From an uncultured Woeseiaceae bacterium (GTDB lineage: Bacteria; Pseudomonadota; Gammaproteobacteria; Steroidobacterales; Woeseiaceae): a stretch of DNA of 64,000 nucleotides. The DNA lies in contig CAJJBK010000007.1 of assembly GCA_905182415.1 (NCBI GenBank), forward strand, positions 1-64,000. Direction: 5' to 3'. This document shows positions 1-64,000 of this stretch, piece after piece (position 1 is the stretch's first letter; every line of letters starts with the position of its first letter). The position numbers and the translations under genes are program-made. The notes beneath the pieces were generated by a model that was given only the letters and a program-made list of their open reading frames with translations, had not been told where the DNA came from and did no database searches.

Positions 1-86
1 ATCTCATATTCCTTTTGGTCTTTATTTGCACACGATGAAATAAAAAGAATTAAGCCTAAAATCCCAAAAAAATATCTAATTTTCAT
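1..86 (-). CDS. Lipoprotein, N-terminal part only (runs off the window)
   Basis: Reading leftward from an ATG at 84-86, 28 codons are visible before the window ends. They encode a basic start, a hydrophobic stretch and the lipobox FISSC followed by a polar region, which is a lipoprotein signal peptide processed by signal peptidase II. The mature part is not visible, so no function can be given. It lies 52 nt downstream of the metallo-beta-lactamase gene in the same direction, so the two may be cotranscribed. The ribosome binding site is weak (AAAGTGA). Confidence 0.6.
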   Translation of the reverse strand, partial: MKIRYFFGILGLILFISSCANKDQKEYE

Positions 87-138
87 TAAATTTTTCACTT
101 TAAGTTTTACCTATAAAAATATGATTAATATGAAATAA

Positions 139-1134
139 TTATAAACCACTTGCACCTTTTGTGATATCTATTTGCTTGCCTTCTAAAGCCGCTTTTGAAG
201 TGACAAAATTAATACCATCAATCTGATATATTTGTCTTTCACCAATCTCTTTAACGGGTTTTGTACTTCCTGATCTTAATTTCTGCAGACTCGTCTTTAC
301 CAATGCTAATCTTCCTGCATCAACCCTGGCTGTGGTATGAGCGCCAAATAAATATTGTATTTTATTCTCAACTTCAACTAACCTATCAATGGTGTTTGAG
401 TAATCGTCGAGATTTGTTTCTGGGGAAAAAAGCCATAAATTATCATCATAAAATGTATCACCAGTAAACAATAAGCCATTCTTTGCATCTAAGAGTGCAA
501 CTGCATCAGGTGTATGTCCTGGTACATGCATAACCTCTAAAATCCTTCCCCCTAAATCAATTTTCTGCCCATCTGAAACGTATTCATTAGCAGACCATGA
601 TCTTGTATGATAGGTATCTGTATTGAGACCGATTGGTGCTTCACCACAAAACGCCTCTAACGCCACATCTCCAGCGACTTCTTCATGCTTGAATCCTTGC
701 ATATTACTTTTCGTATACAGAGAATCGATAGCTAATATTTCAGAAAATTCAGCATTCCCCCCAACATGATCAAAATGCGTATGAGAATTAAGAACTGTGA
801 TGGGTAAATTTGTTATTCTTTCAACTATAGGCTTAATTGGCAGAATTCCCATACCCGTATCGAAGAGTAAAGCTTTATCAGTACCGATGATTAAATGGGA
901 GATACTCATTTGAAATTGATAAGGCTCTACTATTGAATAAACACCCTCATACGATTCATAAACCTGAAACCAATCATCAGACGTATCTGATAGTGGGAAA
1001 GCCTTGTTGGTGTGTAGATTTTTACATATTTCAGCGAACGAACTGTCTTCAACATAATTAATTTTCTCGCTAGTGCAGGCCCCCATTGATACCAGAATCA
1101 AAATATATAAGTAATTTATTATTTTGTGATTCAT
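139..1134 (-). CDS. Metallo-beta-lactamase-fold hydrolase, exported lipoprotein
   Basis: 331 residues from the ATG at 1132-1134. A TTG eight codons upstream also fits, but the ATG directly precedes the signal peptide (lipobox SMGAC, Cys near 20). The metallo-beta-lactamase motif HTHFDH is at about 118-123. A second metal motif, HVPGHTPD, follows near 203-210, then FTGDT near 223-227 and a late GAHTT, together giving a probable two-metal site. Family members hydrolyse lactams, thioesters, lactones or phosphoesters, so the substrate is open; the PGHT form is glyoxalase II/lactonase-like. As a lipoprotein it should act in the periplasm. It follows the MFS gene by 45 nt, which suggests a shared operon. 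Confidence 0.85.
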   Translation of the reverse strand: MNHKIINYLYILILVSMGACTSEKINYVEDSSFAEICKNLHTNKAFPLSDTSDDWFQVYESYEGVYSIVEPYQFQMSISHLIIGTDKALLFDTGMGILPIKPIVERITNLPITVLNSHTHFDHVGGNAEFSEILAIDSLYTKSNMQGFKHEEVAGDVALEAFCGEAPIGLNTDTYHTRSWSANEYVSDGQKIDLGGRILEVMHVPGHTPDAVALLDAKNGLLFTGDTFYDDNLWLFSPETNLDDYSNTIDRLVEVENKIQYLFGAHTTARVDAGRLALVKTSLQKLRSGSTKPVKEIGERQIYQIDGINFVTSKAALEGKQIDITKGASGL

Positions 1135-1179
1135 ATTTTCTCTATTCCTTGTATTCAAATGTAAAAATTTATCATATAT

Positions 1180-2433
1180 TTAGTTATCTTTTCTTGAGCT
1201 ACTCACTATATGACATATCTTCAGTGCCGCAGCCAAGCCCAATGTGCAGATTCCTGCCACAACCAAAAAGAATACACGATAACCTTCAATAGTTGGCAAT
1301 CGATCAAGTAATAGCCCTCCAACTAGAGGCATAAATATATCTGGCGTGAAACCAATCATGGAGATCAACCCTGTTGCAATACCTGTAACCTTCATAGGTA
1401 TTCCGCCTTCCTCAAGCAAAGCAAAGTAAATACCTCTAAGTGCAAATACGGCAAGAGATGCTATCGCTATATTTACAAGCATCAGGGGGAGTAGTGATGG
1501 TAAACCAGGCATGAACGCAAATATTAAAAATGAAAGGATAAGCACAACAAATAAAATAGCGACAGATTTTGCGATTCCAATTTTATCTGATACGAAACCA
1601 GCCACTAACGCAGATGGAGGACTCATAGCCATCTTTCCTATACTGATCGCACCCGCCACTACTACGCTCAAGGAAAAAATATCCGTTGAATATGAGGTAA
1701 ATCTATAAGTGCCCCAATAAGCGGAGTATGCAGCTAAAACAACAATTGATATAAGCCATACTACAGGCATCCTCAAAACCGAAATTACTTCTTCAAATCC
1801 CGATTTGAAAGTCCCTATAGTGCTATTTTCACCACCATCATCATCATTTAGAACGTACCAGGCTACAACACCCGAAATAATCGTGATCAAAGAAATCTGA
1901 ATAATTACAACTGATAACGCAAAATAACTGCCGCCAAGTAGCCCAAAAACCATGAGTATTGGCATCGATACAATTATATCGCTGATGCCACGCCCCATTT
2001 GAAGGAATCCAAATGCCCTTCCTTGCTGATCACTTGGGGCCCAATTACGAGTCACCCTGACAATAGCACTCCAAAATAAGAAAGTTGTAGTGATTCCCCA
2101 AACAGCATGAATCATAAGACTTACTTTAAAGCTGGGAAGCGTTGCAAAAAATAAACCTAATAAACCAGTAAAAACTAGAGAAGAGGATATCAGTATTCTT
2201 GGTGCTATCTTGTCCGCTAACCACCCTCCAGGAAAATAAGAGATCATGGCAAAAACACCATAAATGCTCATTAGAGAGCCTACTTGTGTATTATTTAAGT
2301 TTAACGCATCAGCTAATGGCTTGTAATAAACCTCCTGCAGGAATGGTAAAAGGTAAATTGAGGCGGCTGATACAGATAGCACTGCCATAACAAGCCATTT
2401 TCTTATATTTGCTTTTCTTAAATTAGTTGCCAA
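1180..2433 (-). CDS. Major facilitator superfamily transporter
   Basis: 417 residues. The hydrophobic pattern fits 12 membrane segments, with the first-loop signature near residues 70-75 (GGWLADKIAPR, an MFS loop 2-3 motif) and a charged central loop (NDDDGGE) separating the two halves. The start is a TTG at 2431-2433. An in-frame stop lies a few codons upstream and no ATG precedes the first membrane segment. It sits upstream of the exported metallo-hydrolase in the same direction, so one reading is that the hydrolase releases a product that this carrier imports. The substrate cannot be told from the sequence. Confidence 0.85.
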   Translation of the reverse strand: MATNLRKANIRKWLVMAVLSVSAASIYLLPFLQEVYYKPLADALNLNNTQVGSLMSIYGVFAMISYFPGGWLADKIAPRILISSSLVFTGLLGLFFATLPSFKVSLMIHAVWGITTTFLFWSAIVRVTRNWAPSDQQGRAFGFLQMGRGISDIIVSMPILMVFGLLGGSYFALSVVIIQISLITIISGVVAWYVLNDDDGGENSTIGTFKSGFEEVISVLRMPVVWLISIVVLAAYSAYWGTYRFTSYSTDIFSLSVVVAGAISIGKMAMSPPSALVAGFVSDKIGIAKSVAILFVVLILSFLIFAFMPGLPSLLPLMLVNIAIASLAVFALRGIYFALLEEGGIPMKVTGIATGLISMIGFTPDIFMPLVGGLLLDRLPTIEGYRVFFLVVAGICTLGLAAALKICHIVSSSRKDN

Positions 2434-2543
2434 TTTTTTTATGATTAACCAATTTTACCGCTATCAATTATGAATAAACCAATTCCATCTTTTATATCAC
2501 AAGTAATAGGCATAATTATTTTTCTTACTATAAGGTTAATTGA

Positions 2544-3524
2544 TCATTTAAGCAGCATACGCATTTCCTTCGCTAAGTCAAAACCACTCCTAAAAGCAGC
2601 CTCTATACGGCCTTTTGCACACCAATCACCGCATGCAGCTATCTTTATAGCATTATCAATAAAGGGTTTGCTTTTGGCTTGCCTTGAAATATTCGCATAA
2701 CGCCAACGATGCAGATCAATATGCTGAGCCATACTTACATCTTGCCCAGTAATCATCTGAACCTCGGAGCATAAATGCTTAATAACTGCTTCTGAAGCAT
2801 CATCAAGATGATTCTCAGCCCAATCATTAGTGGAATGAACTAACAAACTGTAATTCTTTGGTCGTCCTGATTTAGAGCTATTAACCGAAATCCAGCTGAT
2901 ATCGGCCTCACTTATCAGAGCAGCATCCCAATCAATATTTAATGCTTGTTCAAACCCAAGCATTAAAGAGTAACAACCAAGCATCTTTTTCTGCTCTATT
3001 GCTTTAGTATGCGAAAAGTATTCTGGTAGTAATTGCAACGATTGCTCGGCGGGTATGGTTGAAATTACCCAGTCATATTTACCCAAATCTCTATCCTTGG
3101 AATCAAGTATATTCCAACCCTGATTACATTTTTTTATAGATACTTCGGTATTTAGATTAATATTTAAATCTTTAGCTAGGTATTGACCGATAGAACTCAT
3201 GGTAGGGGTTCCAATATAATGAGGATGTTCCTCACCCCAAACCCTACGATTCATAATGATACTCTTTCTAAATTCAATGAATCTTGCATTCCAATTAGCA
3301 ATTACACCTGACTCAATAAGAGGTTCAAGAAATTTCTTGAATTGTGGGGTTCTTGCAGTAAAAAATTGAGCACCATGATCAAAACTATATGCATCCGTAT
3401 ATCTTGAACAGATTCTGCCACCCGCCCCTCTAGATTTCTCAAACAAGGTTATATCTGCAACATCATTCAAATGCATAGCTGCTGTTAGTCCAGATATTCC
3501 AGCGCCAATTATAGCTATTTTCAT
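2544..3524 (-). CDS. NAD/FAD-dependent oxidoreductase, COG3380 (renalase-like) family
   Basis: 326 residues beginning directly with the dinucleotide-binding Rossmann motif GAGISGL at 7-13, followed by the acidic end of strand 2 (FEKSRGAGGR) and the DHGAQFFTAR motif typical of amine-oxidase-like flavoproteins. A C-terminal CGDWCAKGRIEAAFRSG element closes the FAD site. There is no signal peptide, so it is cytosolic. Relatives are annotated as renalase-like or amine oxidase-like, and the physiological substrate is unknown for most bacterial members. It lies 21 nt downstream of sodX in the same orientation and could be cotranscribed with the superoxide dismutase pair. Confidence 0.85.
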   Translation of the reverse strand: MKIAIIGAGISGLTAAMHLNDVADITLFEKSRGAGGRICSRYTDAYSFDHGAQFFTARTPQFKKFLEPLIESGVIANWNARFIEFRKSIIMNRRVWGEEHPHYIGTPTMSSIGQYLAKDLNINLNTEVSIKKCNQGWNILDSKDRDLGKYDWVISTIPAEQSLQLLPEYFSHTKAIEQKKMLGCYSLMLGFEQALNIDWDAALISEADISWISVNSSKSGRPKNYSLLVHSTNDWAENHLDDASEAVIKHLCSEVQMITGQDVSMAQHIDLHRWRYANISRQAKSKPFIDNAIKIAACGDWCAKGRIEAAFRSGFDLAKEMRMLLK

Positions 3525-3545
3525 ATTAATTTTAGTGCGAGGTAA

Positions 3546-3836
3546 TCAAGAAAATGTAAATATTGAAGGGAGCTTGAATACAACTATTCCAATGATGGAT
3601 ATCTTTTGATGCAATGCTTCATAAATCGGAGAAGGATATGACTTGTTGTCTCCTTTAACATAGACGCCTTCATCAGTAATTGAGCAAATTCTCTTCAAGA
3701 TCCTACCATGTGATTTTACATCCATCACAACTACATCATTGATTTTAATTTTTTTTGATCTTCTACAAAAAACAATGTCTTCGGGAAGGTAATTAGGCGC
3801 CATGCTGACGCCCCTTACTTTATATAAGGCAAACAA
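3546..3836 (-). CDS. sodX: Nickel-type superoxide dismutase maturation protease (S26 family)
   Basis: 96 residues, the short single-domain size of SodX proteases. The catalytic serine lies in VRGVSMAP (Ser near 11) and the general-base lysine in GRILKRI (Lys near 49), the Ser/Lys pair of signal peptidase I/LexA-like peptidases. SodX removes the propeptide of NiSOD so that the N-terminal histidine can bind nickel. The gene follows sodN in the same frame: after the sodN TGA only three codons intervene before a TTG, the only start upstream of the catalytic Ser. No separate ribosome site is evident, so translation is probably coupled to sodN. Identification rests on motif, size and neighbour together. 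Confidence 0.87.
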   Translation of the reverse strand: MFALYKVRGVSMAPNYLPEDIVFCRRSKKIKINDVVVMDVKSHGRILKRICSITDEGVYVKGDNKSYPSPIYEALHQKISIIGIVVFKLPSIFTFS

Positions 3837-3845
3837 CCTTAAATA

Positions 3846-4319
3846 TCAGGAATTCGTTTTAAGTACTGGGCATACTATTGGTAGATTAGGGGCATATGGT
3901 GCAATTTTAGTTTCCACTTCTACGCCTTTTGTAGACCAGAATATTTCACTAAATCTATTCACCTTATCAAGTAAATCAAGCCCATTTTGCCTGTCTAAAT
4001 TTTGCTTACACTTGGATGCATCCATCATAATAGAGTGCACCAATTCATGGGATTCTGGGAATTGCTCAAATTGAGGTGCTTTAAAAAAGTCGCCCCAGAT
4101 AACTACAATCTCATTTTTCACTATTTGAGCATGCTTATCTTTATCTCCAATAAGACGAACAAATTTTGCCATATCTGCACTATTACTAGTTTTACCTTCA
4201 GTTTCAGCGATTAAATCTAAAAATCTAATTACTGACAGACTCGCATATTGCGCAGCGGAGGTATCATAAATAGCACAAGGAATATCACAGTGGGCATCAA
4301 CACTTTTTATTTTGATCAT
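3846..4319 (-). CDS. sodN: Nickel-dependent superoxide dismutase
   Basis: 157 residues from the ATG at 4317-4319, preceded by AAGAGAAA. A longer frame exists upstream but adds an implausible 29-residue extension. The nickel hook is plain: after a nine-residue propeptide (MIKIKSVDA) comes HCDIPCAIYD. Mature residues His1, Cys2 and Cys6 would bind nickel, with Asp3 and Tyr9 also in place. The family usually has Gly after Cys6; here it is Ala. The enzyme dismutates superoxide in the cytoplasm and is common in marine bacteria, where it spares iron. sodX follows directly, and a strong Fur-box match lies 58-76 nt upstream of the start, suggesting iron control. Confidence 0.93.
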   Translation of the reverse strand: MIKIKSVDAHCDIPCAIYDTSAAQYASLSVIRFLDLIAETEGKTSNSADMAKFVRLIGDKDKHAQIVKNEIVVIWGDFFKAPQFEQFPESHELVHSIMMDASKCKQNLDRQNGLDLLDKVNRFSEIFWSTKGVEVETKIAPYAPNLPIVCPVLKTNS

Positions 4320-4376
4320 ACTTTTTCTCTTATTGTGGTTGTTAAAAGATTTAATAAGATAATAATATAATTCAAA

Positions 4377-4395
4377 GATAATGAGTATCATTATT
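4377..4395. promoter_or_regulatory. Fur box upstream of sodN
   Basis: GATAATGAGTATCATTATT matches 16 of 19 positions of the classical Fur consensus GATAATGATAATCATTATC. It lies 58-76 nt upstream of the sodN ATG. A second perfect palindrome, ATTGAATGATTCAAT (4393-4407), partly overlaps it. Fur with iron normally represses, so nickel superoxide dismutase would be made when iron is scarce. This is inferred from the site only. Confidence 0.65.
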
Positions 4396-4550
4396 GAATG
4401 ATTCAATGATTTAAGATCTTTTATTCAAATTTAAACTAAAAATTATTCGCTAGATTAACAAAGGAATGTGTTAGAAATAATTAGCTTAAATGGTATTTTA
4501 ATTTAATTTGAATCTTGCTTGAAACAAACAATATTGGATAAACTCTATTG

Positions 4551-4934
4551 ATGAGCTCAAATCCTATAAAAAAATGGCATCAAGTAGTCCAGGAGAAAAA
4601 TTTCGAGTTGCTTGAGAGTATTCTCGATGATTCGGTTGTCTTTTATTCGCCTGTGGTATTTACCCCTCAAAAAGGTAAAAAAATAACTTTAATGTATTTA
4701 TCCTCAGTAGCTATGGTTTTTAATGTTGACTCTTTTTCTTATACTCATGAAGTTATTGATGGCAATATGGCGAGCTTAGAATTCGAACTAGAACTCGAAG
4801 GTATTCATATTAATGGACTCGATTTAATCACTTGGAATAAAGATCAAAAAATTACTGAATTTAAAGTATTTATTCGCCCTCTCCAAGGACTAAATGCCCT
4901 TCATAAATTGATGGGCATGGCGTTGAAGTATTAA
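4551..4934 (+). CDS. SnoaL/NTF2-like fold protein
   Basis: 127 residues from the ATG at 4551; a TTG codon just before it is a less likely start. The length, the N-terminal helix (KKWHQVVQEKNFELLESIL) followed by VVFYSPVVFTPQKG, and the late strand with a conserved acidic/Trp pattern (LDLITWNKDQKITEFKVFIRP) fit the SnoaL-like polyketide-cyclase/NTF2 superfamily. These small cone-shaped proteins act as enzymes or ligand carriers, and no specific activity can be assigned. It is divergent from sodN and stands alone, followed by a 180-nt non-coding stretch. Confidence 0.75.
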   Translation: MSSNPIKKWHQVVQEKNFELLESILDDSVVFYSPVVFTPQKGKKITLMYLSSVAMVFNVDSFSYTHEVIDGNMASLEFELELEGIHINGLDLITWNKDQKITEFKVFIRPLQGLNALHKLMGMALKY

Positions 4935-5021
4935 TAATAGTTTAGTTTATCGTTCTGGGCTTTATAAGAGCTTAATGACTTATCTTTAAGTGATAATGAT
5001 TCTATTAACTTCAGATAGGTG

Positions 5022-5041
5022 CAACGGATTTTAAGTCCGTT
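5022..5041 (-). repeat. Copy of a tRNA-Leu(UAA)-type anticodon arm, possible attachment-site remnant
   Basis: Read on the minus strand, 5023-5041 is AACGGACTTAAAATCCGTT: a six-base stem AACGGA/TCCGTT around the seven-base loop CTTAAAA, which is the anticodon arm of a bacterial tRNA-Leu(UAA). The flanks do not fold into a D-arm or T-arm, so this is not a tRNA gene. Integrases often recombine at tRNA anticodon arms and leave such a copy at the far end of an island. It sits 75 nt beyond the end of the sulfatase cluster. No integrase gene is visible, so the attachment-site reading is inference. Confidence 0.4.
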
Positions 5042-5115
5042 TGTAAACTAATCTAAATAGAAGGCTAAATTCCACTCATCTTGAATATCATATATGTAAT
5101 CTTCAGAGAATCATT

Positions 5116-6543
5116 TTATAAGCCAGGAGCGCCCGGATCGCTTGCAATAGATTCTTGATGCTCTTCTAGGGCCTTATATAAGGGAATCTCAACCCAAGTA
5201 TCCTGGATATAATGACGAAGACGTTCTTGCTCTTGAGGGTCTTTTAATAAATTATAAATTGCTGGATCAATACCAGATATGACAGGCTCGCCTATTCTCT
5301 CAAGCTCCTTAAAAAGCATTTTCCAGTTACGCCATTTTACCCCAACAATTTCATTACTAATATAATAAACGATTGATTCTCGGGCTGATTTTTTCGATCT
5401 ACCCATTAGAAACTCTGAGTGATCTGCGCTGTCCATAATTCGGTCATTAGGAACTTCAAGATCAAGCATAGCAGCTAATGTCCCATATACATCCATAGCA
5501 TGAACAATTTCATTAGAGATTTGTCTTGCAGGTATCTTATTAGGCCAGCGTATCAAAAAAGGAACACGATGAGATCCTTCGTAGCTCGTAAAAAGACTGC
5601 CCCGCCATGGGCCATTAAAACCCTCTCTACCAACACCACCATAACCTCCGTTATCAGAGGTAAAGATAACAATAGTATCGTCCTTAATCCCTAAATCCTC
5701 AATCGTACCCAAAAGATCCCCTATATATTCATCCGTTTGAGCGAGAATATCTGCGAAATCACCGTTACCAGTCTTACCCCTAGCATTGGGATGAGGGTCA
5801 TGCGGTGTATGCGTTTGTGTATATGGGATATAAACAAAAAACGGCTCTTCTTTTATAGCTTTACGCTCGATAAAATTGATTGCATGATCGGTGATTTCAC
5901 GATCAATTGTTGCTCGTTTTTGACGGTCATATACTTCTAGTTCTTTAGGTTTCTCGCCTCGCTTGGCTGACATAACATGCATTAAATTAATATCGAGATC
6001 TGTCTGAAAAGAACTACTATCTGGCCAGTATGCTCTGTCTGATGATCTAGGGAGTCCCCACCACTCATCAAAACCTTGATCCGTGGGAAAACGACCTTCA
6101 GTATCCCCAAGATGCCATTTTCCAAATAACCCTGTCGCATAACCAGCATCAGATAAAAGTTCTGCCAATGTATGCTCCCACTTAGTTATGCCATACCATG
6201 GATTTCGTGGTGGAGCATCTTTCCTTAATCTTGTACGTATCGATTGACGGCCAGTCATTAATGATGCGCGTGAAGGAGTACATTCTGCCTCAACATTATA
6301 ATTTGTTAGTTGAAAACCCTCATGAGCGATGCTATCGACATTAGGTGTCAGAGCACCTCGAATGGCACCGCCGCCATAAACACCGATCTCACCATAACCA
6401 AAATTATCCATTAAAATCAGAACTATATTGGGTGTTTTTTTGTTTGCGGTTGCGGCTTGGCTAGAACCACTAAGTAGAATGATTGATGATAGAATTAATG
6501 GGATGCAGAGAATTAAAATTGGTTGCTTTAGATAATTATTCAT
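5116..6543 (-). CDS. Secreted type I sulfatase (formylglycine-dependent), paralogue A
   Basis: 475 residues with a Sec-type signal peptide (about 1-30). The core CTPSRASLMTGR starts at Cys88, which an FGE-type enzyme would convert to formylglycine; Arg92 follows in the CxPxR pattern. Other active-site elements are MDNFG at 45-49 (Asp46, with Asn where many sulfatases have a second Asp), GKWHLGD (Lys142, His144), QTHTPHDP (His245) and TSDNGG (Asp297, Asn298). It would hydrolyse a sulfate ester in the periplasm; the substrate is unknown. It is last in a cluster with a flavoprotein, a close paralogue and a lipoprotein, and its ATG overlaps the stop of the flavoprotein gene (ATGA). No formylglycine-generating enzyme gene lies in the window. 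Confidence 0.92.
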   Translation of the reverse strand: MNNYLKQPILILCIPLILSSIILLSGSSQAATANKKTPNIVLILMDNFGYGEIGVYGGGAIRGALTPNVDSIAHEGFQLTNYNVEAECTPSRASLMTGRQSIRTRLRKDAPPRNPWYGITKWEHTLAELLSDAGYATGLFGKWHLGDTEGRFPTDQGFDEWWGLPRSSDRAYWPDSSSFQTDLDINLMHVMSAKRGEKPKELEVYDRQKRATIDREITDHAINFIERKAIKEEPFFVYIPYTQTHTPHDPHPNARGKTGNGDFADILAQTDEYIGDLLGTIEDLGIKDDTIVIFTSDNGGYGGVGREGFNGPWRGSLFTSYEGSHRVPFLIRWPNKIPARQISNEIVHAMDVYGTLAAMLDLEVPNDRIMDSADHSEFLMGRSKKSARESIVYYISNEIVGVKWRNWKMLFKELERIGEPVISGIDPAIYNLLKDPQEQERLRHYIQDTWVEIPLYKALEEHQESIASDPGAPGL

Positions 6544-8537
6544 AATGAATCCATTAACTCCTGAGTTGCACGATAACCTTGCTCAATTGCTGCTTCGCTC
6601 ATAGCGCTAGCATCAGCATCAGAATTAGCAAACGCAATACGCCCATACCTAACTCGTCCTGACAGCCAGAGCTTTTTTTCTTCTGGCCATTCTTGCTGAT
6701 TTGAAAAATCCCACCCCATCATTTCTGACTCATAGTTATAACCAACAGCATAACCATGTGGCCAACGATTAACTATAATACCTTTGATATCTCGCGCTGA
6801 ATCAAAACCGCCATCTTTGAGCATCTTATTTAACTGATCACGAATATTTCTCTCAAATGTCTCAAAAGACATACCCAAAAGTTCGTGCCGCCCTAGACGA
6901 AATTGCTCTCTAGCAAACAGAGTATTACCAGACACAGGGATACGATACATATGGAGCATTATTGGCTCATCTGGTTTAGTGGCTGATTGATAGTCATCGA
7001 ATTTTAATGGGTAGGCAAGTCTGATATCACTAGCGAAACTAGATGGGCAATAAGCTGATTTAATCCCGAGTTTTTCAAAGGCATTCCAATTATCCAATAA
7101 CACAGAAATCGAAACTAATGGCGTCCGAATTGTTTTACGAAGAGATTCTTTTTGTTTTGTCGGTAATTCTGGGCAAATATATGGAATAACTGAATGGTAA
7201 CAGGCCATGATGCAGTTCTTTGCTCGGACGCGATTGGCTGATTGTCCTTCGACATAAGTAATCTCCACTGTCTTCGCATTGATGTGCTGAACATTTACTG
7301 CTGTAGAATTAAGGCGAATTTTTACGGGACTCTCAGTTTGATCTAGTTCACTGTAATCAAACTTCGCTGAGACAATATCATGCATTGAGTTACCTGATGC
7401 GATATTAGGGATCAATCGTCTAACAATTAAACGAGCAACTGATGCATTCCCATCTGGAAAATGAAAATCATTTTGGTTATCGTGGTGTGGCTGTCTGCCA
7501 CTTTTCAGATAATCGATCAAACCAAGCCCTTTGGCGCCAGGCAGTCCATAACGCATACCATTAAAAGTAGGTGTCAAATCTAAAGCATGCCCCATATAGC
7601 TAGTACGCCACATATGGAAAAAATCCAATGTTTCCTGAGTAGTGCCCACAATCTCTTTCAAAAAATCACTGTAAGACAAGGAGCTAAGTTTGATTACTTT
7701 CTCATCAAGAGACAATTCGGAAAGATAATCAATACTCCCTGAAAATAATCCAATTATTTCTTCACGTGCAATTGTGGATAATGGTGATTGGTCAAGAAAA
7801 GCACTTACGTCTTCTTGTGAACCAATACTATTTTCCAGTTCAGCAGGGAGTGTCACATAACCGCTTTGACGTTTACTGTTGCGAATACCTTCCTTACCTG
7901 CGACCAACTTATCTTTGCCGAAAGTATTTGATTCGAAGAAAATACCGCCCCGCAGGCCTAGCGAAGGATACAATTCATGATCAAAAACTTCTCGAGATTG
8001 AGCAATATCAATACCCAAATCATCAATGAGCGCGCGTGCCTCTTTCGGGTAACTACTTGGGTTTTCAATAAATTCAGCGCCGCCCAGATCTATCAGAGTA
8101 CGATCTTTATATTGAAACTCATTTCGTTTAGCGTGACCACCAAAGTCGTCATGATTTTCGATAATAAGGATCCTAGTATCCGTCCCATGCTCTTTTTGGA
8201 AAAAATATGCCGCAGCAAGACCACTGATGCCACCTCCAACAACTACTAAATCAAATATTTCACCAGTATCTAGCGAATCTGACGGCTTATCCCATCTTTT
8301 TCCATCTCTTATCAGATGCCCTAGCTCAAAAGAACCTGGATGACTTCCACGCATTCCTTCTAGGGTTGGCGGGTAATATCCAGGCATATTTTGAGCAGAT
8401 GAAAGGGGTTTAGCTGCTGTAGATGCTTTTAGGGCAGGAGAAATCAACGAGCTACCAATCGCTAAACTAGTACCATTAATAAAATCACGACGTGTAATAT
8501 CATGATTCATTCCAAGTATTCGATCTCTTTTATTCAA
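6540..8537 (-). CDS. Tat-exported FAD-dependent oxidoreductase, spermidine dehydrogenase-like
   Basis: 665 residues from the TTG at 8535-8537, which has GGAAG ten nt upstream; an ATG at 8508-8510 would shorten it by nine. The N-terminus carries a twin-arginine motif (TRRDF, Arg16-Arg17) and a hydrophobic stretch, so a folded FAD protein is exported to the periplasm. The motif GMRGSHPGSFE at about 61-71 and the Rossmann element VVVGGGISGLAAA at 98-110 resemble the spermidine dehydrogenase (SpdH)/amine-oxidase group. The specific substrate is not deducible. It sits between two sulfatase genes, overlapping one by 4 nt and 44 nt from the other, so the three products probably act on one sulfated or amino-substituted compound. 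Confidence 0.85.
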   Translation of the reverse strand: MNKRDRILGMNHDITRRDFINGTSLAIGSSLISPALKASTAAKPLSSAQNMPGYYPPTLEGMRGSHPGSFELGHLIRDGKRWDKPSDSLDTGEIFDLVVVGGGISGLAAAYFFQKEHGTDTRILIIENHDDFGGHAKRNEFQYKDRTLIDLGGAEFIENPSSYPKEARALIDDLGIDIAQSREVFDHELYPSLGLRGGIFFESNTFGKDKLVAGKEGIRNSKRQSGYVTLPAELENSIGSQEDVSAFLDQSPLSTIAREEIIGLFSGSIDYLSELSLDEKVIKLSSLSYSDFLKEIVGTTQETLDFFHMWRTSYMGHALDLTPTFNGMRYGLPGAKGLGLIDYLKSGRQPHHDNQNDFHFPDGNASVARLIVRRLIPNIASGNSMHDIVSAKFDYSELDQTESPVKIRLNSTAVNVQHINAKTVEITYVEGQSANRVRAKNCIMACYHSVIPYICPELPTKQKESLRKTIRTPLVSISVLLDNWNAFEKLGIKSAYCPSSFASDIRLAYPLKFDDYQSATKPDEPIMLHMYRIPVSGNTLFAREQFRLGRHELLGMSFETFERNIRDQLNKMLKDGGFDSARDIKGIIVNRWPHGYAVGYNYESEMMGWDFSNQQEWPEEKKLWLSGRVRYGRIAFANSDADASAMSEAAIEQGYRATQELMDSL

Positions 8538-8581
8538 TGTTCTTTATCTTCCGAATTTTTATTAGTTATTCCGAATAAGCT

Positions 8582-10018
8582 CTAAGGACCGGGTGCTCCA
8601 GAATCATTTGCAATAGACGCTTCGTGATCTTCCATCACCTGATACAAAGGAAAATCAACCCAAGTATCATTCAAATAATTAAGTTCAGGCACTTCTTCTT
8701 TTGGATCTACAAGTAAATTATAGACCGTTGGATAGGCCATTTTCTTAATCCCATAGCCATCACTATCCATCTCCTTTAGAAGCAACTTCCAGTTACGCCA
8801 CTTCACGCCAAATAACTCATTTCCTATATAAATGACCATTGATTCTCTAGCAGATTTATCTGACTTACCTTTCAAGAAATTGGATTGATCCACGCCATCA
8901 ATTATTCTATCTGTGGGGATATCAGCTCCAATAAAACTTGCAATAGTTGGAAAAAGATCTATCTGGTGAAATATTTCATTGGATACTTTTTTTGAAGGTA
9001 TCTGACCGGGCCAACGAATCAAAAAAGGGACTCTTAAAGAGCCTTCATAGGGTGAAAACATGCCTGATCTCCAGGGTCCTGTGAAGCCAAATGATCGTGG
9101 CACACCTTCGCGACCATTATCAGAAGTGAAGATAAATATAGTATCTTCTTTTAAGCCTAAATCGTCTATGGTTCCTAAGAGCTCACCAATATAGTCGTCG
9201 GTTTGCGCCAAAACATCTGCAAAACTCCCATTCCCAGTTTTACCATAATAATCAGGATGAGGGTCAACAGGTTCATGCGTTTGAGTATAAGGTAGATACG
9301 CAAAGAATGGTTGCTCATCAGCCGCCTTACGTTTTATAAAATCAATAGCATTATCAGTAATATCTCTGTCAATAGTGGCTCTTTTTGCTCGATCAAAAAC
9401 TTCGAGCTCTTTTGGCTTCTGCCCTTTAAATGATGACATAACATGAGTAAAAACAGCATCTGGATGGCTGCCTGGTGAAAAACTATTGCTGTCTGGCCAG
9501 AATGCTCGGTCAGAGGATCTTGGGATCCCATTCCATTCATCAAAACCTTGATCTGTTGGGTAGCGGCCCTCGGTATCTCCTAAATGCCATTTTCCAAAGA
9601 TCCCTGTTGCGTAACCTTGGTCGGATAACATTTCTGCTAAAGTAATTTCCCATTTGGTAATCCCGTACCAAACACCTCTTGGAGGTCCATCAGGTTGCTG
9701 TCGTGTTCGAATACCGTAACGGCCAGTCATTAAAGCTGAGCGCGATGGCGTGCATTCTGCCTCAACATTATAATTTGTTAATTGAAAACCTTCATATGCA
9801 ATACTGTCTATGTTCGGTGTTGGAGCTCCGCGCATCATTCCACCACCATAAACACCAATCTCACCATAGCCAAAATTATCCATTAAAACCAAAACTATAT
9901 TTGGCTTCTTTTTTTGCTCAGATGCTGCATGAGTAGGACTATTAAATAAAAAGATAATTAAAAAAAATAAAGGAGAATATAAGACTGAAGTTACCAGTTT
10001 ACAGGGGTTTTTTCTCAT
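8582..10018 (-). CDS. Secreted type I sulfatase, paralogue B
   Basis: 478 residues, collinear with paralogue A throughout. It has a signal peptide (about 1-31), MDNFG near 46-50, the formylglycine site CTPSRSALMTGR (Cys89, Arg93), GKWHLGD, the QTHEPVDP histidine and TSDNGREG. Both copies end in a similar tail (SIANDSGAPG here, SIASDPGAPG in A). They differ most in the loop after WPDS and after TSDNG, where substrate pockets usually vary, so the copies may have diverged in substrate. The ATG at 10016-10018 overlaps the stop of the upstream lipoprotein gene (ATGA), which implies translational coupling. Confidence 0.92.
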   Translation of the reverse strand: MRKNPCKLVTSVLYSPLFFLIIFLFNSPTHAASEQKKKPNIVLVLMDNFGYGEIGVYGGGMMRGAPTPNIDSIAYEGFQLTNYNVEAECTPSRSALMTGRYGIRTRQQPDGPPRGVWYGITKWEITLAEMLSDQGYATGIFGKWHLGDTEGRYPTDQGFDEWNGIPRSSDRAFWPDSNSFSPGSHPDAVFTHVMSSFKGQKPKELEVFDRAKRATIDRDITDNAIDFIKRKAADEQPFFAYLPYTQTHEPVDPHPDYYGKTGNGSFADVLAQTDDYIGELLGTIDDLGLKEDTIFIFTSDNGREGVPRSFGFTGPWRSGMFSPYEGSLRVPFLIRWPGQIPSKKVSNEIFHQIDLFPTIASFIGADIPTDRIIDGVDQSNFLKGKSDKSARESMVIYIGNELFGVKWRNWKLLLKEMDSDGYGIKKMAYPTVYNLLVDPKEEVPELNYLNDTWVDFPLYQVMEDHEASIANDSGAPGP

Positions 10019-10365
10019 TGCTTAGCAATCTCAAGCATAACTTTAGTATATTCAATTTCTGCCTCTTTATTTCTTTTTAAAAACAGCTTCCTTGCCTCTA
10101 CTTCGGTTAGCTTTTTCGTTTGGACTGATTTAACTAAATCATCATAATAGGCAACAAGTTTATTTCCTTTTTTACTGCACTTGTTATCAGGTAAACAATA
10201 AGAGTTTCTTGTTGCTTTTCCACATTGCATTGAAGATATAAAATCAAGTGACATGAGATCACAGGCTCTATAATGCTCAAAAGTTGGTAATGTTTTTGAT
10301 TTCAGTTCTTGGTTAGCACAAGCGCTAAGAATAGAAATACTCAAAATTAGTAGTATTATTTTCAT
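10015..10365 (-). CDS. Small cysteine-containing lipoprotein leading the sulfatase cluster
   Basis: 116 residues with a lipoprotein signal ending in LSAC (Cys16). The mature part has further cysteines near 35, 48, 57 and 63 (RACDL, MQCGK, YCLPDNKC), which could form disulfides in the periplasm, and ends in a charged helical stretch. I do not recognise the family. It is first in the cluster and its stop codon overlaps the start of sulfatase B, so it is very likely cotranscribed. A role as anchor or chaperone for the secreted enzymes is possible but unsupported. Confidence 0.75.
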   Translation of the reverse strand: MKIILLILSISILSACANQELKSKTLPTFEHYRACDLMSLDFISSMQCGKATRNSYCLPDNKCSKKGNKLVAYYDDLVKSVQTKKLTEVEARKLFLKRNKEAEIEYTKVMLEIAKQ

Positions 10366-10393
10366 GGATATAAAATAGCATAAATTCTAAATT

Positions 10394-10483
10394 TTATTTC
10401 TGCCGTTTTAACGCCCTCTTCTCTTTGAGAGTTTTACCTACTTTTTTGGTATCTTTTTTTTGTTTATCTCTTCCTTTTGCCAT
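10394..10483 (-). CDS. Tiny lysine-rich protein (29 aa)
   Basis: The ATG at 10481-10483 has a strong ribosome site (TAGGAG, about nine nt upstream) and opens 29 codons to a TAA. The peptide starts MAKGRDKQKKDTKK and ends KEKRALKRQK: nearly half Lys or Arg, with no hydrophobic segment. It looks like a nucleic-acid- or ribosome-associated micropeptide. From memory, short proteins starting MAKG with KKK-rich bodies are annotated as hypothetical in other gammaproteobacteria. It stands alone between the lipoprotein and the divergent MFS gene and is shorter than usual gene-calling limits. Confidence 0.6.
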   Translation of the reverse strand: MAKGRDKQKKDTKKVGKTLKEKRALKRQK

Positions 10484-10674
10484 TTTCAAAACTCCTATTA
10501 TTAAAAATATACTTTACACTATTCAATCATTTAAATTTTTATAGTTTTTATCTATTAGCACTTCGAGCTTACTGCGTCTTCCTTGAATTCATAATGAAAC
10601 AGATTGGATGGTTTTTCAAATCGTGATGATGTTATGCTTTTGAAGTGTAATTATTTATAAAACAATCAAATCTT

Positions 10675-11994
10675 ATGGTCAATCAAAAAATATACAGTAA
10701 AAGCTATCGAACATCAGCATTGGTCCTTCTTACTGTCGTATATGGATTTAATTTTATTGACCGCCAAATATTAGGTATTTTGGCACCTTTTATCCAAAAA
10801 GATTTAGGGCTTAGCAATACCGAATTAGGACTGCTCATAGGCCTGGCTTTTGCTATTTTTTATACCTTGGTTGCGATCCCAATTGCATGGTTAGCGGATC
10901 GTTACAATAGAGTTAATATACTTAGTATTGCCCTGGCTACTTGGAGTGGCTTTACTGCTTTAACAGGCCTTGCTAATAACTTTATTCAAATAGGCATTGC
11001 CCGAATGGGTGTTGGTGTTGGTGAGGCTGGTGGTAGCCCACCGTCGCATTCAATTATTTCTGATATGTATCCCAAAGAAGAAAGAGCAAGTGCCCTAGGT
11101 ATTTATTCAATGGGTATTCCTTTGGGTATTATGGCCGCTTATTTTGTGACCGCATCACTAATGGGAGCTTCGAGTGAAGATGTTAATTGGAGGCGAATCT
11201 TTATTTTTCTTGGCCTTGCTGGTATTGCGCTCGCTATCTTAGTCAAGTTAGTTCTTCGTGAACCTATCCGAGGTGCGATAGAGTTTGGTGATGAGGTAAA
11301 AATAAAAAAACCGGCGTTTATGGAATCGTTGAAAATTTTGCTTAAAATTCCAGCTTGGTGGGCTATGTGCTTTGGCATAGCTTTCGGTTCTTTCGCTTCC
11401 TATGCGTCCATGGCTTTTCAAACAAAGTTTTTAGTTACCCTCGATCCTACTTTTAATTTTCAGACACTAGTAATAATTTTAGGAATCATGAATGGTGTGG
11501 CTTATGCGGGAGGAACCTTCTTTGGAGCTAGAATTGCTGACTACTGGGGTAAAAGAGATATTCGAGCATATGGTTGGTTGCCGGCGATAGCGATTTCTTT
11601 GTGCCTACCAATAGGTATATCTAGTTATTGGGTAGCATCAGTAGAAATGAATCTAATCTTAACCACCATATTTTTGATTTTTATCGGGATTTATTTAGGA
11701 CCAAGTTTTGCTATTGCACAAACTTTAGCGCCTATCAATATGCGTGCCATGTCAACGGCATTATTTTTCTTTATTCTTAACATGATCGCCTTAGGGGGTG
11801 GACCAACTTTTGCTGGGTGGCTTATTGATTTATTCAAAGAAAGCAATAATGATCTTGAATCGATACGTTATGCAATGACGGTAGCTTTTTTTATTCTAAT
11901 TCCATCGATTGTTAGTTTTTTAGTTGTCGCCAAGATGCTGCCAAAAGATTGGGCTGCTGCTGAAAAACTTAATAATGAATTAACTAATAATTAG
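10675..11994 (+). CDS. MFS transporter, spinster-like family
   Basis: 439 residues starting at the ATG at 10675. The hydrophobic pattern fits 12 membrane segments. GFNFIDRQILGILAPF in the first segment and the loop motif LADRYNR near 84-90, then GVGVGEAGGSPPSHS in segment 4, are typical of the spinster-like MFS branch (COG0477 group). Bacterial members are mostly uncharacterised exporters or importers of organic anions and lipids. It is divergent from the sulfatase cluster and has no partner gene immediately downstream; a decayed gene fragment follows. Confidence 0.88.
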   Translation: MVNQKIYSKSYRTSALVLLTVVYGFNFIDRQILGILAPFIQKDLGLSNTELGLLIGLAFAIFYTLVAIPIAWLADRYNRVNILSIALATWSGFTALTGLANNFIQIGIARMGVGVGEAGGSPPSHSIISDMYPKEERASALGIYSMGIPLGIMAAYFVTASLMGASSEDVNWRRIFIFLGLAGIALAILVKLVLREPIRGAIEFGDEVKIKKPAFMESLKILLKIPAWWAMCFGIAFGSFASYASMAFQTKFLVTLDPTFNFQTLVIILGIMNGVAYAGGTFFGARIADYWGKRDIRAYGWLPAIAISLCLPIGISSYWVASVEMNLILTTIFLIFIGIYLGPSFAIAQTLAPINMRAMSTALFFFILNMIALGGGPTFAGWLIDLFKESNNDLESIRYAMTVAFFILIPSIVSFLVVAKMLPKDWAAAEKLNNELTNN

Positions 11995-12023
11995 CTTCAC
12001 AAAGCTTTATCAGAATATTAAAT

Positions 12024-12113
12024 TCACTCGATAAATTCAATAATTGAACCATCTGGTATCACCAACCCAAATTCCTTAATGAGACCATACGGGGAAGAGA
12101 ATGATAAATAGTT
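12024..12113 (-). pseudogene. Remnant of a VOC/glyoxalase-fold gene (C-terminal end)
   Basis: In one minus-strand frame, about 28 codons ending in TGA at 12024-12026 read YLSFSSPYGLIKEFGLVIP, then DGSIIEFIE. This resembles the last strand of vicinal-oxygen-chelate proteins (PYG..EF...DPDG..IEF). An in-frame stop comes immediately upstream, and the preceding sequence continues only in other frames. I read this as the decayed 3' end of a lost gene. The match is short and made by eye. Confidence 0.3.
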
Positions 12114-12205
12114 TTTTCATAACCACGGTCTAACTCCAAGTGTTGAATGCATCAAAACCAACACCTAGCCTTAACAGGTTTTGTAATATGGTGTAAGGTA
12201 TTGTG

Positions 12206-12655
12206 ATGTATTTTAAGGAACTAACAACATTAATTCTATTAGGTCTATTCTTTAGCGTAAGTTGGGGTCAAGAATGCGTCACAGGTAATTGTATAAATGG
12301 ATTAAGCTCATATGCCTTTGATAATGGTGACAAATATGTTGGTGAATACAAGAAAGGCCTTAAACATGGTCGAGGCACTTATACCTATATAGGTGGCGAT
12401 GAGTACGTGGGTGAATGGAAAAATGGTGATAAGAATGGAAAAGGCGCCTATACATACGCAAATGGTAACAAATACGTCGGTGAGTGGAAGGATGACAAGT
12501 TTCATGGACAAGGTATCTATACATTATCAGATAGCAACAAATATGAAGGACGATTTGAAGATGGTGATTTTTTTGGTCAGCACTCTAGCACCTATGCTCA
12601 CGGCCATCATTACGTTAGAGTGAGTACCAGAAAAGTAATTACAGAAGAGAAGTAA
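12206..12655 (+). CDS. Exported MORN-repeat protein
   Basis: 149 residues from the ATG at 12206, with TAAGG seven nt upstream; the GTG just before it is less well placed. A signal peptide (about 1-21, SVSWGQ) precedes a short Cys pair (ECVTGNC). Four or five MORN repeats follow, with the pattern Y.G.....G..HG.G.Y (GDKYVGEYKKGLKHGRGTY, DEYVGEWKNGDKNGKGAY, NKYVGEWKDDKFHGQGIY, NKYEGRFEDGDFFGQ). MORN repeats form an extended beta sheet that binds lipids or proteins. Its partner is unknown. It is 2 nt upstream of a lipoprotein gene, so the two form an operon. Confidence 0.85.
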   Translation: MYFKELTTLILLGLFFSVSWGQECVTGNCINGLSSYAFDNGDKYVGEYKKGLKHGRGTYTYIGGDEYVGEWKNGDKNGKGAYTYANGNKYVGEWKDDKFHGQGIYTLSDSNKYEGRFEDGDFFGQHSSTYAHGHHYVRVSTRKVITEEK

Positions 12656-12657
12656 GG

Positions 12658-13206
12658 TTGTACTTCAAGAAACTAATATTTGTGGCATTTTTGACCTTAC
12701 TACTTAGTGCTTGCACTTCTATCGCATCAATTAGTGGTAACTCAGTAAAATCCGAACTCATTGTTGATGAGCGGTCATACAAGCTCGGTGGTATCGGGGC
12801 TTTCGGTGAATTGGTAAATATAGGTATTAAAAAGTTAGCATTAAGTGCTGCGTCATCGCCAGAAGATATGGACAATATCATCGATGAAGCGAAGAATGTT
12901 GCAAAACGGAATAACGTCGAAATATACAGAGAAAATGATTTTTTAGTGACAGATTTATTTCCTGCATCTGCTACAGATGGTAAACATGTATTACTAATAT
13001 ATCAGGGCGAAACTAAAGAGGAATATTTGGACCTAAAGTCACAAAAAGAGCAGCTTATTAAATTAAATCAATATACGGATAAAGCTCAAAAAGATATTGC
13101 TAGAAAATTTGGTGAAATGCTGAGTTACCCAAAATGGAAAATTGATGAACTGATTGATAATAACAGAGCGTTTCAAAACAATGATTCTATTCGCTCTCAA
13201 CATTGA
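12658..13206 (+). CDS. Lipoprotein of unknown function
   Basis: 182 residues starting at a TTG (12658); AAGG abuts it, and no ATG or better candidate precedes the signal peptide, which ends in the lipobox LSAC (Cys19). The mature part contains a Gly-rich stretch (LGGIGAFGELVNIG) and a helical C-terminal half rich in Lys, Glu and Asn. I do not recognise the family. It follows the MORN gene by 2 nt. Both proteins open with almost the same residues (MYFKEL, MYFKKL), which may be coincidence. The 3' end overlaps the convergent gene by 20 nt. Confidence 0.7.
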   Translation: MYFKKLIFVAFLTLLLSACTSIASISGNSVKSELIVDERSYKLGGIGAFGELVNIGIKKLALSAASSPEDMDNIIDEAKNVAKRNNVEIYRENDFLVTDLFPASATDGKHVLLIYQGETKEEYLDLKSQKEQLIKLNQYTDKAQKDIARKFGEMLSYPKWKIDELIDNNRAFQNNDSIRSQH

Positions 13207-13555
13207 ATAATTTATTATAAATTTTCCACTCGCCTTCAACATTTATAAAAGACAAAATATCCAAAAAGGTTATACCTAAATATTTGTCTCTGATTTTTAC
13301 CAATGCTGTTGTACCTTCTACTTCACATGTAAGGATTTCAAAAACCACATTTTCGCCTTTTTCTTTGGGTGAAGGTTGTTGAGATGCTACAAAACCAGCA
13401 AAATCACCCACTGACATTTCCATAAAATCGCCATGCAGATAGCCAACTACTTTTGCATTGCCATGAAATGTTTGTCTTACTTTATCGGGGTTAGATTCAT
13501 CCATGCTATCAACGTAAAGTTGAACTACATTTTTAATTTGTTCTTTATCATCCAT
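13187..13555 (-). CDS. NTF2-fold protein, putative lumazine-binding family
   Basis: 122 residues from the ATG at 13553-13555, which has GGAG six nt upstream; a GTG four codons earlier is less well placed. The pattern DKEQIKNVVQLYVDSMDE, then VRQTFHGNAKVVGYLHGDF and a final W-x-IYNKLF strand matches the putative lumazine-binding (PF12893-like) NTF2 proteins. Members are small, single-domain and mostly uncharacterised despite the name. It stands alone, convergent with the lipoprotein gene (20-nt overlap). A perfect hairpin lies 28 nt upstream of its start. Confidence 0.8.
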   Translation of the reverse strand: MDDKEQIKNVVQLYVDSMDESNPDKVRQTFHGNAKVVGYLHGDFMEMSVGDFAGFVASQQPSPKEKGENVVFEILTCEVEGTTALVKIRDKYLGITFLDILSFINVEGEWKIYNKLFNVESE

Positions 13556-13582
13556 TATGTTCTCCACTTGGTTCGCTTCAGT

Positions 13583-13605
13583 CTACCTCCATCTGATGGA
13601 GGTAG
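13583..13605. repeat. Perfect inverted repeat with 10-bp arms
   Basis: CTACCTCCAT (13583-13592), loop CTG, ATGGAGGTAG (13596-13605). As RNA it is a stable hairpin on either strand, more GC-rich than its surroundings and with no T-run after it, so it is not a typical intrinsic terminator. It sits 28-50 nt upstream of the NTF2-like gene. It could be a small dispersed repeat or an operator. Confidence 0.55.
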
Positions 13606-13704
13606 CAAAGTAGGTGGGTGATAAAAGATGATCACCAATAACTCTAAAACTTCTAAAGCTTTACCATTTAGTAAAAAATCCTTTATAATAAGCACAAGTA
13701 TCAA

Positions 13705-13751
13705 GAGGAGAGTTAAGTCTCTCGCCAACCTGCTAACTTCTTGCAAGGTGG
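13705..13751 (+). other. Paired hairpins ahead of a small open frame (possible structured leader RNA)
   Basis: GAGAG (13708-13712) pairs with CTCTC (13719-13723) around TTAAGT. Directly after, CCAACCTGC (13725-13733) pairs with GCAAGGTGG (13743-13751), apart from two mismatches. The element ends 42 nt before the ATG at 13794. It matches no riboswitch class that I can recognise. The stretch 13556-14122 otherwise holds only this element, the repeat at 13583-13605, one doubtful small frame and the tRNA boundary. Confidence 0.3.
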
Positions 13752-13793
13752 AAAAAACGATACGGCTATTCAAGCAACTAAATGGAGATAATA

Positions 13794-13988
13794 ATGTCAT
13801 ATAGCCCGAATAAATCGTCTAGTACGAGTCAATTAATAGCAAATAATGACTTTGAAACCAGTAATCAGAAAAAAGAGTTCTGTTGTATAACTGATGTACC
13901 AATAATTAATCCATCTAATTTGTGTTTTTGGGAGATAACATTCTCGTCTAAGGCTTTAAGTAAACTATTAGTTAAAAAAAATGCCTAA
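13794..13988 (+). CDS. Possible 64-aa protein of unknown function
   Basis: An ATG at 13794 follows GGAGA with a five-nt spacer, which is the main support. The peptide starts MSYSPNKSSSTSQLIANNDF, contains a CC pair (FCCITDVPI) and ends in KKNA. It has no signal peptide, membrane segment or family I know. The Ser/Asn-rich composition and gene-poor surroundings also fit a decayed fragment. Confidence 0.35.
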   Translation: MSYSPNKSSSTSQLIANNDFETSNQKKEFCCITDVPIINPSNLCFWEITFSSKALSKLLVKKNA

Positions 13989-14122
13989 CGTTATTGAAAT
14001 CCCTGACATTGTTATCAGAAAAGATAATACCGCATGCCTTAAATACTTATGATGCAAGATTTTGGTATTACACAAGCACCAATGCAAGAGATATTTTTGA
14101 TTTACTAAGGATATTTTTAAGA

Positions 14123-14208
14123 TGGCGGAGAGAGATGGAATCGAACCATACACCTTGCGGTGCGTAACGCTTTCCAAGCGCACCTGAACCCAGCCCAGAT
14201 CACTCTCC
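14123..14208 (-). tRNA. tRNA-Ser (anticodon GGA)
   Basis: 86 nt on the minus strand with encoded CCA. The anticodon loop is TTGGAAA (anticodon at 14173-14175). The long variable arm CACC-GCAA-GGTG marks a class II tRNA, and the T-loop is TTCGATT. The acceptor GGAGAG pairs with CTCTCC and the D-arm stem is CTG/CAG. Three stem positions are mismatched: 7-66 (T-T), 27-43 (T-T) and 49-65 (T-C). It could be a divergent functional tRNA or an early stage of decay. Confidence 0.8.
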
Positions 14209-14227
14209 ATTAACAAATAATATAAAT

Positions 14228-14488
14228 TTATAAGCTAGATGATTGACTTAAAATTTTCGGTGGAGCATCAAGGCATGGTGAATTGACGGGTCTTGGATCC
14301 CGAGGTGATGCTCTTCCAATGGTCATTTCTCTATCCTGCCTGAGCTGATCAAGACCTTCTGGAGAGGATATCTTGTTAGACTCGGTGGCCGCTTGATATT
14401 TTTGAGGTTCGTCACAGGTTAAATCAGCTGCACAGCCACCGCCAAAAAAAGTCATTAAAATAATCATATAAAAATTTTTATAATTCAA
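14228..14488 (-). CDS. Conserved small lipoprotein
   Basis: 86 residues from the TTG at 14486-14488, which has AGAGG seven nt upstream; an ATG eight codons in lacks such a site. Signal peptide with lipobox GGGC (Cys19 or so), then ADLTCDEPQKYQ, SPEGLDQLRQDREM and RASPRDPRP with SPCLDAPP. This last part, with conserved prolines and a second Cys, resembles a short outer-envelope lipoprotein family that I recall from other gammaproteobacteria but cannot name. Its function is unknown. It lies immediately downstream of nothing it resembles and upstream of the tRNA-Ser gene. Confidence 0.75.
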   Translation of the reverse strand: MNYKNFYMIILMTFFGGGCAADLTCDEPQKYQAATESNKISSPEGLDQLRQDREMTIGRASPRDPRPVNSPCLDAPPKILSQSSSL

Positions 14489-14667
14489 TATCTAACCTCT
14501 GCCTCACTCTTTAATGCTCGTAAATATGTATTATGATATTAAAAAATGATTTTAAAATAGAATATAATCGCTATATTACTGATCATTATAGATGCTAGCA
14601 AGATAAGTTTGAAGCATATAAATCCATCTGCTTCATAAGTAAATAAAAATACAATAAGGAATCCCCA

Positions 14668-15135
14668 ATGAATGATCCTACCATAAATAAAGTGATACCA
14701 AATTTCAAATCCTCGGCAACTAGCAATCAACTTTTTGAGCTTAGTGATCATAAAGGAAAGAGAATTCTCCTCTACTTCTATCCAAAAGATAATACACCAG
14801 GATGCACTACCGAAAGTATTGAATTCAAAGAATTAGCCGATCAATTTAGTGAGCAAAATACGCTTATTTTTGGAGTTTCTCGTGATAGTGTTGCCTCACA
14901 TGAAAAATTTAAAGAAAAATATCAATTCCCTTTTGAGCTCATCTCGGATGAAAATGAAGAAATATGCAAAATATTCGATGTCATCAAAGAGAAAAATATG
15001 TACGGAAAGAAATACATGGGCATAGAAAGAAGCACTTTTCTAATTGATGAAAGCGGACAACTAATAGCTGAATGGCGTAAAGTTAAAGCTAAAGGTCATG
15101 CTCATATTATCCTCGATTATCTTTCTGACCTCTAA
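14668..15135 (+). CDS. bcp: Thioredoxin-dependent peroxiredoxin (Bcp/PrxQ)
   Basis: 155 residues, the normal Bcp length. The peroxidatic motif PKDNTPGCTTES places Cys46 after the conserved PGCT. The usual resolving cysteine five residues later is Ile here, so this is the form lacking the helix-2 Cys; another Cys (EEICKIFDV, near 109) remains. Bcp reduces hydroperoxides in the cytosol using thioredoxin. The ATG follows AAGGA by seven nt. It is followed 40 nt later by bepA in the same direction. Confidence 0.93.
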   Translation: MNDPTINKVIPNFKSSATSNQLFELSDHKGKRILLYFYPKDNTPGCTTESIEFKELADQFSEQNTLIFGVSRDSVASHEKFKEKYQFPFELISDENEEICKIFDVIKEKNMYGKKYMGIERSTFLIDESGQLIAEWRKVKAKGHAHIILDYLSDL

Positions 15136-15175
15136 ACTATTGATATAAAATTATTATCATCATAATCTTAACTAA

Positions 15176-16651
15176 ATGTATTCATATAAAAGCTTAAATA
15201 TCCGCACTCAACTTTCGGTACTATTATTGGTATTGAGCACAAATATCGTGCTTGCTCAAGACATAAATTTACCGGATATGGGTAGTCCTGCTGACGCGGT
15301 ATTATCTAAAACAGATGAAGCGCAAATTGGTAGATCCATAATGCAGCAAATACGTGCAAGTGGAACTATTATTGATGACCCCCAAATAAATGAGTACATC
15401 AATGAAATTGGATATCGTGTTGCAGCTCATGCAAACGAAAGTGAACGTAAATTTACGTTCTTTGTTATAGATGACTCAAGTATTAATGCATTTGCTTTAC
15501 CTGGGGGTTATATCGGGGTCCACACGGGTTTGATAGAAGCAACACGCAGTGAAGATGAATTAGCTGGTGTGCTTGCTCATGAAGTGGCTCATGTCACACA
15601 AAGACATCTCGCGCGTGCAATAGATGCAAGCCAAAAACAAAGTATTCTAAGTACTGCAATAATGCTAGGCGCGGTAATCGCTGGCGCTGCCGGTGCTGGT
15701 TCTGATGCGATCCAAGGAGCAATAGCTGTAGCTCAAGGTACGCAAGCTCAACAACAGATAAACTTCACTCGTGACAATGAATATGAGGCTGACCGTATAG
15801 GAATTAGAGCCCTTGCAAGTGCTGGCTTTGACCCATCTGGCATGGCCTCATTCTTCGAAGTAATGTCTGGAACAAATACCATCGGATCAATGCGTGTTCC
15901 CGAGTTCCTAAAAACCCATCCAGTAACCAGCAGCAGAATTGCTGAAGCGAGAAATCGTGCTAGATTTTTTGACGCTGCAAATACTGAAGATACGCGTAAT
16001 TACGGAATATCAAAAGCCAGACTGATAGTTTCCGGACAAAAGTCGTCCGAAAATGCAGTCAAATTCTACACCCAAAAAGAATACGGGTATTTATCTGACG
16101 AAGAAAAATACGGTTTAGCATTAGCTTATCAAATGAATGGACAATTAAAAGAAGCACAACAAATATTTGCTGCTCTACTAAATGCCAATAAAGAAGTAAT
16201 CGCTTACCACATTGGGTTAGCGGAGATATTATTTTTACTCGATGATAAAGAAGAAGCTAAAGATATTTATGCAAAAGCAATCAATCTATTTCCTAGAAAT
16301 ATCTCTTTGGTAATTTATTATGCGAATACGCTTTTAAATTTAAATGAAGCAAAATTAGCACATGAGATATTGTTAGACCTTCTTAATAATGTCCCACCTA
16401 CACCTGAGCAAGTCAGACTAATAGCAAAATCTGCGATTGAATCTAATAACCCTGCTGAAGCAAATTATTATATGGCTGAGTATCGCTTTATGATTGGTGA
16501 TTTAGTGGGCGGTGTGACATTTTTAGAGCGTGCGCTTAACATTCCCGATCTACATGAAATCCAAAGAATACGTTTTGAGGCACGCATTGATTTTGTTAGA
16601 GAGTTTATGACTGAGGAGCAGTTACAACAATCTCGTCGCAACCGCTCCTAG
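15176..16651 (+). CDS. bepA: Periplasmic M48 metalloprotease/chaperone with TPR domain (BepA)
   Basis: 491 residues. Signal peptide about 1-27 (ending VLAQ), then the M48 peptidase domain with HEVAH at 135-139 and the third zinc ligand in NEYEAD (Glu203). TPR-like helices fill residues 300-480. BepA (YfgC) in E. coli degrades stalled LptD and helps assemble outer-membrane proteins. Length and domain order match BepA. The preceding bcp gene pairing is also seen in E. coli (bcp-yfgC region). The stop is 14 nt from the convergent aldolase gene. Confidence 0.92.
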   Translation: MYSYKSLNIRTQLSVLLLVLSTNIVLAQDINLPDMGSPADAVLSKTDEAQIGRSIMQQIRASGTIIDDPQINEYINEIGYRVAAHANESERKFTFFVIDDSSINAFALPGGYIGVHTGLIEATRSEDELAGVLAHEVAHVTQRHLARAIDASQKQSILSTAIMLGAVIAGAAGAGSDAIQGAIAVAQGTQAQQQINFTRDNEYEADRIGIRALASAGFDPSGMASFFEVMSGTNTIGSMRVPEFLKTHPVTSSRIAEARNRARFFDAANTEDTRNYGISKARLIVSGQKSSENAVKFYTQKEYGYLSDEEKYGLALAYQMNGQLKEAQQIFAALLNANKEVIAYHIGLAEILFLLDDKEEAKDIYAKAINLFPRNISLVIYYANTLLNLNEAKLAHEILLDLLNNVPPTPEQVRLIAKSAIESNNPAEANYYMAEYRFMIGDLVGGVTFLERALNIPDLHEIQRIRFEARIDFVREFMTEEQLQQSRRNRS

Positions 16652-16665
16652 TTATTTCGCAAATA

Positions 16666-17679
16666 CTAAACTTCCATATCAGTATGATATTGACCCAAAT
16701 GAGCAAGGCTATTTAATTTCGCTCGCTTTAAGAAAGCTTCTTGTCCTGCTGAGAAATTTTCTTCTTTACCTTGCCATGCATTTAAAGGTGCAGCTTGAAG
16801 CGCTCTTCCATATGAGAATGAGAGTTCCCAAGGCAGATTACCTATTTTATTCATTAAATCCAGATGCTCTGTTGCTTCTTCTGAAGTTTGACCTCCCGAT
16901 AAAAAAGCAATTCCTGCAACATTTTCGGGTACATGTTTTTTCAAACACCTCACCGTGGCTTCAGCAACCTCAGAAGGAGTCGCACGATTTTGCGCATCAC
17001 TTCCAGAAATAACCATATTGGGCTTTAGAATAATACCTTCCAAGGCAACACCGTGTTCTTCAAGTTCTTGGAAAACAATATCAAGAGCGGCACTTGTAAC
17101 TTCCTCACATCTTTCAATGCTGTGAGTTCCATCCATGAGCACTTCAGGCTCAACAATAGGCACGATATTATGTTCTTGGCATAATGCAGCGTAACGAGCA
17201 AGTGCATGTGCATTAGCTTTTAAACAATACGCTGAAGGTATTGTGCCACTCACGTTGATTACGGCCCGCCATTTAGCAAATTTAGCGCCAAGAGAAGCGT
17301 ATTCCGCCAATCGATCTCGAAGTCCATCAAGGCCTTCTGTAACTGTTTCATCCTCAAATCCAGCTAATGCTTTTGCTCCTGCATCGACTTTAATTCCTGC
17401 GAGCATGCCCAGATTATTCAAATATGCTGGAAACGGAGTTCCGTCAGTTCTTGATTGTCGAATAGTTTCATCGAACAAGATAACTCCACCTATAAAATCA
17501 GCTGCACCCTCAGTAATAAATAACATTTCACGATATCGCCGCCTAGATTCTTCAGTAGATTCAGTATTGATTGTATCGAATCGTTTTTTTATCGTTGGTG
17601 TACTCTCATCTGCAGCTAAGATACCTTTGCCGCTTGCAACCATTGCATTCGCAGTTGCCTTTAATACTTCTAGGTTCAT
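16666..17679 (-). CDS. Fructose-bisphosphate aldolase, class I
   Basis: 337 residues from the ATG at 17677-17679, with GGAG eight nt upstream; a GTG three codons before overlaps that site. The N-terminal KGILAADEST motif and the Schiff-base lysine in LEGIILKPNM (Lys219) mark the Schiff-base (class I, PF00274) aldolase. WRAVI and FLSGGQTSEEAT close the phosphate sites. It cleaves fructose 1,6-bisphosphate to dihydroxyacetone phosphate and glyceraldehyde 3-phosphate, or the reverse in gluconeogenesis. It needs no metal, unlike class II. Divergent from the SUF regulator. Confidence 0.94.
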   Translation of the reverse strand: MNLEVLKATANAMVASGKGILAADESTPTIKKRFDTINTESTEESRRRYREMLFITEGAADFIGGVILFDETIRQSRTDGTPFPAYLNNLGMLAGIKVDAGAKALAGFEDETVTEGLDGLRDRLAEYASLGAKFAKWRAVINVSGTIPSAYCLKANAHALARYAALCQEHNIVPIVEPEVLMDGTHSIERCEEVTSAALDIVFQELEEHGVALEGIILKPNMVISGSDAQNRATPSEVAEATVRCLKKHVPENVAGIAFLSGGQTSEEATEHLDLMNKIGNLPWELSFSYGRALQAAPLNAWQGKEENFSAGQEAFLKRAKLNSLAHLGQYHTDMEV

Positions 17680-17804
17680 TAAATCCACTCCATATTGTTA
17701 TATTGAATTAGGTTTTTGATTATATATTAAATAGTGCAGCTCGTTTTACAAAAAATTAGTTTGTATCTGCGTGTTTCAAAATTCTTATTTTAACTGGTCT
17801 ATCC

Positions 17805-17837
17805 GTTTAATTAGGACTAAAATAGTCCTAATTAAAC
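17805..17837. promoter_or_regulatory. 33-bp perfect inverted repeat, predicted operator of the SUF regulator
   Basis: Arms GTTTAATTAGGACTA (17805-17819) and TAGTCCTAATTAAAC (17823-17837) are exact reverse complements around AAA. The centre ends 17 nt before the regulator ATG and contains TAAAAT, which could be a -10 box, so binding would block initiation. Rrf2-family regulators bind such dyads and usually autoregulate. The core differs from the E. coli IscR type 2 site. Confidence 0.7.
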
Positions 17838-17854
17838 AAACCAAGAAATATCTT

Positions 17855-18322
17855 ATGATAAAGATCAGTAAATTAACGGATTACGGGACAGTAGTTTTGG
17901 CTGAATTGGCTAGTCATCAGCATGCACTTGCGAGTGCCTCAGAATTGGCAAGCTTAACCGGTATCAACTCACCCACCGTAAGTAAAATATTAAAAATACT
18001 CAATAAAGCCAATCTAATAGATTCCGTTAGAGGGGCAAATGGAGGGTATAAATTACTCCGCAAAGCTAATGAAATATCTGCCGCTGATGTCATTGATGCA
18101 TTTGAAGGTCCGTTGTCTATAACTGATTGCAGCTCATCAAAACAAAATTGCAAGCATGAACCCCAATGCTCAGTGGGGCCGGCTTGGCAAAATATCAATG
18201 CATCAATCAGGACATTATTAGAAGGCATAACAATTCTTGATCTGCAAAATAATAATTACCAGCATACTTCAATAACGAAATTTGCGGGTATGCCAATTAA
18301 CATAGAAACCAAGGTGCAATGA
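17855..18322 (+). CDS. Rrf2-family SUF operon regulator (Fe-S sensing)
   Basis: 155 residues from the ATG at 17855; a longer frame would read through the operator and is not credible. Winged-helix HTH at about 5-65 with [13 protein letters not shown] as recognition region. Three cysteines, Cys92, Cys99 and Cys105 ([14 protein letters not shown]), form the cluster-binding loop of IscR-like regulators. Best fit is the FeS assembly SUF system regulator group (TIGR02944), which heads sufBCDS operons in other Proteobacteria. It likely represses the operon when clusters are plentiful. Its stop overlaps the sufB start (ATGA). Confidence 0.92.
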
Positions 18323-19770
18323 TGTCTGCAAATAAAGATGAAATAAACAGTCTCGTAGAAAGTCGCTATAAGCACGGTTTTATCACTGATATTGAATCCG
18401 AATCTCTTCCACCTGGAATAAACGAAGATGTTATCAGGGCTATTTCAGCCAAGAAAAATGAACCAAAATTTATGCTGGACTGGCGCCTGAAATCTTACAA
18501 GCACTGGTTAACACTAAAAGAACCTACCTGGGCTCATGTAGACTATACGCCAATAAATTATCAAGAAATTTCATATTTCTCAGCGCCAAAATCTGATGCT
18601 GATCGCCCAAAAAGCTTAGATGAAGTTGATCCAAAATTACTTGAAACTTATGAAAAATTAGGTATTCCATTGCACGAGCGAGCAAGACTTGCAGGAGTGG
18701 CAGTAGATGCAGTTTTTGATAGTGTGTCTGTGGCCACCACTTTTAAAGATAAACTCTCTGAAGCAGGTGTCATTTTCTGCCCTTTTTCAGAAGCCGTCAT
18801 CAATCACCCAGAATTGATAAAAAAGTATCTAGGAAGTGTAGTGCCTTATAGAGATAACTTTTTTACTGCACTTAATTCGGCCGTATTTAGTGATGGTTCA
18901 TTCGTCTATATACCTAAAGGTGTTAGATGCCCAATGGAGTTATCAACTTATTTTCGTATTAATGCTGCCAATACCGGTCAATTTGAACGCACGCTTATCA
19001 TCGCGGACGAAGGCAGTCATGTAAGCTACCTGGAAGGCTGTACAGCACCAATGCGTGATGAAAATCAACTCCATGCAGCGGTTGTTGAGCTCGTTGCCCT
19101 AAAAGATGCTGAAATCAAATATTCAACTGTACAAAACTGGTACCCGGGTGATGAGAATGGCGTAGGCGGGATATATAACTTTGTAACAAAAAGAGGTGAC
19201 TGTCGTGAGGCTAATTCAAAGATATCATGGACACAGGTTGAAACCGGTTCAGCAATAACTTGGAAGTACCCGAGTTGTATCCTGAGGGGTGATAATTCCG
19301 TCGGTGAATTTTACTCTGTAGCCGTCGCGAATAATCGACAACAAGCCGACACTGGAACAAAAATGATTCACATCGGCAACAACACAAAAAGCACTATAGT
19401 TTCAAAAGGTATTTCCGCCGGTCATGCTCAAAATGCATACAGAGGCTTAGTTAGAGTAATGCCTCAAGCAAATAACGCAAGAAACCATACCCAGTGTGAT
19501 TCTTTACTTATTGGTGGAACTTGCGGTGCTCATACCTTCCCTTACATAGAAGGAAAAAATCCATCTGCAATTATAGAGCATGAGGCCACTACCTCGAAGA
19601 TTTCGGAAGATCAGCTCTTTTATTGCAAACAACGTGGGATTGAAGAAGAAGATGCCGTGAATATGATTGTAAATGGCTTCTGCAAGGATGTTTTCAAAAA
19701 ACTGCCAATGGAATTTGCGGTAGAAGCACAAGCGCTTCTTAACGTTAGTCTTGAAGGCGCGGTAGGTTAA
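18319..19770 (+). CDS. sufB: Fe-S cluster scaffold SufB
   Basis: 483 residues, standard SufB length. The beta-helix core contains [10 protein letters not shown]-like sequence ([19 protein letters not shown]) and the conserved late Cys of the cluster site near LFYCKQRGI. SufB with SufC and SufD forms the scaffold that accepts sulfur from SufS and builds Fe-S clusters, favoured under iron limitation or oxidative stress. Two ATGs (18319, 18322) lie after AAGG; either is possible. It is second in the operon and 24 nt before sufC. Confidence 0.96.
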
Positions 19771-19794
19771 TTAACAATTACAAAGAGTGGGGAA

Positions 19795-20544
19795 ATGTTA
19801 GAAATAAAAAATTTACACGCTAAGGTAGCACAAACTAATATATTAAATGGATTGTCTCTCACCGTAAAAAAAGGTGAAGTTCATGCCATTATGGGGCCCA
19901 ATGGATCTGGTAAAAGCACGCTTGCTAGAATCATAGCCGGTTATGATGGTTATGATGTAACTGAGGGGGAAATCTCATACAACAACAAAAATCTCATGGA
20001 CCTACCTCCAGAAGAACGTTCACGGGAAGGGATATTTCTTGGCTTTCAGTATCCAGTTGAAATTCCTGGATTAAACAACACTCAATTTCTCAAAGCTGCC
20101 TTAAATGCCAAAAGAAAGCATCTCGGTATGGAAGAAATGGATGCGTTTGAATTCCTAAAGATAGCACGTGATGCTATTAAGAAACTTGAAATAGATCCAA
20201 GTTTCTTAAATAGAGGAGTTAATGAGGGATTTTCAGGTGGTGAGAAAAAACGAAATGAAATCCTTCAAATGACTATCTTGGAACCAAGTATTGCAATTCT
20301 AGACGAAACAGATTCTGGTCTTGATATAGATGCACTCAAAGTGGTAGCAAAAGGTGTTAATGAATTTCGCAATCCCGATAATGCGGTTATTCTTGTTACT
20401 CATTACCAGCGTCTCTTAGAATATATCGAACCAGATAAGGTGCACGTTTTATCAGAAGGAAAGATTGTTCGTTCGGGAGATAAGTCTTTGGCGATAGAAT
20501 TAGAAAAAACTGGATATGCTAAAGAAAAGGATAACGAAAAATGA
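19795..20544 (+). CDS. sufC: SUF ATPase SufC
   Basis: 249 residues. ABC-type ATPase with Walker A GPNGSGKS at 34-41, signature FSGGEKKRNE, Walker B AILDETDSGLDID and the H-loop VTHYQR. The SufC-specific KKRNEILQM sequence after the signature is present. It supplies ATP-driven conformational change to the SufBCD scaffold in the cytosol. The start ATG has GTGGGGAA just upstream. Its stop overlaps the sufD start by 4 nt, consistent with stoichiometric translation. Confidence 0.96.
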   Translation: MLEIKNLHAKVAQTNILNGLSLTVKKGEVHAIMGPNGSGKSTLARIIAGYDGYDVTEGEISYNNKNLMDLPPEERSREGIFLGFQYPVEIPGLNNTQFLKAALNAKRKHLGMEEMDAFEFLKIARDAIKKLEIDPSFLNRGVNEGFSGGEKKRNEILQMTILEPSIAILDETDSGLDIDALKVVAKGVNEFRNPDNAVILVTHYQRLLEYIEPDKVHVLSEGKIVRSGDKSLAIELEKTGYAKEKDNEK

Positions 20545-21812
20545 GTGCTCAAATCAACTTTGAGCTATTGTCTTCAGCTGCCAAAAAACTAATTCAAGGT
20601 GAGCTATCTGACACTAGAGTCAATGCACTTTCCAATTTTAAGGTTTCAGAGATGCCTTCTACAAAAAACGAGGAATGGCAATATACTGATATAAGTAATA
20701 TTTATGCATTATGTGAAAAATCATTCCATGAACCATCAAAAGAAATTAAATCTTTAACTAACAAAGAAAATACCATTGCTAATGAAATCGACGCTTATTG
20801 GATAATTATTAAAAATGGCACCATCGATATCATGGAAACAAAAAGATTACAAAAAATCGGGATTCATGTATCTTTGCTCTCAAAAAATCTTGATGACACT
20901 GAAGTACTTATTGATGATTCACTTTGCAGTTTGAACGCTGCATTGATGCATGATGCCATAAAAATTACAGTTTCTAGTGGTGTTGAGAGCGATAAACCTA
21001 TTGGTATACTCTTCGAGAATGATATAAACCTAAATAATTATGTCAGTAATTTTCGATGCATTATTGAAGTAAAAGATAATGCCACCGTGAGTATAATTCA
21101 TGCTCACACAGCAAAAATTCAAGCTCCTCATTTCACAAACTCTGTGGTACAGATGGATATAGGGGAAAATAGTCATATAGAATATTTGAGATTACAAGAT
21201 TTCTCGGTCCATCAGACTTTGATAGAAAAATCAGTTGCTAATCTCGGTATCAATGCAAACCTTAACTACACTAGTGTTGATATAGGTGCTCAATTAATGC
21301 GAGCAGATATAGTTGTTAACTTTAATGAAAAACATGCAAATGCAAATATAAATGGAGTTTATATTGCAGGAAATAATCAACATATTGATAATCATATCCT
21401 AGCAAACCATTTTATTGGCTCATCAAAAAGCAGTCAAAATTTCTACGGTGTAATTGGAGGAAATGGCCGGTGCGTATTTAACGGTAAAGCTCTTATATGT
21501 GAGGCAGCCATTAACTCAAATGCAAATCAATTTAACCATAATCTGTTGATCAGTGAAAATGCTGAAATCAATACCAAGCCCGAACTTGAAATATACACAG
21601 ACGATGTCGCATGCAGTCATGGTACGACCGTTGGTCAACTCGATGAAAACGCTCTATTTTATATGCAATCAAGAGGTATTGATGAAGTTGTAGCTCAGCA
21701 ATTGCTAACAAAAACATTTATTACTAGAATTTTAAATGAGGTAAATATTCCCTCCACAAAAGATTTTATAGAAAATTTAATTACAGATAAATTACGAGTA
21801 TTAACACAATGA
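20541..21812 (+). CDS. sufD: SUF scaffold protein SufD
   Basis: 423 residues. The N-terminal part is typical of SufD (NEEWQYTDISNIYAL) and the C-terminal half shares the SufB beta-helix fold, ending in DVACSHGTTVGQLDENALFY. A conserved His (CSHGTT) helps assemble the cluster at the SufB-SufD interface. It lacks the SufB cysteine set. It overlaps both neighbours by 4 nt (ATGA), in the usual B-C-D-S order. Confidence 0.95.
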   Translation: MSAQINFELLSSAAKKLIQGELSDTRVNALSNFKVSEMPSTKNEEWQYTDISNIYALCEKSFHEPSKEIKSLTNKENTIANEIDAYWIIIKNGTIDIMETKRLQKIGIHVSLLSKNLDDTEVLIDDSLCSLNAALMHDAIKITVSSGVESDKPIGILFENDINLNNYVSNFRCIIEVKDNATVSIIHAHTAKIQAPHFTNSVVQMDIGENSHIEYLRLQDFSVHQTLIEKSVANLGINANLNYTSVDIGAQLMRADIVVNFNEKHANANINGVYIAGNNQHIDNHILANHFIGSSKSSQNFYGVIGGNGRCVFNGKALICEAAINSNANQFNHNLLISENAEINTKPELEIYTDDVACSHGTTVGQLDENALFYMQSRGIDEVVAQQLLTKTFITRILNEVNIPSTKDFIENLITDKLRVLTQ

Positions 21813-23065
21813 ATCTCTCTTTTAATGAGAAAAATCAAATAGCTGATAATAGCCAGCTTGAACTTTTACGAAAAGATTTCCCAACCATCAATCAGGAAAT
21901 TAATAAGTACCCTCTCGTCTATTTGGATAGCGCGGCTTCAAGTCAAATGCCGCAACAAGTCATCGATGAAATCTCTCGTTACCAAAGTCAAGATCACTCA
22001 AATGTTCACCGTGGTATCCATACCTTGAGCCATAGAGCAACGGAGGTTTATGAAACATCTAGACAAAATATTTGTGAGTTCATTAACGCGAAAAATACTA
22101 ATGAGATAATATTTACCAGCGGTACTACAGACTCCATTAATCTTGTGGCAAATAGTTACTGTAAGCCCAAGCTTGATCCAAGCAAAAAAATTCTTATCAG
22201 TCATTTAGAACATCATTCAAATATAGTGCCTTGGCAGCTAATTTGCGAGCAAACTGGAGCCAGTCTTATCGTTGCTCCAATTGACAATAATGGTGAAATA
22301 ATAACCGAGCAATTAATAGATATGATCGATTCAAATGTAGTTTTGGTAGCTATCTCTCATATATCAAATGCGCTTGGCTCTGTGACCTCATTGAATAAAA
22401 TTATAGATGCTGCTCACCAGCATGAAGTTCCCGTATTAGTGGATGGTGCCCAAGCAATTTCACATATGAAAATAGATATCCAAGCTCTTAATGCAGATTT
22501 TTATGCTTTTTCAGGTCATAAAATGTTAGGACCTACTGGTATTGGGATATTATATGGAAAAGAACGCTTATTAGAAGATATGCCTCCATACCAAGGTGGT
22601 GGGGATATGATACTGGAAGTTAAATTCACAGGCACCGTATACAATGATTTGCCTTATAAATTTGAAGCTGGTACACCAAATATATCTGGTGCTGCAGGAC
22701 TTGGCGCTGCAATTGACTATCTGAATCAGGCTGGAATGCATAATATTGAAGCACATGAAAATATATTGCTCAATAAAATGATCGCGGATTTGCAGAAAGT
22801 TGATGGTGTTGAATTAATAGGCAAAGCAGAAAACCAAGTGGCGGTTCAATCGTTTACCATAAAAGATATTCATTCTCATGATATTGGTACAATTTTAGAT
22901 CACCAAGGAATTGCGATTCGTACAGGGCATCATTGCGCCATGCCTGTAATGGAGTTTTTTGGCCTGCCAGGAACAGCACGAGCATCATTATCGATATATA
23001 ATAATGAGGAAGATATCGATCGCTTTATCAAAGGACTTGATAAAGTAATTGAAATTTTTGCATAA
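21809..23065 (+). CDS. sufS: Cysteine desulfurase SufS
   Basis: 418 residues, group II desulfurase. The PLP lysine is in FSGHKMLGPTG (Lys238) and the persulfide cysteine in RTGHHCAMP (Cys376), with the short loop of SufS-type enzymes. NVHRGIHTLS near 65-74 and SHLEHHSNIVPW near 131-142 are family hallmarks. It removes sulfur from L-cysteine and passes it to SufU. The start overlaps sufD (ATGA) and the TAA shares one base with the sufU ATG. Confidence 0.96.
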   Translation: MNLSFNEKNQIADNSQLELLRKDFPTINQEINKYPLVYLDSAASSQMPQQVIDEISRYQSQDHSNVHRGIHTLSHRATEVYETSRQNICEFINAKNTNEIIFTSGTTDSINLVANSYCKPKLDPSKKILISHLEHHSNIVPWQLICEQTGASLIVAPIDNNGEIITEQLIDMIDSNVVLVAISHISNALGSVTSLNKIIDAAHQHEVPVLVDGAQAISHMKIDIQALNADFYAFSGHKMLGPTGIGILYGKERLLEDMPPYQGGGDMILEVKFTGTVYNDLPYKFEAGTPNISGAAGLGAAIDYLNQAGMHNIEAHENILLNKMIADLQKVDGVELIGKAENQVAVQSFTIKDIHSHDIGTILDHQGIAIRTGHHCAMPVMEFFGLPGTARASLSIYNNEEDIDRFIKGLDKVIEIFA

Positions 23066-23547
23066 TGAAAAAAAATAATTCAGAGAATAAATCGCTCAAA
23101 GAACTTTATCGACAGTTGATAATTCATCACGCAAAAAATCCTCTAAATTTCGGTAAGTTATCAAATAACTCTTTACTCTCTGAGGGGATTAACCCATTGT
23201 GCGGTGATAAAATTCGTATTTATCTCAAAATTAATGAAGCAGATACAATTGAGAACCTGACCTTTGAAGGAACGGGTTGTGCTATCTCAATAGCCTCGGC
23301 GTCGTTGATGACCTCAACATTACTAAACATGAAAAAATACCAAGCAAATCAATATGCACTTGATCTAATCTCTAATCTTAATGAGTCCAAATCTCAGGAA
23401 GGTCAACAACCGATGATGGACTCTCAAGAAATTCACGCCCTAGAAGGCGTAAAAGATTTTCCATCAAGAATAAAGTGTGCCACATTGAGTTGGCAAACAT
23501 TTATATCGGCTCTGAATAATAACAAAATAACCACTACGGAAAAATAA
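23065..23547 (+). CDS. sufU: Sulfur-transfer protein SufU
   Basis: 160 residues. The three conserved cysteines with the neighbouring Asp are in NPLCGD (Cys46, Asp48), EGTGCAIS (Cys72) and IKCATLSW (Cys138), the zinc/sulfur-binding set of SufU and IscU. SufU partners SufS as a sulfur acceptor, replacing SufE. The SufU-specific 18-20 residue insert is filled here by a variable stretch (SNLNESKSQEGQQ). The ATG overlaps the sufS stop by one base. sufE and sufA are not in the operon. Confidence 0.92.
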   Translation: MKKNNSENKSLKELYRQLIIHHAKNPLNFGKLSNNSLLSEGINPLCGDKIRIYLKINEADTIENLTFEGTGCAISIASASLMTSTLLNMKKYQANQYALDLISNLNESKSQEGQQPMMDSQEIHALEGVKDFPSRIKCATLSWQTFISALNNNKITTTEK

Positions 23548-23553
23548 ATCACT

Positions 23554-24105
23554 ATGTTTGGACATACTAACGAACCATTTGTTGTAACAAGAGATGTAAA
23601 AGCAGTCATCATACCTGCCGGAGAAGTACTACAGTTAAGAGAAGGAACTTCTGGTTTTATCACGCAGTCTCTTGGTGGTAGCTTCACCATCTATATTGAA
23701 GGTAACTTATTTAGAATTTCAGGATCAGATGCCGATGCTTTGGGTAAGGAAATTGAACCGCCCCCAGAAATCCCAAAGAATGCGACTGATAAAGATATTG
23801 AAGATATTGTTTGGAGCCAACTCAGGACATGTTATGACCCTGAAATACCAATAAATATAGTAGATCTAGGTTTGATATATCGTTGCGATATAACAACTCT
23901 AGAGAATAGCAAAAGAAGTGTCTCTATTGATATGACACTAACAGCAATAGGTTGTGGTATGGGTGAAATCTTAGTTGAAGATGCTAGAGACAAAGTAGCA
24001 ATCATTCCAACAATTGATGATGTTGAGGTTGAATTAGTGTTTGATCCACCTTGGAGTCAAGAAATGATGTCTGACGAAGCAAGACTTCAAACGGGCATGA
24101 TGTAA
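23554..24105 (+). CDS. sufT: Fe-S assembly protein SufT (DUF59/MIP18 family)
   Basis: 183 residues in two parts: an N-terminal domain (MFGHTNEPFVVTRDVKAV) typical of the long SufT form and the DUF59 domain (DPEIPINIVDLGLIY with TAIGCGMGEILVEDA, Cys at about 135). SufT helps mature Fe-S proteins in organisms with SUF systems, and the exact step is not settled. It closes the SUF operon, six nt after sufU. The fusion to the N-terminal domain matches sufT genes in other SUF operons. Confidence 0.9.
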   Translation: MFGHTNEPFVVTRDVKAVIIPAGEVLQLREGTSGFITQSLGGSFTIYIEGNLFRISGSDADALGKEIEPPPEIPKNATDKDIEDIVWSQLRTCYDPEIPINIVDLGLIYRCDITTLENSKRSVSIDMTLTAIGCGMGEILVEDARDKVAIIPTIDDVEVELVFDPPWSQEMMSDEARLQTGMM

Positions 24106-24114
24106 CAACTATAA

Positions 24115-24609
24115 ATGCAATTTTTAACTCTGCTTAGACATGGTGCCGCATCCTATGATTCTAATGAAATATTAGATTTACATCGCCCATTAAGCTCAGT
24201 CGGTGAAATAGAGGCTAAATTAATGGCCAGTCCAATAGCTAAACTGTCATCTAAGCCAGATGCAATAATCACTAGTAACGCCATAAGAACCATGAGCACT
24301 GCTAAAATAATAATAGAAGAAAATATTTGGCAATCCATACCAACAGAAAATCACGCAGAGCTTTATCTGGCTTCATTGGAAATATTAATAAAAAAGATCA
24401 ACGAAGTATCTGAGGCAACAAAGCACTTACTTTTGATTAATCATAATCCCGGATTAAGTGAACTTGCAAATCGTTTGATCCCTTCTTTCGTGGCTTTTAT
24501 GCCAACTTGCTCTTGCCTATCAATCAAGTTCAAAGAAAACGTCACAGGCCTTGATATATATCCTCAGATTGAAAGCTATAAATATGACTGCCCCGATCAA
24601 TTCGTTTAA
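24115..24609 (+). CDS. SixA-like histidine phosphatase
   Basis: 164 residues. The histidine-phosphatase signature LLRHGAA is at 6-12 (Arg8, His9), SNAIRTMSTAKII gives the second Arg, and LLINHNPGLSEL the second catalytic His. This short form matches SixA-type phosphohistidine phosphatases, which in E. coli act on phosphotransferase proteins. Its physiological partner here is unknown. It starts ten nt after sufT, so it may be read from the SUF transcript. Its stop overlaps the convergent sppA stop by 4 nt. Confidence 0.82.
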   Translation: MQFLTLLRHGAASYDSNEILDLHRPLSSVGEIEAKLMASPIAKLSSKPDAIITSNAIRTMSTAKIIIEENIWQSIPTENHAELYLASLEILIKKINEVSEATKHLLLINHNPGLSELANRLIPSFVAFMPTCSCLSIKFKENVTGLDIYPQIESYKYDCPDQFV

Positions 24610-26459
24610 TTTAATTCACAAAAACAATACGCATACATATTTTTTGGATCATTAAAACGCAATAAAGGCAGCATAAATTTTTCAATTTCAGAATTAAGAT
24701 AGTCAAAAATTGGAAGATTAGAATTAGATTTTGGGATTGATACATTCAGTGCACTCAATGTATCTAAAAAAGAAACAGCAAATAATTCTGATGTACTAAT
24801 ATCTTGCTGAAGATAAATTAAACCGTATTGGGAATCACTCAAATTGGTTAATATCTCAATTTCATTTAGTGCTTCATTAAAGCCACCTAATGCGTCAATC
24901 AAGCCATTATCTAGAGCTTCTATCCCAGTCCAAATTTGACCCTTAGCAATCTCTCTTATCTTTTCCTCAGGAATATCTCGATGAGTTGAAACTTTTCTAA
25001 CAAACTCGCTATAGCCATAATCGACTTGAGATTGGACTAATTGCTTAACACTTGGGGACATTTCTTTATCTAGACGAAAACTACCAGACCATTGATTCGT
25101 TCCCGAACCATCCGTATATATTCCTAACTCAGCCAATGAATTTTGCAATGTTGGAAACATGGCAAACACACCTATTGATCCGGTAATAGTAGCCGGTGAT
25201 GCATATATTTTATCGGCAGACATTGCGATCCAATAACCCCCTGATGCCGCAACACTGCCCATTAGAACCACCACCGGTTTACTTGCTGCCTGCAAAGCAA
25301 TAATTTGCTTCAATATCTGCTCTGACGCAAAGGCGCTTCCACCTGGAGAATCAATTTTAAGTAACACACCACGAACTGAATCATCATGTAATGCCTTTCT
25401 GAGTAATTTAGAAGTTGACTCTCCACCAATAACACCTGGCGCATGGTTACCATTAAGAATCTCACCAGAAGCCACAATGACGGCAATATTGTCCTCGTAG
25501 TTTTCTGAGCGCTCATTAAGTCGCATCACCTTTAGGTAATCATCAAAAGTAATCACACTTTCACCGAACTCTGTTTCAGCAATATTCATTTTCTTGCTAA
25601 TCTGTAATTCAATCTGGTCCTTAGTTAATAGACCATCAAATAAATTATTTTTATACGCAATTGAAGCAATATTGGTTTGTTCTTTATTTATACTGTCAAG
25701 TAAATCACGAGCAAAAATTGTCACTGATTTTTCAGGTAAATTTCTAGCAGTAACAACATCATTTTCATATTTGCTCCAGAGTTTATTTGCTATTCTAGAG
25801 CGTGAATCTTTGGATTCTGTTGACATGTCATTTCGCATAAATGGCTCAACAGCAGTTTTATAATCCCCAGCTCTAAAGATATTCCAATCAACTTTAATTT
25901 TATCGATTAAATCTTTGTAATAATTTGAATAATATGAGTAACCATCAGGGAAAAAAATTCCATCTGGGTGGAGATAGATTTGATCTGCTCTAGCAGCTAA
26001 ATAATAGGATTCCTGGCTATAAAAATCTGAATAAGCAATAACTTGCTTTCCTGATTCTCGAACTTTATCCAAGGCTATTCCGATTGTTTCTAATTTGCTT
26101 AACCCGCCCCCTTTCATTTCATCTAGCCTTAAGGCGATCACAGAGATTCTTTCGTCATTTTCAGCATAATTCAACGCATCAACAATATCGTCCACCAATA
26201 CTTCATTTGAAATTTCACCAAAGATTTCATTTACCGCTCTTTCGTATGCGTCACCTTGTAATTGATCTACAAGTTGACCTCGTGGGTTAATTACCAATAC
26301 GTTATTATCTTTAATTGATGGCAAATAGGATGAAAATAAACTTAATACAAATATCAATATCAAGAAAAACCATGCCATGCCAATCATTTTTCTGAGGATT
26401 ACTAAACCGCCCCAGAGTAATTTTATAAATTTCTTTAATAATTTAAGGATTGAAGACAT
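24606..26459 (-). CDS. sppA: Signal peptide peptidase SppA, 67K type
   Basis: 617 residues from the ATG at 26457-26459 (E. coli SppA is 618); an earlier in-frame TTG adds 12 residues without support. One N-terminal membrane anchor (about 22-45) precedes two S49 domains. The general-base lysine lies in RAGDYKTAVEPF in the first half. The nucleophilic serine lies in the MGSVAASGGYWIAMSADKIY region in the second half. SppA degrades cleaved signal peptides at the periplasmic face of the inner membrane. Confidence 0.93.
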   Translation of the reverse strand: MSSILKLLKKFIKLLWGGLVILRKMIGMAWFFLILIFVLSLFSSYLPSIKDNNVLVINPRGQLVDQLQGDAYERAVNEIFGEISNEVLVDDIVDALNYAENDERISVIALRLDEMKGGGLSKLETIGIALDKVRESGKQVIAYSDFYSQESYYLAARADQIYLHPDGIFFPDGYSYYSNYYKDLIDKIKVDWNIFRAGDYKTAVEPFMRNDMSTESKDSRSRIANKLWSKYENDVVTARNLPEKSVTIFARDLLDSINKEQTNIASIAYKNNLFDGLLTKDQIELQISKKMNIAETEFGESVITFDDYLKVMRLNERSENYEDNIAVIVASGEILNGNHAPGVIGGESTSKLLRKALHDDSVRGVLLKIDSPGGSAFASEQILKQIIALQAASKPVVVLMGSVAASGGYWIAMSADKIYASPATITGSIGVFAMFPTLQNSLAELGIYTDGSGTNQWSGSFRLDKEMSPSVKQLVQSQVDYGYSEFVRKVSTHRDIPEEKIREIAKGQIWTGIEALDNGLIDALGGFNEALNEIEILTNLSDSQYGLIYLQQDISTSELFAVSFLDTLSALNVSIPKSNSNLPIFDYLNSEIEKFMLPLLRFNDPKNMYAYCFCELN

Positions 26460-26509
26460 GATTAAGCTTTTGCTCTTTTTCAGTCGGTAAACCAATAATA
26501 CTCAATGGT

Positions 26510-27754
26510 TTATAGTAAAAATAATGTTAATGTTGGCCAGTAAGTTATCAGAATAACTGATATAAAGAGTATAGCAAAAAACGGTAATGTTGCTGCATAA
26601 ACCGCGGCAATGGATTTATCGAATCGATAGCTAGCTATAAATAAATTTAACCCCACTGGTGGAGTTAAATAGCCTAATTGCATCGCTGAAAGAAAAATTA
26701 TCCCTAGATGTATCTCGTCAATTCCATATTGGTTAGCTACTGGAAGTAAGAGGGGGACGACCAGCACTATAGCTGCAAAAATATCCAAAATAGCCCCTAA
26801 AATTAACAAGAATAATAATAGTAATGCTAGAAAAGTAAATTGATCACTGATGACACTAGAAATGGTAAAAAATAACTGCTGCGGAACACCTGAATCAATC
26901 ATATAATTTGTAGACGCCAAAGATACAGCCAATACTATTAGAATACCTCCCACCAAAAGCATGGACTCACGCATCAAACGAGGTAAATCAGCTATTTTTA
27001 TTTCTTTCAATAACAGCACTTCAATACATATTACATACAAAGCAGTAATTGCAGCCGCCTCAGAGACAGCAAAAAATCCCGAATATATCCCTCCTAAAAC
27101 AATAATCGGCAATGGAAGCTCCCATGCTGATTCACGAAATGCATTTATTAGTTCATCAAAATTAAATGGTTTTATCTCTCTACTTGAATGTCGACCCACC
27201 CACAAACAATAAAAAGAAAGCATGAGCAACATCAAAATACCCGGCAGTAATCCGGCTTTAAACAAGTCATCAATAGATACTTCAGCAATTACGCCATAAA
27301 GTATCAAAGGCAATGAAGGTGCAAATAAAAGCCCTAAGCTTCCTGATGTGGTTATCAATCCAAGACTAAACTTTTCTGAGTATCCATCAGTTTTAAGTGC
27401 AGGATATAAAATAGCACCAATAGCTATAATGGTTACGCCAGAGGCGCCAGTAAAAGCCGTAAAGAAGGCGCAAGCAAATAACGATACAATTGCTAACCCG
27501 CATGGCATCCAGCCCAGCATGGCATTAGTTAAACGAACCAATCTCTTAGGTGCTCCACTCTCACTTAATAGGTATCCAGAAACAGTAAAAAGTGGAATCG
27601 CCGAAAGAAATGGCATATTTGCAAGGCCCAAAATCTCAATAACCAAAGCCATAAGATCTATGCCTTCAGATTGATAACCAATCATGGCGCTTGCAGCTAT
27701 TATCGCAAACAATGGCGTACCAACCAAACATAATAAAGCCAGTAAAATCATCAT
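26510..27754 (-). CDS. dctM: TRAP transporter large permease (DctM)
   Basis: 414 residues, strongly hydrophobic along its full length, with DctM sequences such as PLFAIIAASAMIGY, GASGVTIIAIGAILYP and LGYLTPPVGLNLF. It is the main transport subunit of a tripartite ATP-independent periplasmic transporter, using a sodium or proton gradient. The first ATG overlaps the dctQ stop by one base. The TatT lipoprotein upstream places this system in the TPAT group. The substrate is unknown. Confidence 0.93.
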   Translation of the reverse strand: MMILLALLCLVGTPLFAIIAASAMIGYQSEGIDLMALVIEILGLANMPFLSAIPLFTVSGYLLSESGAPKRLVRLTNAMLGWMPCGLAIVSLFACAFFTAFTGASGVTIIAIGAILYPALKTDGYSEKFSLGLITTSGSLGLLFAPSLPLILYGVIAEVSIDDLFKAGLLPGILMLLMLSFYCLWVGRHSSREIKPFNFDELINAFRESAWELPLPIIVLGGIYSGFFAVSEAAAITALYVICIEVLLLKEIKIADLPRLMRESMLLVGGILIVLAVSLASTNYMIDSGVPQQLFFTISSVISDQFTFLALLLLFLLILGAILDIFAAIVLVVPLLLPVANQYGIDEIHLGIIFLSAMQLGYLTPPVGLNLFIASYRFDKSIAAVYAATLPFFAILFISVILITYWPTLTLFLL

Positions 27755-28254
27755 TATCTTAAGGGTTTATTGTATCTTGAGAGATGCTTAATACATGCAA
27801 TCAAATAACGAAAACTCATTAGCAAAAATGCGATAGGAATTATGCTGTAAGCAATCCAAGCTGGGATATCAATTAAAACTTTTTCATCAAAATCAAAGGT
27901 AAGACCAACAAAACGAAATGCATGCCAAGCTATAATTATGCATATCCCAGAAGTAATTAATGCATTAAACGCCTGCAGTAACATGGAGTACTGAGGAGCA
28001 ATTAAATTAGAAATTAAATCAATTTTTAGATGTTTATTTTCTCGGCTGGCTGATATTGAAGCTACCAAAGTTGCCCAAAGCACGAACATCTTAATTAATT
28101 CATCGGCCCAAATAAAACCCGAATTAAAAAATAACCGCATCACAATTTGAATAACTGAAAATAATACAACACCACCAATCAATCCAACAATCAAGCCATC
28201 CTCTGCAATGATCGCTGTGTGCTCAATTTTCCTTAAGATCGCCTTGTCTATCAT
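27754..28254 (-). CDS. dctQ: TRAP transporter small permease (DctQ)
   Basis: 166 residues with four likely membrane segments and the family sequence FIWADELIKMFVLWATLVASISASRENKHLKIDL. Shown in pieces, the conserved part is ADELIKMFVLWATLV followed by a positively charged loop. DctQ stabilises the large permease and helps receive the binding protein. It starts 2 nt after dctP and overlaps dctM by one base, giving a strict P-Q-M order. Confidence 0.9.
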   Translation of the reverse strand: MIDKAILRKIEHTAIIAEDGLIVGLIGGVVLFSVIQIVMRLFFNSGFIWADELIKMFVLWATLVASISASRENKHLKIDLISNLIAPQYSMLLQAFNALITSGICIIIAWHAFRFVGLTFDFDEKVLIDIPAWIAYSIIPIAFLLMSFRYLIACIKHLSRYNKPLR

Positions 28255-28256
28255 AA

Positions 28257-29303
28257 TTAATTAGTAATTGATGCGCTCTTTCTATAGTTATTAATATACA
28301 TAAAAATTTTATCGTATAGTTCTGTTGAAAACATACCATTATCAGCCATTTCTCGATTTGGCTCAATCAGGAGATCGGTCAATTTGTTATACTCATTTTC
28401 ATCAAAAGCAACCTCAATCAAACCAATATTTAATAAAGCCTGCATCGCATTTTCAGTATCCTTTTCACTCATTTGATCAACATCATCATAAATACCTGTT
28501 AATACTTCTGACAGCAACGCCTCATCATCGGGGCGAAGGCGTTTTATCACTCTGGAATCGATAGCAAGAAACCCCATTACATACAAAACTGGAATTTTTG
28601 TCACATATTTAACTTTAGTATGCCATTGAAGTGCTAATGCAACGACCGGTGGAATAGCAACGATATCTATTAATCCTGTTTGTAAACCAGTCAAAACATC
28701 TGTTATGGGGAGCGATATAGGTAACAAATCAAGGGCTTTCATTGCTCTATAACTAATAAGATCGCCTTGAGGTAACCATATTTTCTTATCTTTTAGATCG
28801 TCATAACCTTTAATTGGTTCGTTAGACATTATATAAGCAAAACCACCGCTAGCGAATCCATAAGTGTTAAAACCTAGCTTTTTAAAACCAGCTGTTAACT
28901 CATCATCCACCAGGTTTCTAACATGGTCCACTTCATCCAAATTTTTGAATAAAAACGGTAGACCATAGATATTCAGATCAGGAAAGTTAGCCTGAAAATC
29001 ATTAGGAGAGAAAGTACCTCCTTGTAATTGACCTATTTTTATTTTTTGTTTGTTCTTTTTTGCTCCACCTTGAGCTCCACCCCAGTAAAATTTTAGCTTT
29101 ACGCGGCCCTCAGTTAGCTCAAAAATTTCTTTTGACCCATCATTGAATCTATTCGCCCAGTCTGAATTTTGTGGTGCTAAAGTAGCAATTTTTATTTGTG
29201 TTTGACTGTGAGCAACTGATGCTAATGAGATGCAAAAAAATAATACTATGATTTTATTTATTATCTCCTCATTCCTCCAGATTCTTTTATCAAAAATAGT
29301 CAT
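28257..29303 (-). CDS. dctP: TRAP transporter solute-binding protein (DctP)
   Basis: 348 residues. The signal peptide is inside the first 34 residues (IIVLFFCISLASVAHSQ) after a short N-terminal extension. The mature protein has IKIATLAPQNSDWANRFND and FYWGGAQGG, marking the DctP family. The carboxylate-binding arginine common in DctP proteins is not evident to me, in line with TPAT-type proteins thought to bind non-polar ligands. The ATG has AAGAG five nt upstream. It overlaps the tatT 3' end by 14 nt. Confidence 0.9.
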   Translation of the reverse strand: MTIFDKRIWRNEEIINKIIVLFFCISLASVAHSQTQIKIATLAPQNSDWANRFNDGSKEIFELTEGRVKLKFYWGGAQGGAKKNKQKIKIGQLQGGTFSPNDFQANFPDLNIYGLPFLFKNLDEVDHVRNLVDDELTAGFKKLGFNTYGFASGGFAYIMSNEPIKGYDDLKDKKIWLPQGDLISYRAMKALDLLPISLPITDVLTGLQTGLIDIVAIPPVVALALQWHTKVKYVTKIPVLYVMGFLAIDSRVIKRLRPDDEALLSEVLTGIYDDVDQMSEKDTENAMQALLNIGLIEVAFDENEYNKLTDLLIEPNREMADNGMFSTELYDKIFMYINNYRKSASITN

Positions 29304-30153
29304 CAGCGCTCTTAAGTAATAATTTTGCTCTTTCCTGGGCCATCATATTGGTCAAGGTATATCCTGATGCTATGGGGTTAGCAGCAAGAACTTCTGTTAA
29401 TAATTGATCATGCATATCTCTATTATACAATGGTTTTGCATATCCAGCGGCATACTCGACCTTTGCGTTAAGATTTTTTCCTTCACTTAGCTTAATCGCT
29501 AGTTCGAAATATTGTTTCCCTTTATCGTAATCTCCACCTAATGCTGGAGGTCTCAGCGTGACCATAATGCCCAAATAAGTATAAACAGAATCGAACATTG
29601 CGTCGTCAACTGAGATTATAATATATCGCTCTAATAAAGCTTGAATATGAGGTAAACGAGCAATTGCATTCCAATCAGCGCTATGAGCGCGTGTATACGC
29701 AAGAGACGCGACTGCATGATTTAGCAATAGTTTTGAATATTCCTTATCAATTCTCTCAAGAGTATTTACAAATTTTTCATAATTATATTCATCCCAAGAA
29801 CAGGTCAATACAAGGGATAAGCATAGCGATTTATTGCTGTATGTTAGTGCTTTTCTCGTCAGGCGCTTTGCACGTTCATTATCATCGACAAATACACCGC
29901 CATACGAGGCATATAAATTAGCTGCTGCTGACAAAATTATTGGATTCTCAGGATCTCCTTCAATTAAACTGTCCAATAATAATAAATAAGCAGGCGCACC
30001 ATCACGAACTAATTCAGGATCATCTTGATTTAAAATCGAAATAGCTAAGTTATTAGCAAGTCCTTCTGAAACATTTGATATGATTGAGGTACACGAGGAC
30101 ATCGTGATTACGACTACAATAAAGCCAATTAATTTATATATTGAGCACTTCAA
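29290..30153 (-). CDS. tatT: TRAP-associated TPR lipoprotein (TatT)
   Basis: 287 residues from a TTG, with the lipobox MSSC (Cys21) and a helical, TPR-like body. The sequence VSEGLANNLAISILNQDDPELVRDG is typical of TatT, as is the C-terminal helix QERAKLLLKSADDYF. In Treponema pallidum the orthologue (Tp0956) forms a trimer with its solute-binding protein, Tp0957, and together they are proposed to move hydrophobic ligands. The gene order tatT-dctP-dctQ-dctM matches that system. No strong ribosome site is visible before the TTG. The lipid anchor puts it in the periplasm. Confidence 0.88.
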   Translation of the reverse strand: MKCSIYKLIGFIVVVITMSSCTSIISNVSEGLANNLAISILNQDDPELVRDGAPAYLLLLDSLIEGDPENPIILSAAANLYASYGGVFVDDNERAKRLTRKALTYSNKSLCLSLVLTCSWDEYNYEKFVNTLERIDKEYSKLLLNHAVASLAYTRAHSADWNAIARLPHIQALLERYIIISVDDAMFDSVYTYLGIMVTLRPPALGGDYDKGKQYFELAIKLSEGKNLNAKVEYAAGYAKPLYNRDMHDQLLTEVLAANPIASGYTLTNMMAQERAKLLLKSADDYF

Positions 30154-30232
30154 TTTAATTTAAATAACCATGCCTATTTAACTATCATACCGGCATAGCT
30201 AATACCTTTAAGATAAAAAATAATCAACGATA

Positions 30233-30577
30233 CTAAATTTTCTCTTTTATTCTTGCAGCTTTACCGGTCAATCCACGTAAATAATATAATTTAGCTTGCC
30301 TTACATCACCACGTCGTTTTACTTTAATCTCACTGACAACCGGGCTGTATGTTTGAAATACTCTTTCTACGCCTTCACCATGGGAGATTTTACGAACCGT
30401 AAAAGAAGAATTTAAGCCTCGGTTTCTTTTTGCTATGACAAGTCCTTCATATGCCTGAAGCCTCTCACGAGTTCCTTCTTTTACTTTCACCTGAACCACA
30501 ACTGAATCACCAGGTGAAAATGCTGGTATCTCTTTTGTCATTTGTTCTTTTTCTAATTCTTCTATTATATTACTCAT
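30233..30577 (-). CDS. rplS: 50S ribosomal protein L19
   Basis: 114 residues, the normal L19 length. It has [16 protein letters not shown], then [16 protein letters not shown] and the C-terminal [18 protein letters not shown]19 sits at the 30S-50S interface. It is last in the rpsP-rimM-trmD-rplS cluster, 51 nt after trmD, the gammaproteobacterial order. A short non-coding stretch follows before tatT. Confidence 0.97.
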
Positions 30578-30628
30578 TTACCTATACCTAATGCTGTGTC
30601 AATTAAAACTAATGGTGCAATTATACCC

Positions 30629-31372
30629 TTAATCTTTAATTAGTTGCTTGTATTTATTTAAAATTATTTCTTGCTGCTCGGTTAGTTCATCTAATAAATC
30701 TGGTCTTTTTTTATATGTTCTAATCAAGGATTGCTCAGAACGCCATAATTTTATCGCCTCATGATTACCGGACAATAAAACTTCTGGTACGGAGTGCCCT
30801 TCTACCTCTTCTGGCCGAGTATAATGAGGATACTCCAGTAAATTATTCTCAAATGACTCATCAACTGATGATGCGTCATCCCCAAGCGCACCCGGAAGAA
30901 GTCTCACTACGGAATCAATAATTGCCATTGCAGCTATCTCGCCCCCACTTAAAATAAAATCACCCATCGAAATTTCTTCATCAACATGATTTTCAATAAA
31001 ACGCTCATCAACTCCTTCATACCTACCTGCCACTAATATCATGGCTGGTAATTTTGAAAATCGCCTGGCTACTTTTTGGTCAAAACGCCTACCTTGCGGA
31101 GACATAAGTATTACAGGACAATCTTTAGGCATAGATTTCTTGGCAGATTTTATGGCTGACTCCAATGGTTTGAATTTCATCACCATTCCAGGGCCACCCC
31201 CGTATGGCTTATCATCTACTTTATGGTAAGCATCAGTAGTAAAATCTCTGGGGTTATACATGGACAGAGTTAATAACTCCTCATCGGCAGAACGACCAAC
31301 TACTCCATATTGAGCAATCAAATGAATCATTTCAGGAAATAAACTGACAATACCTATATTCAATTTAGTCAA
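30629..31372 (-). CDS. trmD: tRNA (guanine-N1)-methyltransferase TrmD
   Basis: 247 residues. The SAM-knot sequences ILVAGRYEGVDERFIE and EISMGDFILSGGE are intact, as is KPYGGGPGMVM near 55. TrmD methylates G37 next to the anticodon and prevents frameshifting. The start is a TTG at 31370-31372 with GGGA five nt upstream; no ATG exists before the IGIVSLFPEM motif. The start overlaps the rimM 3' end by 8 nt. Confidence 0.96.
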   Translation of the reverse strand: MTKLNIGIVSLFPEMIHLIAQYGVVGRSADEELLTLSMYNPRDFTTDAYHKVDDKPYGGGPGMVMKFKPLESAIKSAKKSMPKDCPVILMSPQGRRFDQKVARRFSKLPAMILVAGRYEGVDERFIENHVDEEISMGDFILSGGEIAAMAIIDSVVRLLPGALGDDASSVDESFENNLLEYPHYTRPEEVEGHSVPEVLLSGNHEAIKLWRSEQSLIRTYKKRPDLLDELTEQQEIILNKYKQLIKD

Positions 31373-31886
31373 CCCATTCCCAATCTACGATGATCTTTCC
31401 CTTGTTAAGGTCAACTTCCTTTACTACCTCATGCATGACAAAGGGAATTAGAATTTGATTATCGCCTTGAATGACCATCACATCATTTGCTCCAGTCTCT
31501 AATAATTTACCGACAACACCTAATTCCTTTGACTGTATATCAACAACACGCAGACCCTCTAATTCTCGCCAATAATAATGACCATCATCTAATTTTGGCA
31601 AACAGTCAGTTGGTAAAAGTAAGTTTAACCCTATGTAGTCTTCGGCAGTATCACGATCATTAACTCCGGAGAGTTTAACAATAATCAATTTGCCTTGTTT
31701 TCGACCCTCGAGTATTCTTCCGCTTTTAAGAGTATTTAGTCCCTCAATATAGCATTCAGAGTAACTTAAAATACCTTCAATTGGCTTAGTGTAGGAGAAT
31801 ATTTTGACCCACCCCTTAACACCGTAATGACCGGAGACCCTTCCAAGGATGATGGTTTCTTGGTTTTTATCTGATTGCAGGTCCAT
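31365..31886 (-). CDS. rimM: Ribosome maturation factor RimM
   Basis: 173 residues from the ATG at 31884-31886; an in-frame TTG five codons earlier is possible. The RimM N-terminal motif ILGRVSGHYGVKGWVKIFS and the PRC-barrel (HYYWRELEGLRV, ILIPFVMHEVVKEVDL) are both present. RimM binds S19 during 30S head assembly. It lies between rpsP and trmD as usual, and its stop lies inside the trmD start. Confidence 0.95.
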   Translation of the reverse strand: MDLQSDKNQETIILGRVSGHYGVKGWVKIFSYTKPIEGILSYSECYIEGLNTLKSGRILEGRKQGKLIIVKLSGVNDRDTAEDYIGLNLLLPTDCLPKLDDGHYYWRELEGLRVVDIQSKELGVVGKLLETGANDVMVIQGDNQILIPFVMHEVVKEVDLNKGKIIVDWEWVD

Positions 31887-31927
31887 CTTAAATATAATCA
31901 AGCATTAAAAAATGCCCTTGGAAATAT

Positions 31928-32188
31928 TTAACTATTGGAGGCAAGCGCCTTACGCTGGACTTTCAAGAGTGAGGATACAGTGTCTGAAGTTTGAGCACCT
32001 TTACTTAGCCAATAATCTACCCGCTCTAAGTCGATTCTTAGATTTTCAGTTGACTCTTTACCTACCGGATTAAAAAAACCTAGACGCTCGATATACTTAC
32101 CGTCACGCTTATTTCTGCTGTCTGTGACAACCAGATGATAAAAAGGTCGTTTTTTTGCGCCTGAACGTGAAAGTCTTATTGTTACCAT
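31928..32188 (-). CDS. rpsP: 30S ribosomal protein S16
   Basis: 86 residues. [20 protein letters not shown] and [19 protein letters not shown] are standard S16. It starts the rimM-trmD-rplS operon, 130 nt downstream of ffh. The promoter probably lies in that gap, which I see no other gene in. The protein helps early 30S assembly. Confidence 0.97.
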
Positions 32189-32318
32189 TGTTTTTCCGTT
32201 TTTTTAATGCAAGTAAATTTTTTATACTTCATATTTAATTTGTAGAGTGCGCATTGTACCTATTTAAAAATGAAAGTGAAGGTTTTTTAATCGAGTAAGA
32301 CTTCGATTAATGAGCTTT

Positions 32319-33680
32319 TTATCTTAAGCCAGAAGGTAAATTCATTCCCGATAGACCACGCATCATTTTTTTCATTTTTCCGCCAGACATCTTCTTCATC
32401 ATTCTTTCCATTTGCACATGTTGTTTCATTAACTTATTTATATCTTGTATTTGCAAACCAGAACCTGCCGCAATACGTCTTTTTCTTGAGCCATTAATAG
32501 TTTTAGGGAAATGTCTTTCATTTGGAGTCATCGAATTGATTATTCCAATTTGGCGTTTTAATTGTTTTTCATCAAATTGTTTACTGACTGCAGCATTATT
32601 AAGTTGGCCAGCATTAGGTAATTTATCAAGTATTGCACTCATACCTCCCATTCCGATCATTTGCTCCAATTGATCTTTTAAATCATAGAGATCAAACTTC
32701 TTACCTTTTTTTAATTTATTGGCCAAGCGTTCGGATTGTTTTCGATCAACTTTAGCTTCTATTTCTTCAACTAATGAAAGAACATCACCCATACCCAATA
32801 TACGTGAAGCCATTCTTTCGGGGTGAAACAACTCTATATCATCTATCTTCTCCCCCACTCCTAAGTAAAATATTGATTTCCCCGTAACTTGAGAAACAGA
32901 AAGCGCTGCGCCACCGCGAGCGTCTCCGTCAGTTTTAGTTAAGATAATTCCTGTAATATCGAGTCTTTCTGAAAATGCTTGTGCTGAATTAATTGCGTCT
33001 TGACCCGCCATACTATCAATTACAAAGAATGTCTCGCTCGGACTAGCTTCTTTGTATACCTCAGATATCTCTGCCATCATTGAGTCATCGACATGCATTC
33101 TTCCAGCTGTGTCAATAATAATTATATCCGACTGAGAACGCTGACTTTGTTTTAAAGCACTCGATACGATTGTTTTTGGATTTTGCGTATCTTCACTATT
33201 AAAAAAATCAGCACCAATTTCGTTAGCCAACCTATTTAACTGCAAGATTGCTGCCGGCCGATGAACATCGACACTAACAAGCATTACTCGCTTCTTTTCG
33301 ATGTCTATTAGTCGTTTTGCTAACTTAGCAGCAGTAGTTGTCTTGCCTGAACCTTGAAGTCCTACCATCATAATTACAAGGGGTGATGGCCTTTTTAAAT
33401 TTAACTCAATGGTCTTATTACCAAATAAATCAATCAATTTGTGATGGATTATCTTGATTAGCGCTTGTCCTGGAGTTAAGCTTTTTTCAATTTTACTTCC
33501 AACTACCTCCTCTCGAATCCCTTCTATGAAATTTTTAACTACCGGTAGCGCTACATCAGCTTCTAAAAGAACTAAGCGTATTTCACGCAGGGTATCTTTT
33601 ATATTATTATTACTTAAACGGCCCTTACCCTGAAGGTTTCGCGTTATGGAGCTCAAGCGTTCTGTAAGATTAGCAAACAT
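32319..33680 (-). CDS. ffh: Signal recognition particle protein Ffh
   Basis: 453 residues from the ATG at 33678-33680, the same length as E. coli Ffh; an upstream frame adds 13 residues with no signature. The N domain is followed by the G domain with GLQGSGKTTT at 107-116, DTAGR and TKTDGDARGG. The C-terminal Met-rich M domain (QMERMMKKMSGGKMKKMM) binds 4.5S RNA and signal sequences. Divergent from ypjD, with a Fur-like palindrome between them. Confidence 0.97.
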   Translation of the reverse strand: MFANLTERLSSITRNLQGKGRLSNNNIKDTLREIRLVLLEADVALPVVKNFIEGIREEVVGSKIEKSLTPGQALIKIIHHKLIDLFGNKTIELNLKRPSPLVIMMVGLQGSGKTTTAAKLAKRLIDIEKKRVMLVSVDVHRPAAILQLNRLANEIGADFFNSEDTQNPKTIVSSALKQSQRSQSDIIIIDTAGRMHVDDSMMAEISEVYKEASPSETFFVIDSMAGQDAINSAQAFSERLDITGIILTKTDGDARGGAALSVSQVTGKSIFYLGVGEKIDDIELFHPERMASRILGMGDVLSLVEEIEAKVDRKQSERLANKLKKGKKFDLYDLKDQLEQMIGMGGMSAILDKLPNAGQLNNAAVSKQFDEKQLKRQIGIINSMTPNERHFPKTINGSRKRRIAAGSGLQIQDINKLMKQHVQMERMMKKMSGGKMKKMMRGLSGMNLPSGLR

Positions 33681-33755
33681 AGATGGTTTTCCAGAAATAA
33701 TAAAAACGATAGAGTACAAATTTTACATTAAAAATATATTTATTGTTTTATTTAT

Positions 33756-33770
33756 TGAGAATGATTCTCA
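33756..33770. promoter_or_regulatory. Fur-like palindrome between ffh and ypjD
   Basis: TGAGAATGATTCTCA is a perfect palindrome and matches 13 of 15 positions of the 7-1-7 Fur model TGATAATNATTATCA; the two differences are symmetrical. It lies 63 nt before the ypjD start and 76 nt before the ffh start. Neither gene is a standard Fur target, so this may be a real but unusual site or a chance match in AT-rich DNA. Confidence 0.45.
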
Positions 33771-33832
33771 TTTAGGATATTCTTAATTAAAAATATGATT
33801 ACCAAATTTAAAATATCTGGCATTATTAACAA

Positions 33833-34663
33833 ATGAATGGTTTAAACAGCTATATGGTAATTTTATCAACATATCTAATTTCGTCTATTACATATATCTC
33901 ATGTCAATGGCCAACATCAGAAAAATATAAAAATTTATTATTTGGTGTAGCTTCAACTTCTGGAATCATCGGACTCTCTGTTCATTTGAATGCCCTGATT
34001 ACTGATATTACTCGACTTGATGGCCTTTCATTATCATTAACCAATACTATTTCACTGATAGGGTTTCAGTTAGCATTAATAGCGATTATTGCGTCATTCA
34101 ATAAATCATTAAGAGGTTTTGCAGGTGGTATTTTATTTATCGCCATATGCTCAGCCTTAGTTCCCATATGGGGTCTTAATCAGTGGGGTGAGACTCCAAA
34201 TGAAATAAAAGACCTAAGCTGGCAGATGAAAGGACATGTTTTGAGCTCATTGTTTGCTTACGGATTACTTTGTGCTGGAGCAATAATTGCAGTATTCGCA
34301 TTAATTCAGGATAAACGCTTGCGTCGTGGAAAAATATCATCCATTAATTCATTATTTGCCCCACTAGAAACAACTGAAAACCTTTTATTTGGTATAGCCT
34401 CATTTGGATTTTCAATTTTATTTCTTGCGCTTTTCTCTGGAGTTATATTAATAGATGATATTTCAACCCAACAAATACCTATTACAATATTCTCTTTTAC
34501 TGCTTTGGTAATGTTTGGCGTATTAATTTACGGTAGAAAATTTTACGGCTGGCGTGGACGCTTAGCAATTTACCTCTATCTATCCGCATTTTTAATGCTA
34601 GCTATATCTTATTTTGGCACACGATTTATGCTGGAATATATTCTAGGTCAGAGTTGGGGTTAA
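33833..34663 (+). CDS. ypjD: Inner-membrane protein YpjD, cytochrome c assembly (CcsA-like) family
   Basis: 276 residues with about eight hydrophobic segments. WQMKGHVLSSLFAYGLLCAG near 123-142 contains a family His in a membrane segment, and FYGWRGRLAIYLYLSAF ends the domain. It belongs to the CcsA/CcmC-like heme-handling superfamily, but YpjD's own role is not established. The ypjD-corC pair, divergent from ffh, is the order found in E. coli. Confidence 0.88.
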   Translation: MNGLNSYMVILSTYLISSITYISCQWPTSEKYKNLLFGVASTSGIIGLSVHLNALITDITRLDGLSLSLTNTISLIGFQLALIAIIASFNKSLRGFAGGILFIAICSALVPIWGLNQWGETPNEIKDLSWQMKGHVLSSLFAYGLLCAGAIIAVFALIQDKRLRRGKISSINSLFAPLETTENLLFGIASFGFSILFLALFSGVILIDDISTQQIPITIFSFTALVMFGVLIYGRKFYGWRGRLAIYLYLSAFLMLAISYFGTRFMLEYILGQSWG

Positions 34664-34704
34664 TTGAAAGTTATCTTGACAGAACACCCCTATCCTGATG
34701 AAGT

Positions 34705-36000
34705 ATGTCACCATCAATTTCAAAAGGTGCTCATTCATTGAGCGATGACTTTTCAGTTGCTTCATTAGTAAGCATATTAATCGTACTACTTATCTTTTCG
34801 GCTTTCTTCGCGGGAACTGAGACTGCGCTTATGCGATTAAATCGCTATAAGCTAAAACATGAAGTAAGAGCCGGCAACCGAGCTGCAAAAATAATTGATA
34901 ACCTGTTAAAAAAACCAGATATGCTAATTGGCTTAATATTACTTGGTAATAATTTAGTCAATTTCACCGCTGTTGCCTTGGTAACAATGATTGCTTTAAA
35001 AATGGGCGGGGAATCATCAGTTGCCATTGCCACATTGATCTTAACAGTTTTCGTATTAATTTTTTGCGATGCTGCGCCAAAGACCCTAGCAGCCTTACAC
35101 CCAGAACGGTTAGCTTTTCCTTCTGCCTTTATATATTACCCGCTAATGATAATCTCGTATCCAGTTGTCAGGCTTATTAGTGCCTTATCTAATGGATTAT
35201 TATGGTTGATTGGAGTAAGGACGAACGATGAAAAGGAAGCATCGCTCAGTAATGATGAACTAAGAACTATAGTTTATGAAGCGGGCAAGCTCATTACAAG
35301 AAATTATCAAAGTATGCTCTTAAACATTCTTGATTTAGAAAAAGTCACTGTGGATGATGTGATGGTTCCTCATACAGAAGTTCTCGGTATAGATATCCAA
35401 GAAGACATAAGTGAAATAAGAAATACCATCATTAATAGCGAACATACCTTATTACCAGTATTTAGAGAAAATATTAATCAAGTTTTTGGTATTATTCATC
35501 TACGAAAATTAGCGAATCTTTCAGCTAAAAGCCTTTTTCGCAAGAAAGATATTGAAACATTATCCTTTGAACCTTATTTTATTCAAGAAGGCACATCTCT
35601 TAACACTCAACTTGTAGAATTTAGAAAAAGAAAAAAACGCTTTGCTTTGGTTGTAGATGAATATGGGGATATTCAAGGAATTGTAACAATGGCGGATATT
35701 CTTGAGGAAATTGTAGGAGAATTTACTACCGACCCAACAAATAAAAATGAAGAATTTAAAAAAGAGAGCGCTAACTGCTTCTTAGTTAATGGTAATGCTA
35801 ATATTCGCGATTTAAATAAAGTGCTTAACTGGAAAATTCCCTCAAAAAAAGCAAAAACAATAAATGGACTGATTCTAGAGCATCTTGGGGATATTCCGAA
35901 GCCAAAAACGCAAATTAATATTAGCGATTATTCTCTTGAAGTTATAGGTGGCAATGAGAACTTCATTCACAGTGTTCGTATAAAAAAGCAAAATAATTAA
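34705..36000 (+). CDS. CNNM/CorC-type transporter (DUF21-CBS-CorC_HlyC)
   Basis: 431 residues: DUF21 membrane domain (about 15-180, with FFAGTETALMRLNRYKL), a CBS pair (VTVDDVMVPHTEVLGID near 215) and the C-terminal CorC_HlyC domain (ALVVDEYGDIQGIVTMADILEEIVGE). The family (E. coli YfjD) is linked to magnesium or cobalt efflux. It is 41 nt downstream of ypjD in the same direction. The stop is 11 nt from the convergent radA stop, with a poly-T run between. Confidence 0.93.
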   Translation: MSPSISKGAHSLSDDFSVASLVSILIVLLIFSAFFAGTETALMRLNRYKLKHEVRAGNRAAKIIDNLLKKPDMLIGLILLGNNLVNFTAVALVTMIALKMGGESSVAIATLILTVFVLIFCDAAPKTLAALHPERLAFPSAFIYYPLMIISYPVVRLISALSNGLLWLIGVRTNDEKEASLSNDELRTIVYEAGKLITRNYQSMLLNILDLEKVTVDDVMVPHTEVLGIDIQEDISEIRNTIINSEHTLLPVFRENINQVFGIIHLRKLANLSAKSLFRKKDIETLSFEPYFIQEGTSLNTQLVEFRKRKKRFALVVDEYGDIQGIVTMADILEEIVGEFTTDPTNKNEEFKKESANCFLVNGNANIRDLNKVLNWKIPSKKAKTINGLILEHLGDIPKPKTQINISDYSLEVIGGNENFIHSVRIKKQNN

Positions 36001-36011
36001 TATAATTTTTT

Positions 36012-37364
36012 TTAAAATAGTATATTAATTGCATCTGTTAAATTTTCGACTGGGACTACCTCCATATTATTTATTTTCTTCTTAGGAAGATTTGCTTTAG
36101 GAATAACAGCAATTGTAAAACCCTGCTTTGCAGCCTCAACAAGCCTCTCTGTTCCATATTTTACAGGCCTCACTTCGCCGGCTAAGCCAATCTCACCAAA
36201 GCTAATAAGTCGCTTTTTACTAGCAATCTCTTTATAACTAGATACGATCGCAAGTATTGCTGGAAGATCGGCAGCAATTCCATCTATTCGTAACCCTCCT
36301 ACCACATTTATAAATATGTCAAATTGTGCCAGTGAAAGGTCAGCATATTTTTGCAGCACGGCTGTTAATAACGGTAACCTATTTTGATCAATTCCTTGTG
36401 CCAATCTTTTTGTATGATTAGCATGTGTTTCTGAAACTAATGCTTGAATCTCAAATAAAAGCGGCCTACTACCTTCCCAAGCAACAGAAACCAAACTTCC
36501 CGGTCTATCAATATAATCACCAGAAAGAAAAATAGCAGAAGGATTTTTAACTTCACGAAAGCCAATTTCAGTCATCGCAAAAACACCCATTTCACTGCTA
36601 GCCCCGAATCTATTTTTTACGGCTCGAATAATGGTATATCTACTCGCCAAATCATTTTCGAAATAAAGTACTGTATCGACCATATGCTCAACAATCCTAG
36701 GTCCAGCGATTACCCCCTCTTTTGTGACATGACCAATCAGTAATATAGAGATATCATTTTTTTTAGCAAACTGCACTAATTCGCCAACACACTCTCTTAA
36801 TTGAGAAACAGAACCGGGAGATGAACTAACCTCACTACTTATCATGGTTTGAATTGAGTCAATAATAATAACTCTTGCTTGTGATTTCTTTGTAACTTGA
36901 AATACCTGCTCCAAGGATGTCGTAGACAAAATAAGCATATCGGATTGACTGGTCCCTATTCGACTCGACCTTTGTGCAACTTGATTGATAGATTCCTCTC
37001 CAGTTACATAGCAAGGGGTTAATTCATTGGGTAATTTTGTAGCTATTTGCTGTAGAAGGGTTGATTTACCAATACCTGGATCCCCACCTAAAAGGACCAC
37101 GGAGCCGGGAACTAAGCCGCCTCCCAGTACTCTATTAAACTCGCTAAAACCGGTATCATAACGAATAATTAACTCCTCATTAATTTCGTTAAGTTTTTTT
37201 GCTTCTATTGTATTTCGTGAAGAAGTAATTGCTTTTTTGGAAACAATAGTTTGTCCTAAACTATTCCAAGCATCACAATCTGGGCATTGGCCTTGCCATT
37301 TGCCGCTATAAGCTCCACATTCAGAACATAAATATGCTTTTTTTTCATTTTTCATATAATCCAT
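36012..37364 (-). CDS. radA: DNA repair protein RadA
   Basis: 450 residues. N-terminal C4 zinc finger with Cys13, Cys16, Cys27 and Cys30, Walker A GGDPGIGKST at 93-102, the RadA-specific VKNRFG motif and a C-terminal Lon-like domain (GEIGLAGEVRP). RadA branch-migrates recombination intermediates with RecA. Two nearby ATGs (codons 1 and 4) could start. It follows alr by 19 nt, so it may share the dnaB-alr transcript. Confidence 0.96.
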   Translation of the reverse strand: MDYMKNEKKAYLCSECGAYSGKWQGQCPDCDAWNSLGQTIVSKKAITSSRNTIEAKKLNEINEELIIRYDTGFSEFNRVLGGGLVPGSVVLLGGDPGIGKSTLLQQIATKLPNELTPCYVTGEESINQVAQRSSRIGTSQSDMLILSTTSLEQVFQVTKKSQARVIIIDSIQTMISSEVSSSPGSVSQLRECVGELVQFAKKNDISILLIGHVTKEGVIAGPRIVEHMVDTVLYFENDLASRYTIIRAVKNRFGASSEMGVFAMTEIGFREVKNPSAIFLSGDYIDRPGSLVSVAWEGSRPLLFEIQALVSETHANHTKRLAQGIDQNRLPLLTAVLQKYADLSLAQFDIFINVVGGLRIDGIAADLPAILAIVSSYKEIASKKRLISFGEIGLAGEVRPVKYGTERLVEAAKQGFTIAVIPKANLPKKKINNMEVVPVENLTDAINILF

Positions 37365-37383
37365 ATTTCCAATAAAATAAATA

Positions 37384-38490
37384 TTAACGAATCTGGCGCT
37401 GTACCCTTTCTGAAACGCCTGTTACCAAAGCATAAGTAGTTAAATTTGAATAACCTGCCACTTTTTCTACAGGTAATAGCTCGCCCCAAAGAACAACCTC
37501 ATCCCCAATTGAATCGTCGCTGGTTGGACCTAAATCAATTGTGATTAAATCCATTGAAACCAAGCCTACCAATGGAACCCTCCTACCATTAATAATAACC
37601 CATGTTCCAGAAATTAATGATTTTGAGTACCCGTCCCCATAACCAACAGAAACCACACCAATATTAGTATCATTTTTTGCTCTCCAGGCACTATTATAAC
37701 CAACACTTTCCCCTTTACTGATTGGTCTAATAGCTATTAATTTTGATACAAATTGCATCACTGGTTTCAAATTTAATTGTTTTGCACTAGTTTCCATAAG
37801 TGGAGATACTCCATAAAGAGCTATACCAGGCCTAATCCATATATCACCTTTGTTATTCCATTTATAATTCTTAATTAATTTTTCATAGTTAAAAATCACA
37901 GCTGAATTGGCAAAGCTAATGTCGCCAGAAAAATTATCAGTTAGATCTCTGAAAAGTTTAAGCTGTATTGAGTTTTTTTTACTGCTCTGATCTTCTGCAT
38001 CAGACAAATGAGTCATTAAACTAATTTTTGATACAGAGCTTATAGATTCAAGTCTTGATATGGTATCGAAAAAATCAGCAACTTTAATCCCCAAACGATT
38101 CATACCGGTATCAATTTTCAACCAACAAGCAAAGGAATTGCGATCAATAGCCCGGCTCTCTAATTGCTCAACTTGATTCATATTGTGAATGACAATATCG
38201 CAGTTTAAGTAAATTGCCTCATTTAATTCATTGATAGATGTAAAACCGCCTAAGAGAGTAATTGGTTGTGTAATTCCAAGATCTCTTAACATTTTCGCTT
38301 CAGAAAGCCGTGCAACCGCATAACCATCGGCTTCCCTCAAAATTTTTATTGTCTCAACAATCCCATGACCATAAGCATTACCCTTTACAGCACACATAAC
38401 TTTTGACTTAGCGCCTGAATTAATTTTAAGTTGATCGAAATTATGTTTTAGTGCGTGCTTACTGATGTAAGCATATGGACATGAGGTCAC
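37384..38490 (-). CDS. alr: Alanine racemase
   Basis: 368 residues. The PLP lysine is Lys36 in AVKGNAYGHG and the second-half VSVGYGDGYSK holds the opposing catalytic Tyr. It converts L- to D-alanine for peptidoglycan. The start is a GTG at 38488-38490, inside the dnaB 3' end (4-nt overlap). dnaB-alr adjacency is common in gammaproteobacteria. AGCS symporter nearby at 45.5 kb could import its substrate. Confidence 0.95.
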   Translation of the reverse strand: MTSCPYAYISKHALKHNFDQLKINSGAKSKVMCAVKGNAYGHGIVETIKILREADGYAVARLSEAKMLRDLGITQPITLLGGFTSINELNEAIYLNCDIVIHNMNQVEQLESRAIDRNSFACWLKIDTGMNRLGIKVADFFDTISRLESISSVSKISLMTHLSDAEDQSSKKNSIQLKLFRDLTDNFSGDISFANSAVIFNYEKLIKNYKWNNKGDIWIRPGIALYGVSPLMETSAKQLNLKPVMQFVSKLIAIRPISKGESVGYNSAWRAKNDTNIGVVSVGYGDGYSKSLISGTWVIINGRRVPLVGLVSMDLITIDLGPTSDDSIGDEVVLWGELLPVEKVAGYSNLTTYALVTGVSERVQRQIR

Positions 38491-39884
38491 TGATAAGTCT
38501 CATTGGCGTAGGCATCAGCAACCCAATTTTCAAATTTAGTATATCTGCCAACAAACGTTAGTGGGAAATCTCCAATAGGTCCATTTCGTTGCTTAGCAAT
38601 TTGTATATCTGCCACCCCTTTTCTTGGGGTATCAGGATTGTATACTTCGTCACGATAAATAAAGACAATAATATCTGCATCTTGTTCAATAGCGCCTGAT
38701 TCTCTTAAGTCAGACATTATTGGTCGTTTATCAGTTCGTGACTCTACACTTCTATTTAATTGCGAAAGTGCAATTATTGGCACCTCAAGCTCCTTTGCCA
38801 AGGCTTTTAATGATCGAGTGATCTCCGATATCTCAGTAGCACGATTTTCAGTCCTCCCATGGATTTGCATTAACTGCAAATAATCCAGAACAATCAAATC
38901 TAATCCATCTTTTTCTCGCTTTAAGCGCCTTGCTCTTGCTCTAATTTCCGTTGGCGATAAGGCCGGCGTGTCGTCAATAAAAATTGGTGCTTCTGACATT
39001 AATTGAACCGCGGTGTTAATTCTAGACCAATCCTCGTCGGGGAACTTTCCTGTTCTAAGGTGCGTTTGGTCTACTCTTCCTAAGGATGAGATCATTCGAA
39101 AAGCTAACTGCTCTTTCGGCATTTCCATAGAAAATATTGCGGTGGATTTTTTTGATCCTATAGCTGCATTCTCAGCGATGTTTACGGCTAAAGTTGTTTT
39201 TCCCATTGATGGTCGTCCAGCAATTATAACCAAGTCTCCCGCTTGCAAGCCCGTTGTTAATTTATCAAACTCTTTGAAGCCAGTGGAAATCCCCGAAAGA
39301 TCGCCATCCGAATTATGCAAATACTCAATTCGATCAATCGTAGCAGGTAGAACATTTTTTATTGATTGGAAGCCTGATTTTCCTCTATTTCCCTTTTCAG
39401 CTATTTCAAAAACAAGCCTTTCCGCATCATCAACCAGTTCTGATGTGGTTCGTCCATCGTTTAAGTAAGCATTTCCACTAATTTGATTACCAGCACTGAT
39501 AAGTGACCTAAGCACTGAACGCTCTCTAAGGATTTTTGCATAGGAAAATGCATTTGCTGCACTTGGGGTTTCATTTGCTAAGGTGGCAATATATTCCAAC
39601 CCACCTGCTGCATCTAGTTGACCTTGATTATCAAGATATTCAGACAGAGTTACTACATCACAAGGCTCAGAATTTTCAATAAGTGCCTTTACTCCAGAGA
39701 AAATTATTTGGTGATCTTTACGATAAAAATCAGAATCAATAACTATATCTGCGATTTTATCCCAGGCTGTGTTATCCAGCATTATTCCACCTAATAAAGA
39801 TTGCTCAGCCTCAATGGAATTGGGCGGGATTTTAAGTGACATTTCTGACACCTTACCAATCTCATCGTCAGAAGACTGAGCCAT
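38487..39884 (-). CDS. dnaB: Replicative DNA helicase DnaB
   Basis: 465 residues. N-terminal collar domain (NSIEAEQSLLGGIMLDN near 22-38), then the RecA-like motor with Walker A GRPSMGKTT at 223-231 and Walker B DLIVLDYLQLM. No intein is present at the usual insertion sites. It unwinds DNA at the fork. It is 19 nt downstream of rplI and overlaps alr by 4 nt. Confidence 0.97.
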   Translation of the reverse strand: MAQSSDDEIGKVSEMSLKIPPNSIEAEQSLLGGIMLDNTAWDKIADIVIDSDFYRKDHQIIFSGVKALIENSEPCDVVTLSEYLDNQGQLDAAGGLEYIATLANETPSAANAFSYAKILRERSVLRSLISAGNQISGNAYLNDGRTTSELVDDAERLVFEIAEKGNRGKSGFQSIKNVLPATIDRIEYLHNSDGDLSGISTGFKEFDKLTTGLQAGDLVIIAGRPSMGKTTLAVNIAENAAIGSKKSTAIFSMEMPKEQLAFRMISSLGRVDQTHLRTGKFPDEDWSRINTAVQLMSEAPIFIDDTPALSPTEIRARARRLKREKDGLDLIVLDYLQLMQIHGRTENRATEISEITRSLKALAKELEVPIIALSQLNRSVESRTDKRPIMSDLRESGAIEQDADIIVFIYRDEVYNPDTPRKGVADIQIAKQRNGPIGDFPLTFVGRYTKFENWVADAYANETYQ

Positions 39885-39903
39885 TATTTAACCTTACCTT
39901 TCT

Positions 39904-40353
39904 TTATTCCTCTGGAACTACATTGACTTTCACCGAAATATCTAAATCCGTATGAAGATGTAATTTTATTTCAGATTCACCAATTTCATGTATAGGGCCA
40001 TCTGCCATCCTAATTTCACTTCTCTCAATGCTGACTCCGACCTTATCGAAAGCTTCAGCAATATCAACAGGGCCAACTGATCCGAATAACTTTCCTTCGC
40101 TTCCAACATTAGCAGGAATAATTAATTGCATACCCTCAATCAACTTACCTCTAGTTTTAGCCGCTGCTAGATCTTCCGATGCCTTCTTCTCAAGCTCAGA
40201 GCGTTTAGCTTCCAAGTCTTTGATATTAGCTGCTGTTGCTAATGCAGCTTTTCCAGATGGGATCAAATAATTACGACCGTAACCCGACTTTACTGATACC
40301 AGGTCACCTATCGCCCCTAAATTCTCTACTTTATCCAATAAAATTACATTCAT
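39904..40353 (-). CDS. rplI: 50S ribosomal protein L9
   Basis: 149 residues, the exact E. coli length. N-terminal MNVILLDKVENLGAIGDLV with GYGRNYLIPSGKA, then the long central helix and C-domain. L9 extends from the L1 side of the ribosome and limits frameshifting. AGGATAAAGAG precedes the ATG. It lies between the DUF2232 gene (42 nt) and dnaB. Confidence 0.97.
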   Translation of the reverse strand: MNVILLDKVENLGAIGDLVSVKSGYGRNYLIPSGKAALATAANIKDLEAKRSELEKKASEDLAAAKTRGKLIEGMQLIIPANVGSEGKLFGSVGPVDIAEAFDKVGVSIERSEIRMADGPIHEIGESEIKLHLHTDLDISVKVNVVPEE

Positions 40354-40395
40354 CTCTTTATCCTAAGCTAAGCAAATTAATAGCATTAATCTTAA

Positions 40396-41277
40396 TTAGT
40401 TCTTCATTCGCAATCGGTAATTAAACCACGCATCGGTATAACCAGCGACTGCGAGTATCATAATCATCAACACATTTAAGAATGGTAACATTACGTAGGT
40501 AAGAATCAATCCTAAGGTTGGTAATGTCCCTTCTTCATGAAACCAATGAATGAGTGACAATCCCTGAAGCCAAAAGAATAAAAAACATAAATACGCAAGA
40601 TTCATCAGCCATTCTACGTCAAAAACAAACAGCAGCAAAGAGCTGATTGCAGTAATAATGGCAAAGAATCGCCCAAAATTTAAATTACTGAATCGTCCAT
40701 AATCAAATACTTCTAAACTAGAGGCATTATAAATTGCGCAACCCAAAATTAGAACAATTGCATACAAAGACCAGGTCATCACAATCATCAAGATTGTCAT
40801 TTGTTTAGATATGCTTACACTCTGATTACTGATTAGATTAGCCTGATCAGTTAATCCATTCTGTACTAAACTTTCAGACAAACTAACTATTACCTCACCC
40901 CAGAAAAAACTGGGGTCATCCACCACGACATAAAATAATACCAGCAGAAATATTGATATAATGGCCGTTATCTGAACCGTTAAAACAAATGAGCGTGTAT
41001 ATTGGAGAATTTTCACCAATATTAGTGCAGGCAACCAGGTCATTAAGGCGGTAATAAAAATTTCATCAGCAGTTATATTTATAACTAAGCCTAATAAAAA
41101 TAAACCAGAAATAGCAATAATACATTGTTTTAAGACATTAATATTTCTATAATTTAAAGACAAAGAAATAAATGTTGCTCCACCAAATATAATCGAGAAA
41201 GGCAGAATCAGAGTTATTGCTAGGCCAATTGCCCCATGGTAAGGGCGCTGATATATCCAGTTAGAATATGATTTAAT
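40396..41277 (-). CDS. DUF2232-type inner membrane protein, start codon non-standard
   Basis: About 293 residues. Between rpsR and rplI gammaproteobacteria often carry a DUF2232 membrane protein, and this one has the right size, position and seven to eight hydrophobic segments. The frame is open from the rpsR stop. It reads YSNWIYQRPYHGAIGLAIT and a first membrane segment well before the first standard start, a TTG at 41161-41163, which would delete that segment. Upstream only ATA (41284-41286), TTA or ATT (41275-41277) are available; I give the ATT position as a placeholder. Function is unknown. Either a rare start codon or a lost ATG must explain it. Confidence 0.7.
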   Translation of the reverse strand: MKSYSNWIYQRPYHGAIGLAITLILPFSIIFGGATFISLSLNYRNINVLKQCIIAISGLFLLGLVINITADEIFITALMTWLPALILVKILQYTRSFVLTVQITAIISIFLLVLFYVVVDDPSFFWGEVIVSLSESLVQNGLTDQANLISNQSVSISKQMTILMIVMTWSLYAIVLILGCAIYNASSLEVFDYGRFSNLNFGRFFAIITAISSLLLFVFDVEWLMNLAYLCFLFFWLQGLSLIHWFHEEGTLPTLGLILTYVMLPFLNVLMIMILAVAGYTDAWFNYRLRMKN

Positions 41278-41288
41278 TAATTTTATTC

Positions 41289-41516
41289 TTAGTGCCTATC
41301 TGTATATGGAAGCAATGCAAGAAAGCGAGCTCGTTTTACTGCGGTAGTTAGTTGTCTTTGGTAACGTGCTTTTGTTCCAGTGATACGACTAGGAACAATT
41401 TTTCCAGTCTCCGTAATGTATGCCTTTAATAGAGCTAGATCTTTGTAATCTATTTCAGTTATTTTTTCGGCTGTAAAACGACAATATTTTTTTCTTCGTG
41501 GATAACGAGTCATCAT
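41289..41516 (-). CDS. rpsR: 30S ribosomal protein S18
   Basis: 75 residues, same as E. coli S18. [34 protein letters not shown] and the [30 protein letters not shown] tail (given in parts) are all present. Two ATGs (41511, 41514) are adjacent. priB, usually between rpsF and rpsR in enterics, is not here; the spacing to rpsF is 14 nt. S18 pairs with S6 on the 30S platform. Confidence 0.97.
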
Positions 41517-41530
41517 AGTTTTTTTCTCCC

Positions 41531-42040
41531 TTACTTGGACTTATCTGCATCAGAAGAGGCGGCTGGTGCTTCTGCTGGTGCTTCTGCTGGTGCTTCTTCA
41601 GCGACAGGTGCTTCTGCTGGTGCTTCTTCAGCGACAGGTGCTTCTGCTGAGGAAATTGCATTTGATGCAGCCTTTGCATCTCTTCGTCGCTGTGATTCCT
41701 CCTCTCTAACCTTCTCTTCTTCTACAGATTTTGACATAGGAGATTGAGATTTAACCGCATCTTTTTGATTAAGCACAAGGTGCCTTAAGACAGCATCATT
41801 AAAGCTGAATGCAGTAGTAATCTCTGTAATTACCTCATGATCACACTCAACATTCATGAGTAAATAATGTGCTTTATGCGCTTTTTTGATTGGATGAGCA
41901 AGTTGACGTCGACCCCAATCTTCACTTCTGTGAATTTTGCCGCCTGTACCAGTAATCATTGACTGATATTTCTCGACCATTGCTGGAACTTGTTCACTCT
42001 GATCTGGATGAACTAGAAAGACAATTTCATAATGTCTCAT
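41531..42040 (-). CDS. rpsF: 30S ribosomal protein S6, with a long repetitive Ala/Glu/Pro tail
   Basis: 169 residues against about 131 in E. coli. The S6 core is normal ([38 protein letters not shown]). After about residue 105 comes a charged stretch ([18 protein letters not shown]), then a tail of ten-residue units [10 protein letters not shown]. The DNA carries two identical tandem 30-bp copies (41581-41610, 41611-41640) plus shorter partial units. Such tails change length by slippage. The gene follows rlmB and leads the rpsF-rpsR segment. Confidence 0.95.
41565..41649. repeat. Tandem repeat tract inside the rpsF 3' end
   Basis: Two identical 30-bp units (41581-41610 and 41611-41640) are followed by a partial unit. 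Before them are copies of the 12-bp block GGTGCTTCTGCT. The unit length is a multiple of three, so copy number changes keep the frame. Confidence 0.9.
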
Positions 42041-42044
42041 TGTA

Positions 42045-42064
42045 TCCCCTTACGGATTGTAGCC
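42045..42064 (-). promoter_or_regulatory. Possible S6:S18 binding motif in the rpsF leader
   Basis: On the minus strand GGCTACAATCCGTAAGGGG lies just before the rpsF ATG and includes the ribosome site. Autoregulatory rpsF leaders in other bacteria have a hairpin with a conserved CCG that mimics the S6:S18 site on 16S rRNA. The ATCCGTAAGG part resembles it. I could not fold the element, so this is a weak call. Confidence 0.3.
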
Positions 42065-42193
42065 TTCTATTTTATTAAGTAGTAAGGCAAGGGTTAAAAA
42101 TAATTACTTATCACCATATAGGTGGATGCGAATCGTACCCAAGGATGATGATTGGTGCAAGTCATATAGTAAATTTTCTTCTATTTAATATTT

Positions 42194-42958
42194 TTATTTT
42201 GTATCACCCCTCTTTCGAATTAACTCGAAAAGGCAAATTCCCGTCGCAACTGAAACATTTAGACTGGAAATTGAACCATACATTGGTATACGAGCAAGCT
42301 TGTCACATCGACTCGTAATCATCTTACTAATGCCTGAATGCTCATGGCCCATTATCAATATAACTGGACCTTTCTGATCTATCTCGTAAAGGCTCTCAGC
42401 AGCAGCATCAGCAGTACCAATTCGTTCAATACCATAATCACCCATCCAGGTAAGTACTTTTCCTAGATTTTTAACTGTAATAACGGGGACATGCTCAGCG
42501 GCCCCTGCCGCCACTTTACTTGTTGTAGGCCCTAATGAGGCTGAGTTATCTTGCCCGATTATAATGGCATCCACACCCGCTGCATCAGCAGTTCGGATAC
42601 ATGCCCCAAGATTATGAGGATCTTGAATTCTCTCAAGCATTAATAAAAAAAGAGTTTTACCTCCCTCGCGAGATAATCTTTCTTCAATCATTGTTCTTAA
42701 ATCAGACTCATTATTAATTAATTTTCTCCTTACTTCGGCAACGATTCCTTGATGCAAGGAATCCCCACAAATTTGACCCAACCTAGATCGATTGGCGGGT
42801 TTAACAACTATACCCATTGTATTTGCAGATTTTATAATTGATTGGAGTCTTTTGTTTTCACTCTGATACTCTGCAAAAATTATTTTAATTTCACTATTTT
42901 TATTAGTTATTAGCTGCTCAATCGCTCGAAGTCCGATGACATAATTACTTTTGCTCAT
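42194..42958 (-). CDS. rlmB: 23S rRNA (guanosine-2'-O)-methyltransferase RlmB
   Basis: 254 residues. Substrate-binding N-domain, then the SpoU fold with LLMLERIQDPHNLGACIRTADAAG near 110-133, ILIMGHEHSGISK and the knot LNVSVATGICLFELIRKR. RlmB methylates G2251 in the peptidyl transferase P-loop. It begins 2 nt after the rnr stop, the E. coli order. A 153-nt gap without a gene precedes rpsF. Confidence 0.95.
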   Translation of the reverse strand: MSKSNYVIGLRAIEQLITNKNSEIKIIFAEYQSENKRLQSIIKSANTMGIVVKPANRSRLGQICGDSLHQGIVAEVRRKLINNESDLRTMIEERLSREGGKTLFLLMLERIQDPHNLGACIRTADAAGVDAIIIGQDNSASLGPTTSKVAAGAAEHVPVITVKNLGKVLTWMGDYGIERIGTADAAAESLYEIDQKGPVILIMGHEHSGISKMITSRCDKLARIPMYGSISSLNVSVATGICLFELIRKRGDTK

Positions 42959-42959
42959 C

Positions 42960-45110
42960 TTATTTATTATCCTTACTTACCTTTCTCATTAACGAGAAAT
43001 TTATTCTTCGCATGCTTAAATCGACTTCATTCACCTTAACTTCAAGTCGATCACCAATATTATAAGTAATTTTATTTCTCTCACCTACCAGGCTCAGCGA
43101 CCGTTCATCGTAGAGATAATAATCATTTTTCAGAGTTGATATATGCACGAGCCCCTCAATTAAAGTATCGTCAAGCTGCACGAATAAACCAAAATTCGTG
43201 ATACTGGTTACTGTTCCTTTGAAGATTAATCCAACCTTATCCTCCATATATCGACATTTCAGTATCGCATCCACTTCACGAGTTGCTTTTTCAGCACGAC
43301 GTTCTTTCTCGGAACATGTATCACCAAAATTATGCATGTCGTTATTGGTGTAATGATATTGTCCTGATTTCTTTTGTGTTGCAATATACCTGATAGCACG
43401 ATGCACCAGTAAATCCGGATAACGCCTAATAGGTGAAGTGAAGTGCGTATATGTTTTTAACGCCAAACCAAAATGGCCAATATTATCTGCTTGATATTGA
43501 GCTTGTTTAAAAGATCGTAGCATTGTCATAGATAATGATGAACTATAATTGCTATTTTTTGTTTGCTTGATGATTGAATTATAATCTCCAGGAGTTAAGT
43601 GCTGGGGATGAGGTGCCTTCATACCTAATGATAATACGTATGAACGTAATTGTTCGAAATCTTCAGGCTCTGGTTTTTCGTGATTACGATATAATGCAGG
43701 GACCTTGCTTTCATTAATAAATCTGGCCGCCTCAACATTTGCAGCAATCATACATTCCTCGATTAATCGATGCGCATCATTTCTTTTTACAATATCGATA
43801 TTTTTAATATCGCCATTTTTATTAAATTCGATTTTAGATTGAGGGATATCAAGATCAATTGCTCCTCTTCTATCTCTTGCTAAAGACATAACTCCATACA
43901 TAGCAAAAAGATCATGAAGAACGGGTTTAATTTTTGTAGGAATTGACGTATTATCTTTTTCTTCATAAAAATCATTGACTTGAGAATAAGTTAACCTTGC
44001 CTGTGATTTAATTACTGCTTCATAGAAACTTGAATCGACAACAGTTCCATTATTACCTATTTGCATATCGCAGACTAAAGTAAAGCGGTCTACATTCGGC
44101 ATCAGGGAACACAAACCATTCGAGAGAATCTCGGGCAGCATCGGAATAACTCGATCAGGAAAATAAACTGACGTTCCCCTTAAATGCCCTTCTTTATCTA
44201 GTGGTGAACTTGGTTTCACGTAAAAATCAACATCCGCAATAGCTACTATTAATCGCCATCCATCATCAGTCTTATTACAGTATACGGCATCATCAAAATC
44301 TCGAGCATCAAGACCGTCTATAGTAATTAAATTATGATTCCTGAGATCAATTCGCCGTTCAATTTCTTTTATATCTAACGCCTCATCTGAAGTAAATTTT
44401 TTAACTTCTAGTTTAACTTCGTCAGGCCAAGTATTAGGAAGTTCGAAAGTTTTAATTGCAATATCGGTATCAATTCCTTTTTTATCTGCATTACCCAGAA
44501 TTTTTTTAATCACGCCATACATTGCTAATTTTCTTGACGGGTACTCGGTAATATCTACCTCTACAATCTCTCCAATATTTGCCCCTGCTAAATATTGTTT
44601 TTTTATTTTCACTTTCGTTGTATTATTTTTTTTATGTGCTTCCACGAAATAACTACCGCGCTCAAAGGCTAACTGACCCACAACCTTATTTGTTCCTCTT
44701 TTCAAAACCTCTACCAGTTGGCCTGATTGACGCTCGGTATTATGTCCCAATAACTTTACAGAGACAAAATCTCCGTCCAATAAAGACTGCATCTCATGAG
44801 AAGATAAATAAACATCTTTTGGCCGATCTTTCGCTATCACAAATCCATATCCATCTCGATGAGCTGAAACGATACCCTCTATCAAATCTTTTTGAATAGA
44901 GAGATAAAAAGAACCATTTTTATCTTTCTTGACGAGTTTTTCTTTTGTCAGGTTATAAAGTATTTTTTGCAGAGCAGTCATGGATTTCATATTCTTAACA
45001 TCAAACTGAACACATAATTGCTTAAAAGACACTGCATTATCCGCTTGTTTAATGAAAGCAAGTAATTGATTAGTGCTCGGTACTATGTGTTGATAAAGCT
45101 TTTTTTTCAT
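42960..45110 (-). CDS. rnr: Exoribonuclease RNase R
   Basis: 716 residues. N-terminal helix-turn-helix (about 1-60), two cold-shock domains, RNB catalytic domain with DGLDARDFDDAV near 262-273 holding the metal-binding aspartates, and a C-terminal S1 domain (GTVTSITNFGLFVQLDD). The Lys-rich tail of E. coli RNase R is short here. It degrades structured RNA 3' to 5'. It is cotranscribed with rlmB. Confidence 0.96.
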   Translation of the reverse strand: MKKKLYQHIVPSTNQLLAFIKQADNAVSFKQLCVQFDVKNMKSMTALQKILYNLTKEKLVKKDKNGSFYLSIQKDLIEGIVSAHRDGYGFVIAKDRPKDVYLSSHEMQSLLDGDFVSVKLLGHNTERQSGQLVEVLKRGTNKVVGQLAFERGSYFVEAHKKNNTTKVKIKKQYLAGANIGEIVEVDITEYPSRKLAMYGVIKKILGNADKKGIDTDIAIKTFELPNTWPDEVKLEVKKFTSDEALDIKEIERRIDLRNHNLITIDGLDARDFDDAVYCNKTDDGWRLIVAIADVDFYVKPSSPLDKEGHLRGTSVYFPDRVIPMLPEILSNGLCSLMPNVDRFTLVCDMQIGNNGTVVDSSFYEAVIKSQARLTYSQVNDFYEEKDNTSIPTKIKPVLHDLFAMYGVMSLARDRRGAIDLDIPQSKIEFNKNGDIKNIDIVKRNDAHRLIEECMIAANVEAARFINESKVPALYRNHEKPEPEDFEQLRSYVLSLGMKAPHPQHLTPGDYNSIIKQTKNSNYSSSLSMTMLRSFKQAQYQADNIGHFGLALKTYTHFTSPIRRYPDLLVHRAIRYIATQKKSGQYHYTNNDMHNFGDTCSEKERRAEKATREVDAILKCRYMEDKVGLIFKGTVTSITNFGLFVQLDDTLIEGLVHISTLKNDYYLYDERSLSLVGERNKITYNIGDRLEVKVNEVDLSMRRINFSLMRKVSKDNK

Positions 45111-45227
45111 AATATTTTGATTTATTTGTTTCTCTAAAGTGTATATTTATATTTATATATTAATAGCATTAAATCATTACTTTCAGTAAAGTCCCTTATC
45201 GATACGATTAACTTCTTAGACCGACAT

Positions 45228-45314
45228 GCCGAGGTGGCGGAATTGGTAGACGCGCTAGCTTCAGGTGCTAGTGGGGGAAACCCCGTGGAGGTTCAAGTCC
45301 TCTTCTCGGCACCA
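45228..45314 (+). tRNA. tRNA-Leu (anticodon CAG)
   Basis: 87 nt with encoded CCA. GCCGAGG pairs with TCTCGGC in the acceptor (one G-T pair). The D-loop is AATTGGTAG, the anticodon stem is CTAGC/GCTAG around TTCAGGT (anticodon at 45262-45264), the variable arm is GGGG-GAAA-CCCC, and the T-loop is TTCAAGT. All stems pair well. It is divergent from rnr and precedes the AGCS gene by 153 nt. Confidence 0.97.
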
Positions 45315-45467
45315 TGATTGTTTATTTTTTGATCATAAAACTCAGTTAAAAACGTCAATCAACAGGCACTATGCCTTAAAGAGAATCATAATAGTAATGA
45401 TAAAATTTATTTAGTTATGTAATCATTTATTTCTTAGAAAAAATTCAACATCAAAGATAGGATAATC

Positions 45468-46976
45468 ATGCAAGAACTTGTTAACAATATTAATTCATAT
45501 ATCTGGAGCGATTCGCTTATATATTTTGCGTTAGGCGCAGGTTTATTCTTCTCTTTTAAAACAAGATTTGTCCAAATACGCTTATTTCGTGAAATGACAA
45601 GATTGCTCGTATCTGGAAAGAGCTCCAAAAAAGGCATCTCAACATTTCAAGCCTTATCCGTCTCTTTGTCTGGACGTGTTGGGACAGGCAATATAGCGGG
45701 TGTCGCGGCTGCAATAGGTTTCGGTGGACCAGGTGCTGTTTTTTGGATGTGGGTAGTAGCCTTTCTAGGTGCTTCTACCGCTTATGTAGAATCTACCCTT
45801 GGTCAAATATACAAAGAAGATAGCGATGGTCAGTATCGAGGTGGACCAGCATATTACATAGAAAAAGCGATGGGGCAGAAATGGTATGCATGGATTTTTG
45901 CATTTGCCACAATTATAGCGACAGGCATTTTACTACCAGGTGTTCAGGCTAATAGCATCGGCAATGCGGTGGAGCTGGCGCTAGGTGGCGGTGAAATAAT
46001 TCAAACTGTTGTTGGACCCCTAAGTACAACTAAATTAGCAACGTCTATAGGCGTTGTTATACTGCTTGGTTTTATTATTTTTGGTGGTGTAAAAAGAATT
46101 GCGAAATTCACACAAGTCGTTGTCCCGTTCATGGCATTTGCATATATTATTACGGCATTGGCAGTTATAGGTCTTAATATATCTCGTCTACCTGAGATTA
46201 TTAACCTGATCTTAACAGATGCCTTTACACCTATGGCTGGCGTCGGTGCCGCTGTTGGCTGGGGTGTAAAAAGAGGGATATATTCAAACGAGGCGGGACA
46301 AGGAACTGGGCCTCATGCTGCTGCAGCTGCAGAAGTTGAGCATCCAGCACAGCAAGGACTGGTACAAGCTTTTTCTGTTTACATAGATACTTTATTTGTA
46401 TGCTCGGCCACTGCTTTCATGATATTAATAACTGGTGCATATAATGTTCACAAGAATGAAGGCACCTCACCTGGCTTTATCATCCAAAACTTAAGTAGTT
46501 CAGCAGACGCAAATAGCCCTGCATTTACTCAATACGCCTTAGAAACAACTCTTCCAGGTATGGGCTCGCCGTTTATTGCCATTGCACTATTCTTTTTCGC
46601 ATTTACTACGATTCTTGCTTACTACTATATTGCCGAAACAAATATCGCATTTATTAGACGCTCATTCAAAATGCCCGGTGATATGTTTTTATTAAAAATA
46701 GTCATGTTAGCTGCAGTATTTTATGGCTCCATAAAAACAGCTAGTATTGCTTGGGGTCTTGGGGATATTGGTGTTGGAGTCATGGCTTGGTTAAATATTT
46801 TCAGTATACTAATTATTTTCTTTATGGCTAAGCCGGCCATAAAAGCATTACAGGATTATGAATCTCAAAAAAATAGAAAGGTTAAAAAATACTCATTTAA
46901 CCCTATTCTCTTAGGTATTAAAAATGCACATTTCTGGGAAGACCGCCTAAAAAATAATCAAAAAGATACCATGTAA
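45468..46976 (+). CDS. Sodium:alanine/glycine symporter, AGCS family
   Basis: 502 residues, about 11 membrane segments. The signatures are intact: SVSLSGRVGTGNIAGVAAAI near 66-85, GGPGAVFWMWVVAFLGASTAYVESTLGQ (in parts) and GIYSNEAGQGTGPHAAAAA near 268-286. It imports alanine or glycine with sodium, which suits seawater. AGGA lies five nt before the ATG. I looked for a glycine riboswitch in the 150-nt leader and saw none. Its 3' end overlaps the convergent patatin gene by 19 nt. Confidence 0.94.
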   Translation: MQELVNNINSYIWSDSLIYFALGAGLFFSFKTRFVQIRLFREMTRLLVSGKSSKKGISTFQALSVSLSGRVGTGNIAGVAAAIGFGGPGAVFWMWVVAFLGASTAYVESTLGQIYKEDSDGQYRGGPAYYIEKAMGQKWYAWIFAFATIIATGILLPGVQANSIGNAVELALGGGEIIQTVVGPLSTTKLATSIGVVILLGFIIFGGVKRIAKFTQVVVPFMAFAYIITALAVIGLNISRLPEIINLILTDAFTPMAGVGAAVGWGVKRGIYSNEAGQGTGPHAAAAAEVEHPAQQGLVQAFSVYIDTLFVCSATAFMILITGAYNVHKNEGTSPGFIIQNLSSSADANSPAFTQYALETTLPGMGSPFIAIALFFFAFTTILAYYYIAETNIAFIRRSFKMPGDMFLLKIVMLAAVFYGSIKTASIAWGLGDIGVGVMAWLNIFSILIIFFMAKPAIKALQDYESQKNRKVKKYSFNPILLGIKNAHFWEDRLKNNQKDTM

Positions 46977-48025
46977 TCAGCTAACTGATCTAGCTCAAGG
47001 ATTTCGTTGAAATCTTCAGCTAGAACTTTGCTCATATCGGTTACAATTCTCCATCTTTTTATTCTTTCAGAATTTGAGAAATTTTTAAAATCAGATCTAT
47101 CAGGTATCTTAGCGCCTGGTAATTTCTTTATAAATTTCTCTGAGGGGCAAATAAATATCGTTCTATCTAAATTATCTACCTTTACATTACGCCAAAATAA
47201 TGGCTGATCGAACCAACCAGGCTTCAAGATATCAAAAAAATGTGGGTAGAGAGCATAGTGCTCCTTATCAACGGGTAAAATATCTAAATGATAGTCAAGA
47301 ATCCCTCCATCTCTATAAACCCCCTCGGGTGCACCTTTTATATCTCTAACCCCTTCCATAAATATTGGAATAGAACTAGAAGCAATTATTGCATCTTTTA
47401 GATTTTTCTCAGTCAAAGGTATGGCGTCTATTTGAAAGTCATCGTTATTAATAAAAAATGGCGCTTCTCTTGAGTCAAAAAATAAACCCCTTGAAAAAAA
47501 ATACCTCAACGCTTTCCTATTAGCGAAATTTGCTAGCATCGAAGTTAATAGACCTATAGCAAGAATAAAATCTTGCTCAGATTTCAAAATATGAAGATTT
47601 TTTGTCGTCAAAATACTAGTTCTTAATTGAGGGTGCTGAAGACTCGCTTGAATACTTGATGTGTTGCACATCATATCCAGCATAGCTCTCAAATGATGAT
47701 TAATCTGTTTTTTTCCTAATTTTTGAGGTAAATGCTGCTCTATATATCCACGCTCAAACTCATTGATTGCAGCAATTGGATCATTTTGCGTGTAACAGAT
47801 AAACCTCCAAACTCCAATGGAAGATGCAATTAAGTGGATTGGGTTTTTAATTTGAGGAATAATTTTTTCTAAGATTAATCGGTCGAAGTGACTAAGAACT
47901 AACCATTTTGGTCCACCAGAAGCACCAAGAATTGCTTTTATTTTTGTGAGGTCAAAGCCTTGCTTTCGAATATCCCGATAAGCACTCTGCCCGACCCTAA
48001 TCTTTAAAGAGTCTAGCTTTTTCAA
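46958..48025 (-). CDS. Patatin-like phospholipase
   Basis: 355 residues, no signal peptide. The oxyanion loop GASGGPKW is at about 34-41. The nucleophile elbow is ASSIGVW near 67-73 (Ser-x-Gly with Ser in place of the first Gly). The catalytic Asp lies in RDGGILDYH near 238-246. The order and spacing fit patatin-type lipid acyl hydrolases. The start is a TTG with no clear ribosome site and no ATG upstream in frame. The substrate is unknown. It is downstream of purA by 37 nt and may be in its transcript. Confidence 0.85.
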   Translation of the reverse strand: MKKLDSLKIRVGQSAYRDIRKQGFDLTKIKAILGASGGPKWLVLSHFDRLILEKIIPQIKNPIHLIASSIGVWRFICYTQNDPIAAINEFERGYIEQHLPQKLGKKQINHHLRAMLDMMCNTSSIQASLQHPQLRTSILTTKNLHILKSEQDFILAIGLLTSMLANFANRKALRYFFSRGLFFDSREAPFFINNDDFQIDAIPLTEKNLKDAIIASSSIPIFMEGVRDIKGAPEGVYRDGGILDYHLDILPVDKEHYALYPHFFDILKPGWFDQPLFWRNVKVDNLDRTIFICPSEKFIKKLPGAKIPDRSDFKNFSNSERIKRWRIVTDMSKVLAEDFNEILELDQLADYMVSF

Positions 48026-48062
48026 GAAATGCTAACTTTGCTCATTTAAAGCTTATAAGTAA

Positions 48063-49364
<1,302 letters not shown>

Positions 49365-49378
49365 TCACATATCATTAT

Positions 49379-49567
49379 TTAGGCCTTAATAAAAAATAAT
49401 AATAACAAACCAATTAGCATTGATATTAGTCCTATGAAACGGAGGTTAGTATCTTCAAGTTGCGACATTCTTTCCACAAAATTTCTATATTTAGATGGGC
49501 TAATAAAAGGAATCATACCTTCTATGACCAAAAACAAAGATAAAGCTGTTAATAGTTCTTGCCACAT
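49379..49567 (-). CDS. DUF2065 small membrane protein (YjeT-like)
   Basis: 62 residues with two hydrophobic segments, at about 5-20 (LLTALSLFLVIEGMIPF) and 42-60. FISPSKYRNFVERMSQLED joins them and is typical of DUF2065. It lies between hflC and purA, exactly where yjeT is in E. coli. Function unknown; the position with HflKC suggests a membrane protein quality role, but that is inference only. Confidence 0.88.
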   Translation of the reverse strand: MWQELLTALSLFLVIEGMIPFISPSKYRNFVERMSQLEDTNLRFIGLISMLIGLLLLFFIKA

Positions 49568-49620
49568 AACTTGATTAAATACTTTTCATACCTTATTAGC
49601 AGGTCAATAGATAAATTAAA

Positions 49621-50490
49621 TTACTTACCTTTTGAATTATTCAGGTAACGAAAAAACTCATTATCTGGATCAATTACCAAGATATCATTCGAATTTCCTA
49701 TTGAATTCCTATAAGCATCAATGCTTCGGTAAAACGCATAAAATTCAGGATCTTGGTTATACGCTTCAGCGTAGATTTCTGCTGACCGTGCATCCCCAAC
49801 ACCTCGTAATTTTTGAGAGTCTCTATTCGCATTTGCAAGAATAATGGTTCTTTCTTTATCAGCTGTAGATTTCAACTGCTCTGAAACTTCCATACCTTCA
49901 GCACGACGCTCTGCCGCTATTCTCCCCCTCTCTTGTCGCATTTGTTGATACACTGAATTACGAACATCATCAGGAAATTCAACTTGCTTCACTCGAACAT
50001 CGACCAACTCTACGCCCAAACCCTCAGCAGTGGTGGTTGCCGTTGCTAGCATATCCCTCATCAATTCAGCACGTTCGACGGATATCGCTTCTTGTACAGT
50101 TCTTTTTCCAAACTCAGTAACTATTGCATTTTTTATTATTTCTGAGATTCGATCATTAGCAACTCTACTGGAGCCTCCGGTAGCTACGTAATAATTAACA
50201 GTATTAATTATTCGCCATTTAACAAAAAAATCAACATCCATCGCTAAACGCTCACCGGTGAAAATTCGCTCTGGTCGCTCATCAATGGTTTGTATTCGTT
50301 TAGGAAACTTTCTAATTTTTTGCACAAATGGAAGCTTAAAGTGTAATCCTGGCTCATAGTTCGACTGAACAACCTCACCCACTTGGAGTTTAATTGCCAA
50401 CTCTCTTTCATTTACAGTAAACGCTGTTAGATTAATAGCTACTAAAGCTAAACCGATGACTGTAAAAATTAAAGGTTTTCCTATATTCAT
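49621..50490 (-). CDS. hflC: HflC, SPFH/band-7 regulator of FtsH
   Basis: 289 residues. One N-terminal membrane anchor (about 5-25), then the SPFH domain (NERELAIKLQVGEV, FFVKWRI) and a coiled-coil helix region (RAEGMEVSEQLKSTADKE). HflK and HflC form a large cage around FtsH and tune membrane protein turnover. The ATG shares one base with the hflK stop. Confidence 0.95.
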   Translation of the reverse strand: MNIGKPLIFTVIGLALVAINLTAFTVNERELAIKLQVGEVVQSNYEPGLHFKLPFVQKIRKFPKRIQTIDERPERIFTGERLAMDVDFFVKWRIINTVNYYVATGGSSRVANDRISEIIKNAIVTEFGKRTVQEAISVERAELMRDMLATATTTAEGLGVELVDVRVKQVEFPDDVRNSVYQQMRQERGRIAAERRAEGMEVSEQLKSTADKERTIILANANRDSQKLRGVGDARSAEIYAEAYNQDPEFYAFYRSIDAYRNSIGNSNDILVIDPDNEFFRYLNNSKGK

Positions 50491-51596
50491 TAGCGCTGTC
50501 TCCTATCACGATTCGAATTGGCATCAGATGATTCATTTTGAGCGCCTGATGTCGATAAAGTATTTTGATTGTTCATCCGCTTACTGCTCTCCCCAATTAA
50601 TTTATCGAGTGGTAAATACATAAGATTACCGCTTCCCTGGGAATCAAGAATTACCTTATTTGAATTTCTATAGACCTCTTCAATTGCATCTATATAAAGT
50701 CTATCTCGAGTAACTCTTGGAGCTTTTTGATACTCCGTTAATAGCGATAAGAATCTATCCGCTTGTCCATCTGCATCAGCAATAACTCGATCACGATAAG
50801 CCTCAGCATCTTGAAGAATTCTTTGGGCCGCTCCTCTTGCCCCTGGAATTAACTCTTGAGCATACTTCTCGGCCTCCAGAATAAATCGATCGCTGTCATT
50901 TCTTGCTCTTTGCGTATCATCAACGGCATCTTGAACGGCCTTAGGGTAGTCTAATTTTTCAAGGTTTATAGATGTTACCGTTATACCAGCCTGGTAAGCG
51001 TCTAATGTGCCTTGCAGGACTAATTGAGTTTTTGGACCAATCTCATCTCGTTTTTCATTAACAAGCACCTCTAATGAACTGGTACCTACCACCTCTCTTA
51101 AAGCACTTTCAGTCAAGTCCTGAAGTGTTCCCTCAGGATTAACAACTTCAAAACTGTATTTAACTGGATCATTACGGAAATATTGCACCACCATTTGAAC
51201 AAACACATATTGTTCATCGGCAGTTAAGATTTCTGTACTATAACCATAGTTCTCAACCACGCCGGTATTTACAACATCCACTGATTCTATTGGGAAAGGT
51301 ATATGCCAATGCAAGCCTGGAAATGTAGTTTCAGTATAGGCACCAAATCTTTGAACAACTCCTCTTTCCGCCTGATCAACACTGTATAAGCCAGTAAATA
51401 GCCAAGCAACCAATAAAAATACGCTGAAAATAGGTATACCTGTAGACCTCCCAGATCCTTTTTTAGTGCTTTTACCACCACCAATTATTGCATTTATTTT
51501 TTTCTGCCATCCTTGGATAATTTTATCCAAATCATCTGGTTGATTATTATTGCCTTTCCATGGATCTTGGCCATTTCCTGAATCATTCCAACTCAT
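50490..51596 (-). CDS. hflK: HflK, SPFH/band-7 regulator of FtsH
   Basis: 368 residues. Gly/Asp/Trp-rich N-terminus typical of HflK (SWNDSGNGQDPW), one membrane segment near 53-70, SPFH domain (DQAERGVVQRFGAYTE) and a long helical region ending in a polar tail. It partners HflC, translated from the adjacent gene. The hfl block starts at miaA/hflX. Confidence 0.95.
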   Translation of the reverse strand: MSWNDSGNGQDPWKGNNNQPDDLDKIIQGWQKKINAIIGGGKSTKKGSGRSTGIPIFSVFLLVAWLFTGLYSVDQAERGVVQRFGAYTETTFPGLHWHIPFPIESVDVVNTGVVENYGYSTEILTADEQYVFVQMVVQYFRNDPVKYSFEVVNPEGTLQDLTESALREVVGTSSLEVLVNEKRDEIGPKTQLVLQGTLDAYQAGITVTSINLEKLDYPKAVQDAVDDTQRARNDSDRFILEAEKYAQELIPGARGAAQRILQDAEAYRDRVIADADGQADRFLSLLTEYQKAPRVTRDRLYIDAIEEVYRNSNKVILDSQGSGNLMYLPLDKLIGESSKRMNNQNTLSTSGAQNESSDANSNRDRRQR

Positions 51597-51634
51597 AGTT
51601 TATTTCTCTATTTTTGTTTAATTATTATTACTGT

Positions 51635-52909
51635 TTACATCTTAACAAAAGCATTCGTACTCATGCCTTCTTTTTTTAAAAATCGATAAATGTCTTGCTT
51701 GGTAATTTCTAGCGCCAATCTAAAACTGCCATCATCAAGTATTTTTTCTTCTTTAACTGCGCCCATTTGGAATAATTTTGCTCTTTGTTTACCTTGACTA
51801 TTGTTGAGCTTAATACTCCCTATGAGAAGATTCCTAGCAAAAAAACTACTTATACCAGTCATTAATAAATTGAGCCCTTCTCCCTTTAATGCTGATACCC
51901 AGGCCGCTCTACCACTGCCGTTAATTCTTTTTGTTAGTTTAGGCTTATAATTTAATTTATCAATTTTATTATAAACTCTCAACTGGGGTACTTTATCAGC
52001 TTCAAGCTGTTTTAACACATTATTAACTTGTTTTATTCTTTGCCACCTATTGGGATCACTCCCATCAATAATATGTAAAATTAAATCAGCTTCTTTAGCT
52101 TCTTGGAGTGTCGCCCTGAATGCTGCTACCAACTCATGCGGTAATTCTTTAATGAATCCGACTGTGTCGACTAATATAATGGGTGCTCCTTCAGGTAAAT
52201 CAAGTCTTCTCATGGTTGGATCAAGTGTAGCAAAAAGCTGATCTTTCACTAAAACATCCGCACCAGTTAATTGCTTAAATAAAGTAGATTTACCGGCATT
52301 GGTATAACCAACGATGGCAACTGTGGGAATTTCAGATTTTAATCTATTTTGACGACTCATTGATCGCCGCTTATCCACTTGCTTAAGTCGAAGCATTAAT
52401 TGACGAATACGTTTATCAATTAGACGTCTATCGGTTTCTAATTGTGTTTCACCCGGCCCTCTTAAACCTATCCCTCCTTTTTGTCGCTCAAGATGAGTCC
52501 AGCCTCTTATTAATCGAGTAGATATATGTCTTAACTGAGCAAGTTCTACTTGTAATTTACCCTCAAAACTTCTCGCTCTTTGTGCAAAGATATCCAGTAT
52601 CAAACCACTACGATCTAATACTCTGCATTTTAAATACTGCTCTATATTTTTTTCCTGGCTGGGACTAAGTGCTGCATCGATAATAACTAATTCGGAATTA
52701 TTTTTTTCGATACACAAGCGCAACTCATCTAGCTTCCCTTTTCCCAAATAATAACGAGCATTTGGCCTCTTTCCAGAAGCGAAAATACTACCTGCAATAA
52801 TTCCACCAGCAGAACGAGCCAATTCAGTAAATTCAAGAGATTGACTGTGATCTATTTTCGATGAATGAACTAGGGTTGCTTTTTCTCCAATTTTTGGTCT
52901 TTCAAACAA
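51635..52909 (-). CDS. hflX: Ribosome-associated GTPase HflX
   Basis: 424 residues. N-terminal HflX domain, the Gly-rich LERQKGGIGLRGPGETQLE near 140-158 and the G domain with GYTNAGKST at 201-209 and DTVGFI. HflX splits stalled ribosomes. The start is a TTG at 52907-52909 with GAGG seven nt upstream, a clear case of a TTG start. hfq normally lies between miaA and hflX; here only nine nt separate them, so hfq is not at this locus. Confidence 0.95.
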   Translation of the reverse strand: MFERPKIGEKATLVHSSKIDHSQSLEFTELARSAGGIIAGSIFASGKRPNARYYLGKGKLDELRLCIEKNNSELVIIDAALSPSQEKNIEQYLKCRVLDRSGLILDIFAQRARSFEGKLQVELAQLRHISTRLIRGWTHLERQKGGIGLRGPGETQLETDRRLIDKRIRQLMLRLKQVDKRRSMSRQNRLKSEIPTVAIVGYTNAGKSTLFKQLTGADVLVKDQLFATLDPTMRRLDLPEGAPIILVDTVGFIKELPHELVAAFRATLQEAKEADLILHIIDGSDPNRWQRIKQVNNVLKQLEADKVPQLRVYNKIDKLNYKPKLTKRINGSGRAAWVSALKGEGLNLLMTGISSFFARNLLIGSIKLNNSQGKQRAKLFQMGAVKEEKILDDGSFRLALEITKQDIYRFLKKEGMSTNAFVKM

Positions 52910-52918
52910 ATTAAAACC

Positions 52919-53854
52919 TCACTTCTGTATTTCCGGTGCAATAATTTCAAAAATACTCTCACTATTAGAATCAACAGAAATTACATTTGTGGTACTTCGA
53001 AGCCATGTAATTTGTCTTTTTGCAAATTGTCTGGTTGATGCTTGTGCCTTTTTCACAGCTTCATCTATACTCATTTGGCCTTCAAGATACGCCCATATTT
53101 GTCGATATCCAACTGCCCTCATCGAGGAATGACTTGAGGTTAGGGACTCTCTTTCCATTAAAACTTTCACTTCTTGAATGAAACCCTCATCTAACATTTT
53201 AATAAAACGATCATTGATTCTTTGATGAATTTCTAAGCGAGTGTGATGTGTAATAGCTAATTTTATAAATCGATAATTATTATTCTTAATTTTTTTTTCC
53301 TGCCAGTCAGAAATATTGCGACCACTTAGCTCAAACACCTCAATTGCTCTTTGAATCCGTTGGCCATCATGTGGATTAATTCTCTTTGCTGCTAGAGAAT
53401 CAATATCAGCTAATTTCTTGTGCATTGCGGGCCAACCTATCTCTTTAGCTTCATGATTGATGGTGTTTCTAATATTAGAATTTCCCTCAGGGAGATCAGA
53501 AAGACCTTCTATCAAAGCATGAAAATATAGCATCGTTCCACCAACTAACAATGGAATTCTACCCTTATCGTGAGAGCGTTTAATTTCTATATTAGCATCT
53601 TTAACGAAATGACCTACAGAATATGACGCTTCAGGGTCCAAAATATCAATCAATCGATGTGGGAATTGGTTTAAAATTTCCTTTTTTGGTTTAGCGGTCC
53701 CTATGTTCATACCTCGATAAATTTGAGCTGAATCAACATTAATTATATCTAGGGGAAATTCTTTAAAAAGTTTTATAGCTAGATCAGTTTTACCAGAGGC
53801 AGTCGAGCCAAAAAGACAGATAACAGGCAGCTCCATAATTCCAACGGTGCTCAT
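52919..53854 (-). CDS. miaA: tRNA dimethylallyltransferase MiaA
   Basis: 311 residues. P-loop GSTASGKT at 16-23, DSAQIYRGMNIGTAKP and RAVGYRQIWAYLEG are family hallmarks. It adds an isopentenyl group to A37 of tRNAs reading UNN codons. Two ATGs (codons 1 and 7) are possible. It is 21 nt downstream of amiC, where mutL usually intervenes; mutL is absent here. Confidence 0.96.
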   Translation of the reverse strand: MSTVGIMELPVICLFGSTASGKTDLAIKLFKEFPLDIINVDSAQIYRGMNIGTAKPKKEILNQFPHRLIDILDPEASYSVGHFVKDANIEIKRSHDKGRIPLLVGGTMLYFHALIEGLSDLPEGNSNIRNTINHEAKEIGWPAMHKKLADIDSLAAKRINPHDGQRIQRAIEVFELSGRNISDWQEKKIKNNNYRFIKLAITHHTRLEIHQRINDRFIKMLDEGFIQEVKVLMERESLTSSHSSMRAVGYRQIWAYLEGQMSIDEAVKKAQASTRQFAKRQITWLRSTTNVISVDSNSESIFEIIAPEIQK

Positions 53855-53875
53855 AAAAATAAAAGTAAATTCATG

Positions 53876-55192
53876 TTATTGATACAATGGAATCCTGAGG
53901 GTTTGCCCTATCCTAATAGTGCTTCCTTTGATTTGATTGAAACTTTGTAGCATAGATAAGTTAATGTTATAGAGATCGGCAATCTCACTCAAGGTATCGC
54001 CACGTCTTACTGTATAATTTATGGTTTTTGATTTATTTAGCAGATTTTTTGCAAATTTGGTTCCTTGGGGTGGGTTTACCAGAAAATAGTTACGAATGCC
54101 TCTCAAAATAGCAACGGCCAGTTTATCTTGAAACCCTTTATCCTTTAATTTCTTTTCTTCATCAGGATTTGATATATAGGTTGTTTCAATGAGGATAGAG
54201 GGTACATCGGGTGATTTTAATACAAGTAATCCCGATTGCTGGACTTTCTTTTTGCGAACAGTGCCAATACTAGCTAATTCTTTCAGCACAAATTCACCTA
54301 CCTCCATACTTGCCTCATTTGTTGCACCCTGTGACAGATCCATCATGAGTGAAGCAAATGAATCATTTTTACCGGATAAAGACACATCACCAATTGAAAA
54401 ATTTTCATTTTCGCGTTTGGCTAAACGCTTAGAAGCTTCATCAACCGCCCCTTTATCAGATAGCGTATAAATTGAAGCGCCTCTAACACGAGGATTATTA
54501 TCCAAAGCATCGGCATGTATTGAGACAAACAAGTCAGCTTTTCGTTCTCTAGCAATCTCCATTCGATCCCTCAATGGAACAAAACTATCTCCACTTCGAG
54601 TTAAATATGCACGCATATCTTGAGTCTTATTAATTCGCTCAACCAGCCTTTTACTAACCGCTAATACAACTACACTCTCCCAGGTACCATTTGGGCCAAT
54701 AGCACCCGGATCTTTTCCACCATGGCCAGGATCTATGACTATTTTAATATCGCGAGACATTTTCTGGGATATTGGATTTTTTGAAGCTATGCTAGCGCCA
54801 TTAATACGTGTTATGTCTAAAACGATTCTGGAATTCTTGGTACGATTACCAGGAATAGAAAAATGCTCAAATTTAACTGCCTCTTCTAAATCTATAACTA
54901 CTCTTAAAGCTCCTTTACCTCCCTTACCAAAACGAACATTTCGGATCAAATTATTTTGTAAGTCTTTTGTTTCGATAGATGGCGATAATTTCGTATTTTG
55001 TAAATCAATCACCATCCGATAAGGTTTTTCTAGAGTAAATATACGGTTATTCACGTTTGAATCTAAATCTAACACCATTCTAACTTGATTATTTTGCGTC
55101 GCCATACGAATATCTTTAAGCAATGCAGCAGACCAGCTATGAGTGGTCATGCAATATAAAATAAAAAACAATCCTAATCTTTTTATAAGCAT
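53876..55192 (-). CDS. amiC: N-acetylmuramoyl-L-alanine amidase, AMIN-Amidase_3-LysM
   Basis: 438 residues with a signal peptide (about 1-22), an AMIN domain (about 25-130), the zinc amidase domain starting at IVIDPGHGGKDPGAIG near 151-166, with LFVSIHADA near 225, and a C-terminal LysM (YTVRRGDTLSEIADLYNIN near 392-410). It cleaves septal peptidoglycan in the periplasm. The LysM is as in AmiB-type enzymes of other gammaproteobacteria, so amiB is an equally good name. It follows tsaE by 36 nt. Confidence 0.93.
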   Translation of the reverse strand: MLIKRLGLFFILYCMTTHSWSAALLKDIRMATQNNQVRMVLDLDSNVNNRIFTLEKPYRMVIDLQNTKLSPSIETKDLQNNLIRNVRFGKGGKGALRVVIDLEEAVKFEHFSIPGNRTKNSRIVLDITRINGASIASKNPISQKMSRDIKIVIDPGHGGKDPGAIGPNGTWESVVVLAVSKRLVERINKTQDMRAYLTRSGDSFVPLRDRMEIARERKADLFVSIHADALDNNPRVRGASIYTLSDKGAVDEASKRLAKRENENFSIGDVSLSGKNDSFASLMMDLSQGATNEASMEVGEFVLKELASIGTVRKKKVQQSGLLVLKSPDVPSILIETTYISNPDEEKKLKDKGFQDKLAVAILRGIRNYFLVNPPQGTKFAKNLLNKSKTINYTVRRGDTLSEIADLYNINLSMLQSFNQIKGSTIRIGQTLRIPLYQ

Positions 55193-55228
55193 TGATTAAT
55201 TTTTTTATTTACCTGTATACGTCGTGGT

Positions 55229-55696
55229 TTAATAGGATCTTAGAATCTTAGAAAGTATATCATCACCCATTAATGTCAATGATTTAATTCTAACCTTACG
55301 TCCCATCTCTTTAAAATTTATAGTGAAAGTGATGTCCGCTTGCTCTAATAAAATTGGGACCCTTTGTGGCCATTCAATAAACATCAAGCCATCGCTTAAA
55401 TCATCCCATCCAAGAAAATTGAGCTCATCATGATCATTAATTCTATACAAATCAATATGATATATTTTTCCAAAATCAAACTTATAAGGCTCTACTAAGG
55501 TATATGTTGGGCTGGGTACGATATCTTTGTACCCCATGCTTCTTAATGCTGCACGAACCAGTGTAGATTTACCCGCACCCATCTCTCCGCTGAGTGTTAT
55601 CTTTATTCCAGAAAGCGATTGAGGGAGGGCCTCAGATAAACACTGCCCTAATTGTTTTGTAGCTTTTTCATTTTTTAGATCTATAGTAAAATCCAT
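55229..55696 (-). CDS. tsaE: tRNA threonylcarbamoyladenosine ATPase TsaE
   Basis: 155 residues. Walker A GEMGAGKST at 37-45, PSPTYTLVEPY near 66-76 and the Walker-B-like HIDLYRI. With TsaD and TsaB it makes t6A37 on tRNA. In enterics nnr lies between tsaE and queG; here a 313-nt gap without a gene separates it from the divergent queG. Confidence 0.94.
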   Translation of the reverse strand: MDFTIDLKNEKATKQLGQCLSEALPQSLSGIKITLSGEMGAGKSTLVRAALRSMGYKDIVPSPTYTLVEPYKFDFGKIYHIDLYRINDHDELNFLGWDDLSDGLMFIEWPQRVPILLEQADITFTINFKEMGRKVRIKSLTLMGDDILSKILRSY

Positions 55697-56009
55697 AGAT
55701 TAAGTCTCATTCCTAGTATTAATAATTAAAGCCAATGGTTAATGTTAAAAGTTATTTATAGAGGACAAATTTAATATATATTACAGATTCGATTTTTATG
55801 CTCAGCTATTATAACTATCAATATATTGCAGATGCCAGTTGAAAAATCATCCGAACTTTTTTTTGGTATAATAACAAAACACATAACGTTCACTCTTTAT
55901 TAACTAACCCTTCTTATTCCTAGAGATGCAGATACCCTATTTACCAAAATTGAATCTAATTTTTTTATCATAAAGCTATTATACTAGAACCTAAGAGTGG
56001 TTAATAAAT
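55697..56009. other. Intergenic region between tsaE and queG
   Basis: 313 nt between divergent genes, with no reading frame of any length on either strand that I would trust. It holds a -10-like TATACT at 55980-55985, suitably placed for queG, and a TATAAT-like stretch near 55866. No repeat or tRNA-like sequence stands out. The conserved locus usually has nnr here; I see no recognisable remnant of it. Confidence 0.4.
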
Positions 56010-57074
56010 ATGATAAAAAATAGCATTATAAATAAAAATAATCTTGCAAATGATATAATACGCTGGGGAAAGGATCTGGGTTTCCAAGAAATAGGATTTA
56101 CCAATATAGATCTTTCAAGGGCCGAAAAAAATCTAAAAAAATGGCTCGACTTAAAATTCCATGGCGAAATGAATTACATGGAAAAACATGGCTTAAAAAG
56201 AAGCAGGCCAGATCTCCTGGTACCCAATACAATCAGTGTAATATCCGCGAGAATGAACTATCTTACGGTCGATAAAGAATCGACTGAATCCCTTCTTGAT
56301 CACCCTGAAAAAGCGTATATTTCTCGTTATGCACTTGGGAGAGATTACCATAAAGTTTTAAGACAAAGGCTTAAACGCTTGGGAAAAAAAATTGAAGCTT
56401 CAATAAATGAATTCGGTTTTCGAGTATTTGTAGATAGTGCTCCTGTGCTTGAAAAACCATTAGCTGAGAAAGCCGGTCTTGGCTGGATTGGTAAAAATAC
56501 AAATCTTATTGATAAAAAAACTGGCTCATGGTTTTTTCTTGGGGAGCTTTATACCGATCTAGATCTACCTATCTCATCATCAAGCACAGGACATTGTGGT
56601 ACTTGTCGCGAATGTATTGATGTCTGCCCTACTCAAGCTATCATTGCACCGTATGTATTGGATGCAAGACGTTGTATCTCCTATCTAACTATTGAGCTAA
56701 AAGGTTCGATTCCCTTAGAATATAGGAAATTAATTGGTAATCGAATTTACGGTTGCGATGATTGTCAAATATTTTGCCCATGGAATAAATTCGCAGCTCA
56801 ATCATCGGTTAAAGATTTTGATCCAAGACATGATCTAGATTCGCTGGATCTAATAGACGCATTTCTTTGGAGCGAAGAAGAATGGCTGAAAAAAACTGAG
56901 GGAAGTGCAATAAGAAGGATTGGATTTGAACAATGGTTGAGAAATGTTGCTGTCGCATTAGGCAACGCAAAAAAAAGCAAGGTGCTTATTGCCGCTCTTA
57001 AAAGAAGAAAAGATTATGACTCATTACTGGTAAAAGAACATGTTCAGTGGGCGCTTAATCAGCACTCCTCTTAA
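56010..57074 (+). CDS. queG: Epoxyqueuosine reductase QueG
   Basis: 354 residues. Catalytic Asp142 lies in VDSAPVLEK. Two 4Fe-4S motifs follow: CGTCRECIDVC (Cys196, 199, 202, 206) and CDDCQIFC (Cys249, 252, 256). The enzyme is a cobalamin-dependent reductase that makes the last step of queuosine in tRNA. The C-terminal HEAT-like helices are short. The gene depends on Fe-S clusters made by the SUF system. It ends 15 nt from panC, convergent. Confidence 0.95.
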   Translation: MIKNSIINKNNLANDIIRWGKDLGFQEIGFTNIDLSRAEKNLKKWLDLKFHGEMNYMEKHGLKRSRPDLLVPNTISVISARMNYLTVDKESTESLLDHPEKAYISRYALGRDYHKVLRQRLKRLGKKIEASINEFGFRVFVDSAPVLEKPLAEKAGLGWIGKNTNLIDKKTGSWFFLGELYTDLDLPISSSSTGHCGTCRECIDVCPTQAIIAPYVLDARRCISYLTIELKGSIPLEYRKLIGNRIYGCDDCQIFCPWNKFAAQSSVKDFDPRHDLDSLDLIDAFLWSEEEWLKKTEGSAIRRIGFEQWLRNVAVALGNAKKSKVLIAALKRRKDYDSLLVKEHVQWALNQHSS

Positions 57075-57089
57075 TAAATAAACCCCTCA

Positions 57090-57935
57090 TCAACCAATTA
57101 AAATATTATCAATTAACCTAACGCCTTCAATAACAACACTGGCAAGAATCACCAGTTTCTTGGAATCTTTATTGGGAATACTTAAATCTATCGATGACCT
57201 GATTGAAATATAATCAACGTCAAATCCGTAACCAATCAACTTATCTTCAGCTTCTTTTAGTATAGATGTAAATTCTCCTTTTTTAGGGTTTATTAAATAA
57301 CTTACCTCAAGGAGAGTTTTGTGTAATTTTATGGCAGTTAGTTTTGCGGCGAATGATAGATGCTGATTACGAGAACTCATAGCAAGGCCATCACGCTCTC
57401 TAATAATAGGGGCGCCAATAATCTTTATACCTAATGATAAATCCATAACCATCTGCTCTATCAATAATTTTTGCTGAAAATCTTTTTGTCCAAAGACAGA
57501 GAGGTCAGGTTTAATGATATTGAATAATCTTAATACAACTGAGAGAACTCCCTCAAAATGACCCGGCCTAACTTTACCGCATAAATCATTAGCCCTTTCA
57601 GGAATAATTACTTTAATAGCGTCATCAGTGCCATTTGGATATAAAGAGCAAAGGTCGGGCAAAAATAAAAGATTAACGCCTGTTTTAGTTAATTTTTCTA
57701 TATCACTCTCAAGTGTTCTAGGGTAATTTTCAAAGTCTTTTTCGTCATTAAATTGAGTTGGATTTACAAATATTGAAACCACGACATAGTCTGCATAGTC
57801 TCTTGCTAATTCAATTAAGCTTAAATGGCCGTCATGGAAATTACCCATCGTTGGGATTAAGGCTATTTTAGACAGTTTCCTGCGCTGCCCATCCAGTAGT
57901 ACCTGTACTTCTTTTTTTTTATAAATTACATCCAA
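57090..57935 (-). CDS. panC: Pantothenate synthetase
   Basis: 281 residues from the TTG at 57933-57935; the open frame continues 27 codons into panB, but that part has no panC homology. GAG lies seven nt before the TTG. The ATP and pantoate motifs are ALIPTMGNFHDGHL at 25-38, FVNPTQF and GQKDFQQ. It joins pantoate and beta-alanine. It follows panB, the same pathway, by 25 nt. Confidence 0.94.
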   Translation of the reverse strand: MDVIYKKKEVQVLLDGQRRKLSKIALIPTMGNFHDGHLSLIELARDYADYVVVSIFVNPTQFNDEKDFENYPRTLESDIEKLTKTGVNLLFLPDLCSLYPNGTDDAIKVIIPERANDLCGKVRPGHFEGVLSVVLRLFNIIKPDLSVFGQKDFQQKLLIEQMVMDLSLGIKIIGAPIIRERDGLAMSSRNQHLSFAAKLTAIKLHKTLLEVSYLINPKKGEFTSILKEAEDKLIGYGFDVDYISIRSSIDLSIPNKDSKKLVILASVVIEGVRLIDNILIG

Positions 57936-57960
57936 GGAAATACTCAATAAAGTATAATAT

Positions 57961-58791
57961 CTATGAAAAACAATGCTCTGGTGCAGGATAATCCTTATTT
58001 TTAACGGCCCGAACATAAGATTTTATAGCATTAATTGGTGACGTCTGATCTAGCATAAAATTTCTAACAAATTTTGGGGTAGACCCTTGAGTGATATCCA
58101 ATATATCGTATAGAACCAATATTTGCCCATCAACAAAAGGACCCGCTCCTATTCCAATCACAGGGACATCTAAGTTTTCTTTTATAGATTTACCTAACTC
58201 ATTAGGTACGCATTCCAGCAAAACAATATCAGCACCTGCATCTTGGAGAGCTTTTGCGTTATTTAATATTTTATTAGCCTCCTTAGGATCTCGACCTTGG
58301 ACTTTAAAACCACCTAATTTATGAACTGACTGAGGTTTAAGTCCTAAGTGCGCACAAACCGCAATATCATGCCTTGCAAGATGCTTTACAATTGCGATCT
58401 GATCTTCTCCGCCCTCTAATTTTACCATCATAGCACCGCCCTCTTGCATTAATCGAACGGCATTCTCAAGTGCTTGATTTGGATCTGAATAACTCATGAA
58501 TGGCATATCAGCAACTAAAAAAGCTCTTTGCAGACCACGAGAAACGTTTCGCGTATGATAAATAACGTCCTCAACTGTAACTGGTACAGTCGTATCATGA
58601 CCTTGAATTACCATACCCAAAGAATCGCCAACTAAAACCATATCAATACCGGCCTGATCAACAGCTAAAGCAAAACTTGCGTCATAGGCAGTTATACAGG
58701 CAATAGCTTCGCCATCATTCTTCATTTTCATTAATGAAGCAACATTGACCGGTGGCACAGCCATGCTACGTTGTTCTAATTGTGTATACAT
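57961..58791 (-). CDS. panB: Ketopantoate hydroxymethyltransferase
   Basis: 276 residues. TAYDASFALAVDQAGIDMVLVGDSLGMV (parts), MVKLEGGED near 117-125 and VIGIGAGPFVDGQ near 215-228 form the metal and folate-linked active site. It converts 2-ketoisovalerate to ketopantoate. Followed by panC; dNK lies 25 nt upstream. No riboswitch-like leader is visible. Confidence 0.96.
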   Translation of the reverse strand: MYTQLEQRSMAVPPVNVASLMKMKNDGEAIACITAYDASFALAVDQAGIDMVLVGDSLGMVIQGHDTTVPVTVEDVIYHTRNVSRGLQRAFLVADMPFMSYSDPNQALENAVRLMQEGGAMMVKLEGGEDQIAIVKHLARHDIAVCAHLGLKPQSVHKLGGFKVQGRDPKEANKILNNAKALQDAGADIVLLECVPNELGKSIKENLDVPVIGIGAGPFVDGQILVLYDILDITQGSTPKFVRNFMLDQTSPINAIKSYVRAVKNKDYPAPEHCFS

Positions 58792-58816
58792 ATACTTATT
58801 TCTTGATTAATTTAAT

Positions 58817-59494
58817 TTATGAAAATCCAATAGCCGTCTGTGGGTTGAAAAAATGACGACCGCCTGTGGTACATTTTATTTGATCCAATAATTGTTCATA
58901 ATCTTCATGGTTGTTTATGAGGTCAATTGAAGCTGTATTAACTATTAACAAGGGCCCATCATTATAGTTATGGTAATGACTTGCAAAAGTCTCTGTTAAT
59001 TTCTCTAAGTAATCTCTATCTATAAATTTTTCACTTGGAACGCCCCGATGAGCAATTCTTTCGAGCAGAATATCAGGATCTGCTTGAAGGTAGATCACTA
59101 AATCGGGCACTGATGTCATAATATCCATTTTTTCATATATCTGTTCATATAGGGCCATTTCACTTGGATCCAAATTAACCGAAGCAAATAATTTATCTTT
59201 CTCAATATGAAAATCTGCAATACTTGTATTCGAAAACAAATCGGATTGGTGCAGTTTTTCTAGTTGTTTTGCTCTTTGAAATAGAAAAAATAATTGTGCA
59301 GGTAATCCGCCATCACGACCTCCCTCATAAAATCGATCTAAAAAGGGATTATTTTCAATATCTTCCAATATAAGCGAACCAGAAAAACTATCTGCTAGTC
59401 TTTTGGCCAAACTTGTTTTTCCAACCCCTATAGGGCCCTCAACTACAATAAAACGAGAAGCATTAAAATTATTATTAATATTTTCTACAGTCAT
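58817..59494 (-). CDS. Deoxynucleoside kinase family protein
   Basis: 225 residues. P-loop GPIGVGKTSLA at 20-30, the base-pocket region (LFFLFQRAKQL near 66-76) and DRDYLEKL with the LID-like RIAHRG match the dNK/dGK fold (PF01712). It would phosphorylate deoxynucleosides for salvage. It lies between folK and panB, an arrangement seen in other gammaproteobacteria. The specific nucleoside cannot be told. Confidence 0.86.
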   Translation of the reverse strand: MTVENINNNFNASRFIVVEGPIGVGKTSLAKRLADSFSGSLILEDIENNPFLDRFYEGGRDGGLPAQLFFLFQRAKQLEKLHQSDLFSNTSIADFHIEKDKLFASVNLDPSEMALYEQIYEKMDIMTSVPDLVIYLQADPDILLERIAHRGVPSEKFIDRDYLEKLTETFASHYHNYNDGPLLIVNTASIDLINNHEDYEQLLDQIKCTTGGRHFFNPQTAIGFS

Positions 59495-59501
59495 ACTTTC
59501 T

Positions 59502-60011
59502 TCATTCCAAGCATTTTAGCCTTATTGGATTATTCTCTATCTTTTTTAATAAATCTACCATATTCGACAACCTTGGAATCATAATATCTGGAGAAATATC
59601 CATTAACGGTAATAAAACAAAATTTCTTTTACAAATTCCTGGATGAGGCAGAGTCAATATATCGTCTTCAATTATTTCTTGCCCTTGACATAAAAGATCG
59701 AGATCAATGGTTCGTGGGCCCCATTTCAATTCATTACGAATTCGTTTTTGTTTATGCTCTATTTTCTGTAGCTCTAAAAGTAACCCATGAGGCTTAAGTT
59801 GGGTAACTATAGCTACAACTGCATTAATAAAATTCGGTTGGTCTGGTGGGCCCATCGGTGAAGAATCGTATAGTTTCGAAGATAAAATATAACAAGAATT
59901 TGGTATCTTTTTGATATTCTCTATAGCCATGGTTATTTGTTGTAATGGTTCATTGAGATTGCTACCAAGCCCAATATAAGCAGGTTTCCAAATTTTTCTT
60001 TTTGATCTCAT
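59502..60011 (-). CDS. folK: Hydroxymethyldihydropterin pyrophosphokinase
   Basis: 169 residues. AYIGLGSNLNEP near 11-22, SSKLYDSSPMGPPDQPNF near 44-61 and the RTIDLDLL signature near 98-105. It makes the pyrophosphorylated pterin for folate. It overlaps pcnB by 4 nt and precedes the dNK gene by 7 nt. Confidence 0.96.
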   Translation of the reverse strand: MRSKRKIWKPAYIGLGSNLNEPLQQITMAIENIKKIPNSCYILSSKLYDSSPMGPPDQPNFINAVVAIVTQLKPHGLLLELQKIEHKQKRIRNELKWGPRTIDLDLLCQGQEIIEDDILTLPHPGICKRNFVLLPLMDISPDIMIPRLSNMVDLLKKIENNPIRLKCLE

Positions 60012-61267
60012 CGCTTAGATCTATACTTCTTATTTTTCTTGAATCTTAGGCTTGTATTATTGGTTTTTTGCTCAACTTTAGTCCAAAAATCAATCACTTC
60101 TTTAGGGCAGTCATTTGTCGTTGATCGCAATAATAAAAAATCATAGGCAGCTCTAAATATTCTTGAATCACTCATTTTTTTAGCTTGTGCTTCTGTAGTT
60201 ACCTCAAATTTTGCTTGTGCAACAAACATCTCTCTCATGATGCTCGAAAATCTTTTGGGTATTGCTAATCTATCCTGATGAGTACCAATTACATCATAAG
60301 AAGCCAATATTAAAGATTGGGCTTTGGAAGATTTAGATTTCTGTCTTATTTTATTGGCTTTTTTGGAGATTGGCCCCCATAAAAAAACACCTAGCAAAAA
60401 CATTGGTGTTATTGATTGTCTATTTTTAATTCTTGTATCGGTATTTTTTAACGCATTTTCAATGAAATATTTTAAATTAACATCAGTTTTAATTTGTTTA
60501 TCTGTTTCAGGAAATAACTCTTTGAACAAATTAAATGTCAGTAATGAATCAAAGGTTTTTTCGGCATACCCTGATTGAAATAATTTTATAAACTCATCAA
60601 ATATTCTTGCAGCAGGTATACCGTTTAACAAGTGGGCATTCATTTTAATTTTATTTGATAATTCCGAGTCAATCTTAAAGTTAAGCTTAGCTTTAAATCT
60701 TACAGCTCTAAGCATTCTGACTGGGTCCTCTTGTATCCTCTTGACCGGATCACCTATAAAATTTAACTGGCATGCTTCTATATCATTCAAGCCATTAACA
60801 AAATCCCAAACCTTATCTTTATCGCTGTCATAATAAAGGGCATTGCATTTAAAATCCCTTCTAAAGACATCTTCTTCAATACTTCCATAAACATTATCTC
60901 TTAAAATACGCCCCTTATTATCATGCTTAGATCTTTCATTATCCGATTCCGCAGAAGAACGATAGGTCGCAACTTCGATCAATTCTCGACCAAATCGAAT
61001 ATGAGCCAATCGAAATCGTCTCCCAATTAGTCGGCAGTTTCTAAATAGACTCTTTATTTCTTCTGGTTCTGCATCGGTAGCGACATCGAAATCTTTTGGT
61101 CTTATATCCAACAAAAGATCCCTGATACATCCGCCAACCAAAAAAGCCTGGTAACCAGACTTAGTTAATCTTTGGAGTACTTTTAATGCATTTATGGAGA
61201 TTAATTTTTTATCTATACCAAGAGATACAGCATCTATTTTATTTATTTTTATTAACTGTTTCGTCAA
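60008..61267 (-). CDS. pcnB: Poly(A) polymerase I
   Basis: 419 residues. The nucleotidyltransferase head has FLVGGCIRD at 42-50 and the catalytic DFD at 59-61, followed by RRDFKCNALYY and the RRFKLVHV-like RRFRLAHIRFG. The start is a TTG at 61265-61267 with AAGGA eight nt upstream; no ATG precedes the catalytic domain. It adds poly(A) tails that mark RNA for decay. The C-terminal Lys-rich tail fits the PcnB form rather than a CCA enzyme. It leads folK-dNK-panB. Confidence 0.93.
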   Translation of the reverse strand: MTKQLIKINKIDAVSLGIDKKLISINALKVLQRLTKSGYQAFLVGGCIRDLLLDIRPKDFDVATDAEPEEIKSLFRNCRLIGRRFRLAHIRFGRELIEVATYRSSAESDNERSKHDNKGRILRDNVYGSIEEDVFRRDFKCNALYYDSDKDKVWDFVNGLNDIEACQLNFIGDPVKRIQEDPVRMLRAVRFKAKLNFKIDSELSNKIKMNAHLLNGIPAARIFDEFIKLFQSGYAEKTFDSLLTFNLFKELFPETDKQIKTDVNLKYFIENALKNTDTRIKNRQSITPMFLLGVFLWGPISKKANKIRQKSKSSKAQSLILASYDVIGTHQDRLAIPKRFSSIMREMFVAQAKFEVTTEAQAKKMSDSRIFRAAYDFLLLRSTTNDCPKEVIDFWTKVEQKTNNTSLRFKKNKKYRSKR

Positions 61268-61471
61268 AAAATTAATCCTTATTGATGTTTATTCATTCTT
61301 AGATAATTATCTAAATCAAGAAGAGGTTTTTTCTTAATCTTTCTTAAAATAAAAGTACTCTTATGAGACGCCTCAAGATACCAACAAATAGCTTTCGTTA
61401 GCAGAAAAATATGTTATTGAGTTATAATATTTTTTTACTAATCCTACATCAAGGAACCAAGGAATAATATC

Positions 61472-61774
61472 ATGCTTAATAAGCTTTCTATTTTGACGCG
61501 TAAAATACTTCTAACGTTAGTCGCTATAATTGTGATGGGCTGGTTAACTGGAGACCTAATTATGGATAGCCTTCCACCTTCTGTAAGTAGCTCTATTGAT
61601 AATAATATCCTTCTTCCAATTAAGAAAATTAGTACTAATTGCTCACTCTTAAATGAAGAAATAAAGAATGACGAACAATGCCGCTGGTCAATTAACTGCA
61701 CAATGTCAAGAAACGAGCAAGTAGCTTATCAAAAAAGAAAGCTAGATCATGAATTATTCTGTGAGAATAAATAA
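61472..61774 (+). CDS. Small single-pass membrane protein of unknown function
   Basis: 100 residues with AAGGA eight nt before the ATG. A membrane segment at about 11-30 (ILLTLVAIIVMGWLTGDLI) follows a basic N-terminus. The C-terminal domain is hydrophilic with four Cys (NCSLL, EQCRW, NCTMS, LFCEN) that could form disulfides if it faces the periplasm. I do not recognise the family. A TATAAT-like element is at 61423-61428. The gap before it (61268-61471) has no gene. Confidence 0.7.
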   Translation: MLNKLSILTRKILLTLVAIIVMGWLTGDLIMDSLPPSVSSSIDNNILLPIKKISTNCSLLNEEIKNDEQCRWSINCTMSRNEQVAYQKRKLDHELFCENK

Positions 61775-61780
61775 AACTTA

Positions 61781-63733
61781 TTAATCCACCGCTTGATAGT
61801 AGTCTTTTTTATAAGCCAAACTACCCCATAAAGCATTCGCTTTAGCTGTTTCAATAAGACCTTGATCGTTGATCTTAATAGGGCTTAATGATTCAGTTTG
61901 CCTATCATAATGAAATGTTAATGGCGATTTTTCTGGTTGAAGAATAACGACATTATTTTCTACATCCATCCAAGCAAAATTTTTATAAAATTGCATCATA
62001 GCTCTGAGCTTTTCTTTCTTAATTTCCCGGGTTAAATCATGCCCAATCATTGGATTTTCACTATCTATACCAATCAATGATAATAAAGTTTGAGGTAAAT
62101 CAATTTGACTCACCAATCTTGAGTCTTCGCGATGATTGATACCACTCCCAACAATTACTGCAGGAATATGAAAATGCTTAATGGGGACTAATTGATCTCC
62201 ATAAGCGCGAGAATCATGATCCGCCACAACCAGGAAGATTGTATCTGACCAATAACTTGATTTTTTCGCTTTTTTAAAGAATTCACCAAGCGCATAATCC
62301 GAATATTTAGCGGCATTCTCTCTAGTTTCTTTTGGCTCATTATAAAGCTCAATTCTTCCATCAGGGTAATCAAAAGGGGTATGGTTTGATGTTGTAAATA
62401 CTAAACTAAAAAACGGTTTTTCCTGATCATTTAAATAAGAGAACTGATTGTGAGCCTTAATATAAAGATCCTCATCTGAGGCGCCCCATGAACCAACAAA
62501 GATAGGTTTCTTAAAAGTACCAAAATCCTGCATATCATCAAATCCATTGCCAAGGAAAAAACTCTTCATATTATCAAAATGACTTTCTCCGCCATATATA
62601 AACTGAGTGTGATAGGCATTTTTCTTCAAAAGATCAGCAATAGAGAAAAAACCATTTTGGCTTTTACCTAATTTAACTACTGATCTGGCTGGAGTAGGAG
62701 AAAACCCAGTAACAATTGCCTCTATACCTCTAACTGAACGCGTTCCTGTTGCATAAACATTAGTGAAATTCCACCCCTCTTCCATTAATTTATCTATATT
62801 TGGTGTTAGAGGTAACCCGCCAAGCTTTCCTACATATCTAGCACCTAAACTTTCTTGAAGAAGTATTACTAAATTTTTCTTAGGACCCCTATACGAGGAT
62901 TGATGAAATGCTGTTGTTGGCGATTTGTTTATAGCATATTCATCTTGATCGAGATTGGTGGAGTTTCTTACTAATTTTATAATCTCTTTTTCATCCATTG
63001 CCCCATAATATTTAAATGCATCATCCTCATTCTGTAGTTGCTTAACGGCGAATAATATTGAATAAGTGGAATTGAGAGTGAGGTCATTCACCAATGGATC
63101 AACGGAAAAGGCAACCATGGCTGGATTTAATGGTCGATGACCTAAAGATGATCTAGCAGCCATCACTCCCAACAATAAAACCAATATCATTATCAAAGGT
63201 CGCCAGTACCATTTCGGCATTTCCGACTCAACTAAAATTATTTCTGAGTACTTCCATGAGAAATATAATGTAAATATACTCAAAATCGTTACAATAAGTA
63301 ACTCTAATTTATAACCACTTAAGAGCATGCTAATGAGCTCATCTGGGTAAATTAGATACTCCACGAATAATCTATTTGGGCGCACATCATATTCAAGGAT
63401 AAATGATGGTGTTACTATCTCCATGAAAACCAATAACCAGACGGTGAAAGTGATCCATAGCCTCAGAATATAACCCCATATCCTTTGAATATTTTTATTA
63501 TTTATCATCATGCATGAAATTAATGCAGGTAAGAGATATAAATAAGACAAAGAAGCAATATCTATGCGTAAACCACTTAATATTATTTCACTCCAGCCTT
63601 GAACATTTGAAACTCTATCAAAATGCCAAATACCCAATAAAAATCTGGATAAAGAAAGAAAACTAAGTCCAAATAAAAATAGGTAAAAAAAGGGGTATAA
63701 ATTGGTTAGATATTTTTTTACAAAGTTTTGCAT
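61781..63733 (-). CDS. LTA-synthase-like phosphoglycerol/phosphoethanolamine transferase
   Basis: 650 residues from the ATG at 63731-63733; neither it nor a TTG five codons earlier has a ribosome site. Five hydrophobic segments in the first 200 residues are followed by an outward sulfatase-fold domain. Glu near 294 (LLQESLG) and the nucleophile Thr331 in TGTRSVRG are LtaS-type. The metal ligands SNHTPF and VADHDSR follow. In Gram-negatives relatives transfer phosphoglycerol or phosphoethanolamine to envelope glycans and release diacylglycerol. dgkA lies just upstream in the same direction. Confidence 0.85.
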   Translation of the reverse strand: MQNFVKKYLTNLYPFFYLFLFGLSFLSLSRFLLGIWHFDRVSNVQGWSEIILSGLRIDIASLSYLYLLPALISCMMINNKNIQRIWGYILRLWITFTVWLLVFMEIVTPSFILEYDVRPNRLFVEYLIYPDELISMLLSGYKLELLIVTILSIFTLYFSWKYSEIILVESEMPKWYWRPLIMILVLLLGVMAARSSLGHRPLNPAMVAFSVDPLVNDLTLNSTYSILFAVKQLQNEDDAFKYYGAMDEKEIIKLVRNSTNLDQDEYAINKSPTTAFHQSSYRGPKKNLVILLQESLGARYVGKLGGLPLTPNIDKLMEEGWNFTNVYATGTRSVRGIEAIVTGFSPTPARSVVKLGKSQNGFFSIADLLKKNAYHTQFIYGGESHFDNMKSFFLGNGFDDMQDFGTFKKPIFVGSWGASDEDLYIKAHNQFSYLNDQEKPFFSLVFTTSNHTPFDYPDGRIELYNEPKETRENAAKYSDYALGEFFKKAKKSSYWSDTIFLVVADHDSRAYGDQLVPIKHFHIPAVIVGSGINHREDSRLVSQIDLPQTLLSLIGIDSENPMIGHDLTREIKKEKLRAMMQFYKNFAWMDVENNVVILQPEKSPLTFHYDRQTESLSPIKINDQGLIETAKANALWGSLAYKKDYYQAVD

Positions 63734-63754
63734 AGCTATATATTGCAAATTAAA

Positions 63755-64000
63755 TTATTGAAAAAAAACATTAAAGTTTTTCCAAAAAATAAAACACCAA
63801 ACACATAGAACAATTAATAGTGATATCAAAACAGCAGCAGAGGCCATATCTTTTGCTCTACCGGATAAATCATGCTCTTCCATACTAATCCTATCGACAG
63901 TTGATTCAATTGCGGAATTGATTAACTCCACAATTAGTACAGGAAAAATACATAGAATTAAAACAAACTTATCATTTATGCTTATTGGTAAAAAAAGAGC
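63755..64000 (-). CDS. dgkA: Diacylglycerol kinase, C-terminal part (runs off the window)
   Basis: 82 codons are visible up to a TAA at 63755-63757; the N-terminus is beyond the window. The peptide contains the DgkA hallmark VELINSAIESTVDRIS followed by EEHDLSGRAKDMASAAV and a last membrane segment. DgkA phosphorylates diacylglycerol to phosphatidic acid in the inner membrane. It is 22 nt upstream of the LtaS-like gene. Confidence 0.93.
   Translation of the reverse strand, partial: ALFLPISINDKFVLILCIFPVLIVELINSAIESTVDRISMEEHDLSGRAKDMASAAVLISLLIVLCVWCFIFWKNFNVFFQ

Follow-up and report, generated by a model that had tools for sequence, protein, structure and literature searches.

The window (the whole stretch of DNA analysed, 64 kb) contains a gene for an Rrf2-family regulator, which heads a sufBCDSUT operon (Table 1). 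Neighbouring genes of this operon overlap or are at most 24 nt apart, and the suf genes adjoin the regulator, which is the genomic context given for the family model TIGR02944. On the minus strand, at 16666-17688, lies a divergent neighbour whose translation reads, by eye, like a class I fructose-bisphosphate aldolase. The clade seems to be without the ISC scaffold, since the iscU model TIGR01999, the one ISC model searched, was over its cut-off in none of the 60 genomes of the relatives' set, that of the window included. The best of the weak matches in this last genome was sufU itself (43.5 bits), followed by one on contig 47 (33.7 bits).

Table 1. Coordinates of the operator, the promoter-like hexamers, and the genes of the suf operon in the window
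Feature	Position	Strand	Basis
-35-like hexamer TGGTCT (17-nt spacing to the -10-like hexamer)	17795..17800	+	T at -26, G at -24
Perfect 33-bp dyad, with AAA between 15-bp arms	17805..17837	.	Exact inverted repeat
Conserved 25-bp operator core AATTAGGACTAAAATAGTCCTAATT	17809..17833	.	Column conservation, 33 close-set and 68 class-level loci
-10-like hexamer TAAAAT within the operator	17818..17823	+	Recurrence in sense; role suggested by position
Rrf2-family SUF regulator (TIGR02944), 155 aa, Cys92/Cys99/Cys105, Asp9	17855..18322	+	Profile score, alignment
sufB	18319..19770	+	TIGR01980, NF008773 over cut-off
sufC	19795..20544	+	TIGR01978 over cut-off
sufD	20541..21812	+	TIGR01981 over cut-off
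sufS (SufS family cysteine desulfurase)	21809..23065	+	TIGR01979 over cut-off
sufU	23065..23547	+	TIGR01994 over cut-off
sufT (long form)	23554..24105	+	TIGR03406 over cut-off

The region between the divergent genes holds an exact inverted repeat, GTTTAATTAGGACTA-AAA-TAGTCCTAATTAAAC, in which two 15-bp arms flank the AAA centre. The next pair outward (C/A) is a mismatch, and a gap of 17 nt separates the end of the dyad from the ATG of the regulator; the sequence-only reading had described both the repeat and its distance from the regulator in these terms, and both descriptions were exact. In a scan limited to spacers of 3-8 nt, no other perfect inverted repeat with arms of at least 12 bp was found in the 64 kb. 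The expected count of 15-bp arms around a 3-nt spacer in a sequence of this length is about 1.7e-4. The longest arm across 40 order-1 simulations of the window was 13 bp, and it was reached in one of the 40.

The full 33 bp is a local extension, because only the inner 25 bp is kept in relatives. From ±13 to ±20, each pair is complementary in 8 to 16 of the 33 loci of the close set (L010-L039, L041, L042, and L116; this set takes in L039, from another family of the order, and leaves out L107, from the same family). The conserved block in the close set is AAATAGGACTAAAATAGTCCTnWTT. The 68 class-level loci show this block too, in a weaker form and with either G or T at -6. At -7, G occurs in all of the close-set loci and in 96% of the class-level loci. 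The consensus from 135 sites is AAATAGGACTAAAATAGTCCTCTTT, and the letters at ±6 among these sites are G..C in 61, T..A in 35, T..C in 22, G..A in 12, and others in 5. Within the genus, the core varies to GGACTAATATAGTAC (L012) and GTACCAATATAGTAC (L013).

The operator seems to overlap the promoter, because its TAAAAT centre is located 17 nt past a conserved -35-like box. The centre was found in the sense orientation at 29 of the 33 close-set loci and at 33 of the 102 other loci. Upstream of it in the close set, T at -26 and G at -24 were each found in 30 of the 33 loci, with the 17-nt spacer, and T at -26 also occurs in 62/102 of the others. At these other loci, a match to TTGACA at 5 or 6 of 6 positions, 16-18 nt away, was found in 13/102, as against 0/102 on the mirrored strand. 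This arrangement suggests a sigma-70-type promoter with its -10 hexamer inside the operator, and the "-10-like" centre of the sequence-only reading agrees with it, the role of the hexamer being suggested by its position. It should be mentioned that the -35-like hexamer of the window is a poor match to TTGACA and that a consensus scan of 17650-17900 called no sigma-70-type promoter. In addition, TANNNT at the centre is about equally common on the other strand and in sense (31 vs 29 of the 33 close-set loci; 56 vs 42 of the other 102). This means that TANNNT alone gives no direction; direction is indicated by the letters at the centre taken together with the upstream box.

The occurrence of the operator was counted at 142 regulator loci. 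The relatives' set supplied 53 of them, and 53 of its 60 genomes are over the TIGR02944 cut-off; a class sample supplied 74, with 78 of its 276 genomes above the same threshold and four of these already in the collection; the other 15 come from named genomes (10 of them scored, all 10 over the cut-off). L040 and L011 are one locus, and L040 was therefore dropped. Three partial genes (that of G035, and a second piece each in G017 and G025) were excluded before counting, together with six weak paralogues and the class-sample matches below the cut-off, save nine comparison loci (L198-L206), of which L202 was dropped, having no tblastn hit.

The best match to GKACYN5RGTMC in the 250 nt upstream scored 10 of 10 at 109 loci, 9 at 26, 8 at six, and 7 at one; that is, GKAC(Y)-N5-(R)GTMC is present at 9 or more of its 10 positions at 135 of the 142 loci, with a pattern derived from the very loci counted, a bias which the following controls limit and do not remove. 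Order-1 shuffles of the same upstream DNA scored 10 in 3/2840 and at least 9 in 127/2840 cases. Coding-sequence controls (250 nt, from +300 to +550 of the gene start, inside or after the gene) scored 10 in none and at least 9 in 5 of 140. Upstream of 45 Rrf2 genes whose products have a YLEQ-type helix, none scored 10 and one scored 9. Seven distant Rrf2 loci belonging to neither group (L058, L064, L066, L067, L069, L081, and L093) were left uncounted; their best scores are 6 to 8. The 15-mer is located at a median of 26 nt from the aligned start, which is also its distance in the window.

A gene for SufB follows the regulator on the same strand at 137 of the 142 loci; the five where it was not seen are L031, L116, and L133, for which at most 560 nt past the start was fetched, and L174 and L175, with about 1400 nt. 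The sequence-only reading had staked itself on the dyad recurring before the suf operons of relatives, and it does so: the site is present at 132 of the 137 sufB-linked loci. The seven loci without the pattern are L174, L175, and the sufB-linked L055, L126, L138, L180, and L196. L174 and L175, both over the TIGR02944 cut-off, have neither sufB within about 1400 nt nor the dyad, and are perhaps repurposed members of the family. The alphaproteobacterial member L055 carries TTGACTAAACTAGTCTAG 57 nt before the regulator start, which is nearer an IscR type-1 site.

The exact core GGACTANNNTAGTCC occurs in 27 of the 60 genomes, that of the window included, once in each, and all 27 sites are located 17-74 nt before the aligned start of the regulator. 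Among the 33 genomes without it, six (G002, G004, G006, G008, G031, and G053) have no regulator match at all, and five of these six are less than 90% complete. A looser form, AGKACTANNNTRGTMCT, has matches in 26/60 genomes, one of which (G027:C103:83062) is away from the regulator. In the genome of the window, the 15-bp core was found 18 times on the forward and 23 times on the reverse strand when up to three mismatches were allowed, as against 28 and 40 times for a reversed control pattern, and the next two best sites (two mismatches) fall within long open frames. A wider regulon was rejected on these grounds, and the search before other genes that the sequence-only reading had proposed gave no further site to rely on: no second target was supported with the 15-bp core at three mismatches or fewer. 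The single exact site per genome, together with mismatched cores no commoner than the control, points to a dedicated operator, not a regulon.

The regulator scores 150.8 bits against TIGR02944, the model for regulators of SUF-system Fe-S assembly (cut-off 110.65), and stays far below the cut-offs of the IscR model TIGR02010 (78.2 bits; 207.55), the NsrR model (63.4 bits; 182), and the RirA model (65.7 bits; 193). A sequence search against solved structures gave 4cic as its best match (E 1.9e-16), an entry with the name BadM/Rrf2 family regulator, and its nearest named record is from a Woeseiaceae MAG, with 88% identity. It is the one Rrf2 protein found in its genome, an assembly of 73 contigs and 1.8 Mb with a completeness of 99%. 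A quick tree (188 rows) has all 142 SUF regulators on one side of a branch, apart from IscR and the YLEQ-type proteins; the SH-aLRT value of this branch is 93, below the star level of the program (95). The place of NsrR in this tree is unsure because of its long branch. The Rrf2 proteins of L068 and L071, titled Corallococcus sp., group with Clostridia in the tree, and the names of these two records are probably wrong.

Cys92, Cys99, and Cys105 are present at all 142 loci, with Asp at residue 9 in 140 of them and Glu in the other two. In the alignment with the K-12 sequences, Asp9 falls on Asp8 of E. coli NsrR and on an Arg of E. coli IscR. None of the six commonest letters (138/142) at the place of IscR His107 is His, and the regulator of the window has Gly there. 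This means that the regulator carries the NsrR-type Cys3-Asp ligand pattern; of the IscR Cys3-His set (C92, C98, C104, and H107), it has the cysteines, as Cys92/99/105, and no His. Asp8 is described as the fourth ligand of the [4Fe-4S] cluster in Streptomyces NsrR, in the part of PMC5411485 available to us, and its alignment with Asp9 therefore predicts a [4Fe-4S] sensor. The recognition-helix residues S40, Y41, E43, and Q44 of IscR are replaced by P, T, S, and K. The same part of PMC5411485 names Ser40, Glu43, and Gln44 as the IscR residues that read the DNA, and it reports that E43A enables type-1 binding by the apo form. Since Glu43 is missing in the regulator, the control of binding by the cluster would not be simply transferable from IscR.

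The closest known system is RisR of Myxococcus xanthus, which was set beside this regulator by its published description (PMC9973013, available in part). According to that description, the RisR operator is T(t/g)GAC-N7-GTCC(t/a), nearly the AGGAC-N7-GTCCT of the window, and footprints on GAC-N7-GTC dyads cover about 30 bp. The operator criterion of the IS6 group to which RisR belongs, GAC-N7-GTC flanked by AT-rich DNA, describes AATTAGGACTAAAATAGTCCTAATT as well. RisR is also an Fe-S-binding Rrf2 regulator, its operator overlaps promoter hexamers, and the gene order risR-sufBCDSUT corresponds to rrf2-sufB-C-D-S-U-T here. It is stated to repress as the holo form, an apo-locked variant being without repression, and changes in the half-sites raised reporter expression 3- and 4-fold. 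Unlike what was found here, RisR also represses an isc operon, and its cysteines are at 92, 102, and 108, whereas those of the present regulator are at 92, 99, and 105.

NsrR resembles the regulator in its three cysteines with an N-terminal Asp and in having Lys where the helix of IscR has Gln44, but it is a nitric oxide sensor, as far as PMC5411485 was available. SufR of cyanobacteria and actinobacteria is likewise a suf autorepressor that carries an Fe-S cluster and has a perfect palindrome as its site, given as CAAC-N6-GTTG in the available part of PMC8593673; it differs in its operator and in belonging to another protein family, for which the descriptions give DeoR or an ArsR-like helix-turn-helix. 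Two alphaproteobacterial cousins, to judge from partial accounts, have large regulons: IscR of R. sphaeroides, whose Iron-Rhodo-box (PMC4618611) may overlap this operator, and IscR of Caulobacter, with two motifs.

These observations make it highly likely that the dyad serves the Rrf2-type SUF regulator (TIGR02944) as an autoregulatory operator; the regulator would be an autorepressor and an Fe-S-sensing dimer. The autoregulatory role that the sequence-only reading had proposed is supported by the position of the site, the overlap with the promoter, and the single occurrence per genome, with binding by the regulator as the presumed link. Repression and the sensing of cluster supply are inferred because of the operator position and the RisR precedent. 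A dimer of the regulator, most likely loaded with an Fe-S cluster, would read the two GGACTA half-sites. With TAAAAT at the operator centre and the -35-like box preceding it by 17 nt, a holo dimer bound there would lie over the -10 region and block RNA polymerase, so that rrf2-sufBCDSUT would be repressed. When the cluster supply falls, through lack of iron or oxidative damage, the cluster would be lost, the dimer would release the DNA, and the SUF machinery would be made. The regulator would thereby close a negative feedback loop, with this operon as its one target.

The dyad might instead be an ordinary IscR type-1 box, with the regulator being simply the IscR of this organism. The two proteins are of the same superfamily, and E. 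coli IscR is likewise an Rrf2 regulator encoded by the first gene of its own operon and repressing itself through a dyad. In addition, the central 13 bp of the operator is a full match to type 1, GACTR-WWW-YAGTC. Against the whole type-1 consensus ATASYYGACTRWWWYAGTCRRSTAT, however, the operator agrees at 15/25 positions, 13 of the central 13 and 2 of the outer 12. The difference from the E. coli site claimed in the sequence-only reading was thus found at ±7 and outward, whereas the centre is identical. Type-1 sites have Y at -7, where the present sites almost invariably have G. On a matrix of the 135 sites, the sites of the E. coli iscR promoter score at most 2.9 and the members, which built the matrix, 13.3 to 39.1; upstream of the IscR-type paralogues L198, L199, L200, and L203-L206 (L201 was left out), the best scores are -18.8 to -4.1. 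The protein also argues against IscR, with its profile scores, the replaced helix residues (SYLEQ in E. coli IscR), and the missing His107 ligand. Moreover, E. coli IscR is described as acting on more than 40 genes, its own operon being isc (PMC5411485, in part). We therefore consider this explanation improbable.

It is very improbable that the site serves another regulator of the suf operon or of the divergent gene, for instance one like Fur or OxyR, which are examples of suf regulators in E. coli. Published accounts, as far as available, place the E. coli suf operon under several regulators, and the site is indeed between divergent genes. A global regulator would, however, have many sites, whereas the exact core occurs once per genome and always at this regulator, and the site accompanies the TIGR02944 gene across the class sample. 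Also very improbable is an action of the dyad as RNA, in which a hairpin of the suf leader would serve for attenuation or transcript stability. Arms of 15 bp right before the open reading frame could form such a hairpin, but the -10-like box, if used, would place the start of transcription in or after the 3' arm, giving a transcript without the 5' arm. A consensus terminator scan found no terminator. Furthermore, conservation tracks the letters of the half-sites at a fixed spacing, and pairing is not always kept: at ±1, ±3, ±6, ±8, and ±9, it was found in 0, 28, 27, 22, and 5 of the 33 close-set loci, respectively.

The operator of the SUF regulator is real and conserved, as judged by sequence comparison, and very probably functional. 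It provides the TIGR02944 family with a class-wide, testable operator, which is ordinary in kind. The suggestion of the sequence-only reading that the dyad could define the operator of this regulator group stands for 135 of the 142 loci; its shape has a precedent in the operator of RisR, as described in the available part of PMC9973013. In the records seen in part, a literature search returned no described TIGR02944 binding site and no paper with the term TIGR02944, and a study of Xanthomonas campestris IscR (2015) may already give such a site. The GAC-N7-GTC frame is common to IscR type-1 sites, RisR, and the TIGR02944 family, and the letter at ±7 is likely to be the discriminating one. The regulator predicts a [4Fe-4S]-type sensor in bacteria seemingly reliant on SUF. 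It is conceivable, though somewhat short of probable, that TIGR02944 represents a third kind of regulator of Fe-S supply in Proteobacteria beside IscR: a single-target SUF autorepressor with an NsrR-like Cys3-Asp set (probably holding a [4Fe-4S] cluster) and an operator AAATAG-G(G/T)AC-N7-GT(C/A)C around its own -10 box, acting as the sole Fe-S thermostat of lineages that lack the ISC scaffold.

Residue 43 of the recognition helix varies together with the letters at ±6: T/A at both positions accompanies Arg43 at 7/7 loci and Ser43 at 20/107. A tree-aware pair test found one usable pair on supported branches, and in a mutual-information ranking with no tree correction, residues 11, 131, and 127, which are outside the helix, were above residue 43. 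A specificity code at this residue is a lead. L126 and L138 of the Arg43 group carry a variant dyad, GATACTAAATTRGTATAG, with A..T at ±7 and T..A at ±6, which might reflect a possible shift of specificity. Finally, an element like TAGCATAGCAAA recurs 5' of the operator, about 80-110 nt before the regulator start, at the same-family loci L018, L023, L025, and L032, and it may be the promoter of a divergent gene.
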